DNA of 42,994 bases from IMG/VR virus record IMGVR_UViG_3300037961_000423, positions 1 to 42,994 of that record, one strand, 5' to 3'. This DNA comes from a virus. The notes beneath the pieces were generated by a model. It was not told the DNA's origin, searched no databases, and saw only the letters and a program-made list of their open reading frames with translations. Both the position numbers and the translations under genes were made by a program. Within the stretch, counting starts at the first letter, position 1, and every line of letters starts with the position of its first letter. Below are positions 1 through 42,994 of this stretch, one piece after another.

Positions 1-60
1 GATAGGCGAAAAATTACCGTTAGGAAGATTACCGTACCCACTAGCGGTTGAAAACGCCAT
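1..60 (-). CDS. Major capsid protein, N-terminal fragment (cut by window edge)
   Basis: The minus strand opens at an ATG (58-60) and reads MAFSTASGYGNLPNGNFSPI without a stop to the window edge, so only the first 20 residues are visible. A strong ribosome binding site (AAGGAG) lies just upstream, at about 66-74. The peptide resembles the starts of capsid proteins of marine podoviruses, and the gene follows scaffold, as expected for a podovirus head module. Both points are inference from a very short fragment. The rest of the gene lies outside the window. Confidence 0.6.
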   Translation of the reverse strand, partial: MAFSTASGYGNLPNGNFSPI

Positions 61-115
61 AGTACCATCTCCTTATTTGGTAGTTTTTGTTGTAAACAGA
101 TACAAACGTAAGCTA

Positions 116-232
116 TTAGAGGCTGCGTTGCTTGGGTGTGTATCCTAGTAAGGTGGCCGCCCTACTCTTCAACAGGCCAAACTCTTCAGGTAATCCGTAA
201 AACTGTGTGTTTGCATTTTGAGTGTACATCAT
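116..232 (-). CDS. Small hypothetical protein (38 aa) upstream of the capsid gene
   Basis: An open frame of 38 codons (begins MMYTQNANTQF, ends PKQRSL) fills the gap between the promoter at 263-290 and the capsid start. Either of two adjacent ATGs could be used (230-232 or 227-229), and no strong ribosome binding site precedes them. An 8-bp inverted repeat (220-227 and 242-249) overlaps the start and could limit translation. I do not recognise the protein. It may be a small coat-associated protein, or simply leader sequence of the capsid transcript. Confidence 0.4.
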   Translation of the reverse strand: MMYTQNANTQFYGLPEEFGLLKSRAATLLGYTPKQRSL

Positions 233-262
233 GCGCTTAACGTACACTCTTGATTAACTATA

Positions 263-290
263 GTTATACACAAATATAACTATTTGTCAA
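263..290 (-). promoter_or_regulatory. Sigma70-type promoter for the capsid gene
   Basis: On the minus strand a TTGACA box (285-290) is separated by 16 bp from TATAAC (263-268), close to the sigma70 consensus. Transcription would run into the 38-aa frame and the capsid gene. A 9-bp inverted repeat (ATAGTTATA at 260-268 and TATAACTAT at 275-283) covers the -10 box and spacer and could be an operator. A dedicated promoter would raise capsid expression above the rest of the late operon. Confidence 0.6.
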
Positions 291-297
291 CACTTTT

Positions 298-948
298 TTA
301 TTTAGGTATTTCAATAAAGTTCATATTCATACTGAAAGACCTACGTTCTCCCTTCGTATAGAAAGGATAAACACAATGAAATAGCTGAGAAGGAAAGACA
401 TAAAAGTCACCAACCTGTGGTTTAACAACAAAGTTAGTACATGTATAACCTGATGCTGTACCACTTGCAAACTGAATGTGTCCGTTTGCTGGATGGTGGT
501 CTTTATAATCCTCTTCCCATTCCTCCTCTATTCCTTCTGGTAATTTTAAATATCCAACACAAGACAACCTAGAGCCTGTGTGAATATGTAATGGATTGTA
601 CTCATTTTCAAACTGGCGCACAAACCAACCAGAAACTATCTGTAATCCGTAGTTAAAGTTGTCAGTATCAAGTGTTTTTACTCCCATAGAGTTTCTATGT
701 TCTGTATAGTTTTGATACTTTCCTACAAACTGACCTAATCCTTCTTGAGCAATCTTTATGATTTCATCATCAAAGGCTAGTTCCTCTTTAACCTTACCAA
801 CTAAGTTATCAGAATAATCTTCTAACTTATCAGACATTTTACCATTTAAACTTTTTACTAATTCATCTGGCATACGAAAGTAACCCATCGTAGGTCCAAA
901 TGGAGCAAAAAGTTCCATGTCTTTTTTAGGTTTATATATTACCGTCAT
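298..948 (-). CDS. 2OG-Fe(II) oxygenase-like protein in the head operon
   Basis: A 216-residue protein with the pattern of small 2-oxoglutarate/Fe(II)-dependent dioxygenases. NPLHIHTGSRLSCVGYLKLP near residues 118-137 supplies candidate iron ligands H121/H123. FPSQLFHCVYPF near 185-196 supplies the distal His (H191), followed by an Arg pair (R202/R203) and SFSMNMNF, where the family binds 2-oxoglutarate. The start overlaps the scaffold stop by 4 nt (ATGA), so the two genes are translationally coupled. Such genes are common in marine phages, but their substrates are mostly unknown. Its place between scaffold and capsid hints at a virion protein substrate, which is inference. Confidence 0.65.
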   Translation of the reverse strand: MTVIYKPKKDMELFAPFGPTMGYFRMPDELVKSLNGKMSDKLEDYSDNLVGKVKEELAFDDEIIKIAQEGLGQFVGKYQNYTEHRNSMGVKTLDTDNFNYGLQIVSGWFVRQFENEYNPLHIHTGSRLSCVGYLKLPEGIEEEWEEDYKDHHPANGHIQFASGTASGYTCTNFVVKPQVGDFYVFPSQLFHCVYPFYTKGERRSFSMNMNFIEIPK

Positions 949-1817
949 CTGGCAGAACCAGACATGTCATAAATAAACTTTCCTGTACGAATAGCTTCCA
1001 TAACTTCATCAGAACGCTTTTCATACTCTTGTGGAGACATTGCCTGAACTTGAGACTCTCTTAAATAAGTGGAAGTTTCGTCTGTTTGAGGTGTACTTCT
1101 ATTGCCTTTAGTGGACACCGCTTCAGCAGCACCTTTATCTTTTTTAGACTTCTTCTCACTTTTTATTCCTTTATCTACTTTGTATAGGTCAATTGCTCTT
1201 GCTGCTGAACGTGCATCATTATCATTCTCATAAAGTGCATCTTGAACCCACTTAGGTTGTTCTTCAGCCCACTCATGAAAATCGTCACTATCACGAATTT
1301 CACCAAAGTCAGGATGTAAACGCATTAACTCTACTTCAGCTTTTTCTTTAGTAGCCGATTGTTGCAACTCATCAATTGCTTTCATTCTTGCTTCTAAAGC
1401 AGTAGACTGCTCACGAGCTTTTTTTATAGCAATCGTTTCGACAATTTTTGCTACATCTGGATATTCTTCTGCCCACTGTTCGATGTCTTCATCTGACTTA
1501 GGCAGCTTCATTTCCTTTTGTGCTGCAATAGCAAGCTGACTTTTTAAACCCTCTATTTCTTTTTTTAATTCTTCAGCTTGTTTTTGTTGATGCCTACGCA
1601 AGTCAGAATAACGCTTTTTAAATGTTTTTTCCTCTGCACTTGTAGGCTCTTCTTCTTTTTGTTCTGGTTCTTCTGCTTCGCCCTTTTGTTCTTTAAGCAG
1701 TTGTTCCAGTTCTTGCTCTTCTTTTTTAATCCGTTCTTCTTGTGAGTACGGTTTACTTACGAAAGCAACCTTCTTCTCTGGTTGCATTTCTTCTGCCATT
1801 ATAGCTTGTTCAGCCAT
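945..1817 (-). CDS. Head scaffolding protein
   Basis: A 290-residue, highly charged, Glu/Lys/Gln-rich protein with long predicted coiled coil (about residues 20-160) and no enzymatic motif. It lies between the portal/structural genes and the capsid gene, the usual place of a scaffold, which guides procapsid assembly and leaves before maturation. The start has a strong ribosome binding site (AAAGGAG). The C-terminus (SPQEYEKRSDEVMEAIRTGK) is more ordered and could bind the coat. The function is inferred from composition and position. Confidence 0.7.
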   Translation of the reverse strand: MAEQAIMAEEMQPEKKVAFVSKPYSQEERIKKEEQELEQLLKEQKGEAEEPEQKEEEPTSAEEKTFKKRYSDLRRHQQKQAEELKKEIEGLKSQLAIAAQKEMKLPKSDEDIEQWAEEYPDVAKIVETIAIKKAREQSTALEARMKAIDELQQSATKEKAEVELMRLHPDFGEIRDSDDFHEWAEEQPKWVQDALYENDNDARSAARAIDLYKVDKGIKSEKKSKKDKGAAEAVSTKGNRSTPQTDETSTYLRESQVQAMSPQEYEKRSDEVMEAIRTGKFIYDMSGSAR

Positions 1818-1885
1818 TTTTTTCTCCTTTGGGGCTAACCGTAGCCGTATCTGTGGGGGGTTAGGTAGCCATTAGATAATGTGGA

Positions 1886-4800
1886 TTATTTTTTAGAAGC
1901 CAATCCACTTCGCTTCATTTGTTGGGCAAGCCCACCTTCTTTAAAACTTCTGAAATCGTCACCTCCAAAACCTACATTTTCAGGGCTAGGACTAGAGCTT
2001 CTATCTACACCAAACTCTGGAGAATCAGTTACACCACTGGTAAAGCTTGTGCCTGTTGATGGTGTATCATCACTACTGTCAGACACAGTAGATGTTGTAG
2101 CAGTTGGTGTTCTAACTGGGAAGGAGCTTCCTACAATATCATCCTGCGCTCGTCCAGTTGGTACTCCCGGAGAACGTGTATCAAATTCACCCCCACCAAA
2201 TCTATTTCCGTAATCGTCTCTAGGGTCTGTAAATCTTCCCGGTGTTGTTGTAGTTGGGGCAGGACTTCCTGTACGAGGGTCTGATTCATCAGTAACAGCA
2301 TATGATTTACCACCCACTGTTTTTATACTTGAAAATTTTGTGTTAGATTTAAGTGTTCCCGAAGTTCCCGGTGGTGGTGTTTCATCACTATCACTACCCT
2401 GACCACCTTGAGTATATCCCATAATGCTTGCATATTTATCGTAGTTAGCCTTTGCAGTTGGAGACATATTTGCATAAGTTCCTGCACCTACAACACCACC
2501 TCTCCATCCAGATTCACTACCAGCTTTTAAATGGTCTGCCCAATCAGAAAAAGATGAGTATGAAAATGTTCCACCCGGACCTTTAGCTGCATCACCGTTT
2601 TCATCAACCGCCATGCCATTAACATAAGTGCCACCTGTTACTCTATCTACGTCACCATTTTCCGAACCATATCTAAATGTTGGTCTAGTGCCAGAAAATA
2701 GTTGCGTTACCTGTTCATAAGTTTTACCATATGCACCAAGACTTTGAGCATTAAAGTCACCCGTAAACTCTGGAGAATCAGTTACACCACTTACAAAACC
2801 TTGTTCAGCTTTGTCCTGTTTTCGTGAAGCAACAATACCACCTAATATAGCTCCGGGTAAACCAAATAGTGAAAACCCTGTAGCAGCACCCGCTAGTGTT
2901 CTTGGGTCAGTTAATGTAGAAGCAAGAGTTCCCTTTTGTTTAGGTCGAGCTTGTTCATCTAAAAACTCTGTTAATCTAGTTGTTTTAGTTGTTACAGTAT
3001 CTTCATCACCGCTATCTTGCTGAGTGGTTTGTGTTGTCTGCACACCTGTTGTCGGGTCTTGTTGTGTATCATCTTTTACAGAATCGGCCCGTACAAAACC
3101 AGTAGGTATTGGATAAATAGGCTCACCACCTATAAAAGGAATAAATAACTCTTCTTTTGTTTCAGGATTAATATATTTAATAGTTTCATATTCTTGAAGC
3201 TGTCCCGGTTTAGTTCCTGTTAAATCTTGAAATGTAGCAGGGTCTTGTTGTGTAGGAACTCTGTACTGAGGTGCAGTGCTTACTTGTGTATATGTTGGAG
3301 CAGTAGGAACTGTAATACCCGGAGTTGCACCAGCAAACTGTGACTGCACATTTTGACCACCTTGAAATGCTACATTAGGTATCTGTGTCATAATTTGTGG
3401 TTGTGTAATTGTAGGCTGCATTACAGCACCACCAGTTTGCATTTGCACGTTTGGTGTAAAAGGCATATCATCACGCATGGTAGCTTCTTCTGCGTTACCA
3501 AGCTGCCCCATGTTGTCCATCATGTTAATACCTGTTTTAGCTTGCTGTCTTAACTTCATCAGCTTTTCTAAACCATGATAGCGAACAACATCAGCAGGTA
3601 ATACAAACTCTCCTTCACTTAGCTGGGCAGGAATATCGTCACGTACTTCTTCTGGCACACTTGCTTTAGGAACAGGATTACCTGAAATAGGGTCATTGTT
3701 TGTTTTAGGTTTTACTAACTTGCCAGCACCCTCAAATAGCTCTAGCTGTTGCTGTTGAATAGGTTTGTTCATAGGTACTGCTCCACCCTTCTTCATTTTA
3801 TATCTGACCTCACTAGGAAGAGGTGTTCCGTCTGATGCATCTAAAGGTTTAGGTGCGTCTGCCTTTTTCATATATTTAACACCTCTAGCATATACTCTAT
3901 TGCCTATAACAGTTGCAAGTTTTGCGCTTTCAACAGCTTGACCCGTTACCATATCTATATATAAATGTGTGCTAGCAGGGTTAAATCCTATCTCTACTAA
4001 ATCTCCTAAACCTTCTTCAAATTTTGCAAATGATGAAAAGACATCAGTATTTGGGCCATCAACAAACTCACCATCTACAGAAGCCATGTTGTGTTTTGTT
4101 TTAGCTTCAGGAACATCTAGCTGATTAATTCTAGCTGCAATAGCTTGTCTACCTTCTTGTTTAACATTAAACTTTACATTTTTAACTGTTACAAAAGGAA
4201 GATAAGATAAAGCCTTTCCATCATAATTATTTTTATGTACTGTTTGTAATTTTTCTATTCCCGGTGGACCTGATAATTTAGAATTAAGATTTAGTCTAAT
4301 TCCAACCTTTGTACCGGGCTTTACTTTTTTACCAACCAAATGTTTTCCACTAGAAACAGTAGCAGTCTTTGCGGCTTTTTCTGCTTCTGTTAAAGTATCA
4401 ACTGTATATTCTTTTAAAGCACGACCATCTATGAGAGCTTCATTTACCCCTATGTCCAGTGGACCTGCTACATATTCAGGATTTGGCACAGACTCTTCTA
4501 ATGTTCTAATATAATTTTTAATTTCTTTTTTATCTGTAAATGATTTTATAGCACGTTCTGTGTTTGGGTCTGTTATATCTAAATAAGCCAAATCCACATC
4601 ATTAACGGCATTGATAATCATTCTTTTTTGTTTTCTTGTAATAGGTTGACCATCAACTAAATCTAACGTAAAACTTATTTTATTATCTTTTGCTCTAGCT
4701 GTAAAAACTCCCGCTGTCCTAATAAACCCGTGTTGTAGAGAAAGCTCTTTTGGAGACAAACCAAAGTTTCCAGCCAAACCTACATGGTCGCTTTGAGCAT

Positions 4801-5494
4801 CAACAAAAGTTCCATCCGGGGTAATAAAATGAGAAGTAGACCCCTCACCTTCTAAATTTAAATGTTGGTCAAGCGTTCTTTCTACAGGGGGTCTTCCCGT
4901 AATATCGGGTTCAGCTTCACTTAGGTCTAATCTTTTAAACTGTCTTTGTGTATTAGGTCGAGATACCGAAGAGGACTTTAAAATCTTTTCATCAGCCTCT
5001 TCGTACTTAAACGAGTCAGAGTCTTTTCTTGCAGACTGTGGTGGTTTTGAAATACTCACACTTTTATCAGTAACAGTAACTAAATCATCTGGCCCATCCA
5101 TACCAGATGCTGTTTTAAATAAAGACTCTGTTTCCTGAAATGCATCAGATAAACTTTCCTTTAAACCTTTTTTAGCAACTCTTGCTACTGTGCCACCTGC
5201 TGGTAAAACACCTAAAGCAGTAAGTCCCATAAGACCACCACCTAGACCTATATCTTTTATGTCACCTTCTGAAACACCCCTTTTTAACAAAGAGTATGCT
5301 TCTTTCATATCATCAGTAAAATTATATATTGCTAGAGCATCACCTGTAATAGGAGCAACTTCTGCTAATGTTTTAAGACCTGTTTTACCAGCTTCTGCTA
5401 ATCTTTCTTTAGTAACCTCTGGTTCATCCTGAAGCATCATGTCTTCAGGTGATAGTAAATCATCTGTCTGCTCTAAAACATTTCTATCAGTCAT
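1886..5494 (-). CDS. Large virion structural protein (1202 aa)
   Basis: A very large protein between portal and scaffold. The N-terminal part (to about residue 600) is mixed alpha/beta. Around residues 640-665 is the segment DDIPAQLSEGEFVLPADVVR, a motif I associate with structural proteins of marine podoviruses. The last 500 residues are rich in Gly, Ser, Thr, Pro and Gln and look disordered, with SGVTDSPEF occurring twice and a basic end (KEGGLAQQMKRSGLASKK). It overlaps the 71-aa gene upstream by 8 nt. The exact role (head, adaptor or ejected protein) cannot be read from sequence. Confidence 0.6.
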   Translation of the reverse strand: MTDRNVLEQTDDLLSPEDMMLQDEPEVTKERLAEAGKTGLKTLAEVAPITGDALAIYNFTDDMKEAYSLLKRGVSEGDIKDIGLGGGLMGLTALGVLPAGGTVARVAKKGLKESLSDAFQETESLFKTASGMDGPDDLVTVTDKSVSISKPPQSARKDSDSFKYEEADEKILKSSSVSRPNTQRQFKRLDLSEAEPDITGRPPVERTLDQHLNLEGEGSTSHFITPDGTFVDAQSDHVGLAGNFGLSPKELSLQHGFIRTAGVFTARAKDNKISFTLDLVDGQPITRKQKRMIINAVNDVDLAYLDITDPNTERAIKSFTDKKEIKNYIRTLEESVPNPEYVAGPLDIGVNEALIDGRALKEYTVDTLTEAEKAAKTATVSSGKHLVGKKVKPGTKVGIRLNLNSKLSGPPGIEKLQTVHKNNYDGKALSYLPFVTVKNVKFNVKQEGRQAIAARINQLDVPEAKTKHNMASVDGEFVDGPNTDVFSSFAKFEEGLGDLVEIGFNPASTHLYIDMVTGQAVESAKLATVIGNRVYARGVKYMKKADAPKPLDASDGTPLPSEVRYKMKKGGAVPMNKPIQQQQLELFEGAGKLVKPKTNNDPISGNPVPKASVPEEVRDDIPAQLSEGEFVLPADVVRYHGLEKLMKLRQQAKTGINMMDNMGQLGNAEEATMRDDMPFTPNVQMQTGGAVMQPTITQPQIMTQIPNVAFQGGQNVQSQFAGATPGITVPTAPTYTQVSTAPQYRVPTQQDPATFQDLTGTKPGQLQEYETIKYINPETKEELFIPFIGGEPIYPIPTGFVRADSVKDDTQQDPTTGVQTTQTTQQDSGDEDTVTTKTTRLTEFLDEQARPKQKGTLASTLTDPRTLAGAATGFSLFGLPGAILGGIVASRKQDKAEQGFVSGVTDSPEFTGDFNAQSLGAYGKTYEQVTQLFSGTRPTFRYGSENGDVDRVTGGTYVNGMAVDENGDAAKGPGGTFSYSSFSDWADHLKAGSESGWRGGVVGAGTYANMSPTAKANYDKYASIMGYTQGGQGSDSDETPPPGTSGTLKSNTKFSSIKTVGGKSYAVTDESDPRTGSPAPTTTTPGRFTDPRDDYGNRFGGGEFDTRSPGVPTGRAQDDIVGSSFPVRTPTATTSTVSDSSDDTPSTGTSFTSGVTDSPEFGVDRSSSPSPENVGFGGDDFRSFKEGGLAQQMKRSGLASKK

Positions 5495-5702
5495 TCACTT
5501 CATCCCGTAGGTATTTTAACTTACGTAAAACTGCTATTGCGCCTTGCGCCCGATTTAACATTATCGAGTTTGTTTCTTGCTCTAAAGCTTTTTGCTGCTG
5601 CTCAATAAGTATATCTAAATAATTATTGAAGGCTTCCCACTGGCGGTTGTTCCCCACCATCGGCTTGAGGCGGCTGAGTATTTGCTGCTTGTTGTCCGTC
5701 AT
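5487..5702 (-). CDS. Small protein overlapping the portal gene end (71 aa)
   Basis: The ATG at 5700-5702 is preceded by AAGGA at fair spacing and gives MTDNKQQILSRLKPMVGNN. A longer version would need a GTG at 5721-5723. The first 80 nt overlap the portal C-terminus in another frame, and the end overlaps the next gene by 8 nt. The protein is helical and Gln/Leu-rich with no known domain. Small helical proteins next to the portal are common in podoviruses and may be adaptor or assembly factors; the role here is unknown. Confidence 0.6.
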   Translation of the reverse strand: MTDNKQQILSRLKPMVGNNRQWEAFNNYLDILIEQQQKALEQETNSIMLNRAQGAIAVLRKLKYLRDEVND

Positions 5703-7764
5703 TACTTGTAAATCCTTGTTCACCCGGAATAGGTACTTGACCTATCCCTATGTTACCCCCACCAGAACCTGTTGGGTCTGCTACATTTGCTCCCGCTGGT
5801 GCTGCTTGCTGTTGCGCTGGGTCTAACGCAGGTGCTTGGAATTGTTTCATAAGCTCTGCCTGTAGTGCAGCTTCGCTCATGTTGTTTGTTACTTTATCTG
5901 GGTCTAAGTCCATAGACTTTGCAATCTCACGAATAATATACTGAAACTTAGCAAATGGAGCAAGAGCAGGATTGCTAGATACTTGCAAGAATTGCATTAG
6001 TCTCTGGCTACGAACTTCGTTAGCCATTAGACTTTCTGTTCCACGTGCTTTAACTTCTAAGTCACCTTTGATATCTGGGTCAAAGTCAAACTGCATATTA
6101 AAACGGAAAAACCCTTCACCAAGAGGACGCAATAAATAATCGTCTACATTCTTGATGACAGTTTTAATACTACCACTAGCAGCGTTCATGAGCATAGAAA
6201 TACCAGACGCTGTTCTACCTACACCCATTACACCTGTTTGACCATGTGCAAAGCTAGGCATACCTGTTGATTCATCTGCAAGCTGACGTGCCTTATCAAA
6301 CAACATCATATTCTCTTGTGATACATTTGGAAACTTTGTACCAAAGATAGCTTGACCCGGTGCGCCAGATTGTCTACGAAATACCTTGCCCGGATATATA
6401 GACATGTCCTGCCCCGGCACAAGATTTGTTTCATCTACCTCAATAAGTAGATTACCTGACAACACAGCGTTGTCTACAGCCATACGCATAAAACCATTCA
6501 TTAATGTTTGCGTATCATCCATGTTTTCTGCAATACCTACACCAAAGAAAGAATATGGATTTAATTCATAAGGTGCAGCAGCGTATGGTATCTTAGCTGG
6601 CTTAAATGGATTTAGAACCATGCGAATAAGTTTGTTATTACAAATCCACACATTTGCTTGTAGCTCATCAAAGTCTTTTAATTCATTTGGAATTTCTACG
6701 CCTTGTTCTTCTAGCATCTCGACATCAACCATGCCCCAATACTCAAGAACCTCAAAACGGTCTATGCCATGCTCTGGTGCATAGTCAGATAAATCATCTT
6801 CCCAATACTTCTTATCGTAGTTTTCGCCCATCTGAATACATTCGTCAATAACCTGACCACGGAAGTATGGACGCTTTTTTAAATTACGAAGTTGTGAACG
6901 AGACATCTTATGACGTTCAATTACAAACTGTGCTTCATCCATATTGTTTGCATCTGGGTCTGGATAAAAGTTCCAAACAGATACATGCTCCACTTGTGGC
7001 ACAGTTTTAAACAATGGGTCATAACTTCCGTCATCTGCCCAATTAGCATACTCCTTGTCCTTTGCAAATGGACCTTTCATAATGCCTGTGCCAAACAGAG
7101 CCATTTCAAATGAACTACTACGTAAGTTTTTATTTGCACCAGACTCTTCAAGTTGGTCGTGTATCTTCTTCTGCATTTTTTTAGCAGCAATCATTGCTGG
7201 ACTAAATTCAATTGCAGTAGGTGTTTTACCCGGACCTTCTTTTAGTTTATCTTGAACAGGTTGCAGTTTGTCTTCGAGTACACCCAATTTCTCAGTGAGA
7301 CTTTGAGATGTTGCACCCGGTGGCAAGTCTTGACCATCGCCCGGAAAACCATAAGGAGTCTCCATTTCTTGTAATTGTTCTGGTTGTTTTGGGTCGAAGT
7401 GTACATCTGCTACAACACCTTCAGGGAGTTCTGTAGGCTCAATAGAAAGAGGAAACTTATTATTAGCAAATAGAACATCAACGATTTGACCATACGCAGC
7501 AAGCGTTTTGGTTTTAGTAACTTTAATAAATACACGTGACTTCTCTGATTCTGTAAACTGTACATCTGGACCATACAGACCACGGTAGTTTCGATAAGCT
7601 CTTAACCAACGCTCTTCGTCCTGATACCTATAGTCTTCAGCACGTTTATATCGCTCCACAATAAATGGAATAATATTGGATACATCAACATCAAATTCTA
7701 CAGAGTCATCTGTATCCTCTAATGCAATAGCATCGTCTTCAATCATGATGTCATCTTCATCCAT
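5623..7764 (-). CDS. Portal protein
   Basis: A 713-residue protein immediately downstream of the large terminase, of the length and style of P22-type portal proteins: an acidic N-terminus, then VERYKRAEDYRYQDEERWLR, and a Gln/Ala/Pro-rich tail from about residue 640. The portal forms the dodecameric ring through which DNA is packaged and ejected and onto which the tail is built. The gene starts 11 nt after the terminase stop. The last 80 nt are shared with the next small gene. Identity rests on length, order and general family resemblance. Confidence 0.8.
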   Translation of the reverse strand: MDEDDIMIEDDAIALEDTDDSVEFDVDVSNIIPFIVERYKRAEDYRYQDEERWLRAYRNYRGLYGPDVQFTESEKSRVFIKVTKTKTLAAYGQIVDVLFANNKFPLSIEPTELPEGVVADVHFDPKQPEQLQEMETPYGFPGDGQDLPPGATSQSLTEKLGVLEDKLQPVQDKLKEGPGKTPTAIEFSPAMIAAKKMQKKIHDQLEESGANKNLRSSSFEMALFGTGIMKGPFAKDKEYANWADDGSYDPLFKTVPQVEHVSVWNFYPDPDANNMDEAQFVIERHKMSRSQLRNLKKRPYFRGQVIDECIQMGENYDKKYWEDDLSDYAPEHGIDRFEVLEYWGMVDVEMLEEQGVEIPNELKDFDELQANVWICNNKLIRMVLNPFKPAKIPYAAAPYELNPYSFFGVGIAENMDDTQTLMNGFMRMAVDNAVLSGNLLIEVDETNLVPGQDMSIYPGKVFRRQSGAPGQAIFGTKFPNVSQENMMLFDKARQLADESTGMPSFAHGQTGVMGVGRTASGISMLMNAASGSIKTVIKNVDDYLLRPLGEGFFRFNMQFDFDPDIKGDLEVKARGTESLMANEVRSQRLMQFLQVSSNPALAPFAKFQYIIREIAKSMDLDPDKVTNNMSEAALQAELMKQFQAPALDPAQQQAAPAGANVADPTGSGGGNIGIGQVPIPGEQGFTSNDGQQAANTQPPQADGGEQPPVGSLQ

Positions 7765-7775
7765 GCTTTTTTTCC

Positions 7776-9335
7776 TTAGTATCCAAAGGTAGCATCTGCA
7801 ACTTGCATACCGCCACCGGGTCTACCCATAGGGTCATAATCAAATATACTAAACCTTGGTCTTGACATTATACCATACCTTAACGCATCGTACAAGTGGT
7901 CTTCCGCTTTCGTGTCCACATCTTCTGGATTTTTCTTATCCAGTGGAATGGACGGTATTTGGGAGATAATGTTTGTGCAACTATTAAAGAAAACAAGTCT
8001 TGGCTCTTCTGTAAATTCATCTACCTGTAAACGCCTGTGTATTTCATTCTTACCAGCTACACGGCTACCACGGCTGCGGTCTGATGGTCTCCACCTACAA
8101 CCTCTACTTATCATCTGTTCCGCAAGAGACGGTCCAGTATCACCACGCTTATGCCAAAGACTACTATCCAAGACACCATATTTAATATTTCCATCTTCAG
8201 CCTCTAATTCTAATACCATGTCAGCTAAGTCCGTTGCTAGGACTTTTGACACATACAATTCCCTGTACACAATGAGTTGCTCAGACGGTGCGACAGCGAA
8301 CCAAACAACACCACTGTAAGAACCATACCCGTAATCACAAGCTCTAAATTTAACCCAATTGCTAGGAATATTAAAAGGTTCAACAACATGAACACTGCGG
8401 TCAAACTCTGTGAACGCAGCACCTTCTTTAATATCCCAATCACCTTCGAGGAGTTGTCTTCTTTGCTGCTCTGGGAGCGACAAGAGCATAGCTTCATAGT
8501 CACCTGCTTCAGAGAGATACGGGTTGTCAGATAATCTAGCAGGAATGAACCTACGTTTAAATAATGATTTCCCAGCTTTGCTATGCCCTGCTGGATATTT
8601 GAGAACTTCACCAGTTTCAATATCTGTTGCATCAAAAGACTTTCCATATGCGCTTGGGTCAATAAACATTTTCTTTACCCAGTGATGACCTCTTCCACCG
8701 GGGTTTGTAGTTGCCCTCATAAAGATAGGCAAGTCAGGGGCAGTGGACCGTAGACGACTTCGCATGTAATTCCATGCATATGGCGATTGCCACTGAGTCA
8801 GTTCGTCAAAGCCTATCCAGCTAAAAGCTAGACCCTGATAACGCAGGACATCTTCGTCTCTGTCGAGGTATGACATCCACAACCTCGCACCAGATGGCGC
8901 AGTCCACTGCATCTTTCGTTCTGACCATTTTATTCCGGGCCAGATTTTTGGATAGAGTTCCTGTGATTTAAATATAAGTTCACGTAACTCTTCCGTGGTA
9001 TGTCGGAGCAGCAGACCACTAAACTGTGGATGCCCCATGTAGCGAAGTGGGTCTGCAAGCATGGCATATGATTTACCACCACCTGCTGAACCACCATAAA
9101 GAACTTCACGTTCACTTGCTGCAAGAAACTCAGTTTGAGGACCGGGGTTTGGTTTAAACAAAACATTGGCATGTTCTTCAACCGCCTCTGTATCGTATTC
9201 AACTTCCTGTATATCAACCTGTGGCTTTTGCGCCTGTTCTTGCTTCTTCGATTTCTTTCGCTTTGCTGATTGCCTTTTCCGCATACTCTGCCCACTTGCG
9301 GATGCTTGCAGCTTGTTTCTTACGCTTTCGCTCAT
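7776..9335 (-). CDS. terL: Terminase large subunit
   Basis: A 519-residue packaging motor. The ATPase has a Walker A motif GGSAGGGKS (residues 81-89) and a Walker B FSWIGFDE (171-178). The C-terminal nuclease region includes ACDYGYGSYSGVVWF and YGVLDSSLW, with acidic residues expected for metal binding. It cuts concatemeric DNA and pumps it into the procapsid. The first 40 residues are a Lys/Gln-rich extension overlapping the previous gene by 122 nt. A later ATG at 9282-9284 would shorten the overlap, but neither start has a clear ribosome binding site. Confidence 0.93.
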   Translation of the reverse strand: MSESVRNKLQASASGQSMRKRQSAKRKKSKKQEQAQKPQVDIQEVEYDTEAVEEHANVLFKPNPGPQTEFLAASEREVLYGGSAGGGKSYAMLADPLRYMGHPQFSGLLLRHTTEELRELIFKSQELYPKIWPGIKWSERKMQWTAPSGARLWMSYLDRDEDVLRYQGLAFSWIGFDELTQWQSPYAWNYMRSRLRSTAPDLPIFMRATTNPGGRGHHWVKKMFIDPSAYGKSFDATDIETGEVLKYPAGHSKAGKSLFKRRFIPARLSDNPYLSEAGDYEAMLLSLPEQQRRQLLEGDWDIKEGAAFTEFDRSVHVVEPFNIPSNWVKFRACDYGYGSYSGVVWFAVAPSEQLIVYRELYVSKVLATDLADMVLELEAEDGNIKYGVLDSSLWHKRGDTGPSLAEQMISRGCRWRPSDRSRGSRVAGKNEIHRRLQVDEFTEEPRLVFFNSCTNIISQIPSIPLDKKNPEDVDTKAEDHLYDALRYGIMSRPRFSIFDYDPMGRPGGGMQVADATFGY

Positions 9336-9615
9336 TTTCCAGACGCTTTCTTAATCCAACATGAGAAATTTTTCTGCCAGTATTTTTACTTAACCAATTT
9401 GCAACTTCTCTGTATGAGTATTGGTTTACGTACTTTCTAGCCATTTCTAGTTTATCTAATTGGTCTGGTATAGGCTCAAGAATATCGGGGTCTTCTTCGT
9501 TTTGCTTGTAACCAAAAGGAACAGTACGTGCAATTCTAGGTATGCAAACCCATTCCTCTTTTTCTTTAATATCTGTTGGCTGTGGAAGTTTCCACTGTCC
9601 TAAACTTCTAGTCAT
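9214..9615 (-). CDS. Probable DNA-binding protein next to terminase (133 aa)
   Basis: The middle of the protein (about residues 60-100, LEMARKYVNQYSYREVANWL then KISHVGLRKRLENERKRKK) looks like a helix-turn-helix of the kind seen in recombinase and packaging proteins, followed by a basic helix. It lies between the Tat-signal gene (ATGA overlap) and the large terminase (122-nt overlap in another frame). A role in recognising or handling DNA during packaging is a reasonable guess, but the small terminase is better matched by the gene at 10434-10805. Confidence 0.65.
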   Translation of the reverse strand: MTRSLGQWKLPQPTDIKEKEEWVCIPRIARTVPFGYKQNEEDPDILEPIPDQLDKLEMARKYVNQYSYREVANWLSKNTGRKISHVGLRKRLENERKRKKQAASIRKWAEYAEKAISKAKEIEEARTGAKATG

Positions 9616-10361
9616 CTTTTTTTGCGATTGTCTACTGTTGAAATAACCATACCACCTTTGCGATAATCCTTTTCTATTTTTATTAACTGTGGTCCTTCAA
9701 AAATTTTATGCACTCCATCTTCACCTGCTGCAGAACCAGCACCTCTGAGCCTAATTGGTGGCTTTCGTTTTTTTCTTGCCTTTTTATCCTTTTCTTGTTT
9801 TTTTCTAAATGATTCACTTGTTATACTAGGCATTACCGCACCCAGCTTATTACCCGGTATACGTTTATAAACTACTTGTTCGCCCTTATTTTGGTTTAAT
9901 TGTCGTAGAGTTCCATCCATATTTACAACAACGGGTAAGTTCTTTTTTTGTGTATATTTTATAGCTTTTTCTCTAATTTCATTTGCTTTTTTTAATCTCT
10001 TATCTTCTTCTAAATCAAAAGCACTAATAAATTTTTTTCTTTCTTCTGTAGTTCCATTTAATAAAGCTACAATTCTATTAGCAAAATTCTTTGTTACTTC
10101 TTTATCCCTTAAAAAATTCTTAACAACTCTTTCTGCTAAAAATTTATTATATCTAGTTGGCTCTCGTTGCATACGCTTTACTTCCCTATAAAGCGCAAAT
10201 TTAGCAGAACTCTCTTTATTTAAATTTTTTAATTGATTTAACATGGTTTTTAAAGGGTCTGTTTTTTTACCTGCCCCTGTGGGTACACCTGTAGCAGCAA
10301 CGGCTGCTGTCGCACCCAAACCTTTTAAAAAACTTCTTCGTGTTACTTTTTTATCAGTCAT
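9612..10361 (-). CDS. Tat-signal protein of unknown function in the packaging module
   Basis: A 249-residue basic protein whose N-terminus is a textbook twin-arginine signal: TRRSFLKGLGATAAVAATGV (residues 7-26) has the RRxFLK core, an alanine-rich hydrophobic stretch, and small residues before a possible cleavage site near residue 30. The rest is Lys/Arg-rich, with a motif near the C-terminus (DYRKGGMVIS) that recurs in marine phage proteins. Its start shares an A with the preceding micropeptide stop (TAATG). I do not recognise a family. Possible roles are export to the periplasm, or a virion protein that only resembles a Tat substrate. Confidence 0.75.
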   Translation of the reverse strand: MTDKKVTRRSFLKGLGATAAVAATGVPTGAGKKTDPLKTMLNQLKNLNKESSAKFALYREVKRMQREPTRYNKFLAERVVKNFLRDKEVTKNFANRIVALLNGTTEERKKFISAFDLEEDKRLKKANEIREKAIKYTQKKNLPVVVNMDGTLRQLNQNKGEQVVYKRIPGNKLGAVMPSITSESFRKKQEKDKKARKKRKPPIRLRGAGSAAGEDGVHKIFEGPQLIKIEKDYRKGGMVISTVDNRKKR

Positions 10362-10441
10362 TACAGTATACTCATAATTATAGTTATAATAATAACTAAA
10401 CCTAATATTCCGTATGTAGATATAAAATTTTTTCTAGTCAT
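10361..10441 (-). CDS. Membrane micropeptide (26 aa) between small terminase and Tat protein
   Basis: This frame reads MTRKNFISTYGILGLVIIIT and ends IIMSIL: a short basic start followed by one strongly hydrophobic helix. It fills the only gap between the two neighbours. Its ATG overlaps the small terminase stop region by 8 nt, and its TAA overlaps the next ATG (TAATG), the junction used throughout this operon. No homologue comes to mind. The tight fit at both ends is the main support. Confidence 0.5.
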   Translation of the reverse strand: MTRKNFISTYGILGLVIIITIIMSIL

Positions 10442-10805
10442 CTTCACTTACAGCTTTAGGTGGCATAAGCATAACACCACCACTTGCCTCTACTTGCATC
10501 TTTTCTGTTTTCACTAAACCTGTTCTATCTAACAGTTCTTTAGCTGCAACCATCTTATCCCGTATGCCTAATTCTGTTGGGTCATACAAAGCACCTGTCA
10601 TAGCTATTGCAGCTTTAGGTGCATTACGTGCCATGTACATCTGTGTTGCTTCTAGTATCTCTTCTTTAAGACCTCTTACAATTGCAGATGTGCGAGTAGT
10701 TTCAGAATAACCTGCCAATTTTTTAGCAGCTACCACATCACCACCCGCTTCCTCAAAAAGGACTTCTAAAAACTTCTGTTGTCTTTCGCTTAGTTCTCTA
10801 GCCAT
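10434..10805 (-). CDS. terS: Terminase small subunit
   Basis: A 123-residue protein starting MARELSERQQKFLEVLFEEA, then DVVAAKKLAGYSETTRTSAI, the helix-turn-helix typical of small terminases of the Terminase_2/phage packaging type. The middle part (APKAAIAMTGALYDP, then IRDKMVAAKELLDRTGL) matches the oligomerising region of that family. It would recognise the packaging site and regulate the large subunit. It is joined to the upstream gene by a TAATG junction. Separation from terL by three small genes is unusual compared with classical podoviruses. Confidence 0.8.
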   Translation of the reverse strand: MARELSERQQKFLEVLFEEAGGDVVAAKKLAGYSETTRTSAIVRGLKEEILEATQMYMARNAPKAAIAMTGALYDPTELGIRDKMVAAKELLDRTGLVKTEKMQVEASGGVMLMPPKAVSEDD

Positions 10806-10993
10806 TATTTTGTAATACTCTTATATAATGATTTTACTTTTTTAAATAGTCCATCTGCATATCTAGCATCACCAAATCTTTTATTACTAGATGTGCCACC
10901 ATAATAAATTTTTCCTTTTCTTGAACCTGCACTACGAAAACCTACACCACCAGTATAGCTTGATTGATATGTTCTACCTCTATTATCACCCAT
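10805..10993 (-). CDS. Small basic Gly/Ser/Tyr-rich protein (62 aa)
   Basis: Reads MGDNRGRTYQSSYTGGVGF and ends KSLYKSITK. Positively charged, rich in Gly, Ser, Arg and Tyr, with no clear fold. Both junctions are TAATG (10805 and 10993), so it is translated with its neighbours, lysozyme upstream and small terminase downstream. Function unknown. Confidence 0.7.
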   Translation of the reverse strand: MGDNRGRTYQSSYTGGVGFRSAGSRKGKIYYGGTSSNKRFGDARYADGLFKKVKSLYKSITK

Positions 10994-11481
10994 TACTTTA
11001 ACTCCCCATGATGCATAGCATGTGCTAACTTATGGCTACGTCCTTTTACCTGCACAGCCCAACGACTGTCTAACATCTCACGTGATGCAGTAGGAAAATC
11101 GCCATCTGCTATTGCGGCCCACATTTTTTTAAACCCATTTAATCTTGGAACACCCATATTAAATGCCATGTCCACCAGTACAAGCTGACGTACAGCGTCT
11201 AAATCTGCCACGCAAGGGTGCGCTTTAAGCAGTTCTTCCTCGACTATCTGCACGTCATTCTCTAATAGATATGCAGCGTCAGCCTCAGTAATACCATGCT
11301 CATACACTGCTTCTATGTTTGGAAAGTCCATAGTGTCAAGTTCTTCTTTGGTAATGCCTCTGTCTTCAAGGTTTCTGCCAACACCTATTGTGTCAATACC
11401 AAGTGTATCTTGATAGACCTGAAGACGCAAACCTTCACTTTGAACAAGCTGTTTAATTAAATGTGTGCGAATATATTTCAT
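10993..11481 (-). CDS. Endolysin, T4-type lysozyme (GH24)
   Basis: A 162-residue muramidase. The catalytic triad has T4 lysozyme spacing: E16, D25 and T31 in SEGLRLQVYQDTLGIDTIGVG-type sequence (T4: E11, D20, T26). Later motifs ADAAYLLENDV and LVLVDMAFNMGVPRLNGFKK (helical lobe, near residues 105-124) are also typical. It cleaves the glycan strands of peptidoglycan at the end of infection. No signal peptide is seen, so it needs a holin; two candidates lie immediately upstream in the operon. The start overlaps the stop of the 70-aa membrane protein (ATGA). Confidence 0.92.
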   Translation of the reverse strand: MKYIRTHLIKQLVQSEGLRLQVYQDTLGIDTIGVGRNLEDRGITKEELDTMDFPNIEAVYEHGITEADAAYLLENDVQIVEEELLKAHPCVADLDAVRQLVLVDMAFNMGVPRLNGFKKMWAAIADGDFPTASREMLDSRWAVQVKGRSHKLAHAMHHGELK

Positions 11482-11690
11482 TTACCGCCTCTGGATTCTC
11501 TTCCCAAGTATATGCCATATACACCTGTCATGACACCCATTATAACAGAGACAAATGCTGACTGTTGTGTTGTTGGGTCTTCTAAGTTCATAAACCATTC
11601 TGCACAACGCCACGACATTGCAACCGAAGCAATCATAGTTAGCTTGGCTGTAACATTAAATTGCAGCCATCTTTTCCACCAATCAACCAT
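11478..11690 (-). CDS. Holin candidate, two membrane segments (70 aa)
   Basis: A small protein with two likely transmembrane helices, about residues 14-34 (VTAKLTMIASVAMSWRCAEW) and 45-62 (FVSVIMGVMTGVYGIYLG), and a charged C-terminus (RESRGGK). It lies directly upstream of the lysozyme and overlaps it by 4 nt. Size, topology and position fit a class II holin. No family was recognised with certainty, and the 127-aa protein two genes upstream is an alternative holin. Confidence 0.65.
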   Translation of the reverse strand: MVDWWKRWLQFNVTAKLTMIASVAMSWRCAEWFMNLEDPTTQQSAFVSVIMGVMTGVYGIYLGRESRGGK

Positions 11691-11797
11691 TATTTACATA
11701 AGTCCTCATAGCGAAGTGTGTGTTGTCTATGCTGAGACAAATCACCCACGTGGTTGTACGTAAACATTTCTTTGAGTAGAGTTATTATGTGTTTCAT
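11690..11797 (-). CDS. Small hypothetical protein (35 aa) in the lysis group
   Basis: Reads MKHIITLLKEMFTYNHVGDL and ends RYEDLCK. Similar short proteins with a TYN..V..LS core occur in marine phages at this position and loosely recall DUF1127-type small proteins; this is from memory. Its ATG overlaps the end of the 127-aa gene, and its TAA overlaps the ATG of the 70-aa holin candidate (TAATG). It occupies a gap that would otherwise be non-coding. Confidence 0.6.
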   Translation of the reverse strand: MKHIITLLKEMFTYNHVGDLSQHRQHTLRYEDLCK

Positions 11798-12177
11798 TTT
11801 TTACCAAAGAATTTTGTAGCTGAACGAACTCCAAAAGAAGCGGCAACGATAACTCCCAAGGAATATTGATACCATTCAGGCATCCTGTTGAGTTGGTCAA
11901 AGCCATTCTGTACTACACCTTCCATGCCCGGTATAAACGCTAGTATTAATGGGATACTAAATAAAATTACTAGCCACTCGTCTTTCCAACTCGATGACGA
12001 AGCACGAGCCATTTCAATGTCCCAATCAATTTCGCCAGTGGCTTTCTTCTCCATGATAGCCGCTTCAGCTTTAGCCTTTGCGACATTAGCACTTGCTTTT
12101 GCCTTTGTTTGCTCAACTTTACCATCCATCCAACTCCCTGCTATATTAGCTATTGGACCTATCAGTGCTGTCCACAT
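11794..12177 (-). CDS. Holin-like membrane protein (127 aa, GTA holin/3TM type)
   Basis: The N-terminus MWTALIGPIANIAGSWMDGK is followed by an alanine/lysine-rich helix (residues 20-50), a hydrophobic segment WLVILFSIPLILAFIPGM (about 68-85) and a second one, YQYSLGVIVAASFGVRSATK (about 102-121). This arrangement is common in marine phages and in gene transfer agents, where it is annotated as a 3TM holin. It sits two genes upstream of the lysozyme. A role in membrane permeabilisation is likely but unproven. Confidence 0.7.
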   Translation of the reverse strand: MWTALIGPIANIAGSWMDGKVEQTKAKASANVAKAKAEAAIMEKKATGEIDWDIEMARASSSSWKDEWLVILFSIPLILAFIPGMEGVVQNGFDQLNRMPEWYQYSLGVIVAASFGVRSATKFFGKK

Positions 12178-12425
12178 TATACGCCCCTTCTGAATTTGGC
12201 TGTTTTCTTTGATATCGCTTTAGGCTGTCTGACGAACTGCTTACCAGCACGAGTTCCTTTTCTTTTAGCAGCGGTTGTCGCTGCATACTCCTGCGGTGAT
12301 AAGGCTTTGATAGCGGCCTTCGGTAAATACCGTTCACCAGTTTCACTGGACGGTTTCCCACTTTTAGTTCTCCAATCTTGTTTACCCCAAGCTTTTAAAC
12401 TTTTCTGCGGTCCTTTAAGTGCCAT
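12177..12425 (-). CDS. Conserved small basic phage protein, DUF5872-like module (82 aa)
   Basis: The correct start is the ATG at 12423-12425, which forms a TAATG junction with the upstream gene. A longer frame exists but overlaps that gene without reason. The protein reads MALKGPQKSLKAWGKQDWRT, then KSGKPSSETGERYLPKAAI, then a conserved basic helix (AATTAAKRKGTRAGKQFVRQ). I know this pattern from small marine phage and giant-virus proteins grouped under DUF5872, often fused to the GGKPGQWSARKAQ module found here in a separate gene at 13477-13683. Function unknown; the strong positive charge suggests nucleic acid binding. Confidence 0.7.
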   Translation of the reverse strand: MALKGPQKSLKAWGKQDWRTKSGKPSSETGERYLPKAAIKALSPQEYAATTAAKRKGTRAGKQFVRQPKAISKKTAKFRRGV

Positions 12426-12862
12426 TATACGCCTTTCAAATAAAATGCCCAAGCAACTAGCGCAGCTAACCCAACCGTTCCCACCACACAAACAAGAACT
12501 ATAATAGCGATTTCAATCCACTGTTCTATTTTACGCTTACGTGCTTCTGCTGCAGCTAATCTATCTTTACGTGCTTGCGCCTGAAACTTTATCCAATCGT
12601 GCCACAGTCCGGGTCTGCCCGTGTATATCATAAGCTGCTTTAGTTCTTCTTCTTGCTGCTTTAGCTTTTCAAGATGCATGAACTCTTCTAAGTCTGCACC
12701 ACCTACACTTCGTCTTTTCTTTTCACCCTTTTTGCGTAAGTCTTCTGTAGCATTGACATACTTACCTACCTGTGAAGCAACGTCAGCAATCTCACGTCCA
12801 TTCTTGATAGCCATCTTAATTGCTGCAAACGCTGCATTGGCTGCGGCTATCTCTGCTAACAT
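12425..12862 (-). CDS. Coiled-coil protein with C-terminal membrane anchor (145 aa)
   Basis: The first 120 residues are a long charged helix (KKGEKKRRSVGGADLEEFMH, then KLKQQEEELKQLMIYTGRPG), and the C-terminus is a single transmembrane segment (IEIAIIVLVCVVGTVGLAAL, about 117-136) with a short tail. It lies in the lysis region, so it may help disrupt the envelope, but a classical Rz spanin has an N-terminal anchor, not a C-terminal one. It is conserved in marine phages as I recall. Joined to the next gene by TAATG. Confidence 0.65.
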   Translation of the reverse strand: MLAEIAAANAAFAAIKMAIKNGREIADVASQVGKYVNATEDLRKKGEKKRRSVGGADLEEFMHLEKLKQQEEELKQLMIYTGRPGLWHDWIKFQAQARKDRLAAAEARKRKIEQWIEIAIIVLVCVVGTVGLAALVAWAFYLKGV

Positions 12863-12865
12863 TTG

Positions 12866-13084
12866 CTACTCCACAAGTTTTACGATATAAGTTTTACCGT
12901 CTGGTCCTTTGTCTATTTCAACTGTTTTATTTTCACAAGAATATCTTACAACACCTGTATTTTTATATAAGTTTCTTTCTATTGTACGTTTAGCCTTTAA
13001 ACATTTAGATAATTGTTCAAATGCCGTATGTTCTGCTACATGTCCTGAAAGGTATAATATTAATGTTATTGTTTCAGTGACCAT
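12866..13084 (-). CDS. Small hypothetical protein, possibly exported (72 aa)
   Basis: Starts MVTETITLILYLSGHVAEHT, a moderately hydrophobic N-terminus that could be a weak signal or anchor. Two cysteines (residues 28 and 50) follow, and a beta-strand-like C-terminus (VEIDKGPDGKTYIVKLVE). It overlaps the 131-aa gene by 11 nt. No family recognised. Confidence 0.6.
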   Translation of the reverse strand: MVTETITLILYLSGHVAEHTAFEQLSKCLKAKRTIERNLYKNTGVVRYSCENKTVEIDKGPDGKTYIVKLVE

Positions 13085-13469
13085 TTGTCATTTTCTCAAT
13101 ACGTGATTCTATGGCGGCAATACGCTTTTCATAGAACTCTAATGTTAGTTTTTGCTGCTGGTCATGTGGCGCACGACCTTCATCTATTTGTGATGCTAGT
13201 TCGTCTAACTGGTCAGCTAGGTGTTCTATTAACATAAACTGCTCAGAGTCAGCAGGTAGACTTCCCATTTCACCACGAGGCCACTTAATACGAAACTCTG
13301 TGTTGTGGTCTACGTTAGACTTCATCATAGTGATGTTAGTCTCTATAGTATTAAGACGTTCTATAATACCAAAGTATGCCCATGTTGCAAGTGAGGCTGC
13401 AGCAACCATACTAATAATGTTACGAAGAGGTAAAGCAACCTCTGTGTTTTCGTTTAGTTTTGCAGCCAT
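13074..13469 (-). CDS. Membrane-anchored coiled-coil protein (131 aa)
   Basis: An N-terminal transmembrane helix (about residues 15-34, LRNIISMVAAASLATWAYFG) is followed by a helical domain containing FRIKWPRGEMGSLPADSEQF, which I recall as conserved in marine phages including cyanophages, and a C-terminal coiled coil (LEFYEKRIAAIESRIEKMTN). This N-in anchor with a periplasmic coiled coil resembles an i-spanin, and the gene is in the lysis region, but no o-spanin partner was found. The function is inference. Confidence 0.6.
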   Translation of the reverse strand: MAAKLNENTEVALPLRNIISMVAAASLATWAYFGIIERLNTIETNITMMKSNVDHNTEFRIKWPRGEMGSLPADSEQFMLIEHLADQLDELASQIDEGRAPHDQQQKLTLEFYEKRIAAIESRIEKMTNGH

Positions 13470-13476
13470 CTAGAGG

Positions 13477-13683
13477 TCAAGCCTTTCGGGTCTTGTACCC
13501 ACCACCAGCTTTTTTATAAGCAACCGCAAGCATTTGAGCTTTTCTTGCCGACCACTGACCCGGCTTACCACCCTTTGAACCCGCTTTAATTCTGTTAAAT
13601 AATCTTTTGCGTAACTCAGGTTTAGTGTAGTTACCTGATTCATTTACTCTACTTTTAGGTTTTTTTGGTGCTTTACGAGCCAT
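13477..13683 (-). CDS. Small basic protein with GGKPGQWSARKAQ module (68 aa)
   Basis: The chosen start (ATG 13681-13683, MARKAPKKPKSRVNESGNYT) has an AGG ribosome binding site and begins just after the preceding gene. An upstream ATG would overlap that gene. The core KGGKPGQWSARKAQMLAVAY and KAGGGYK is the hallmark of DUF5872-type small proteins. It is highly basic and has no known activity. Its usual partner module lies in a separate gene at 12177-12425. Confidence 0.75.
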   Translation of the reverse strand: MARKAPKKPKSRVNESGNYTKPELRKRLFNRIKAGSKGGKPGQWSARKAQMLAVAYKKAGGGYKTRKA

Positions 13684-13687
13684 GTTA

Positions 13688-14041
13688 TTACCTATTCGGG
13701 TCGTAGTATTCTTCAACAGATATTAATGCAGATATAGTTCCTGCAGTTTCTGCTGTTAATACAATCTTGTCATTAGCGTTTAAACTTATAAAATTACCAT
13801 CAACAACATTAATAAATGAATTAGCTGCTATTGACAGGTCTTGAGTTAGAAAATAGTAAGTAGAAGTTTTAGAATCATAATACTGTACAGTTATTTTCTT
13901 TGCTGCTGCATTATTATTATTCAAACTTAAATGACGCACAATTGACGCATGATTAGCTGGAACAGTGTATAAAGAAGTCGCACCTGTACCTGCCGTAACG
14001 CCTAGTGTGGTAAACTTAGAACCATCAACAACTCTGGGCAT
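13688..14041 (-). CDS. Beta-rich minor structural protein (117 aa)
   Basis: Gly/Thr/Ala/Asn-rich with alternating hydrophobic residues, for example TLGVTAGTGATSLYTVPANH and AETAGTISALISVEEYYDP. This is the pattern of small beta-sandwich proteins decorating heads or necks of marine phages. No enzymatic motif is present. It is coupled to the 46-aa gene upstream by TAATG. A virion role is inferred from composition only. Confidence 0.65.
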   Translation of the reverse strand: MPRVVDGSKFTTLGVTAGTGATSLYTVPANHASIVRHLSLNNNNAAAKKITVQYYDSKTSTYYFLTQDLSIAANSFINVVDGNFISLNANDKIVLTAETAGTISALISVEEYYDPNR

Positions 14042-14181
14042 TAGTCATTCCAACCTAACACAGTTCTATGTTTACGCCAAAACCAGTTGCCTATAGAAGT
14101 GAAAGGCTTGCCCATATTGAGCAAAGCCAATCCAAGGTATCTAACCAAAGTACGTTTTAGGTTTGTTACGTTTATTAACAT
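14041..14181 (-). CDS. Small hypothetical protein (46 aa), overlaps next gene
   Basis: Reads MLINVTNLKRTLVRYLGLAL and ends with a conserved-looking basic/aromatic tail, IGNWFWRKHRTVLGWND, which I associate with small proteins of marine podoviruses. Its stop forms TAATG with the 117-aa gene. The 5' third overlaps the 37-aa gene in another frame by 41 nt. GGAG lies about 12 nt upstream of the ATG. Confidence 0.55.
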   Translation of the reverse strand: MLINVTNLKRTLVRYLGLALLNMGKPFTSIGNWFWRKHRTVLGWND

Positions 14182-14254
14182 TCTTTTTGTGTACTCCGGG
14201 TCTGCGCTTTGGTCTTTTCTTTTCTAGTTTTTCTGTGCTGTAGAATTTAGCCAT
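14141..14254 (-). CDS. Small highly basic protein (37 aa)
   Basis: Reads MAKFYSTEKLEKKRPKRRPG and ends NKRNKPKTYFG; roughly 40% Lys/Arg. The RRPG-H-K-K-x-N-K pattern is familiar from tiny basic proteins of marine phages. The ATG (14252-14254) shares one base with the TAA of the gene upstream. Likely binds nucleic acid or is a virion component; function unknown. Confidence 0.6.
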   Translation of the reverse strand: MAKFYSTEKLEKKRPKRRPGVHKKNVNKRNKPKTYFG

Positions 14255-14418
14255 TACTTCTTCTTAACTGCGCCACCACGCATCATCTTCTTCTTAGCCA
14301 TTCCACCACGCATCATTTTCTTCTGCGCCATCTTAGCCATGCCACCGCCACGCATTTTCTTTTTCATCATGCCGCCACGCATCATTTTCTTTTTAGCTGC
14401 TTTTGCTTTACCCGCCAT
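14254..14418 (-). CDS. Lys/Met/Arg/Gly repeat protein (54 aa)
   Basis: The start at 14416-14418 has a GGAG site, and an upstream in-frame codon would overlap the 174-aa gene more. After MAGKAKAAKK the protein consists of near-repeats of KKKMMRGGM (about five copies over 45 residues). It has almost no acidic residues. Such KKMRGG proteins are seen in marine phages and have no known function. DNA condensation in the virion or RNA binding is a reasonable guess. Confidence 0.75.
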   Translation of the reverse strand: MAGKAKAAKKKMMRGGMMKKKMRGGGMAKMAQKKMMRGGMAKKKMMRGGAVKKK

Positions 14419-14932
14419 TACGAAGTCTCCGTCTGTCCAGCACGAGTGATTGATAAACATCGTCAGGAAAGTGCTGGTAGTATCCCGACTTTTCTAAACT
14501 TAATGATGCATCATCCAGTGTGGACAATCTCTGCACAAAGACCATGCAATAGTCTAGGTCTTCATCCGTAACATCATCTACTAAGAAATCCAGACCTGCT
14601 TCATTTGCATCGTAGTCTGGATGAAACACCATCAGGTGCATATCTTTACCTGCAATGGACATGGCTTCGTTTATGCCATCACAGTACCCATCTAAGTATT
14701 CCATAATGGGTAGATATTCACTTGCCCATATAACAATGTCATAGTCATGCTGGTCAAAGTCTGCAACTTCTTTTGCCAGACCATCTATTCCTGTATTAAT
14801 ACTAAATACAACTTTGTTATCTAGCCATGCTTGCTTTGCATACGGACACGGTGGTAGCCCGTTTAGCATCTTGCTGGGTATCTCTAAAAACTCGTGAGAC
14901 CACTTGCGGATGTCAGCTTCTACGGGATGCAC
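14408..14932 (-). CDS. Conserved phage protein of unknown function (174 aa)
   Basis: It starts with GTG (14930-14932), giving HPVEADIRKWSHEFLEIPSK after Met, then LPPCPYAKQAWLDNKVVF. The CPYAK core resembles DUF1415-type proteins. Acidic overall (many Asp/Glu), unlike its basic neighbours. It overlaps the gene upstream by 20 nt and the repeat protein downstream by 11 nt. The acidic charge could let it interact with the basic neighbours, but no activity can be assigned. Confidence 0.65.
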   Translation of the reverse strand: MHPVEADIRKWSHEFLEIPSKMLNGLPPCPYAKQAWLDNKVVFSINTGIDGLAKEVADFDQHDYDIVIWASEYLPIMEYLDGYCDGINEAMSIAGKDMHLMVFHPDYDANEAGLDFLVDDVTDEDLDYCMVFVQRLSTLDDASLSLEKSGYYQHFPDDVYQSLVLDRRRLRNGG

Positions 14933-15212
14933 GTGTCTTCTTCTTCTGCGCTTCTATAAAACGTCTAAATACATTTGCTGCTGCTATCTTACCTGCAACT
15001 CTAGCCCGTTGCTCCATAGCTATAGCGGCTTGTGTTTTATGATTGTGACTTCTGTTAGATGCTTTTATCTTACGTACAGATGCCTCTGCATCTTTTACAG
15101 TAGCAAACTTCAGACCTTTAATTGTACCTTTCGGGTCTTCGTCTGTGTACAGGTCACTATGCTTTTTACTTTTAGCTGGCTGACCTTTTTTTCTGGGTAT
15201 TCTAGCTGCCAT
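14913..15212 (-). CDS. Small basic conserved marine-phage protein (99 aa)
   Basis: Starts MAARIPRKKGQPAKSKKHSD, followed by LYTDEDPKGTIKGLKFATVK and a helical region (NRSHNHKTQAAIAMEQRARV). The pattern YTDEDPKGTIxGLxFA is one I recall from other marine phages, always without known function. Highly basic C-terminus. Joined by TAATG to the 91-aa gene. Confidence 0.7.
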   Translation of the reverse strand: MAARIPRKKGQPAKSKKHSDLYTDEDPKGTIKGLKFATVKDAEASVRKIKASNRSHNHKTQAAIAMEQRARVAGKIAAANVFRRFIEAQKKKTRASRRS

Positions 15213-15487
15213 TATGCAGTTCTACTTTTTTTACCTGCAGTGCGAGTACGAGCATAAGAACGATTTTTACTAGCTGCCACTACAGTAGTTCTACCATTTT
15301 TATTTAAAGCATTACCATCAACGTGATGCACATCTCTACCATCACCTTTTTTAACCAACCCTCTACGCATAGCACGTCTACGAGCCAAGTTACGATTTGC
15401 ACGTTTCCTTTTTACAACTGCTTGAGAATCGTACTTAGCTTCTTTTTTATAATTGCGTCTTGGCTTATTTCTGCCTGTTACAGCCAT
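15212..15487 (-). CDS. HNH-like basic protein (91 aa)
   Basis: A very Arg/Lys-rich N-terminal half (NRNLARRRAMRRGLVKKGDG) leads into DVHHVDGNALNKNGRTTVVA and NRSYARTRTAGKK. The DVHHxDGNxxN segment is the beta-beta-alpha metal core of HNH nucleases, reduced to its minimum. It may be a small homing/packaging-type nuclease or a non-catalytic virion protein. Both ends form TAATG junctions. Confidence 0.65.
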   Translation of the reverse strand: MAVTGRNKPRRNYKKEAKYDSQAVVKRKRANRNLARRRAMRRGLVKKGDGRDVHHVDGNALNKNGRTTVVAASKNRSYARTRTAGKKSRTA

Positions 15488-15933
15488 TAAACATTAAAAC
15501 CCATGTTACGAACTGCGCCACGACCTTTTTCTGTCTTGGCTAATTCTTTTAAACCTTTGTTAGGAAGATTATCTATAACAGAGCCACCACCATTACTGAG
15601 GTACATATGCTGTTTACCGTTAGCCATACCACCTTTTGACATGGCAGCTTTTTTCATACCTTTTTTAGGTAGCTCTGCCATACCCACGCTGATAGCAATA
15701 ACAGGGACTTTTTTCTTTTTCTTTTTAGCATCACCGCCAGTAGACATATTAGATGTTATATCTGCAGCAATGCCCCCACGTATAGCACCATATGTTTCTG
15801 GATATTTTTTACGTAACTCACGCTGAACCTTACCTGCAGCAGCTATTTGGTCTTTTGTAGCATTGGGGTCTTTAGATATACGTACTGCTTCTGTTAAATT
15901 AGCACGTTCACCTGCTGTCATTTTTTCTGCCAT
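15487..15933 (-). CDS. Basic protein of unknown function (148 aa)
   Basis: The helical N-terminal half (MAEKMTAGERANLTEAVRIS, then QRELRKKYPETYGAIRGGIA) is followed by a run of six lysines and a Gly/Met/Lys-rich tail (KKGMKKAAMSKGGMANGK). The tail resembles those of other small proteins of this cluster. Stop coupled to the 91-aa gene by TAATG. No family recognised. Confidence 0.65.
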   Translation of the reverse strand: MAEKMTAGERANLTEAVRISKDPNATKDQIAAAGKVQRELRKKYPETYGAIRGGIAADITSNMSTGGDAKKKKKKVPVIAISVGMAELPKKGMKKAAMSKGGMANGKQHMYLSNGGGSVIDNLPNKGLKELAKTEKGRGAVRNMGFNV

Positions 15934-15942
15934 TGTTAGCTC

Positions 15943-16905
15943 CTAGTAAAACATTCCAGATGACCTGTAGTCAGAATGACCCGTTTTCATTAGACCACCA
16001 CGATTTGCTTTTTTCTTCTTAGCACCACCTTTTAACAGACTTGTAGCTTCTTTAGTTGTCATTCCTTTTGGAATTTCGTAAGTAGCTTTTTTGCCATCTA
16101 TGGTAATATTAACAAGACGCTGTTCCTTTTTATTATAACCACCATCAAACTTCTTAGGCATAGTAGGAGCTTTTTTTGCTACTTTTGCTACCTTATCACC
16201 CGGAGTAGCTTTAATTTGGTCACCTCTTGGGTCTGGTTTACCTAAACCAAAATTAGGTGCATTTCTACTTGGACGTGACTTAGGACCAGTTACTTTAGCT
16301 TTCTTTTTAAATTGTCTACCCGGACCACCCTCTTTGGTTTTTGATTCAAAAGCAACTGCCTTGCCATCTCTTTTACGGACAGCTTCACCTAAAGTTCCAG
16401 CAGTTACACCAACACCAGTAGCAACTAAAGCTTGCTTCAATGTATTACCAGCACCAGTTTTAGCTTTAGAGCCAACTGCTTTTTGTGATGGTGTTATATT
16501 TCGCATACCCGGTTTTTTGTCACCAACAGAACGAACTTGCTGTACACCCGTACCGGGTTTTTTAACTTCTGTTGTTTTACGTGCAGCTACCTGACCACCA
16601 GATGGTGTACTACCTTTATCAGCAATCTGCTTTGACTTAGGTGTAATGTTTTTCATAGTCCGTGTAGTTTGCACAGATGATTGAGCCTTTTGAGCTTGTA
16701 TAGCTTTTTTAGCTGCTGCAATAGCACGTGCGCCTTTTAAACCTTTATAGACCAACATGCCACCACGAATAACAGCACCCCCCGGTAACAAACTTAATGC
16801 AGAAATACCAAGAATTTTTAGTATTTCTTTTGCCTTTTTTTGTTGCTCCTCTTTACTAAGAGTAGTTTTGCGATTACGTGGTTTATTTCTTCCTTTTTCA
16901 GCCAT
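15943..16905 (-). CDS. Large basic protein with hydrophobic segment (320 aa)
   Basis: After a Lys/Arg-rich start there is one hydrophobic stretch (LKILGISALSLLPGGAVIRG, about residues 29-48) and then a long low-complexity Lys/Gly/Thr/Ala region. It ends RGGLMKTGHSDYRSSGMFY, a tail shared with marine phage proteins. Possibly a virion or DNA-associated protein; no enzymatic motif. Starts at a TAATG junction with the 100-aa gene. Confidence 0.65.
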   Translation of the reverse strand: MAEKGRNKPRNRKTTLSKEEQQKKAKEILKILGISALSLLPGGAVIRGGMLVYKGLKGARAIAAAKKAIQAQKAQSSVQTTRTMKNITPKSKQIADKGSTPSGGQVAARKTTEVKKPGTGVQQVRSVGDKKPGMRNITPSQKAVGSKAKTGAGNTLKQALVATGVGVTAGTLGEAVRKRDGKAVAFESKTKEGGPGRQFKKKAKVTGPKSRPSRNAPNFGLGKPDPRGDQIKATPGDKVAKVAKKAPTMPKKFDGGYNKKEQRLVNITIDGKKATYEIPKGMTTKEATSLLKGGAKKKKANRGGLMKTGHSDYRSSGMFY

Positions 16906-17207
16906 TAGTATTTTCCTTTACGAGACTTTGGTGATGACTTTGTGCTTCCACCTGCACCACCCCATAATGTTCTACACGCCCAATAACGTGCCGTTAATTT
17001 GTCATTCGCTGTGTCACACTTGTGTCTCGCACGGAATGACTTACGTGCTGCAGCACTATAGTTGTGACCATAGCCTGTAGCACCAAAATGAATCAAACGA
17101 ATTTTATCGCCATCTTTAGCAAGAACCATTTTTTTCTTACCGGGGCGATTAGACTTTATAGGTTTATTGTAACCGGGAAACTTTGTCCCACGATACTCAA
17201 CTGCCAT
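16905..17207 (-). CDS. Conserved small basic phage protein (100 aa)
   Basis: Contains KFPGYNKPIKSNRPGKKKMV, then LAKDGDKIRLIHFGATGYGH and SFRARHKCDTANDKLTARYW. The order FPGxNKP, GDxxRLIRFG, RKSFxARH...KxxARYWA is well conserved in marine phages and always of unknown function. Basic, with two cysteines. TAATG junctions on both sides. Confidence 0.75.
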   Translation of the reverse strand: MAVEYRGTKFPGYNKPIKSNRPGKKKMVLAKDGDKIRLIHFGATGYGHNYSAAARKSFRARHKCDTANDKLTARYWACRTLWGGAGGSTKSSPKSRKGKY

Positions 17208-17431
17208 TACGTAGCTTCACCTTTACCTTGCTTTGTGGGGTCAAGACAACCTGTCCACTTAAATACCATAGGCATGTTGTATTGTGACCACATACCAATT
17301 AAATCTTTTATCATTTCTTCTATGCGAACCTCACACTGTTCTGGTGTTTCATATGGCCCACGATTATCTGTGATTGTCATGCACATTGCATTGTTAGCTA
17401 CGTGACATGCAATTATCATTGCGGTAAACAT
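17207..17431 (-). CDS. Small Cys/Met-rich protein, possible signal peptide (74 aa)
   Basis: Begins MFTAMIIACHVANNAMCMTI, which could be a short signal or lipoprotein-like start. Four cysteines (residues 9, 17, 34, 62) suggest an exported disulfide-bonded protein. It is conserved next to the 100-aa gene in related phages as I recall. Function unknown. Confidence 0.6.
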   Translation of the reverse strand: MFTAMIIACHVANNAMCMTITDNRGPYETPEQCEVRIEEMIKDLIGMWSQYNMPMVFKWTGCLDPTKQGKGEAT

Positions 17432-17647
17432 CTAAGTCTCGTTTGGTTCTTTCCATCCCTCTGCTCTCATGGCATCCTCTACATGCTTTAATGTAAATGA
17501 ACGCCCGTAGTGTGCTTCTACAGCATGTCGCACGTAAAAGACATCACTATGAGGAATATGTAAGCGGTCTAATGTATTAGTACGTATAGCTTCGTAGAAA
17601 GCGTCAAGCACATTATCTGTGTATAGTTTTACTGATTTTTTTGCCAT
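17432..17647 (-). CDS. First gene of the leftward operon (71 aa)
   Basis: The ATG at 17645-17647 (MAKKSVKLYTDNVLDAFYEA) is preferred over a TTG two codons upstream, although neither has a good ribosome binding site. The protein is a compact alpha domain with YYRH-like aromatic/His residues (SDVFYVRHAVEAHYGRSFTL). It is the first gene after the leftward promoter at 17807-17835, with a leader of about 150 nt. Not recognised; a regulatory role is possible from its position. Confidence 0.65.
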   Translation of the reverse strand: MAKKSVKLYTDNVLDAFYEAIRTNTLDRLHIPHSDVFYVRHAVEAHYGRSFTLKHVEDAMRAEGWKEPNET

Positions 17648-17683
17648 TGTCAAGACAATTTTTAAAATACGGATAGATATAGT

Positions 17684-17797
17684 ACATTTAAATGTTTATA
17701 GCAAGTGTTATTTATTTAAGATTAGATACATATAAGTGATACATTTAAGTGTATTTAACATCTTTATTTATAGTCACTTTAATGTTTCATTTAAATG
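17684..17797. repeat. Three CATTTAA(A/G)TG palindromes in the late leader
   Basis: ACATTTAAATGT (17684-17695, perfect palindrome), ATACATTTAAGTGTAT (17739-17754, one mismatch) and CATTTAAATG (17788-17797, perfect). The last lies at the expected transcription start of the leftward promoter and the others lie about 50 and 100 bp downstream. This is the arrangement of operators for a dimeric repressor, or of iterons. Confidence 0.6.
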
Positions 17798-17806
17798 TTA
17801 TACATA

Positions 17807-17835
17807 ATTGTACCACAAAATCTGTCAATTGTCAA
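17807..17835 (-). promoter_or_regulatory. Near-consensus sigma70 promoter of the leftward operon
   Basis: On the minus strand TTGACA (17830-17835) is followed after exactly 17 bp by TACAAT (17807-17812). A second TTGACA (17823-17828) lies inside the spacer. Transcription would begin near 17800 and read the small-protein, lysis and packaging genes. A host-like promoter is expected because no phage RNA polymerase gene is visible in the window. Confidence 0.75.
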
Positions 17836-17999
17836 GTGGGTCTAATAATTATTTATTTTTAGCTGTGTTATTTATGCAACACATGTGTGTATATATGACA
17901 GTTATGCCTGTGGTTAACACTCGAAAATCCTAATCTGTGTATTTCTGTGTATATACGTACGGTATAACGGGGGGTGGCAGTCGCATGGCGGGGTGTTTT

Positions 18000-18010
18000 C
18001 GGTCATGGGG
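18000..18010 (+). repeat. CGGTCATGGGG motif, copy 1
   Basis: This 11-bp motif occurs here and, in longer form, at 19994-20010 and 23513-23530. All three copies are on the plus strand and in non-coding gaps. This copy lies in a G-rich island with further G runs at 17969-17974 and 17990-17993. Confidence 0.6.
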
Positions 18011-18152
18011 TGTTCTATATCCGACAAAATAGACGAAAATAAGACAATCAAAACAAAACTAAATAGTCTTTGATAAAATAAATATAATAAAATCAATGCT
18101 TTATATCTATTTTATAACTGTTTATCTGTCAGTTAAAGAATATCTGTCTGTT

Positions 18153-18168
18153 TGTTTCACGTGAAACA
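18153..18168. promoter_or_regulatory. parS: parS-like site (ParB binding palindrome)
   Basis: TGTTTCACGTGAAACA is a perfect 16-bp palindrome identical to the bacterial chromosomal parS consensus, the loading site of the CTPase ParB. A chance match in 43 kb is very unlikely. No ParA or ParB homologue is visible in the window, so the site would use a host ParB or one encoded outside the window. It lies in the divergent control region, about 190 bp before the first early gene. Confidence 0.8.
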
Positions 18169-18358
18169 CAATAACGGGTTGTATCATTGGCGAAGCATAC
18201 CCCATAAAATATGTGTGACATATCTGCAACAGTATGGTAAATATATCACAATAAAAAAATGCAATAAAAAGTTATTTTTTTTTTATTCATCACTTGAATA
18301 AATAAAATCAATTCCTATATCAACCTTGTAAGTATTGAATTTAAGAAAGGCTAAAACG

Positions 18359-18685
18359 ATGGAAACTCTACTAAGCAAAATTGAATGTCATTTATTTAAT
18401 GACTGGAAAAAAAGACCATATGAAGAAACAACACCAAACGATAAAGCTTATGCATTTTTGGATAATTTATATGAAACTGCACGCGATGAAAAAAACGATA
18501 TTTATTTATCTGATATATATGTTCAACCTATTTCAGAATTTTCTGAATATGTAGACATAGAAGAAAAAGATATTTTAGAAGCAAAAAAACTAGAGGGTGA
18601 ATTAGAGCAAATTGTTGATGAACACTTTAATGAATTAAAAACTAAATATAATGTTTCATCAGAAAATGATTTATTTAAAAATTGA
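18359..18685 (+). CDS. First early protein, acidic (108 aa)
   Basis: The ATG at 18359 follows AAGAAAGG at good spacing. A TTG 24 nt upstream is in frame but lacks a site. The protein (METLLSKIECHLFNDWKKRP at the start) is helical and strongly acidic, a common trait of early phage proteins that mimic DNA or bind host enzymes. No family recognised. It is the first gene expressed rightward, so a host-takeover or regulatory role is plausible. Confidence 0.7.
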   Translation: METLLSKIECHLFNDWKKRPYEETTPNDKAYAFLDNLYETARDEKNDIYLSDIYVQPISEFSEYVDIEEKDILEAKKLEGELEQIVDEHFNELKTKYNVSSENDLFKN

Positions 18686-18791
18686 TTACGGAATACTTGA
18701 AATAGGTTTTTAAATACCTATATAAAGTATAAGAAAGGCAATCCCGCCTATTCTAAAACTCAAAAGGCCATAGGCCAGAAAGACAAATACA

Positions 18792-18956
18792 ATGACTAAA
18801 ACTGATAAGCTTATCATTAAGGGTGTTAACGTAAAACAAATGCGGATGACTAAAAAATCTGATGGTCGTATTCATAACAATACAGGCTATTTTACATGGT
18901 TAATTAAAAATCATGGTAAACGTATCAACGGCCAATTCGCTAAACTAGCAAAATAA
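18792..18956 (+). CDS. Small basic early protein (54 aa)
   Basis: Reads MTKTDKLIIKGVNVKQMRMT and ends NGQFAKLAK. Positively charged, with a GYFTWLIKNHGKRI core. The ribosome binding site (AGAAAG) is modest. It lies between the first early gene and the hairpin region before the 307-aa gene, in a stretch otherwise non-coding. Not recognised. Confidence 0.6.
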   Translation: MTKTDKLIIKGVNVKQMRMTKKSDGRIHNNTGYFTWLIKNHGKRINGQFAKLAK

Positions 18957-18969
18957 AAGAAAGGCAATT

Positions 18970-19012
18970 TGGGATAGTCATTATTCTTTTGACTATCCCA
19001 TTTTGAAATGGG
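18970..19012 (+). promoter_or_regulatory. Two overlapping, mutually exclusive hairpins before the 307-aa gene
   Basis: An 11-bp perfect stem (TGGGATAGTCA at 18970-18980 with TGACTATCCCA at 18990-19000) shares its CCCA with a second stem (CCCATT at 18997-19002 with AATGGG at 19007-19012). Only one can form at a time. They end 9 nt before the ATG of the next gene, so folding could control its translation or act as a switch. There is no U run, so it is not a standard terminator. Confidence 0.5.
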
Positions 19013-19021
19013 ATTAAGATT

Positions 19022-19945
19022 ATGAGACAAGATATCAACACAATGCTATCAGGTAAAACATTCAACTTAGATGAAGTAATGTTTAATAAAATTAAAATTT
19101 CATCTGCTAATTTAGCTCAGTTAAAATCCATCTGCAAAGAGTACGGATTTTCTAGCTTTTTAACAGAAAGTAAAAATCAAGTTAAGCTTGGCAAGAGTTA
19201 TAAAGAATTGGGATTATATACCATTGGAATGTCATTATCCCCGTATGAGCTAGGCAATCATGATTTTACTGTTTGCTTTAATGCAACGACATCATGTAAG
19301 GCCAATTGTGTTATTCAAAACGCTGGTAATCCCGCCTATTTACCGAATAAGCAAAAAGCAATGTTAAAAAGAAAAGCTTTATTAGCAGATAATCCAAGCT
19401 TATTCTTAGCTATGTTTATAAGATATATTGAGCTGAAAAGCTTGTATTGTATAAAAAACAATCTAGCCTTATCAATTCGCTTCAATATTTCATCAGACAT
19501 AAACTATGAGAACATCCAGATAGTTTATAACAATGTCAGAACAAGCTTTTCAGACATGGCCTATGAGCTAATAAGAAAAACGGATGCAGATGTTATACCA
19601 TACGATTACACTAAAAATTATGATAGGATGCAGAATAAAAACTATCATTTGGTTTATTCGGTATCTGATAACGATATCAGTAAATCAATATCAGCTATCA
19701 AAAATGGTTTATCTCTAGCTATGGTATTTGATGTTGATAGGAATAAACCATTACCAGATAACTATCAAATAGGCGAATACACGTTGCCCGTAATTGATGG
19801 TGATGAACACGACTATTTACCAGCCTATAAAGACAAGCTTGTTATACATGGTCTAAGATTTAAATTTAAGGCCAGTGATAACAAGGTAAAACGTAGACAA
19901 GTTATTGATAAGGCAATGTTATCTGGTTTTGTTTATCCTACTTAA
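19022..19945 (+). CDS. Conserved phage protein with Cys motif (307 aa)
   Basis: The core has LSPYELGNHDFTVCFNATTS followed by CKANCVIQNAGNP, a C-x5-C-x3-C cluster, then SIRFNISSDINYENI, YDYTKNYDRM and NYHLVYSVSDND. This order of motifs (Cys cluster, RLNGTSDIxWE-like, xYDYTK, YHLTFSxS) is one I recall from a phage and proteobacterial family of unknown function, sometimes compared with DUF5131/radical-SAM-like folds. The cysteines may bind metal. It follows the hairpin pair at 18970-19012 and precedes a terminator. Confidence 0.7.
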   Translation: MRQDINTMLSGKTFNLDEVMFNKIKISSANLAQLKSICKEYGFSSFLTESKNQVKLGKSYKELGLYTIGMSLSPYELGNHDFTVCFNATTSCKANCVIQNAGNPAYLPNKQKAMLKRKALLADNPSLFLAMFIRYIELKSLYCIKNNLALSIRFNISSDINYENIQIVYNNVRTSFSDMAYELIRKTDADVIPYDYTKNYDRMQNKNYHLVYSVSDNDISKSISAIKNGLSLAMVFDVDRNKPLPDNYQIGEYTLPVIDGDEHDYLPAYKDKLVIHGLRFKFKASDNKVKRRQVIDKAMLSGFVYPT

Positions 19946-19955
19946 TCCCAAAAGC

Positions 19956-19985
19956 AGAGAGTGTGGCAAAAATGTCACACTCTTT
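19956..19985 (+). terminator. Hairpin terminator after the 307-aa gene
   Basis: An 11-bp stem with one G-U pair (19958-19968 with 19973-19983), loop AAAA, extended by two more pairs, then TTT and a G run. It lies 11 nt after the stop codon. It may end transcription weakly, since the T run is short. A near copy without full pairing lies at 20036-20062. Confidence 0.6.
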
Positions 19986-19993
19986 GGGGGTAG

Positions 19994-20010
19994 CTACGGT
20001 CATGGGGGGG
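19994..20010 (+). repeat. CTACGGTCATGGGGGGG motif, copy 2
   Basis: The 17-bp motif is identical to copy 3 at 23513-23530 (which has one more G). Here it lies between the two related hairpins (19957-19983 and 20036-20062), after a terminator and before an early gene. Its position suggests a control element or recombination site rather than coding sequence. Confidence 0.65.
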
Positions 20011-20035
20011 ACGGGCTTACCGTTATCAGTACAGG

Positions 20036-20062
20036 GAGAGTGTTGCATAAATGTCACACTGT
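20036..20062 (+). repeat. Imperfect copy of the terminator hairpin
   Basis: This 27-bp stretch matches 19957-19983 except at about four positions, sharing AATGTCACAC and GAGAGTGT. It folds less well than the first copy. The two flank the G-run motif at 19994-20010, forming a small unit of two hairpins around the motif. Confidence 0.55.
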
Positions 20063-20074
20063 ATAAATAAATAA

Positions 20075-20089
20075 TACAAGGTATTGAAT
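20075..20089 (+). promoter_or_regulatory. Candidate early promoter box TACAAGGTATTGAAT
   Basis: The 15-bp box recurs with one change at 20737-20751, and its TATTGAATTTAA part recurs at 18333-18344. TTGAAT would be the -35 box, and the following TATATTATATAAGATATAAG supplies several -10 candidates before the gene at 20136. Repetition upstream of separate early genes supports a promoter. Confidence 0.45.
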
Positions 20090-20135
20090 TTAAAAATGTG
20101 TATATTATATAAGATATAAGAAAGGAATAAAAGCT

Positions 20136-20327
20136 ATGAAGATAAATATTACATACACAGATAATCAGTTTAATAATTTAGAAAGATATCCAAACGGGGA
20201 TATTGTAGACTTATACGAAATACATATGTTCTTTTCTGAAGAACAGATAGATAAATTGACAGAGGATGATTGGTCAAGAGTTATTGAATATCAAAGTGAA
20301 TTAGATTATATGAAGGGATTACTGTAA
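20136..20327 (+). CDS. Small acidic early protein (63 aa)
   Basis: Starts MKINITYTDNQFNNLERYPN after AAGAAAGG. Rich in Asp/Glu/Tyr, with no known motif. Its stop overlaps the ATG of the next gene (TAATG). It is the first gene of a chain of tiny early genes. Confidence 0.65.
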   Translation: MKINITYTDNQFNNLERYPNGDIVDLYEIHMFFSEEQIDKLTEDDWSRVIEYQSELDYMKGLL

Positions 20328-20527
20328 TGTTAAATGAACTACAACGTGATGAGTTTAATCAAATACTACTAACCACAAAGGACGGTAGGCAAGTATCAAT
20401 AGTCCAAAATGGTATGTTAGGGCAGACTAAAGGTAAATTCTGTGAAGTGTGGATAGATGGTGATGAAAACCCTGTTACCCATTTAAATGCAGAAGATTTA
20501 GTTAAATTTTTACAGGAGAAAGTGTAA
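20327..20527 (+). CDS. Small early protein (66 aa)
   Basis: Starts MLNELQRDEFNQILLTTKDG. The alternating pattern (REVSIVQNGMLGQTKGKFCE-like, then VWIDGDENPVTHLNAEDLVK) suggests a small beta fold. Both junctions are TAATG. Not recognised. Confidence 0.65.
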   Translation: MLNELQRDEFNQILLTTKDGRQVSIVQNGMLGQTKGKFCEVWIDGDENPVTHLNAEDLVKFLQEKV

Positions 20528-20727
20528 TGGAAAACTGGTACAACGTAGAAGTATATCGTGCTGCTGATAATGGATGGATGTTAATATCTTCAAATAAATA
20601 TTGGGATGTTGCGTTAAAAATAGCAAAACGTGAGAGAGACGAGTATAAAAAATATGTGAGGATATCACAAACTATTAAGGGTAAACCATCTGTTTACTAT
20701 TGTGATGATGGATTACCTCTTGTATAA
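20527..20727 (+). CDS. Small early protein (66 aa)
   Basis: Starts MENWYNVEVYRAADNGWMLI, preceded by CAGGAGAAAGT. A compact alpha/beta domain is likely (helix around DVALKIAKRERDEYKKYVRI). No family recognised. Ends the first block of three overlapping small genes. Confidence 0.65.
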   Translation: MENWYNVEVYRAADNGWMLISSNKYWDVALKIAKRERDEYKKYVRISQTIKGKPSVYYCDDGLPLV

Positions 20728-20736
20728 AAAAGTTTA

Positions 20737-20751
20737 TACAAGGTCTTGAAT
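20737..20751 (+). promoter_or_regulatory. Candidate early promoter box TACAAGGTCTTGAAT
   Basis: Second copy of the box at 20075-20089 with one difference. TTGAAT followed after 16 bp by TATATG (about 20768-20773) could form a promoter, although the -10 box overlaps the next ATG. It may instead be a conserved leader motif. Confidence 0.4.
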
Positions 20752-20770
20752 ACTACGGGAGAATGATTAT

Positions 20771-20917
20771 ATGTATATTAGGAAAATAAATCCTGTTGCC
20801 AAGGCACTAATGACAAATAGACGTAGGCAACAAGTTGTAAAATCTAAGAAAGGTAAAGGTAGCTATGAAAGAAGCAACAGTAAAAAAGACATCGAGAGAC
20901 AGCAAAAGGAATCGTGA
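20771..20917 (+). CDS. Small basic protein (48 aa)
   Basis: Reads MYIRKINPVAKALMTNRRRQ and ends DIERQQKES, preceded by GGGAG. The INPVAK-L-x3-RxRxxVVKSKKGK pattern is familiar from small proteins of marine phages. It overlaps the next gene by 53 nt in another frame. Function unknown. Confidence 0.6.
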   Translation: MYIRKINPVAKALMTNRRRQQVVKSKKGKGSYERSNSKKDIERQQKES

Positions 20918-21020
20918 TTGGCACAAAGAACGTAGGCTAGAACGTAAGAATAAAAAGATACGTGATGAGTTTTGGATGCGTGTTGTGTTTGATAAAGAGG
21001 ATGAGAGTAATGACAGGTGA
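20865..21020 (+). CDS. Small Lys/Arg-rich protein (51 aa)
   Basis: Reads MKEATVKKTSRDSKRNRDWH and ends DKEDESNDR, with AAAGG before the ATG. Nearly half the residues are charged. It overlaps the gene before it by 53 nt and the one after by 11 nt. No family recognised. Confidence 0.55.
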   Translation: MKEATVKKTSRDSKRNRDWHKERRLERKNKKIRDEFWMRVVFDKEDESNDR

Positions 21021-21102
21021 AGATATATTTTATCAGGCGTTGGTGCTGACTTATATCACTGGCATACTTATAATGTTATACATAGGATGGAAAGACAAAT
21101 GA
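21010..21102 (+). CDS. Membrane micropeptide (30 aa)
   Basis: Reads MTGEDIFYQALVLTYITGIL and ends IMLYIGWKDK, a single hydrophobic helix with a charged end. The stop overlaps the next ATG (ATGA), and the start lies inside the previous gene. Inner-membrane micropeptides are common in early phage regions. Confidence 0.5.
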   Translation: MTGEDIFYQALVLTYITGILIMLYIGWKDK

Positions 21103-21272
21103 ATTGCTGGCACTGTAATACACAGCTAATCTGGGGATGTGACCACGACATTGAAGAAGAAAGTTCATACTTCTCTATGGTCACAGACCTACACTGTCCA
21201 AAATGTGGCAGTGAAGTTTCAGTATATTTACCAAAGGAGAATGAAGATGCCCAAGTACGAAGTAACCCGTAG
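21099..21272 (+). CDS. Small zinc-ribbon protein (57 aa)
   Basis: The ATG at 21099 is chosen because it overlaps the previous stop; an in-frame ATG at 21087 is less likely. MNCWHCNTQL and HCPKCGSEVSVY provide two CxxC pairs (C3/C6 and C33/C36), a treble-clef or ribbon zinc site. Small zinc ribbons of phages often bind host RNA polymerase or nucleic acid, which is inference here. Confidence 0.7.
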   Translation: MNCWHCNTQLIWGCDHDIEEESSYFSMVTDLHCPKCGSEVSVYLPKENEDAQVRSNP

Positions 21273-21420
21273 CTATCTAGTGTCCCAAGTTTGCACTCTT
21301 GAAGCTGAGAATGAAAATCAAGCTAGAATTATAGCCATGAATTATGATGGATTCTGGAAAGAATACGAAGGTGATTATCTAGATAATGAAATTACAGTTG
21401 AGGAGGTAACAGATGATTAA
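21247..21420 (+). CDS. Small acidic protein (57 aa)
   Basis: The ATG at 21247 follows AAAGGAG; the longer frame starting at 21139 only overlaps the zinc-ribbon gene. Reads MPKYEVTRSYLVSQVCTLEA and ends ITVEEVTDD. The pattern of strand-helix-strand (LEAENENQARIIAMNYDGFW) resembles small phage proteins with a beta-alpha-beta fold. Not assigned. Confidence 0.65.
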   Translation: MPKYEVTRSYLVSQVCTLEAENENQARIIAMNYDGFWKEYEGDYLDNEITVEEVTDD

Positions 21421-21571
21421 AGTATATGCAGAAAGTAACAACCACGCTGAGTTGTGGGCTACATTTGAAACTGAAGAACTATATAATTTATGCTTGCCTG
21501 TATTAGAAAAAACAGCTAATGAAATAGGTATGATTATCACAGAAAGCATGGAGAATAAAGATGTATCTTGA
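21413..21571 (+). CDS. Small early protein (52 aa)
   Basis: Reads MIKVYAESNNHAELWATFET and ends MENKDVS, after GAGGAGG. It overlaps the previous gene by 8 nt and the next by 11 nt. Acidic, alpha/beta, no family recognised. Confidence 0.6.
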   Translation: MIKVYAESNNHAELWATFETEELYNLCLPVLEKTANEIGMIITESMENKDVS

Positions 21572-21746
21572 AGAGAGTTTATATAGCATAGAACGGAGAG
21601 AAGAGTTATATGACGAAGATTATGGAGAATGTACTCGCTTGCATTTTGCTGAAGGATTTGTCATAGATATATACTACAGGCGAGGTGACAGAGACTTAGC
21701 CGAAACCACCGTTGGCATATTCACAAAGGAGACAATAGATGATTAA
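21561..21746 (+). CDS. Small acidic early protein (61 aa)
   Basis: Starts MYLEESLYSIERREELYDED, preceded by GGAG. Rich in Glu/Asp/Tyr. It overlaps the zinc-binding protein that follows by 8 nt. Function unknown. Confidence 0.6.
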   Translation: MYLEESLYSIERREELYDEDYGECTRLHFAEGFVIDIYYRRGDRDLAETTVGIFTKETIDD

Positions 21747-21870
21747 GCACATATGCCAACACTGCAAGAACGTGATGCACATACCCAAAGAGTGGATGAT
21801 GTATACACACAAGCTGGTGTGTCATGTGTGTAACAATGAGATAAAGCGTAAGGAGAAAACAGATGACTAA
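21739..21870 (+). CDS. Small zinc-finger protein (43 aa)
   Basis: Reads MIKHICQHCKNVMHIPKEWM then CHVCNNEIKRKEKTDD: CxxC (C6/C9) and CxxC (C28/C31) form a zinc site. Strong ribosome binding site (AAAGGAG). It is the second small zinc protein of this cassette. Confidence 0.65.
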   Translation: MIKHICQHCKNVMHIPKEWMMYTHKLVCHVCNNEIKRKEKTDD

Positions 21871-22021
21871 ACAGGAAGTATTAGAAAAATTAACAGAGTT
21901 ATATAATTTGTGCTATGACTCTAGCACCAACTATGATGACGGTTGGATAGCTATGGCTGGTGCAATATCCACTGCCGAAGATGTGGCAATTAGAGAAATT
22001 AAATTGGAGAATGACAAGTGA
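21863..22021 (+). CDS. Small acidic helical protein (52 aa)
   Basis: Reads MTKQEVLEKLTELYNLCYDS and ends REIKLENDK, after AAGGAG. Helical and acidic. The stop overlaps the GTG of the next gene (GTGA). Not recognised. Confidence 0.6.
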   Translation: MTKQEVLEKLTELYNLCYDSSTNYDDGWIAMAGAISTAEDVAIREIKLENDK

Positions 22022-22224
22022 AAGAGTTTGCCCTTGTCATAAGTATGTGGGGGCATACAGGTGTAGAGTGGGAGTTTATAGACAACCAAGCTATATTGAC
22101 AGAGACACTATCTCAAGAGTATTGTCAATTCTTATCACACGAGGAGATGAGACATCACGAGAATCAGGATAAGTATTATAAGATACTTATTAAATGTTAT
22201 CCAACAGAGAAAGGAGATTTTTAA
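22018..22224 (+). CDS. Small protein with GTG start (68 aa)
   Basis: The GTG at 22018-22020 follows TTGGAG and overlaps the previous stop, which fixes the start. The protein reads KEFALVISMWGHTGVEWEFI after Met and has several His and Glu residues (HEEMRHHENQDK). No family recognised. Confidence 0.6.
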   Translation: MKEFALVISMWGHTGVEWEFIDNQAILTETLSQEYCQFLSHEEMRHHENQDKYYKILIKCYPTEKGDF

Positions 22225-22225
22225 A

Positions 22226-22489
22226 ATGGCAAAGAATAAAGTAACCATAGAGGAACTACAGGAAGCACGTTTAAACTATCGTACAAAAATGCTAAAAATT
22301 CACAACACTATTAAAGACATCGTATCAACAGCAGAAGATGCAAAAGACATCTGGCTGTCAGATATTCGTAAGCTAGAAAATATTGTTCATACACTACATA
22401 ATGAGTATGACTTTGAGCCTAGAGTTTGCCCAGATACAGGACGTAAGCTTTATTATGGTGATTGGGTATTAGCAGAGGAAAATAAATAA
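22226..22489 (+). CDS. Helical early protein (87 aa)
   Basis: Starts MAKNKVTIEELQEARLNYRT after AAAGGAG. A helical region (residues 5-60) is followed by CPDTGRKLYYGDWVLAEENK. It looks like a small DNA-binding or scaffold-type protein, but no match is known. It is separated from the next gene by 111 bp that hold only a possible micropeptide. Confidence 0.65.
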   Translation: MAKNKVTIEELQEARLNYRTKMLKIHNTIKDIVSTAEDAKDIWLSDIRKLENIVHTLHNEYDFEPRVCPDTGRKLYYGDWVLAEENK

Positions 22490-22552
22490 ATGGATATTCT
22501 TTTAGGATTGGGAATATTTATTGTTATGCTGGCTATTGACATTTTTATATGA
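22490..22552 (+). CDS. Possible membrane micropeptide (20 aa)
   Basis: Reads MDILLGLGIFIVMLAIDIFI, entirely hydrophobic, directly after the previous stop, with AGAGGA upstream. It could be a real single-helix peptide or chance. After it there is a short gap before the DUF932 gene. Confidence 0.35.
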   Translation: MDILLGLGIFIVMLAIDIFI

Positions 22553-22600
22553 GTCACCATATCTATACTAGAAACTATCAGTTAAACGAAAGGAGTAATT

Positions 22601-23452
22601 ATGCCACTAGACATTATAAACGATAACGGGATTGCACCTATCCCAGAAAACCTAGACTTCAATGTAAGCTTTGAACCAACAAAGGTTTCAGATAAGAAGT
22701 ATGTAATTAACAATGAGACAGGTGAATACCTTGGTGTAGTTGGCAATACATTCAACTGTGCATCACATACAAAATTCTTCCAAGGTGTACAGGAAACTAT
22801 TGTAGAAAATCTGTTACCTGCAGAAGTACAGGATGCCAAAGTGTATTGGAAAGATGCCCGTAACAATGCGTGGGCTTTGATGGACATCACTCTGCCAAAT
22901 GTAAAGACAGAGATTGTTACAGACAAGCATAGCACTACCGTGTCCCAGCGTATCATTGCTTTACATGGCATTGATGGTTCATGTTCTAACATGGTGTTCT
23001 TCGGTGCTATTGATTTCTTTTGCACTAATGGAATGATTAGAGGTGAGCATGAAAAGATAAGGCGTAAGAATACATCCAACTTCAGTATGGATAGGTTTAT
23101 TCAAGACCTTAGACGTTCACAGCAAGACTTCTATAAGCAGTCTGATACCCTCAAGACATGGGCTAGAAAGAACATATCACCTGTTATTGTACAAGAAACA
23201 TTAGAGAAAATGTTTGCAGAACGTAAGGCAGAAAAGATGTTTAGCTTATACAATCAAGAAGCAGATGTCAGAGGCCACAATGTATTTGCATTGTATAGTG
23301 CATTTACCAACTATGCCACATACGCAGATGAACGTAATGGTTTTAATTTGCGTAACACAGCTAATGACACAGAGGCTGTATCCATGTTCAACAGAGAACA
23401 TGAAGTAGCCAAGTGGATTCAACAGCCAGAGTTCAAAGCTCTTGCAGCTTAG
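22601..23452 (+). CDS. DUF932-family phage/plasmid protein (283 aa)
   Basis: The segments NNETGEYLGVVGNTFNCASH, KVYWKDARNNAWALMDITLP and SNMVFFGAIDFFCTNGMIRG correspond to the DUF932 (phage/plasmid-like, TIGR03299-type) family. The protein is usually found in phage and plasmid early regions and has no proven activity; a role in replication or recombination is often supposed. Ribosome binding site AAAGGAG. It is followed by a strong terminator and is the last gene before the integrase. Confidence 0.75.
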   Translation: MPLDIINDNGIAPIPENLDFNVSFEPTKVSDKKYVINNETGEYLGVVGNTFNCASHTKFFQGVQETIVENLLPAEVQDAKVYWKDARNNAWALMDITLPNVKTEIVTDKHSTTVSQRIIALHGIDGSCSNMVFFGAIDFFCTNGMIRGEHEKIRRKNTSNFSMDRFIQDLRRSQQDFYKQSDTLKTWARKNISPVIVQETLEKMFAERKAEKMFSLYNQEADVRGHNVFALYSAFTNYATYADERNGFNLRNTANDTEAVSMFNREHEVAKWIQQPEFKALAA

Positions 23453-23462
23453 ATTTATTAAG

Positions 23463-23507
23463 GAGAGCAGGTATCCTTGCTTGCTCTCTTTTTCTTTATT
23501 TTTTTTT
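23463..23507 (+). terminator. Rho-independent terminator after the DUF932 gene
   Basis: A 9-bp stem with one G-U pair (GAGAGCAGG at 23463-23471 with CTTGCTCTC at 23480-23488) and a loop of 8 nt, followed by a long T-rich tract (23489-23507). It separates the small early genes from the integrase-replication genes. Confidence 0.8.
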
Positions 23508-23512
23508 GCCAC

Positions 23513-23530
23513 CTACGGTCATGGGGGGGG
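23513..23530 (+). repeat. CTACGGTCATGGGGGGGG motif, copy 3
   Basis: Identical over 17 bp to copy 2 at 19994-20010. Like copy 2 it follows directly after a terminator and precedes the ribosome binding site of the next gene (the integrase). The repeated context suggests a control site for the downstream gene block, or a recombination site. Confidence 0.65.
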
Positions 23531-23557
23531 CTGCGGCTTTGAGAAAGGAGCGACATA

Positions 23558-24463
23558 ATGCCACACTTTAAAATAAAAGACTTAGTGCAGGAATATTATA
23601 AGTCTAGTGATTACAATGTGTTAAGTGATAAAAGTAAAGTAGACTATAAAAACTTTATAAACGTCATGCTTACCACAAAAGTAGATAACAAAGAGCTTGG
23701 TGAACACTTAGCTAAACGATTTGCCGGGGCTAAAGCCAGACGAGCATACGAGCAATGGCTACTACGGGGTGTTCAGATGGCTAATCATATCTGTGCTGTA
23801 TCTCGTAAACTGTATTCTTTTGGTATGGAGATGGGATACAGTGAGACTAATCCATTCGCAACCTTTAAGAGAAAAACTGTAAAGCCAAGGAAGGTAGTGT
23901 GGGAGCGTGAGCAGATAGTAAAGTTTTTAGATGAGGCGTACTCTGACTTCAACACCAGAAACATTGGACTGATAGTTCAAATGTCTTATGAGTGGTGTCA
24001 GCGTATTGGGGACATGAGGACTCTTACATTTGACTGCCTTGATTTAAATAATCAGGTCTTAAACTTAGAACAGTCAAAGCGTGGGGCTACTGTTCATCTT
24101 CCTATATCAGATGGACTTACAGAAATGTTAAAAGAGCAGCAGAATGATTTTGACTTTCAAAAATATGTTGCGCCATTCCCAAGACCAAAGGCAGGTGAAT
24201 ATATGCCATACGAGCTTGTACAGCTTTCTATGGCTGCACGAGTTATCATGAGACGTATAGGACTACCGGAGAACTTACGGATAGCAGACCTGAGACGTAC
24301 AGGGACTACGGAGATGGTAGAGGCTGGTGTATCTATGGGTCAAATTATGTCTGTTACAGGACACTCAAATCCTAGTAGTGTAAAACCATACATGAAAAAT
24401 ACGTATACAAGTGCAGAAAGTGCATTGACGGCACGTAAAAATCATGTTACAAGCACATTATAA
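23558..24463 (+). CDS. int: Tyrosine recombinase/integrase with unusual active site
   Basis: A 301-residue protein: N-terminal core-binding domain (to about 110) and a catalytic domain with R149 (CQRIGDM), K174, R246 (ADLRRTGTTEM), H269 (TGHSNPSS) and the nucleophile Y278 nine residues later. The first His of the usual HxxR box II is replaced by Ala (A243). Many integrases still work with a different residue here, so activity is possible. It has its own AAAGGAG site and lies behind a terminator. No tRNA-like attachment site was found nearby. Confidence 0.85.
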   Translation: MPHFKIKDLVQEYYKSSDYNVLSDKSKVDYKNFINVMLTTKVDNKELGEHLAKRFAGAKARRAYEQWLLRGVQMANHICAVSRKLYSFGMEMGYSETNPFATFKRKTVKPRKVVWEREQIVKFLDEAYSDFNTRNIGLIVQMSYEWCQRIGDMRTLTFDCLDLNNQVLNLEQSKRGATVHLPISDGLTEMLKEQQNDFDFQKYVAPFPRPKAGEYMPYELVQLSMAARVIMRRIGLPENLRIADLRRTGTTEMVEAGVSMGQIMSVTGHSNPSSVKPYMKNTYTSAESALTARKNHVTSTL

Positions 24464-24480
24464 GTGCCAAAGGAAAGTGT

Positions 24481-25263
24481 ATGTATAATAATATATATAA
24501 ACATATAAGTGATTTAGATATAGCTATGGGAGAGACTAAACGTATGTCTTGCCCTGCTTGTAATGGGTACAAGACTTTTACTGTAACTAATAACATGGGA
24601 CAACTCTTGTGGAATTGTTACAAAAGTTCTTGTAAAATATCAGGTTCTTCTCGTGTTAGATTATCTGTAGAAGATATTGCTTCTTTTAAAAAGGATAAAG
24701 ATGATTACGAGAGAAACTTTGAAATGCCTGACTATATTGTACCTCATAATAACAGAAACTCTGTACTTACGTGGGCAAATAGTTGGGGATTAAATGCTAC
24801 AACACTTGACCTGTATTATGATGTAAAGGAAGACCGTGTAGTTTTTCCTGTTAAAGATAAAGGGGTTATTGTAGATGCTGTGGGTCGCTCTTTAAAAAAG
24901 AGGTTGCCTAAGTGGAAAAAGTATGGTAACTTTCCCTTGCCATACACGTATGGGTCTGGTAGTGTGGCAGTAGTCGTTGAGGACTGTGTAAGTGCAGCAG
25001 TTGTTGGTAGTGATAATACCGTGGGTTTAGCTGTATTAGGTACGTCACTTGCTCCATATCATCAACAGTATCTTACACAGTTCTCGACAGCTATCATAGC
25101 TTTAGACCCAGATGCCTTACCAAAGACATTATCTTTTGCAAAGGAGCTACGAGGATACGTAAATGACGTTAAGGTATTAAAGTTGACAGATGATTTAAAG
25201 TATCGTAATAGAGAAGATATGAAACAATTAGAGGAGCAAATAAATGGAATTATCACTGGTTAG
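24481..25263 (+). CDS. DNA primase (TOPRIM, separate from helicase)
   Basis: A 260-residue primase with an N-terminal zinc finger (C24, C27, C46, C51 in SCPACNGYKT and WNCYKSSCK) and a TOPRIM core: VVVEDCVSAAVVG (E167, D168) and IIALDPDALP (D209, D211). It makes RNA primers for lagging-strand synthesis. In T7 this activity is fused to the helicase; here they are separate genes overlapping by 20 nt, as in HMO-2011-type phages. No obvious truncation. Confidence 0.85.
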   Translation: MYNNIYKHISDLDIAMGETKRMSCPACNGYKTFTVTNNMGQLLWNCYKSSCKISGSSRVRLSVEDIASFKKDKDDYERNFEMPDYIVPHNNRNSVLTWANSWGLNATTLDLYYDVKEDRVVFPVKDKGVIVDAVGRSLKKRLPKWKKYGNFPLPYTYGSGSVAVVVEDCVSAAVVGSDNTVGLAVLGTSLAPYHQQYLTQFSTAIIALDPDALPKTLSFAKELRGYVNDVKVLKLTDDLKYRNREDMKQLEEQINGIITG

Positions 25264-26482
25264 AAGTTTGATGGACAAGTCATTTTATGATGACTACAGG
25301 GGTTCTCGTTGTCCAGACAGACTATTTAGTAAAGATGTACGTAAGATTAAACAAGCTGTTGATACAGCTATGGATAAGTATTCTCGTACTATTACCCCTG
25401 ATGAAGTAGAAGCGTTGTTTATGTCAGATAATACTACGCTTACAACAGCACAGAAAGGTGCATACAGTAATCTGTTTGCAAAGATAAAGAAGGAGAAGCC
25501 TCTTGGAAAAGATATTGCCGGGGATGTATTATCTAAGTTGTTTCAACAAGTGGTTGGTGAGGATATTGCAAATCTTGGGTTTGACTATGTTAATGGTTCT
25601 ATATCCACCCTTAAACCTCTTCGAGACATTCTTGATAATTATAATGATGATTTTATCCCAAATCTTAATGTTGAATGGGATGACATTAGTATTGATTCAC
25701 TGATACAAAGAAATGATTTAGAATCACAATGGACGTTTAATATATCGTCTTTGGTTCGCAAGGTAGAGGGTATCAATGGTGGTCATCTTATAGAAATTGG
25801 TGCTAGACCTAATACAGGTAAAACATCATTTCATGCAAGTTTAATTGCAGGGCCAAATGGTTTTGCTAGACAAGGTGCTAAATGCATCATCTTATGTAAC
25901 GAAGAAGCTAGTCATCGAGTGGGTGCTAGGTATCTTACAGTAGCGACAGGTATGAGTTTACATGAAGTAAAACAAAATCCTGCAAAGGCTAGAGAGTTGT
26001 ATATGCCTGTTCAGGATAAGATAAAGTTATATGACAGTACAGGTCGTGACATGGCATGGGTAGAGTCAGTATGTAAATCATACTCACCTGACATTGTTGT
26101 GTTAGACATGGGTGACAAGTTTGCTCAACAGGGTGGGTTCTCTCGTCCAGACGAAGCTTTAAAAGCTAATGCTATTTATGCTAGACAGATTGCGAAGCAA
26201 TATAATTGTGCTATGCTATATATGTCACAGCTATCTGCTGATGCAGAAGGTCGTATAAATCTTAATCAATCCATGATGGAAGGCTCACGTACAGGTAAAG
26301 CTGCTGAGGCTGACCTCATGATTCTGATTGCTAAAAATCCACAGACTAATAGTAGTAGTGAGTCTGAGGTTCAAGAAGATGATGGATGGAGACATTTATG
26401 TATGGCAAAAAATAAACTAACAGGCTGGCATGGTCGTATACCATGTGAGTTTGATTATAAGAGTGGGAGGTATTCAGCATGA
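25244..26482 (+). CDS. Replicative DNA helicase (DnaB/T7 gp4 type)
   Basis: A 412-residue RecA-fold helicase. Walker A is GARPNTGKT (residues 186-194), Walker B is DIVVLDMGD, and a later Gln/Ser motif (LYMSQLSADAEG) and a Lys/Arg-rich region follow. The first 170 residues resemble the DnaB N-terminal region. It unwinds DNA at the fork and couples with the primase immediately upstream and the polymerase, whose ATG overlaps its stop (ATGA). Confidence 0.88.
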   Translation: MELSLVRSLMDKSFYDDYRGSRCPDRLFSKDVRKIKQAVDTAMDKYSRTITPDEVEALFMSDNTTLTTAQKGAYSNLFAKIKKEKPLGKDIAGDVLSKLFQQVVGEDIANLGFDYVNGSISTLKPLRDILDNYNDDFIPNLNVEWDDISIDSLIQRNDLESQWTFNISSLVRKVEGINGGHLIEIGARPNTGKTSFHASLIAGPNGFARQGAKCIILCNEEASHRVGARYLTVATGMSLHEVKQNPAKARELYMPVQDKIKLYDSTGRDMAWVESVCKSYSPDIVVLDMGDKFAQQGGFSRPDEALKANAIYARQIAKQYNCAMLYMSQLSADAEGRINLNQSMMEGSRTGKAAEADLMILIAKNPQTNSSSESEVQEDDGWRHLCMAKNKLTGWHGRIPCEFDYKSGRYSA

Positions 26483-28521
26483 AGGTAGTATTAGATGTAG
26501 AGAACACAACAACTAATCGTGACGGTAAGATACACTTTGACCCGTTTGAGCCAGAGAACTCATTGACTATGATTGGTGTGCTTACAGATGATGGTGTAGA
26601 AAGACACTTCCCGTTTGACCATGCTGACGTACCCAATCAAGATGATTATCACGAGCGTGTTCAATGGTTCTTGGACAATGCTACTGTACTCATTATGCAT
26701 AACGCAGCACATGATTTACTGTGGCTGTGGGAATCTGGCTTTACATATGATGGCCCGGTCTTTGACACAATGCTTGCTGAGTATGTATTGCAGCGTGGTA
26801 TAAAAGAACCACTATCTCTTGAGGCTTGTGCAGAACGCTATGAGTTAGACACAAAGAAACAAGACACTCTGAAAGAATACTTTGCAAAAGGTTATAGCAC
26901 ACGAGATATCCCGTATAATGAGTTGTGTGACTATCTGTCTGCTGACCTTCATGCTACGCAGCAACTAGCCAATAAGTTAATGTATAGACTTAATACACCT
27001 GATGATGCTGGTTTATTAAACACTGTCACACTTACAAATCAAGTTGCAGTGTGTCTATCTCGTATCTACCAGAGAGGTTTTAAGGTAGACGTAGATGTTT
27101 TAGAAGATGTGCGTAAGGAATTTGAGAAAGAAAAGAAAGAAATAGAAAAGCGTTTGAAGGCTCAAGTTGTAGAGTTAATGGGTGACACGCCTATTAATCT
27201 AAATAGCCCAGAGCAAATGTCTTGGGTTATATACAGCAGAAAGCCAGATAACAAACAAACGTGGGCAAATTCTTTTGTTCCTTATATGAGTAAGGATGAG
27301 TTTAAAAGCACTATAAATGATAACTCAACTATCGTGTATAAAACTAAAGCTGTGCAGTGCTTCTCTTGCTACGGTACAGGTAGACAAAAGAAGATTAAGA
27401 AAGATGGGACACCTTATCTAAAGCAGCCTAAGTGTAAGTCTTGTGATGGGTTAGGTTATCATTTCAAGAATACAGATAAGATTGCTGGTTTAAAGTTCAA
27501 AGCACCTAGTGCTAAGTGGGTGAGTGCTAATGGGTTTAGCGTCAATAAGAATATGCTAAACACTTTGTCTCATGCTGCAAAGAAAAGTAACTTCACAGAG
27601 GCTGTTAATTTTCTTACAGACCTACAGAGACTATCTGCTTTGGATACATATCTATCTTCATTTATCTTTGGTATCTATAAGAATTTGAAGACTGATGGCA
27701 AGCTGCACGTTAAGCTGTTACAACATAGAACAGCTACAGGACGGTTCTCCGGGGCTGACCCTAACATGCAGAATATGCCAAGAGGTGGCACATTTCCTAT
27801 TAAAAAGGTTTTTGTGTCTCGTTGGAATGGTGGCAAGATACTAGAAGCTGACTTTGCACAGCTAGAGTTTCGTGCTGCTGCGTTTTTATCACAAGATGGA
27901 GTTGCAATTGAAGAAGTTTCAACTGGGTTTGATGTTCACTCATATACGAGTAAAATTATATCTGATGCTGGTCAACCTACGAGTCGCCAAGAAGCGAAGG
28001 CTCACACCTTTGCGCCCCTTTACGGGGCAACGGGGTACGGACGCACACCTGCCGAAGCAAAATACTATGAACACTTCACAGAAAAATACAAAGGAATTAG
28101 GCTTTGGCATACCAGATTGGCTAAAGAAGCTGTAGAAAATAACAAGATTACTACGCCATCAGGCAGAGAGTTTTGTTTCCCTGACGTGCAGAGATTATCT
28201 AATGGTTCTGTAACTAACTTTACACTAATTAAGAACTATCCTGTACAGTCTTTTGCTACTGCAGATATAGTCCCTGTAATATTATTAGAAATAGAAAGGA
28301 GAATACGCAATTTTAAGTCATGTATTGTAAACACTGTACACGATTCCATAGTTATTGATGTGCATCCAGATGAAGAACAGGATATTATAAACACAATAGC
28401 TGATATAAATAATGATATGTCTAGCTTGATATTACTTACATTAGGTGTTGACTTTAATGTACCTTTATTGTTAGAGTCTAAAATAGGTAATAACTGGCTT
28501 GACACAAAAGACGTTACGTGA
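26479..28521 (+). CDS. polA: Family A DNA polymerase with DnaJ-type zinc finger insert
   Basis: A 680-residue polymerase. The 3'-5' exonuclease has motifs VLDVENT (D6, E8), MHNAAHD (D79) and YLSADLHAT (D156). Motifs of the polymerase domain: HRTATGRFSG (417-426), motif A EADFAQLEFR (D458), motif B RQEAKAHTFAPLYG (R503, K507, F511, Y515) and motif C NTVHDSIVI (H621, D622). Between the two domains, residues 294-327 carry CFSCYGTG and CKSCDGLGY, two CxxCxGxG-type repeats (C294/C297/C319/C322) of the DnaJ central domain. This fusion was described for HMO-2011. The finger probably mediates DNA or protein contact. Confidence 0.93.
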   Translation: MKVVLDVENTTTNRDGKIHFDPFEPENSLTMIGVLTDDGVERHFPFDHADVPNQDDYHERVQWFLDNATVLIMHNAAHDLLWLWESGFTYDGPVFDTMLAEYVLQRGIKEPLSLEACAERYELDTKKQDTLKEYFAKGYSTRDIPYNELCDYLSADLHATQQLANKLMYRLNTPDDAGLLNTVTLTNQVAVCLSRIYQRGFKVDVDVLEDVRKEFEKEKKEIEKRLKAQVVELMGDTPINLNSPEQMSWVIYSRKPDNKQTWANSFVPYMSKDEFKSTINDNSTIVYKTKAVQCFSCYGTGRQKKIKKDGTPYLKQPKCKSCDGLGYHFKNTDKIAGLKFKAPSAKWVSANGFSVNKNMLNTLSHAAKKSNFTEAVNFLTDLQRLSALDTYLSSFIFGIYKNLKTDGKLHVKLLQHRTATGRFSGADPNMQNMPRGGTFPIKKVFVSRWNGGKILEADFAQLEFRAAAFLSQDGVAIEEVSTGFDVHSYTSKIISDAGQPTSRQEAKAHTFAPLYGATGYGRTPAEAKYYEHFTEKYKGIRLWHTRLAKEAVENNKITTPSGREFCFPDVQRLSNGSVTNFTLIKNYPVQSFATADIVPVILLEIERRIRNFKSCIVNTVHDSIVIDVHPDEEQDIINTIADINNDMSSLILLTLGVDFNVPLLLESKIGNNWLDTKDVT

Positions 28522-28557
28522 TATAACTACGAACTTACTGGAGAAAGGAGTATATAA

Positions 28558-29457
28558 ATGAATAACATCGTATCACTAGACACTGACAACTATGCAGCAA
28601 TGGCTCAAGCTATGGGTATGGCTGTTGATGTCACTAAATCTAAAACAAGTGGGCTTGCCCGTCTTAAAATCCAACATGCACCTACAATGGGTGAGAAGAT
28701 GGTAGACGGTAAGGCTATGAAAGTAGAGGTAATCTCAGGTGGGAAGTATAAGCTAGACGTTCCTGATGGTCCAAACTACTTTGCTGGTAGGGTTACTGTT
28801 CGTCCATTTGTACAGCGTTTTATGTACAAAAGGTTTCACACAGGCTCTGCGCCAGATGGTGTAAAAGGTAAATACCAAAAGACTATCATGGCAGAAAATC
28901 TTAACATAGACTTGAAGGATAACTTTGGTGATTTCAACTGTGGTAAACCTGCAGGATACATCGAAGACTTTAATTCACTTCCTGATTCAACTAAGGATAT
29001 TATCCGTCAGGTAAAACGTGTGCGTGTCATGTTTGGTTTGATTACTATGCATGATGCTACTGATGAGACAGGTGAAAGTGTCTCTGTAAATGACATACCT
29101 TTTATTTGGGAGATTGATAACCGTGATGCCTTTAAGATTGTGGGACAGCCTATTGAAAGATTGGCAAAGCTCAAGAGACTTCCTATTCAGCACTTTATTA
29201 GCATGGGTACTGAAGAAAAGAAGATACCAACAGGTGCTGTATTCTATGTACCTGTCACTGATATGGACGTTGCGAAATCTATTTCCATAGTAGAAAAGGA
29301 CCAAGATATCTTTGCTGACTTCATGGCATGGATTCAAAACTACAATGATTACATTAACTCTGAATGGGAAAGCATGGCTAAAGAGCCAAACTTATCAGAT
29401 GAGGATATGGAAATTGTTGATAACTTCATCGAAATTGAAGATGGAGAGGCTCAGTGA
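28558..29457 (+). CDS. Probable single-stranded DNA-binding protein (299 aa)
   Basis: A strong ribosome binding site (AAAGGAG) precedes the ATG. It has no named motif but shows the usual features of phage SSBs: location between polymerase and recombination nucleases, a central beta-rich body (VEVISGGKYKLDVPDGPNYF, FAGRVTVRPFVQRF), and a very acidic C-terminus (SDEDMEIVDNFIEIEDGEAQ). The acidic tail would contact polymerase or helicase. The stop overlaps the next ATG by 4 nt. Confidence 0.65.
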   Translation: MNNIVSLDTDNYAAMAQAMGMAVDVTKSKTSGLARLKIQHAPTMGEKMVDGKAMKVEVISGGKYKLDVPDGPNYFAGRVTVRPFVQRFMYKRFHTGSAPDGVKGKYQKTIMAENLNIDLKDNFGDFNCGKPAGYIEDFNSLPDSTKDIIRQVKRVRVMFGLITMHDATDETGESVSVNDIPFIWEIDNRDAFKIVGQPIERLAKLKRLPIQHFISMGTEEKKIPTGAVFYVPVTDMDVAKSISIVEKDQDIFADFMAWIQNYNDYINSEWESMAKEPNLSDEDMEIVDNFIEIEDGEAQ

Positions 29458-30308
29458 ACCATCCTGCGGAGATAGCTGTATACAAATATCTCGAAGATGT
29501 CGTAAACGGTAGAGCATCAATGAAGACGGAGACGATAGAATATATTGTCTCCAACATTCGTGAGGCACTAAAAAAGCAGTTTACACCAAGAGATAAAAAG
29601 AAGTTTTCCTTTCGTATGTCTAATGTAGGTAAACCTTCTTGTCAGCTATGGTGGGAGAAGAACAAACCTGAAAAGGCTCTTCCCCACTCCAACACTTTCA
29701 TCATGAATATGATGCTAGGTGATATTGTAGAAGCTGTCTTCAAGGGACTTCTCACAGAGTCTGGTGTTAAATATGAAGATAGTGAAAAGGTTACTTTGGA
29801 CTTGCCTGATAAGTCTGTGTCTGGGACATATGATATTGTCATTGATGATGCAGTCGATGATATTAAATCAGCTTCAGATTGGTCCTACAGAAACAAATTC
29901 GAGTCCTATGATAGTCTTTATCAAAAAGATGGATTTGGGTACGTGGCACAGCTTGCAGGTTATGCCAAAGCATCTGGTAAAAGAGCAGGTGGTTGGTGGG
30001 TAGTTAATAAAGCTAATGGTGAATTTAAGTATGTGCCATCTAATATTGATGTAGATAGTGAGGTAAAAAAGATAGAACAAACTATCTCTGCTGCAAACTC
30101 AAAAGAGCTAGTTAGATGTTTTGAACCTGAACCTGAAACATTTAGGGGAAAGCTTACAGGAAACTATGTATTAAATGATGGCTGCAAGTTTTGTTCTTAC
30201 AGATTTGAGTGTTGGCCTACACTGCAAGAGTTGCCAGCAGTTATGTCTAAAGCAAAAGAACCAAAGCCTACACAGTACGTAGAGGTTAATGTAGCTAATG
30301 CCTCATAA
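29454..30308 (+). CDS. PD-(D/E)XK exonuclease, RecB/Cas4-like with Cys cluster
   Basis: Shows SGTYDIVI (D127), DDIKSAS (D136, K138) and QLAGY (Q166, Y170), the core motifs of RecB-family exonucleases. C63 together with CKFCSYRFECW (C244, C247, C253) is the arrangement of Cas4-type 4Fe-4S nucleases. It probably degrades or processes DNA ends in recombination or host DNA breakdown, like T7 gp6 in function. Overlaps endonuclease I by 11 nt. Confidence 0.8.
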   Translation: MNHPAEIAVYKYLEDVVNGRASMKTETIEYIVSNIREALKKQFTPRDKKKFSFRMSNVGKPSCQLWWEKNKPEKALPHSNTFIMNMMLGDIVEAVFKGLLTESGVKYEDSEKVTLDLPDKSVSGTYDIVIDDAVDDIKSASDWSYRNKFESYDSLYQKDGFGYVAQLAGYAKASGKRAGGWWVVNKANGEFKYVPSNIDVDSEVKKIEQTISAANSKELVRCFEPEPETFRGKLTGNYVLNDGCKFCSYRFECWPTLQELPAVMSKAKEPKPTQYVEVNVANAS

Positions 30309-30759
30309 CTACAAACAATTCCGGGTAGCACGTAAACAGGGGTTTAGAAGTGGGTTAGAAATAAAAGTATCTCACTATCTAAAAAATATGTCTGTAGACT
30401 TTGACTATGAATCTGTAAAGATAGAATGGGAAGATTTAGCCTATAGAACATATACCCCTGACTTTGTGTTGTATAATGGTATTATAATAGAAACAAAAGG
30501 AATGTTTACAGCAGCAGATAGACGTAAACATTTGGCTATAAAGAAGCAGCATCCCAAATTAGATATACGTTTTGTATTTGAAAACAGTAGACGTAAACTT
30601 AGAAAGGGTGCTAAGTCTACGTATGGAGAATGGTGTACAAAGTATGGCTTTAGGTTTTATGATAGAATAGTTCCTGAAGAATGGTTAAAAGAGAAGGGTA
30701 AGAATAAGCATGACAAGTTTATAAAGTATCCAAGAAAGAAGAAAGGAGATAGTAAATGA
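30298..30759 (+). CDS. Endonuclease I, Holliday junction resolvase (T7 gp3 type)
   Basis: A 153-residue protein with all active-site residues at T7-like positions: E21 (FRSGLEIKVSHYLKN), D55 (YTPDFVLYNG), E65 and K67 (IIIETKG). T7 has E20, D55, E65, K67. It resolves branched replication intermediates and cuts host DNA. Basic C-terminus. The next gene starts at an ATGA overlap. Confidence 0.93.
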   Translation: MPHNYKQFRVARKQGFRSGLEIKVSHYLKNMSVDFDYESVKIEWEDLAYRTYTPDFVLYNGIIIETKGMFTAADRRKHLAIKKQHPKLDIRFVFENSRRKLRKGAKSTYGEWCTKYGFRFYDRIVPEEWLKEKGKNKHDKFIKYPRKKKGDSK

Positions 30760-31121
30760 GTGAGAAGGGCAACAATATAATACAAGCATTTGGTAAAAAT
30801 GATTTTGTAATTATTATAAAACCACAAATGCTGCAAGGTGATTGGAGTGGTGAGATAGATGTAAATGTTGTTTCTTCAGGTGATTCTGATTTGCCAGATG
30901 AAGATTACTACTCCTTGCTTCACTTTACCAGAATGGTATGTGCTTCTATACCTCTAATGGAACAGAATGATGAATTTAGAGAAGAGTGTGAGCGTCAAGT
31001 AGAAATTCAAATGGATTTTCTTGCACAAGAAAAAGCAGATAAAAACAAGTTGACTGTTGTTGGTAAAGAAGGTAATGTCATCCAGCTTAATTTTAATTCG
31101 GATACGAAAGGAAATGCGTGA
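30756..31121 (+). CDS. Hypothetical early protein (121 aa)
   Basis: An alpha/beta protein (NDFVIIIKPQMLQGDWSGEI at the N-terminus, acidic DDE-rich middle). It lies between endonuclease I (ATGA overlap) and the DUF3310 protein (TGATG overlap). No family recognised; probably part of the replication block. Confidence 0.65.
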   Translation: MSEKGNNIIQAFGKNDFVIIIKPQMLQGDWSGEIDVNVVSSGDSDLPDEDYYSLLHFTRMVCASIPLMEQNDEFREECERQVEIQMDFLAQEKADKNKLTVVGKEGNVIQLNFNSDTKGNA

Positions 31122-31435
31122 TGACTAGCTATATGAGAGAAATGCAAAAGGTTGAACAGGCTGCAAAAAAAAGAGAGATGTTAGAGACAGCAGGTAAAGA
31201 AGCTTATGGTAATGTAGATATGATTAATAATCCACCTCACTACAATGGTGGTCCTATTGAGTGTATTGATGCCATACAAGCTGCACTTACACCAGAAGAG
31301 TTTAGAGGATACTGCAAGGGTAATAATATAAAGTATACGTGGAGAGAGAATCGTAAGGGTAAGGACGAAGACTTACGTAAGGCTGCTTGGTATCTTAGTA
31401 GATTTCTAGGAAGTATAGAAAATGATAAGAGTTAA
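31121..31435 (+). CDS. DUF3310 protein, nucleotide kinase-like (104 aa)
   Basis: The start is the ATG at 31121, with GAAAGGA at good spacing; a GTG codon just upstream is not needed. Residues after MINNPPHYNGGPIECIDAIQ and KGNNIKYTWRENRKGKDEDL are the DUF3310 signature, a domain also in T7 gp1.7, reported to act as a nucleotide kinase in the dNTP pathway. Fits the neighbouring ribonucleotide reductase. Function inferred from family. Confidence 0.8.
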   Translation: MTSYMREMQKVEQAAKKREMLETAGKEAYGNVDMINNPPHYNGGPIECIDAIQAALTPEEFRGYCKGNNIKYTWRENRKGKDEDLRKAAWYLSRFLGSIENDKS

Positions 31436-31583
31436 AATGTTTATAACCATGACCGTAGATGAGGAAGAGTTTCCTATTCCCGCTGATGGTAACGTAGCAG
31501 AAGAATTAGAAGACACTATACAAGAATATATGTATGATGTTGATGGGGTAGAAATAAAACAAATAAGAACAATACAGGAGTAA
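31422..31583 (+). CDS. Small acidic protein (53 aa)
   Basis: Reads MIRVKMFITMTVDEEEFPIP and ends QIRTIQE. It overlaps the previous gene by 14 nt, with CTAGGAAG before the ATG. Strands with acidic loops suggest a small ferredoxin-like fold. It contains a 12-bp match to the G-run repeat in reverse, probably by chance. Confidence 0.6.
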   Translation: MIRVKMFITMTVDEEEFPIPADGNVAEELEDTIQEYMYDVDGVEIKQIRTIQE

Positions 31584-31586
31584 CAA

Positions 31587-33530
31587 ATGATAAGTAATCA
31601 ATTACCTACAGATTATCAAAACTTTATTGCTCTGTCTCGTTATGCGAGATGGAAAGAAGATGAACAGAGAAGGGAGACATGGAGTGAAACAGTGTCAAGA
31701 TATTTTGATTATATCACTGGGCATTTGCTCACTAAGCATGATTACAAGTTATCTGATTCATTAAGAAATGAACTAGAACAAGCTGTACTAAATCAAGAAA
31801 TTATGCCAAGCATGAGAGCCTTAATGACATCTGGTCCTGCACTGGACCGTTGCCATGTAGGTGGATATAATTGCTCATACGTGCCAGTGGATAGCCCACG
31901 TGCGTTTGACGAGACAATGTATATACTTATGTGTGGCACAGGTGTAGGCTTCTCTGTGGAACGTCACAACATCGAGAAGCTGCCAATCGTCAATGAAGAT
32001 ATGCATCAGACTGATACTATCATTAAAGTTGGCGATTCACGTCCGGGCTGGGCCAAATCACTGCGTGAATTAATTTCACTCCTGTACGCAGGGCAGATAC
32101 CAAAGTGGGATGTGTCAGAGGTTCGTCCTGCTGGCGCACGTCTAAAAACATTTGGTGGTCGTGCCAGTGGTCCAGCCCCTCTGGAAGAACTCTTTGAGTT
32201 TATCATTGAGAAGTTTAAGGGTGCATCTGGGCGTAGACTATTTCCAATTGAGTGTCACGATATTATGTGTAAGATTGGTGAGGTCGTAGTTGTTGGTGGG
32301 GTAAGACGCAGCGCACTAATTAGCTTGTCTAATTTAAATGATGACCAGATGCGTCATGCAAAAGCAGGACAGTGGTGGGAAAACGAAGGGCAACGTGCGC
32401 TTGCAAACAACAGCGTTGCCTACAAAGGGAAGCCACAAATGGGTACATTCATGCGTGAGTGGCTGTCACTGTACGAAAGTAAGTCAGGTGAGCGTGGCAT
32501 CTTTAATCGTAAATCTGCACAGGTACAAGCAGCTAAGAATGGTCGTAGAGATGCAGAGCAAGACTTTGGCTGTAATCCTTGTAGTGAGATTATTCTTCGT
32601 CCATATCAGTTCTGTAACTTATCAGAGGTAGTTGCTCGTGCTGGTGACAGTGTAGAAGACTTAAAGAAAAAGGTTAGGCTTGCTACCATACTAGGCACGT
32701 TCCAATCCACTCTTACAGACTTTAAATACTTACGCAAGGTGTGGAAAGATAATACCGAAGAAGAGCGTTTACTTGGAGTATCTTTAACAGGTATTTTAGA
32801 CAACGATGTTTTATCTGGTAAAAGTGCTAAGTATGGCATGAATATAGATAATATTTTAGAAGAACTAAAGCAGATGGCTGTTCATACAAATGCATCTCTA
32901 GCACATGAAATTGGTATTTCAGAGTCTACAGCAATCACTTGTGTTAAACCTTCTGGAACAGTGTCACAGTTGGTAGATAGTGCTTCCGGTATTCATGCAC
33001 GACATAGTGAATACTATATTCGCACAGTACGTGGTGATAACAAAGACCCACTGACACAGTTTATGGTATCTCAAGGTGTTCCTGCAGAGCCAGATGTAAT
33101 GAAACCAGATAGCACAACAGTGTTTAGTTTTCCGATGAAGTCACCTATGGGTGCAGTTACACGCACTGAAATGACTGCTATTCAACAGCTAGACTTATGG
33201 CTAAAGTATCAGCGTCACTGGTGTGAACACAAACCGTCTGTAACTATTTCTGTGAAAGAAGAAGAGTGGATGGATGTAGGCTCATGGGTGTATAAGCACT
33301 TTGATGAAGTATCAGGTATTAGCTTTTTACCATTTAGTGAACATACATATAAACAAGCACCTTATCAGGATTGCAGTAAAGAGGAGTACGAAGATATGAA
33401 AAGAAAGATGCCAAAATCTGTTGATTGGACTTGGTTACAGGAATATGAAAAGGAAGATACTACATCAGGTGGGCGTGAGTTAGCTTGCACTGCTGGTGTT
33501 TGTGAAGTAGTTGACTTAACTGCAGCATAA
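31587..33530 (+). CDS. nrdJ: Class II (B12-dependent) ribonucleoside triphosphate reductase
   Basis: A 647-residue monomeric adenosylcobalamin-dependent reductase of the Lactobacillus RTPR type. RCHVGGYNCS (with C96) is the N-terminal reaction Cys region, CNPCSEIIL (C332, E334) carries the thiyl radical Cys, CNLSE (C343) is the second reaction Cys, and LACTAGVCE (C634, C639) is the C-terminal shuttle pair. It makes dNTPs from NTPs and needs cobalamin from the host. HMO-2011-type and other marine phages carry this class. Full length. Confidence 0.92.
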   Translation: MISNQLPTDYQNFIALSRYARWKEDEQRRETWSETVSRYFDYITGHLLTKHDYKLSDSLRNELEQAVLNQEIMPSMRALMTSGPALDRCHVGGYNCSYVPVDSPRAFDETMYILMCGTGVGFSVERHNIEKLPIVNEDMHQTDTIIKVGDSRPGWAKSLRELISLLYAGQIPKWDVSEVRPAGARLKTFGGRASGPAPLEELFEFIIEKFKGASGRRLFPIECHDIMCKIGEVVVVGGVRRSALISLSNLNDDQMRHAKAGQWWENEGQRALANNSVAYKGKPQMGTFMREWLSLYESKSGERGIFNRKSAQVQAAKNGRRDAEQDFGCNPCSEIILRPYQFCNLSEVVARAGDSVEDLKKKVRLATILGTFQSTLTDFKYLRKVWKDNTEEERLLGVSLTGILDNDVLSGKSAKYGMNIDNILEELKQMAVHTNASLAHEIGISESTAITCVKPSGTVSQLVDSASGIHARHSEYYIRTVRGDNKDPLTQFMVSQGVPAEPDVMKPDSTTVFSFPMKSPMGAVTRTEMTAIQQLDLWLKYQRHWCEHKPSVTISVKEEEWMDVGSWVYKHFDEVSGISFLPFSEHTYKQAPYQDCSKEEYEDMKRKMPKSVDWTWLQEYEKEDTTSGGRELACTAGVCEVVDLTAA

Positions 33531-33679
33531 TGATAGAGTGTAGTGGATTAGACTTGCTATGGTGGCAGTGGTGGATACTAGTAATGATTACAGTAAACAC
33601 CGCACTCAACCTAGTTGTGTTCTTTAAACATAGATTTAGAAAGGAGAAAGAAAATGAATCTGAGACAAGTATTAATTAG
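33530..33679 (+). CDS. Small membrane protein (49 aa)
   Basis: The ATG shares one base with the reductase stop (TAATG). Reads MIECSGLDLLWWQWWILVMI then TVNTALNLVVFFKH and a charged tail. One or two hydrophobic helices with many Trp. Overlaps the following gene by 26 nt. Function unknown. Confidence 0.55.
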   Translation: MIECSGLDLLWWQWWILVMITVNTALNLVVFFKHRFRKEKENESETSIN

Positions 33680-33899
33680 TGCGGCACGTTCACATTTTGC
33701 TGGACATATTAATAAACATATTGCTAATATAGAAGTGTTACTAAATAATCCTGCAGGTATAGGTGAGCATCAAGATATACAGGAAGCAATTGAGATTGAG
33801 TTAGGCCACATAGCTGACTATCATGATAAGATGGAAATGCTGGTTAAATTCTTTACACAGGAGAAAGGAGAAGATAATGACACAGATGAAACCAAATAA
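33654..33899 (+). CDS. Small helical protein (81 aa)
   Basis: The ATG at 33654 follows AAAGGAG; a longer frame from 33615 has no site. Reads MNLRQVLISAARSHFAGHIN, helical with several His. The end overlaps the next gene by 23 nt. Not recognised. Confidence 0.65.
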   Translation: MNLRQVLISAARSHFAGHINKHIANIEVLLNNPAGIGEHQDIQEAIEIELGHIADYHDKMEMLVKFFTQEKGEDNDTDETK

Positions 33900-34317
33900 A
33901 GAGGACCGTAAGAAGTTTGACATTGATTTAGAATACGGAGAGGTACGTGAACAGATGGTTGCTGACATGCTTCAGAATAAAAAGATTGAAGTAAAGTCAG
34001 AACGGGATGTCTGGCAGCGCACAGGTAACATTGCCATTGAATACGAATGTTATGGTAAGCCTAGTGGGATTAACGCTACGGAATCAGATTACTGGTTTCA
34101 TAACTTGTGTTTAGGTGACGACACTTTTGCCACAATTGTGTTTGATACTAAAAACCTACGTAAGATAATTGATAACTTAGACTATAAGAAGAGCGTCTCT
34201 GGTGGTGATAATAATGCTGCCAAGATGTACCTTTTAAACCTACAGAAGTTGTTTTCTTCTGATGTGATAAAGGCATTTAAGGATGGACAAAACAATGAGC
34301 TTAGAGCAGCAAGCTAA
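33877..34317 (+). CDS. Probable PD-(D/E)XK nuclease (146 aa)
   Basis: The start is the ATG at 33877 after AAAGGAG; a longer frame is a shadow of the previous gene. DLEYGEVREQMVADMLQNKK, KIEVKSERDVWQRTGNIAIE and GKPSGINATESDYWFHN match small phage proteins with the restriction-endonuclease fold (ExK, then TGN...E and GxPSGIxxxxADYW). It may degrade host DNA or trim recombination intermediates. The active site pair E-x-K and upstream acidic residues are visible; the substrate is unknown. Confidence 0.7.
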   Translation: MTQMKPNKEDRKKFDIDLEYGEVREQMVADMLQNKKIEVKSERDVWQRTGNIAIEYECYGKPSGINATESDYWFHNLCLGDDTFATIVFDTKNLRKIIDNLDYKKSVSGGDNNAAKMYLLNLQKLFSSDVIKAFKDGQNNELRAAS

Positions 34318-34675
34318 AGAATGGATAAGGGATAAATACAAAGACATGGAGATGAATGAATACCAACGTAAGTCGATTGAGTTTGCCATCTATCCAGCCA
34401 CGCACAGGATACTTTATCCTGCGCTTGGTTTGGCTGGTGAGGCAGGTGAGGTCGCTAACAAAGTTAAAAAGTTCATCAGGGATGGTGCTGACAAGGAGGC
34501 ATTTGAAGTAAAAAAACTTGAAATAGCAGCGGAGATTGGTGATGTTCTATGGTACTGTGCTAATCTGGCAAATGACTTGGGTATCAATCTTTCTGATATT
34601 GCTAGTGAGAATTACTCTAAACTGTCAGGACGAAGTAAGCGAGGCACACTTGGGGGTGATGGAGATAATAGGTAG
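34295..34675 (+). CDS. mazG: MazG-like nucleotide pyrophosphohydrolase (126 aa)
   Basis: The ATG at 34295 (after AAGGATGG) is preferred over the one at 34283. LGLAGEAGEVANKVKKFIRD and EIGDVLWYCANLANDLGINL contain the ExxE/ExxD metal-binding motifs of the MazG fold. Such enzymes hydrolyse NTPs or (p)ppGpp-like nucleotides and keep the host metabolism in a growth-like state; in phages they accompany nucleotide genes. It overlaps the previous gene by 23 nt. Confidence 0.88.
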   Translation: MSLEQQAKEWIRDKYKDMEMNEYQRKSIEFAIYPATHRILYPALGLAGEAGEVANKVKKFIRDGADKEAFEVKKLEIAAEIGDVLWYCANLANDLGINLSDIASENYSKLSGRSKRGTLGGDGDNR

Positions 34676-34817
34676 GATACTTATGTATCTTATACTAGGT
34701 GTTGTTGCTATGTGGCTTGGCTATGTAATTAGCATGGCTGTAATTAATACTGTGTGTGATTGTATAAGAACAGGGCCAGAAGACATTGTAGAGTGGATAA
34801 AAAAAGAGGGGGCTTAA
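34659..34817 (+). CDS. Last early gene, small membrane protein (52 aa)
   Basis: The ATG at 34659 is chosen because upstream sequence only overlaps mazG in another frame. Reads MEIIGRILMYLILGVVAMWL and ends DIVEWIKKEGA, with one long hydrophobic helix. Its stop lies inside the bidirectional terminator at 34802-34832. Possible role in the envelope or superinfection; unproven. Confidence 0.6.
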   Translation: MEIIGRILMYLILGVVAMWLGYVISMAVINTVCDCIRTGPEDIVEWIKKEGA

Positions 34818-34832
34818 TTGCCCCCCTTTATT
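34802..34832. terminator. Bidirectional terminator between early and late units
   Basis: GGGGGC (34808-34813) pairs with GCCCCC (34820-34825) around a TTAATT loop, flanked by AAAGA on the left and TTTA on the right, so it would terminate both rightward early and leftward late transcripts. Two convergent genes end on either side (34817 and 34828). Confidence 0.75.
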
Positions 34833-37800
34833 CTATTGGATTTGGGTCTGTCTCTCTGACATCTTTTTCTATGGCACTTTGATATGACTTACCTAAGTTG
34901 TATAAGTCTCTGTAATTATAGCCAAACTCTGTTTCAGGTTCACCATATACTCTAATGTAATGTTCTTTTGCTTTTGTCTTATATACTGCTGGAAGTCTAT
35001 TGAACAACAATGCATCACGTGGACTAAACCCATATTTTTTAACAAGTATATCTGTAGACTTTTGTTTTCTTAAAGCACCTGTTACTATTTCTTTAAACTG
35101 ACGCAACTTTGTTTTTAACATTTTAGCTTGCAGTTGAGGGTTTTTGTTCTTTGCCTTATACTTGTCACTTTTAATATAAGGTATTACTTCATCTTCCATA
35201 AAGGTATCTAGCAATGTAGCATAGGTTTCATTATACTCAGGTATTTCAGTTCTACCACCGTAAACATCAGAGCGTCTTATACGAAGTCTATCTAATTCTT
35301 TTTCAAGAACATTCTTACGCTCTCTCTTTAACATACCAGTAGTCTGTCTGGTAATGGGTGTTATTCTTCTTTCTAAACCTTCTTTTGTTGCTGGCTTACG
35401 AGGTGGTGGTGCTTTATATTTTTCACCGGTAAATGGACTTGTAATTCCAACTTCCTCAAGCTTTTTTTCTATTGCAAAGTTACCGGGAATACGAGATAGA
35501 GATTTGTTTATAAACAAAGACATCATGTCTCTGCTTTCTAAATCTCTTGCAATTCTTTCATCATCAGGTGATAAAAACGTGTTGTATAAATCTTGTCCAA
35601 AGGTTATAGGTATGGTAAATGTGCTTACAGTATTAGCAGCCCACTCTGTTATTATTTTAGCACCTACTTCAAATTTTGTGTCGCCTGATTCACCAATTAT
35701 TTCCTCTGCCAATGCATCTAATGTGTACAATCCCATACCAGTTCTAAATTGAGTTCCTGTAATAGCCTGTAAAGCATCTGTAACTAAACTCTTATCACCT
35801 TTAAATATTTGAGGTTCACCTAATACATTTTGTCTATATGTTTTTGCTATTAAATCACCAAAAAAAAGAAACGGTGCTGCAGGAAAGAATGGACGTAAAT
35901 CAAAGGTTCTTCCATCAGGCGTTCTACCCTCATACCAATTTTCACCCCCAAAACCCAAATATCTGTAAGTAGCTGCACCCAGTAAGAATCCTGTTCCTAC
36001 AAGACCCTTTGCAGCATTTTCATACGATGTTATAGTTTCGTCACGTGACATGCCAACTAAAGGCTTATACACATTTAGTATTTCTTTTCTTGCAGCCCTT
36101 GAACCCTTTTCAAAAGGATTTAAAAAATATACAGGCGAATATTCGTAAGTGTGTCTAAGGGCATTTATAATAAATCTAGGAAATGGCATAATTCCAGTTC
36201 CAACAAAGGGAACTCTATGTATAGCATTAATAAGTGTTTTGCCTAGAATATCATCTGGTTGCTTCTGATAAGTAAAGTATAAAGCTTCATCTATTGCTTT
36301 GCTTAATGTCTCTTGACCACTCTTGCTGCCAAATACATCATTAAATCTGCCATTCTTAATTATCTCAACAAGATTAAAATCATCCTCAGTTGGGTTTCTT
36401 CCGAACTTTTTACCAAACTCTTCAAATAGTTCTCTGTCTTGCAAAACTTTTGAGTATTGCTCATTAAGATTTCTTTTTAAATTTCCTATCAAAGCTGCTC
36501 TTTTAAATATATTATCTGTAATAGTATTTAAAGCATTTAACTGACGAGACGCATTACCTAAACGTGTCATCTTATTAGGTACGGCTGATGTATCTCCAAT
36601 ATCTTGAAGCATCCTAAACAATCTAGTTGCTTCTTTTTGAAAACCCATAGCAAAAATGTTTTCTATAGCTACAGCTTCTTTGTGATTTGTTAATGCTCCA
36701 AATACCGCAAAGATATCATCTTGTCCAGCAGCAGTTATTTTTTTTCCTGTAGCCTTTCTAAGACCTACGTCAACTGCTCTGGTTATTGTGTCAAATCCAA
36801 CTCTAGCTGCACCAGAAACTACGTTACGCACTGTGGTTGCTGTCTGTGATGTCATAAAGGCAAGACGTGCAGCATCTACTTGTCTAGCTACACCTATTTC
36901 TTCTACATAAGCACGTACATCATTTTCATCTACGGCTTCTCTAGCACGTTTAGCCGCTTCTCTTACTTCTATATCAAAGCCAAATAAGTCAAAATCAGCT
37001 ATGCCGTCTAACGCCCTACTAAAGTTACCTAACTTTGCTTTTAAGTCTACTTTAGCCTGACCCATTTGCTGCAGAAGTCTGGCTGAATCAGAAACATCAG
37101 CCATGATAACATTAGCCAAGTCATCAAATGTAAGATTATATTTTACCAGAGTATCATCAAATACCTTGCCAACTTCTTTTGGCATATTTTTTTCATCAAG
37201 ACTTTTTAAAACACGATGTATACCTTCAGTTATTCTCTCACCTTTTTGAAGACCACCTTGTGTAGCTAGTATGTCTGTAAGTGCAGCAGTTACCTGCTTC
37301 ATCTTTTCTGGTTGTACGGCTAAACGTATAGGCGAATCTATACCAGATGTTTCTGCAGCCTCACCTAAAATTTCTTTACCTTTTGCAACAGCCTCTTCAT
37401 TTAGTCTGTTTAGGTTTTGTTCTACAATGTTAAAGCCATCAGTATTTTTTTGTTTTGATGCGTCAGCGGCACGATTAGCTTTATCTACACGCTTCTTAAT
37501 AGCTTCTTGAGATATAGTAACAAGGTCTTCTGTGTTTCTTTCAATATAGTCTACAGCTTTTTTCTTTATCAACACTCCGCCAGCAGCAACGGGTAAAGCA
37601 GTTGCTATTCCAACAGCCAATCCTGTTTGTGCAAGAGAATACTCATCCTGAACATCTGCTTCCATAAGTGCTTTTTGTGCGGATATATCACCAGCTAAAG
37701 CTGCAGTTCCTTCTATTGCAGCAGTAGTAGCTAATGACCTTACAGGTGTTTTAGTTGCTTCTGCTAAAGCCCTACCAATAGCAAGCTTCGCAGTTGTTTG

Positions 37801-38298
37801 ACCTATGATGCCAGCAGCTTTACCAGCACCCGGTAGCAGTATACCTGCATACGTAGATGGTGCTTGTGCAATACCTGCCGCATAATCAAGAAAAGCGGAT
37901 GGCGCACCCCCACTCTCGTAGAAAGCTGGAAGTGCATCAAACGCTTGATATAGTTTTCTATAATCTTCTAATTGTTCTTGTTTGCCATCTGTCTTGAGAC
38001 CACTTACGTAGCCCCAATCCCCAGCAGCAACCATTTCATTTACATTAAACTCACGGAAGTGTTCAATAGTCTCGTCAATAGCTTTTTCTGCAGTAGGATT
38101 GTCGTATCCTAAATGGTCTTTAGCAAACCTAACTGCTGCTTGTCTAAGTTCAGGAGACTCTTGGAATTTAGAGTAAGTGAAATCTTCTTCTATTACAGGC
38201 GCATCATCTTTTTTTACATTAGTATATAGATGATTAAATGAGCCAGTGCTAGGTTTTTTGGTATTTTCATTTGTATAGAGATGGTCAAAAGAACCCAT
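34828..38298 (-). CDS. Large internal virion/ejection protein (1156 aa)
   Basis: A very large helical protein. The N-terminus repeats GSFDHLYTN and GSFNHLYTN (residues 2-10 and 18-26). It has long amphipathic helices, hydrophobic patches (AAGIAQAPSTYAGILLPGAG; VAVGIATALPVAAGGVLI-like), and a C-terminal Lys/Arg-rich part. Size and position among tail genes fit an ejection protein, such as T7 gp16-like proteins, that leaves the head with DNA and helps it cross the envelope. No transglycosylase motif was recognised. The start overlaps the next gene (TAATG). Confidence 0.6.
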   Translation of the reverse strand: MGSFDHLYTNENTKKPSTGSFNHLYTNVKKDDAPVIEEDFTYSKFQESPELRQAAVRFAKDHLGYDNPTAEKAIDETIEHFREFNVNEMVAAGDWGYVSGLKTDGKQEQLEDYRKLYQAFDALPAFYESGGAPSAFLDYAAGIAQAPSTYAGILLPGAGKAAGIIGQTTAKLAIGRALAEATKTPVRSLATTAAIEGTAALAGDISAQKALMEADVQDEYSLAQTGLAVGIATALPVAAGGVLIKKKAVDYIERNTEDLVTISQEAIKKRVDKANRAADASKQKNTDGFNIVEQNLNRLNEEAVAKGKEILGEAAETSGIDSPIRLAVQPEKMKQVTAALTDILATQGGLQKGERITEGIHRVLKSLDEKNMPKEVGKVFDDTLVKYNLTFDDLANVIMADVSDSARLLQQMGQAKVDLKAKLGNFSRALDGIADFDLFGFDIEVREAAKRAREAVDENDVRAYVEEIGVARQVDAARLAFMTSQTATTVRNVVSGAARVGFDTITRAVDVGLRKATGKKITAAGQDDIFAVFGALTNHKEAVAIENIFAMGFQKEATRLFRMLQDIGDTSAVPNKMTRLGNASRQLNALNTITDNIFKRAALIGNLKRNLNEQYSKVLQDRELFEEFGKKFGRNPTEDDFNLVEIIKNGRFNDVFGSKSGQETLSKAIDEALYFTYQKQPDDILGKTLINAIHRVPFVGTGIMPFPRFIINALRHTYEYSPVYFLNPFEKGSRAARKEILNVYKPLVGMSRDETITSYENAAKGLVGTGFLLGAATYRYLGFGGENWYEGRTPDGRTFDLRPFFPAAPFLFFGDLIAKTYRQNVLGEPQIFKGDKSLVTDALQAITGTQFRTGMGLYTLDALAEEIIGESGDTKFEVGAKIITEWAANTVSTFTIPITFGQDLYNTFLSPDDERIARDLESRDMMSLFINKSLSRIPGNFAIEKKLEEVGITSPFTGEKYKAPPPRKPATKEGLERRITPITRQTTGMLKRERKNVLEKELDRLRIRRSDVYGGRTEIPEYNETYATLLDTFMEDEVIPYIKSDKYKAKNKNPQLQAKMLKTKLRQFKEIVTGALRKQKSTDILVKKYGFSPRDALLFNRLPAVYKTKAKEHYIRVYGEPETEFGYNYRDLYNLGKSYQSAIEKDVRETDPNPIE

Positions 38299-39578
38299 TA
38301 TCTACCTCTAAAACTATAGCTTTGTACTACTGTTGGGTTTTCTTGAACTTCTTGCTGCATACTTTGCACTTCACTATATAATTGTTCAAACAAAGCTTCA
38401 CTTGCATTTGGAGAACTCATAAAATCTTCTTTAATTTGTGCTTTTGTTGCACCACCTGTTATCATTTGTCCTATAAGAAGTTTTGCTTCATTTGCTTGTA
38501 TTGTGCTTTGAGATTCAGGTACTTTAGTTTCACTTTTTTGAGTTACTTCAGCAACGGTATTAGTTTCTGCAGCATTTTCTTTAACTACACTTTCAGCCTC
38601 TGTTTCAGCCCTAGAAACTTGTAGATGTGCTTCAATAGCAGCCATTTCTTCAGGTGAAACGCTATCCTTATAATAGTTTATTATATCTTGCTCTTTACTT
38701 TTTCTCCACTGTGAATATAATACATCATCTGAATACGTTATTGCACCATCAACTATTGTTACTCCAGTTTTACTAACCCCTTCATCCATAGCAGCACTTT
38801 TGTAATAATTTTCTACGCTTTTTCTAGCTTTATCTAAGGCATCTAAACCTACTCTACCACCAGATGCTGCTCTTTGTGCATTTCTTAAATTCTCAAGTGA
38901 GTTTGATATAGCTTCTGCCTGTGGTGAACCTTCAGGCACTCTAGCAAGCTGTGTCGTAAGCATTTCTTTTGTAGCATCTACAGATACATCACTACCCTTC
39001 AATGATGGGTCAACTTTAATATCTGCATATGTGACCTTCTGTGCTGGTACATCTTCTGGTACAAGACCCATAGCTTCCATTTGCTGTCGCCTAGATGCAA
39101 ATCCTGCAGCAACTTTCTTGCCCATCATACCCGGTCCTGTTTCAGAAGGAATACCAAATCCTTCAGCAAACTTTACAGGGTCTCCAAATGATGCTGCATA
39201 CTCTTTAGCAGTCATTTCTGATGATTCAAAATCTTCTGGCATTGCAGAGATATATCCCATCTCTTGCAAGTTACCACCAAAGTTAGTTATCTGCTTTGCA
39301 CCGTTAAGCCAATCAGTAGCATTATCTACTGTGCCTAATTTATTATAAATAGCAGCAGCTTGGTCTAGGCTAGTTACACCATTAAGTGCAGCAATCTCCT
39401 TAATAGTATCTTCTACTAGCTCTGCCTTTGCTTCTTCTTTATCTCTTTTTTGCCAATATCTTTTTGTGTGCGTATCCCATGCCTTATCGACCATAAGCTC
39501 GACACGCTTCTTACGGGTATCAATGTCATCAGCTACTTGTTCAGCTACACCGCCTAATACTGCACCTAAATTAAACAT
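38298..39578 (-). CDS. Virion protein, probable internal protein (426 aa)
   Basis: Reads MFNLGAVLGGVAEQVADDID, then Lys/Glu/Ala-rich helical stretches and a Glu/Thr/Val-rich tail (ending PTVVQSYSFRGR). It is rich in predicted coiled coil and has no enzymatic motif. It is coupled by TAATG to both the 1156-aa protein and the 168-aa protein, so the three are made together, as with internal core proteins of podoviruses. This role is inference. Confidence 0.55.
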   Translation of the reverse strand: MFNLGAVLGGVAEQVADDIDTRKKRVELMVDKAWDTHTKRYWQKRDKEEAKAELVEDTIKEIAALNGVTSLDQAAAIYNKLGTVDNATDWLNGAKQITNFGGNLQEMGYISAMPEDFESSEMTAKEYAASFGDPVKFAEGFGIPSETGPGMMGKKVAAGFASRRQQMEAMGLVPEDVPAQKVTYADIKVDPSLKGSDVSVDATKEMLTTQLARVPEGSPQAEAISNSLENLRNAQRAASGGRVGLDALDKARKSVENYYKSAAMDEGVSKTGVTIVDGAITYSDDVLYSQWRKSKEQDIINYYKDSVSPEEMAAIEAHLQVSRAETEAESVVKENAAETNTVAEVTQKSETKVPESQSTIQANEAKLLIGQMITGGATKAQIKEDFMSSPNASEALFEQLYSEVQSMQQEVQENPTVVQSYSFRGR

Positions 39579-40084
39579 TACTTCGCTCTCCTAGCCATTA
39601 ACCCGGCAGGTTCTTCTTCAGGAATATCTTCTTCTACTGGCTCAGTTACTTCAGTATCTTCTGTTTCTTCTTGATTTCTAAGTTTGGTAATAATTTTATC
39701 TATTTTTACGGATGATACATCTTTTGTCTCAGGTACTTCATCACCTTTTACATAATCTATTTGAGCATTTACTGCAATCAATTCTAATATTTCCATAAGC
39801 ACAGGCATAATTAGGATGCCCACATCAATACTATGCTTACCTTCCATGACACAACCAAGCTGCAAAGCATTAGCTATGGCAGACAAAGAGATACCCATTT
39901 CAATAACATCCAGTAACTCATCAGCATATTCTGGATTCATTAATCTTGGGATATAGAATTGTTCTAGTGCCTCCTCTGCAGTAGAAAACTCAGCAGGGTT
40001 TTGCCAAGGTCTATCACCAAAAGGAGAAGTTAAATGCTGACCCGGAATGGGTGCATCATGCACTACCTGTAGAATCTCTTCCAT
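39578..40084 (-). CDS. Virion-associated protein (168 aa)
   Basis: The N-terminus has a Pro-rich start (MEEILQVVHDAPIPGQHLTS) and a helical domain (NPEYADELLDVIEMGISLSA; VGILIMPVLMEILELIAVNA hydrophobic). The C-terminus is very acidic (EETEDTEVTEPVEEDIPEEE) and then basic (LMARRAK). I recall similar proteins in marine podoviruses next to the internal proteins. It overlaps the 80-aa gene by 29 nt. Confidence 0.6.
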   Translation of the reverse strand: MEEILQVVHDAPIPGQHLTSPFGDRPWQNPAEFSTAEEALEQFYIPRLMNPEYADELLDVIEMGISLSAIANALQLGCVMEGKHSIDVGILIMPVLMEILELIAVNAQIDYVKGDEVPETKDVSSVKIDKIITKLRNQEETEDTEVTEPVEEDIPEEEPAGLMARRAK

Positions 40085-40298
40085 TATTCTTAATGTCCTC
40101 TTTCATAGAACGTAACTTTAAAACAATATCCATCATGCTATCCATAGAAGCTTCTTTAGATGACTTACTTGGCATAAGGTTTGTACGTTTTAAAAGACCA
40201 CCAGATTTACCATTATCAGGTTTCTTTGGTCCTTTATTTTTTATACGAAGTTCCATTTGCTGTGAAGCAATCATAGCTGGGTTCATTCTATTTAGCAT
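40056..40298 (-). CDS. Small basic structural-module protein (80 aa)
   Basis: Reads MLNRMNPAMIASQQMELRIK, then a basic middle (KNKGPKKPDNGKSGGLLKRT) and Met/Ser/Lys-rich end. TAATG junction with the large 685-aa gene. Not recognised beyond its position. Confidence 0.6.
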   Translation of the reverse strand: MLNRMNPAMIASQQMELRIKNKGPKKPDNGKSGGLLKRTNLMPSKSSKEASMDSMMDIVLKLRSMKEDIKNNGRDSTGSA

Positions 40299-42355
40299 TA
40301 GAAAAATCCTCCACCGAAGCCACCTGTAATAAAGCTCCCTATTATTTTACCAAATGCTGCAGAGGATTGATAGTCATTTTTCATGTTTTGAATATTAGCA
40401 TCTGAATCAGCAGCTAACTGCGCCCGTGCAAGTTCGATAACACGACTACGTTCATTCTCAGCAGATGTCCAAGCCCACTCCATCGTGTCACCATAGTAGT
40501 TCCACAAGTTGTTGTAAGCCTGATTTGATATACCTAATAAAGCTTGAGCATTTACTTCATTTGCTCTGTTTATTGCAGCAGTATCTGCTGTAGCTATCTG
40601 CCTACGCCAGTTTGCATTTGATTGTGCAATTACCATCTGGTTTTGTGCATTAAACTGGTCACGGTTATTATTCATCTCAGCATTAAATCGCTCAATAGTA
40701 TTTCTTTGCCCTGCGTTAAATTGCTCTTGAGCATTTATCTGTGTTGAGTTAAACTGAGAAGCTTGCTGTGCTAGACTTGCAAAGAACTGGTCAACTTGAT
40801 TTTGTGATGTAGCGTTAAATTGTCTAGCGGCATTTTCAGCAGCAGTATCTGTAAATAAAGATTGTACACGCTGCTGTGCATTGAACATGTTTGCTTGTTG
40901 TTGATTAGACAGGTTAGCCATGTCCATCTGTAAGAAAGACTTAGCATTTTGTACAGCAGCTTGCTGTCTATTACCTAAGTTAGAAAGGTCTAAGTTAGCA
41001 AGTGCAGAAGCCTGTGCAATAACCAAAGCTTGTTTATTACCTAAATTATTTAGGTTCATTGTATTAATAGCACGGCTATTTTCTAGCTGTATTTGCTGTT
41101 CAGCATTAAAGTTCTGACCAGCTATGTCTGCAACACGTGCAGCATTTTGTACTCTTGCTTGAAACTCTTGGTCAAACTCCTGACCTAAGAACCTAGCACG
41201 TTGTTCCGCAGCAAGCATTGCTACCTGCTGTCTGTTAGAGAGGTTTTGACCTTCAAACTGTGCTTGTATTTGAGCATCTGCCTGTGCAATCGGAAGTGAT
41301 GCTTCCATAGCTGCTTGCACAATAGCCTGACCTGCTAGTGATGAAGCACCCAAACCACGAGCAGCCATTTGTGCATTAGCAACACGAATAGCACCAGCAG
41401 CCCATGCAGGTGGATTAGCACCTTGAAACTGTTGCTGTAGATTAGCCAATTGTCCCTGCACAGTTGCCTGTACACTTGGTGTGGCTGTAGCAGCTTGTGT
41501 CTGTGCTATTGACTGAGATATTTTTGCGGAGTCAACACCAGACCCACTAATTAATTCACCAGCTTGTATCTGTCTTTGTACAGGATTATTTATTAATTGT
41601 GCATTACCTTGTGCAGCTTGTAAATTGCCCACTGAAGATGCAGTTTGTTGAGCAGCAGTTATCTGTGCATTTGGGTCATTAGGATTAGTCTGTGCAGCTT
41701 GTGTGGCGTTTAAAGCAGCATCTACGGCTGGTGCAGCCTGTGCAGCTTGCATAACATTAGCTTGTGAAGCTTGAACTACGCCTGTTGTAGCTGTACCTGC
41801 TTGTGCTGTTGGAATAGCTACCTGACCAGTTAACTGACCTGTTTGTTGTGCAATGTCTTGACCTACTGTGGGTGTAACACCTACCACTTGAACCTCAGCA
41901 CCAGACGGTAATCCCGGCTGAGAAATCATATCAGCAGATACTTCACCTATAGATTTACCAGCAGTTGATTGTTGACCGGGAGCAGGTGCTGTAGGTAATA
42001 CAGGATAGGGAGAGGGAGCGTTTGTTGATGTGATACCCGGAATATTCACAACAGGGCCAGTAGGAGGATTTACACTTAAAGTAGTTGTAGGGCCACCGGG
42101 CAACCCGGCTTGAATACCACCACTTCCACCACCCGGAAAAATTGTGCCACCTGTACTCATCTGAACAGAGCCAGCACGTGCATTTCTTCTACTAGACATT
42201 TCTTTATTCTGAGTATCTAGTATAGAAAGCATACCCTCAAAGGTTTTAGCTGCCTGTGGATTAGACTGAACATAAGACTGAAAACCAGCCATATCTCCTG
42301 TATACCCAATAGATTTAGCCATAGCACGTTCTAATTGTTCAGGTATTTGAAGCAT
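40298..42355 (-). CDS. Gln/Ala/Asn-rich coiled-coil virion protein with 11/22-residue repeats (685 aa)
   Basis: Residues 1-130 are Gly/Pro/Thr-rich, 130-370 Gln/Ala/Thr-rich. From 371 to 482 a 22-residue repeat is visible (NLSN at 371, NFNA 415, NLGN 437, NLGN 459, NLSN 481). From about 512 to 568 it is an 11-residue repeat (QF/RF at 512, 523, 534, 545, 556, 567). The 11-residue spacing is that of hendecad coiled coils. The end has a Gly-rich hydrophobic tail (IIGSFITGGFGGGFF). A tail, needle or ejection protein is likely. Confidence 0.65.
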   Translation of the reverse strand: MLQIPEQLERAMAKSIGYTGDMAGFQSYVQSNPQAAKTFEGMLSILDTQNKEMSSRRNARAGSVQMSTGGTIFPGGGSGGIQAGLPGGPTTTLSVNPPTGPVVNIPGITSTNAPSPYPVLPTAPAPGQQSTAGKSIGEVSADMISQPGLPSGAEVQVVGVTPTVGQDIAQQTGQLTGQVAIPTAQAGTATTGVVQASQANVMQAAQAAPAVDAALNATQAAQTNPNDPNAQITAAQQTASSVGNLQAAQGNAQLINNPVQRQIQAGELISGSGVDSAKISQSIAQTQAATATPSVQATVQGQLANLQQQFQGANPPAWAAGAIRVANAQMAARGLGASSLAGQAIVQAAMEASLPIAQADAQIQAQFEGQNLSNRQQVAMLAAEQRARFLGQEFDQEFQARVQNAARVADIAGQNFNAEQQIQLENSRAINTMNLNNLGNKQALVIAQASALANLDLSNLGNRQQAAVQNAKSFLQMDMANLSNQQQANMFNAQQRVQSLFTDTAAENAARQFNATSQNQVDQFFASLAQQASQFNSTQINAQEQFNAGQRNTIERFNAEMNNNRDQFNAQNQMVIAQSNANWRRQIATADTAAINRANEVNAQALLGISNQAYNNLWNYYGDTMEWAWTSAENERSRVIELARAQLAADSDANIQNMKNDYQSSAAFGKIIGSFITGGFGGGFF

Positions 42356-42538
42356 TTAATCTGCATCCTGTATTGTGTTACCTTTAGCTACCCACTCAAG
42401 GATGGCTGCGTAGTCTGTATTATCTGGGTCAAGGGGAACGCTCACTCCAACACCATTAATCGTGCAAGAAACCATACTATTCTCACCGTCCACACCAGCT
42501 ATGTATTTTGCATTTGCTATGATTTTTTTCTCAATCAT
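42356..42538 (-). CDS. Small XkdW-like tail-associated protein (60 aa)
   Basis: Reads MIEKKIIANAKYIAGVDGEN, then INGVGVSVPLDPDNTDYAAI and LEWVAKGNTIQDAD. The PLDPxNxDYxxILxWVAxGNTI motif is common in small genes next to tail fibres of podoviruses (XkdW-like). A tail-fibre-linked role is likely; the mechanism is unknown. The preceding fibre gene ends immediately before it. Confidence 0.7.
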   Translation of the reverse strand: MIEKKIIANAKYIAGVDGENSMVSCTINGVGVSVPLDPDNTDYAAILEWVAKGNTIQDAD

Positions 42539-42994
42539 TTACATCTCCGCTGCTGCCTCTAAGTATGCTTGATTTAGGTGCGAGAAATGAGTGTCTGACC
42601 CGCCAGAGCCGTCTATAGGGGCGTTAAAGCCGTCTATAGCTCCGTAATTGGCGGCTTGATTAGATGCAGTCGCACCAGTGCTACCGTTTCTTACATTGTA
42701 ATTTGTAACAGTTGGGGCGGCTCTCATTGAGGGAATGAGTTGAACATAAATACTTGTGCTTCCTGTGTAAGCATGAAAGCCACCATAATAGCTAGTGCCT
42801 GTAATATATTGATAATAACGTCTGCACTTGGTTAAGGTGGTTGCATAGTCCTCGTGTTCAAATGCTGTAGCTACATCTCCTACTTCAAGCTGTATTCCTG
42901 TAATAAAAAATTCACCTGTCTGTGCAGCAAAATTTACCGCATCACTGTGTTGAAAATCATCAGTTGCAGAGTAAGCACCCCACCCTGTGTGTGG
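42539..42994 (-). CDS. Tail fibre C-terminal domain (cut by window edge)
   Basis: The reading frame continues without a stop to the right edge (at least 151 codons plus stop), so the short ATG-initiated frame ending at 42727 is only its tail. It contains TGIQLEVGDVATAFEHEDYA followed by TKCRRYYQYI, the conserved motif of carbohydrate-binding-like C-terminal domains of phage tail fibres (IQLEVGxxATxFExRxYxxELxxCxRYY). It ends in a Gly/Asn/Ser-rich segment. It is a likely receptor-binding protein; most of the gene lies beyond the window. Confidence 0.8.
   Translation of the reverse strand, partial: PHTGWGAYSATDDFQHSDAVNFAAQTGEFFITGIQLEVGDVATAFEHEDYATTLTKCRRYYQYITGTSYYGGFHAYTGSTSIYVQLIPSMRAAPTVTNYNVRNGSTGATASNQAANYGAIDGFNAPIDGSGGSDTHFSHLNQAYLEAAAEM

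Follow-up and report, generated by a model that had tools for sequence, protein, structure and literature searches.

Genome features at the locus

The sequence analysed here (the window) is the whole 42,994-nucleotide stretch from an IMG/VR virus record and belongs to a marine bacteriophage. Its DNA polymerase shares 70 % amino acid identity with that of HMO-2011 over the full length, and the integrase, helicase, RNR, terminase and gene order of the window are also of the HMO-2011 type. The placement in the HMO-2011 group that a first-pass annotation had proposed is therefore supported by the polymerase, the gene order, the integrase and the helicase. The features around the site under study are listed in Table 1.

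Table 1 Coordinates of the parS site and associated features in the window
Feature	Position	Strand	Remarks
parS	18153..18168	.	exact match, palindrome, same place in diverged relatives
Divergent intergenic control region	17654..18359	.	0.7 kb, AT-rich, encloses parS
HMO-2011 gp71-like small protein	17432..17653	-	opens the leftward (lysis/structural) unit
First rightward (early) ORF	18335..18685	+	ATG at 18360; from the ORF list
Element common to relatives	17895..17957	.	GACAGTTATGCCTGTGGTTAACAC...TAATCTGTGTATTTCTGTGTATATA / GACAGTTATGCCTGTGGTTAACAC...CTAATCTGTGTATTTCTGTGTATATA; ~200-250 bp from parS
Tyrosine integrase	23558..24463	+	PHROG integrase families, E 2.9e-30

When the window was scanned for motifs, the perfect 16-bp parS palindrome TGTTTCACGTGAAACA was found with a 16/16 match. 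It has the form of a chromosomal-type parS (16-bp palindrome TGTTTCACGTGAAACA, core GTTTCACGTGAAAC), and its earlier identification with the chromosomal parS consensus is thus exact. The site is intergenic, no ORF of at least 50 aa covers it, and no second match with three or fewer mismatches occurs within the 42,994-nt window. The expected number of exact copies per window is 1.6e-5 from base composition and 1.7e-5 from a first-order Markov model, which agrees with the chance of about one in 100,000 first given for this match. Two perfect 16-bp palindromes exist in the window in all, parS being one of these; the other, TTTGTTTATAAACAAA (35503-35518), lies within a large leftward ORF (34828-38298). 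A lone copy in the window is weak evidence because any of many motifs could catch a reader's eye, and the case for a parS here is built on comparative data.

The GC skew switches sign at about 17-18 kb and the control region lies near the cumulative GC-skew minimum, a pattern for which the change in transcription direction may account as well as an origin. The gp71-like protein shares about 46-80 % identity with its homologues in HMO-2011, CRP-1, CRP-345 and the relatives L097 and G004, and its gene was used as the landmark for locating the control regions of relatives. Neither this protein nor the early ORF matched a Pfam family. The common element could be aligned across window-type control regions, and GGTTAACA is present in nearly every relative; we consider the element a candidate core promoter or replication origin. 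A promoter scan of the window's control region gave fewer matches than were found in shuffled sequence.

Other repeats were also noted in these regions. Between 17683 and 17805, upstream of the gp71-like gene, ACATTTAAATGT / TACATTTAAGTGTA motifs are repeated and look like binding sites of a phage regulator, either operators or a set of iterons. The palindromes TCACTTAAGTGA, AAGTGATATCACTT and TAAGTGATCACTTA of relatives resemble them. Palindromes of the TGTGATCACA type are found in the control regions of L097 (~6600-6740), CRP-1 and CRP-345.

A ParB_N (PF02195) profile search of the window returned no domain at E <= 10, and tblastn found no ParA in it; the first-pass statement that the window shows no ParA/ParB gene stands on both counts. 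Linked parA and parB genes, the mark of a self-contained ParABS, are found neither in the window nor in the parS-carrying relatives searched for them, and the system of the window is not a ParABS because parA and parB are missing. No tRNA gene, a possible hint of an att site, was found in the window. The parS neighbourhood gave nothing but weak, uninformative blastn matches to plasmids.

The palindrome in close and diverged relatives

A contig 99.7 % identical to the window over 17 kb shares its palindrome, which is no independent evidence because the two belong to the same species. At up to two mismatches, parS is absent from HMO-2011, CRP-1, CRP-2, CRP-3, CRP-207, CRP-212, CRP-235, CRP-345, CRP-738 and HTVC033P; CRP-603 has a single parS-like site with two mismatches (38.8 kb), and the exact palindrome was found in no cultured isolate of the group examined. 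When 80 loci were collected with a gp71-like protein of the window's kind, parS was present in the 99.7 %-identical contig alone. In the gp71 tree, which is poorly resolved as the protein is short, the window is the sole parS carrier among the 48 rows of its half, the other determinable members being without the site. parS is thus dispensable for the group, as it is missing from HMO-2011, the CRP phages, HTVC033P and the window's half of the tree.

Different results were obtained for diverged lineages. Among the 120 IMG/VR stretches with parS that were listed, two (L006 and L097) are of the HMO-2011 type, with terminases 75-77 % identical to that of the window, and both carry the exact palindrome in the equivalent control region. 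A gp71-like query of the L006/L097 type then yielded 80 loci; 12 of these show an exact parS upstream of the gp71-like gene, at a distance of 281-911 bp. An exact control-region parS occurs in at least five flank contexts (window/L204; L097; L349-L354; L384/L387/L414; L427), while the 60 bp on either side of it are 17-38 % identical between lineages, which is the level of unrelated sequence. Between L384 and L414, with gp71 proteins identical at 81 of 84 positions, the adjoining DNA is scrambled, but all bases of parS are kept (16/16). In 695 kb of L006/L097-type relatives, parS gave 19 matches at up to one mismatch and six scrambled palindromes gave none. At least four changes of state are needed to place parS on the gp71 tree, at least two of them forced by starred branches, and the history of the site in the group appears to be one of repeated gain, or of old presence with many losses.

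The first-pass annotation had held that absence of the palindrome from close relatives would count against its reading. The closest relatives do lack the site, which is therefore quickly gained or lost, yet diverged lineages of the HMO-2011 type carry it in the equivalent position and it is no one-off. A passenger origin was the reading first drawn from the absence in the nearest relatives, and was dropped once L006 and L097 were found among the pattern matches.

Integrase homologues were detected in all long contigs tested, and the integrase is no discriminator because members with and without parS carry it alike. A hunt for prophages by integrase in genome contigs gave five loci, all of the HMO-2011 type in MAG bins, and no integration site. 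These integrase-bearing contigs (L344-L348) were binned in MAGs named Rhodobiaceae, Flavobacteriales and Neomarinimicrobiota; the Flavobacteriales and Neomarinimicrobiota bins are probably binning errors.

Relatives with several sites

The relative G060 has a genome of 57,846 bp and is probably complete because an identical 112-bp repeat is found at both ends. It contains three exact parS sites, located in the control region (10394), in the 5' part of the terminase gene (17064) and in a convergent intergenic region (48059), where the site adjoins a terminator-like hairpin. The expected number in this genome is 2e-5, and the Poisson probability of three exact sites is about 1e-15. In a second relative, G004, two exact sites are separated by 1.3 kb, and a further site, in the terminase gene, has the exact 14-bp core. 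No ParB_N domain was found at E <= 1 in G060, nor in any of the 15 HMO-2011-type records with parS (window included). The tblastn search for ParA covered those parS-carrying records for which all or most of the sequence was available, and in addition to the window it found none in G060, L433, L434 and the G004 piece.

At 9589 in L343, at 17064 in G060 and at 8762 in L434, a parS or its 14-bp core lies where the gene of the large terminase subunit codes for the N-terminal region, and there it encodes VSRET. The site encodes this peptide in both the G060 and G004 terminases and in the host rsmG gene (L429).

parS in IMG/VR viral contigs

The exact 16-mer is present in at least about 2,400 IMG/VR viral stretches, a lower bound derived from a flank-restricted form of parS that makes up 6 of the 120 stretches of the first sample and by itself occurs in at least 120 stretches, assuming the first 120 to be a fair sample. 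Scrambled control palindromes of the same composition were found in three contigs and one contig, respectively. The 120 listed stretches span 27-72 % G+C, and in 17 of them the exact site is present two to five times. Genes near these multi-copy sites include those for terminase, portal and a phi29-type tail protein, indicating that the sampled carriers are phages. The site falls inside ORFs in 46 % of cases, compared with 85 % for random positions. ParA was found in none of 50 carriers and ParB in two of 50; of the 44 carriers longer than 30 kb, seven have ParB. IMG/VR contigs are mostly fragments, so that a missing ParB is conclusive only in the long ones. Host contamination was considered as a source of these stretches and was ruled out, as no host parA, rsmG or gidA was present in those sampled.

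Three to five exact parS sites within about 1 kb were seen in L019 (2657-3429), L046 (10535-11447) and L055 (240-946), where phage terminase or portal genes are present. L322 and L325 (IMGVR 3300037423_000235) show many exact TGTTACACGTGTAACA palindromes on a viral contig, and these are a possible variant partition site.

These data bear on two rival readings. The palindrome might be an operator bound by a regulator of the phage whose recognition sequence is the same by coincidence, and operators are typically found where transcription units diverge, as here. However, the site is identical to the universal parS at 16 of 16 positions, it recurs in viral contigs of 27-72 % G+C, and scrambled palindromes of like composition are nearly absent. 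In G060, copies also lie in terminase coding sequence and in a convergent region, and most relatives with the same neighbouring genes are without the palindrome. We regard an operator of this kind as very improbable.

Of all explanations considered, the least credible is that the palindrome arose by chance or came along, unselected, as a passenger from the origin region of a host. This is in line with the window's own clade, where the window and the near-identical contig are the only carriers, but not with the expected counts given above for the window and for the three sites of G060, nor with the fact that several lineages carry the site at the same place amid random flanks. The viral stretches with parS also show no trace of host parA, rsmG or gidA.

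Probable binding of host ParB

The cultured members of the group infect SAR116, Roseobacter and SAR11 hosts (PMC9038755). The exact 16-mer was found in 134 of 190 alphaproteobacterial genomes, mostly in one to three copies; in the alphaproteobacterial G053 it lies within rsmG and adjoins parA. The match to host parS was judged at the level of the class (Alphaproteobacteria). When ParB from Hyphomonas neptunium, an alphaproteobacterium, was studied by EMSA, the oligonucleotide that served as wild-type parS was the exact 16-mer (PMC6650430), and parS specificity is conserved among 17 ParBs (PMC7383237). Because of the frequency in these genomes, the H. neptunium EMSA and the shared specificity of the 17 ParBs, it is very likely that host ParB binds the phage site. 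In an engineered lambda-parS, ParB is able to load on infecting and replicating phage DNA, and the infection is not stopped (PMC13190303).

Bound ParB could act as a silencer or switch, if its loading represses a phage promoter in the control region and so tunes the early/late or the lysis/lysogeny choice. In all lineages parS is found in the divergent control region, and in L349, L353 and L384/G060 a sigma-70-like promoter facing the late unit stops 6-30 nt short of it. Repression by ParB near parS has been published (PMC5521831), as has repression involving KorB (PMC11790492). No comparable parS-adjacent promoter was seen in the window, L097, L414 or L427, however, and the spacing varies. 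Moreover, the G060 sites in the terminase gene and beside a convergent terminator are places where silencing of an early promoter is not an obvious aim. Silencing is possible as the benefit of the site, though unlikely.

The multiplying phage might instead use parS as a decoy, drawing ParB away from the host and so disturbing the segregation of its chromosome or its division. Clusters of orphan sites, which in some phage stretches number as many as five exact copies, would suit such a role, and phage replication would amplify the sites. But the single site of the window could sequester little ParB, and there would presumably be little gain for a phage that is soon to lyse the cell. We take a decoy to be improbable. 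The estimates for silencing and decoy are shares of the question of benefit, and both overlap with binding by host ParB.

Discussion

We propose that the palindrome is a functional orphan parS that uses the chromosomal ParB of the host, with hitchhiking on the host ParABS as the most likely benefit (probability roughly 0.8). That selection keeps the site and that it recruits host ParB is, taken alone, a highly probable statement. Capture of host ParB by a phage without parAB, as the first-pass annotation had suggested, is strongly supported by the recurrence of the site, the three copies of G060 and the over-representation in viral contigs, and is weakened by the closest relatives, which do not have the site.

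Judging from sequence identity, recurrence and the literature, the first step would with high probability be binding of the phage parS by host chromosomal ParB and its CTP-dependent loading. Loaded ParB would slide over the phage control region and tie the phage DNA to the ParA/SMC machinery of the host. The benefit would then be that phage genomes are positioned and shared out alongside the host origin region. The DNA to profit may be entering, replicating or not yet integrated, or an extrachromosomal prophage. Among the benefits we favour hitchhiking first, because the G060 sites are spread over the genome and have no fixed promoter spacing; silencing is placed second because of the promoter-like sequence near parS in L349, L353 and L384/G060, and decoy third. 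Two further points count against the orphan-parS reading. The window has a single site, and CRP-3, the only isolate for which lysogeny has been demonstrated, inserts into tRNA-Met (PMC6918029), which needs no partition site.

The closest known system is SGI1, whose parS-like sites hijack the ParABS of IncC plasmids for its own stability (PMC10954446). Both are mobile elements without parAB that carry the parS of another replicon. SGI1, however, is an integrative mobilizable element that mimics a plasmid parS, whereas here a phage carries the parS common to bacterial chromosomes in general, for which ParB binding is predicted. A hijacker of the SGI1 kind has no parB and holds the parS of a co-resident replicon under selection, and the recurrence in random flanks and the three-site G060 genome correspond to this. 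Chromosomal ParABS of Alphaproteobacteria (ParB/Spo0J family) has the identical 16-mer, but the phage has no ParA or ParB. Mycobacteriophage RedRock, an example of an extrachromosomal prophage with a self-contained ParABS, encodes its own ParA and ParB, has no integrase, and its partition site consists of repeats of an 8-bp motif (PMC7157519). Both phage DNAs have a partition-type site, while the window encodes an integrase but not ParAB, and its site is of the chromosomal type. HMO-2011, CRP-1, CRP-2, CRP-3 and HTVC033P share the gene order, replication genes and integrase of the window without its parS. A search of openly available journal papers found none on natural phages with an orphan chromosomal parS, so that priority is not assured.

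ParB is widespread, and most bacteria that have it share one 16-bp parS. A phage with parS would have a handle on the origin-segregation machinery of its host and spend no coding capacity on it. On balance we lean slightly toward a wider claim, that phages widely and repeatedly acquire perfect orphan chromosomal parS sites, which selection keeps in control and intergenic regions for positioning or partitioning through host ParB-CTP (ParA/SMC). If true, this would link phage biology to ParB-CTP clamps and SMC loading and would offer an account of how low-copy phage DNA is positioned. It would also predict fitness effects of parS-carrying prophages through ectopic ParB/SMC loading, and the parS sites of thousands of viral contigs would stand for a general interface between phage and host that has as yet no name.
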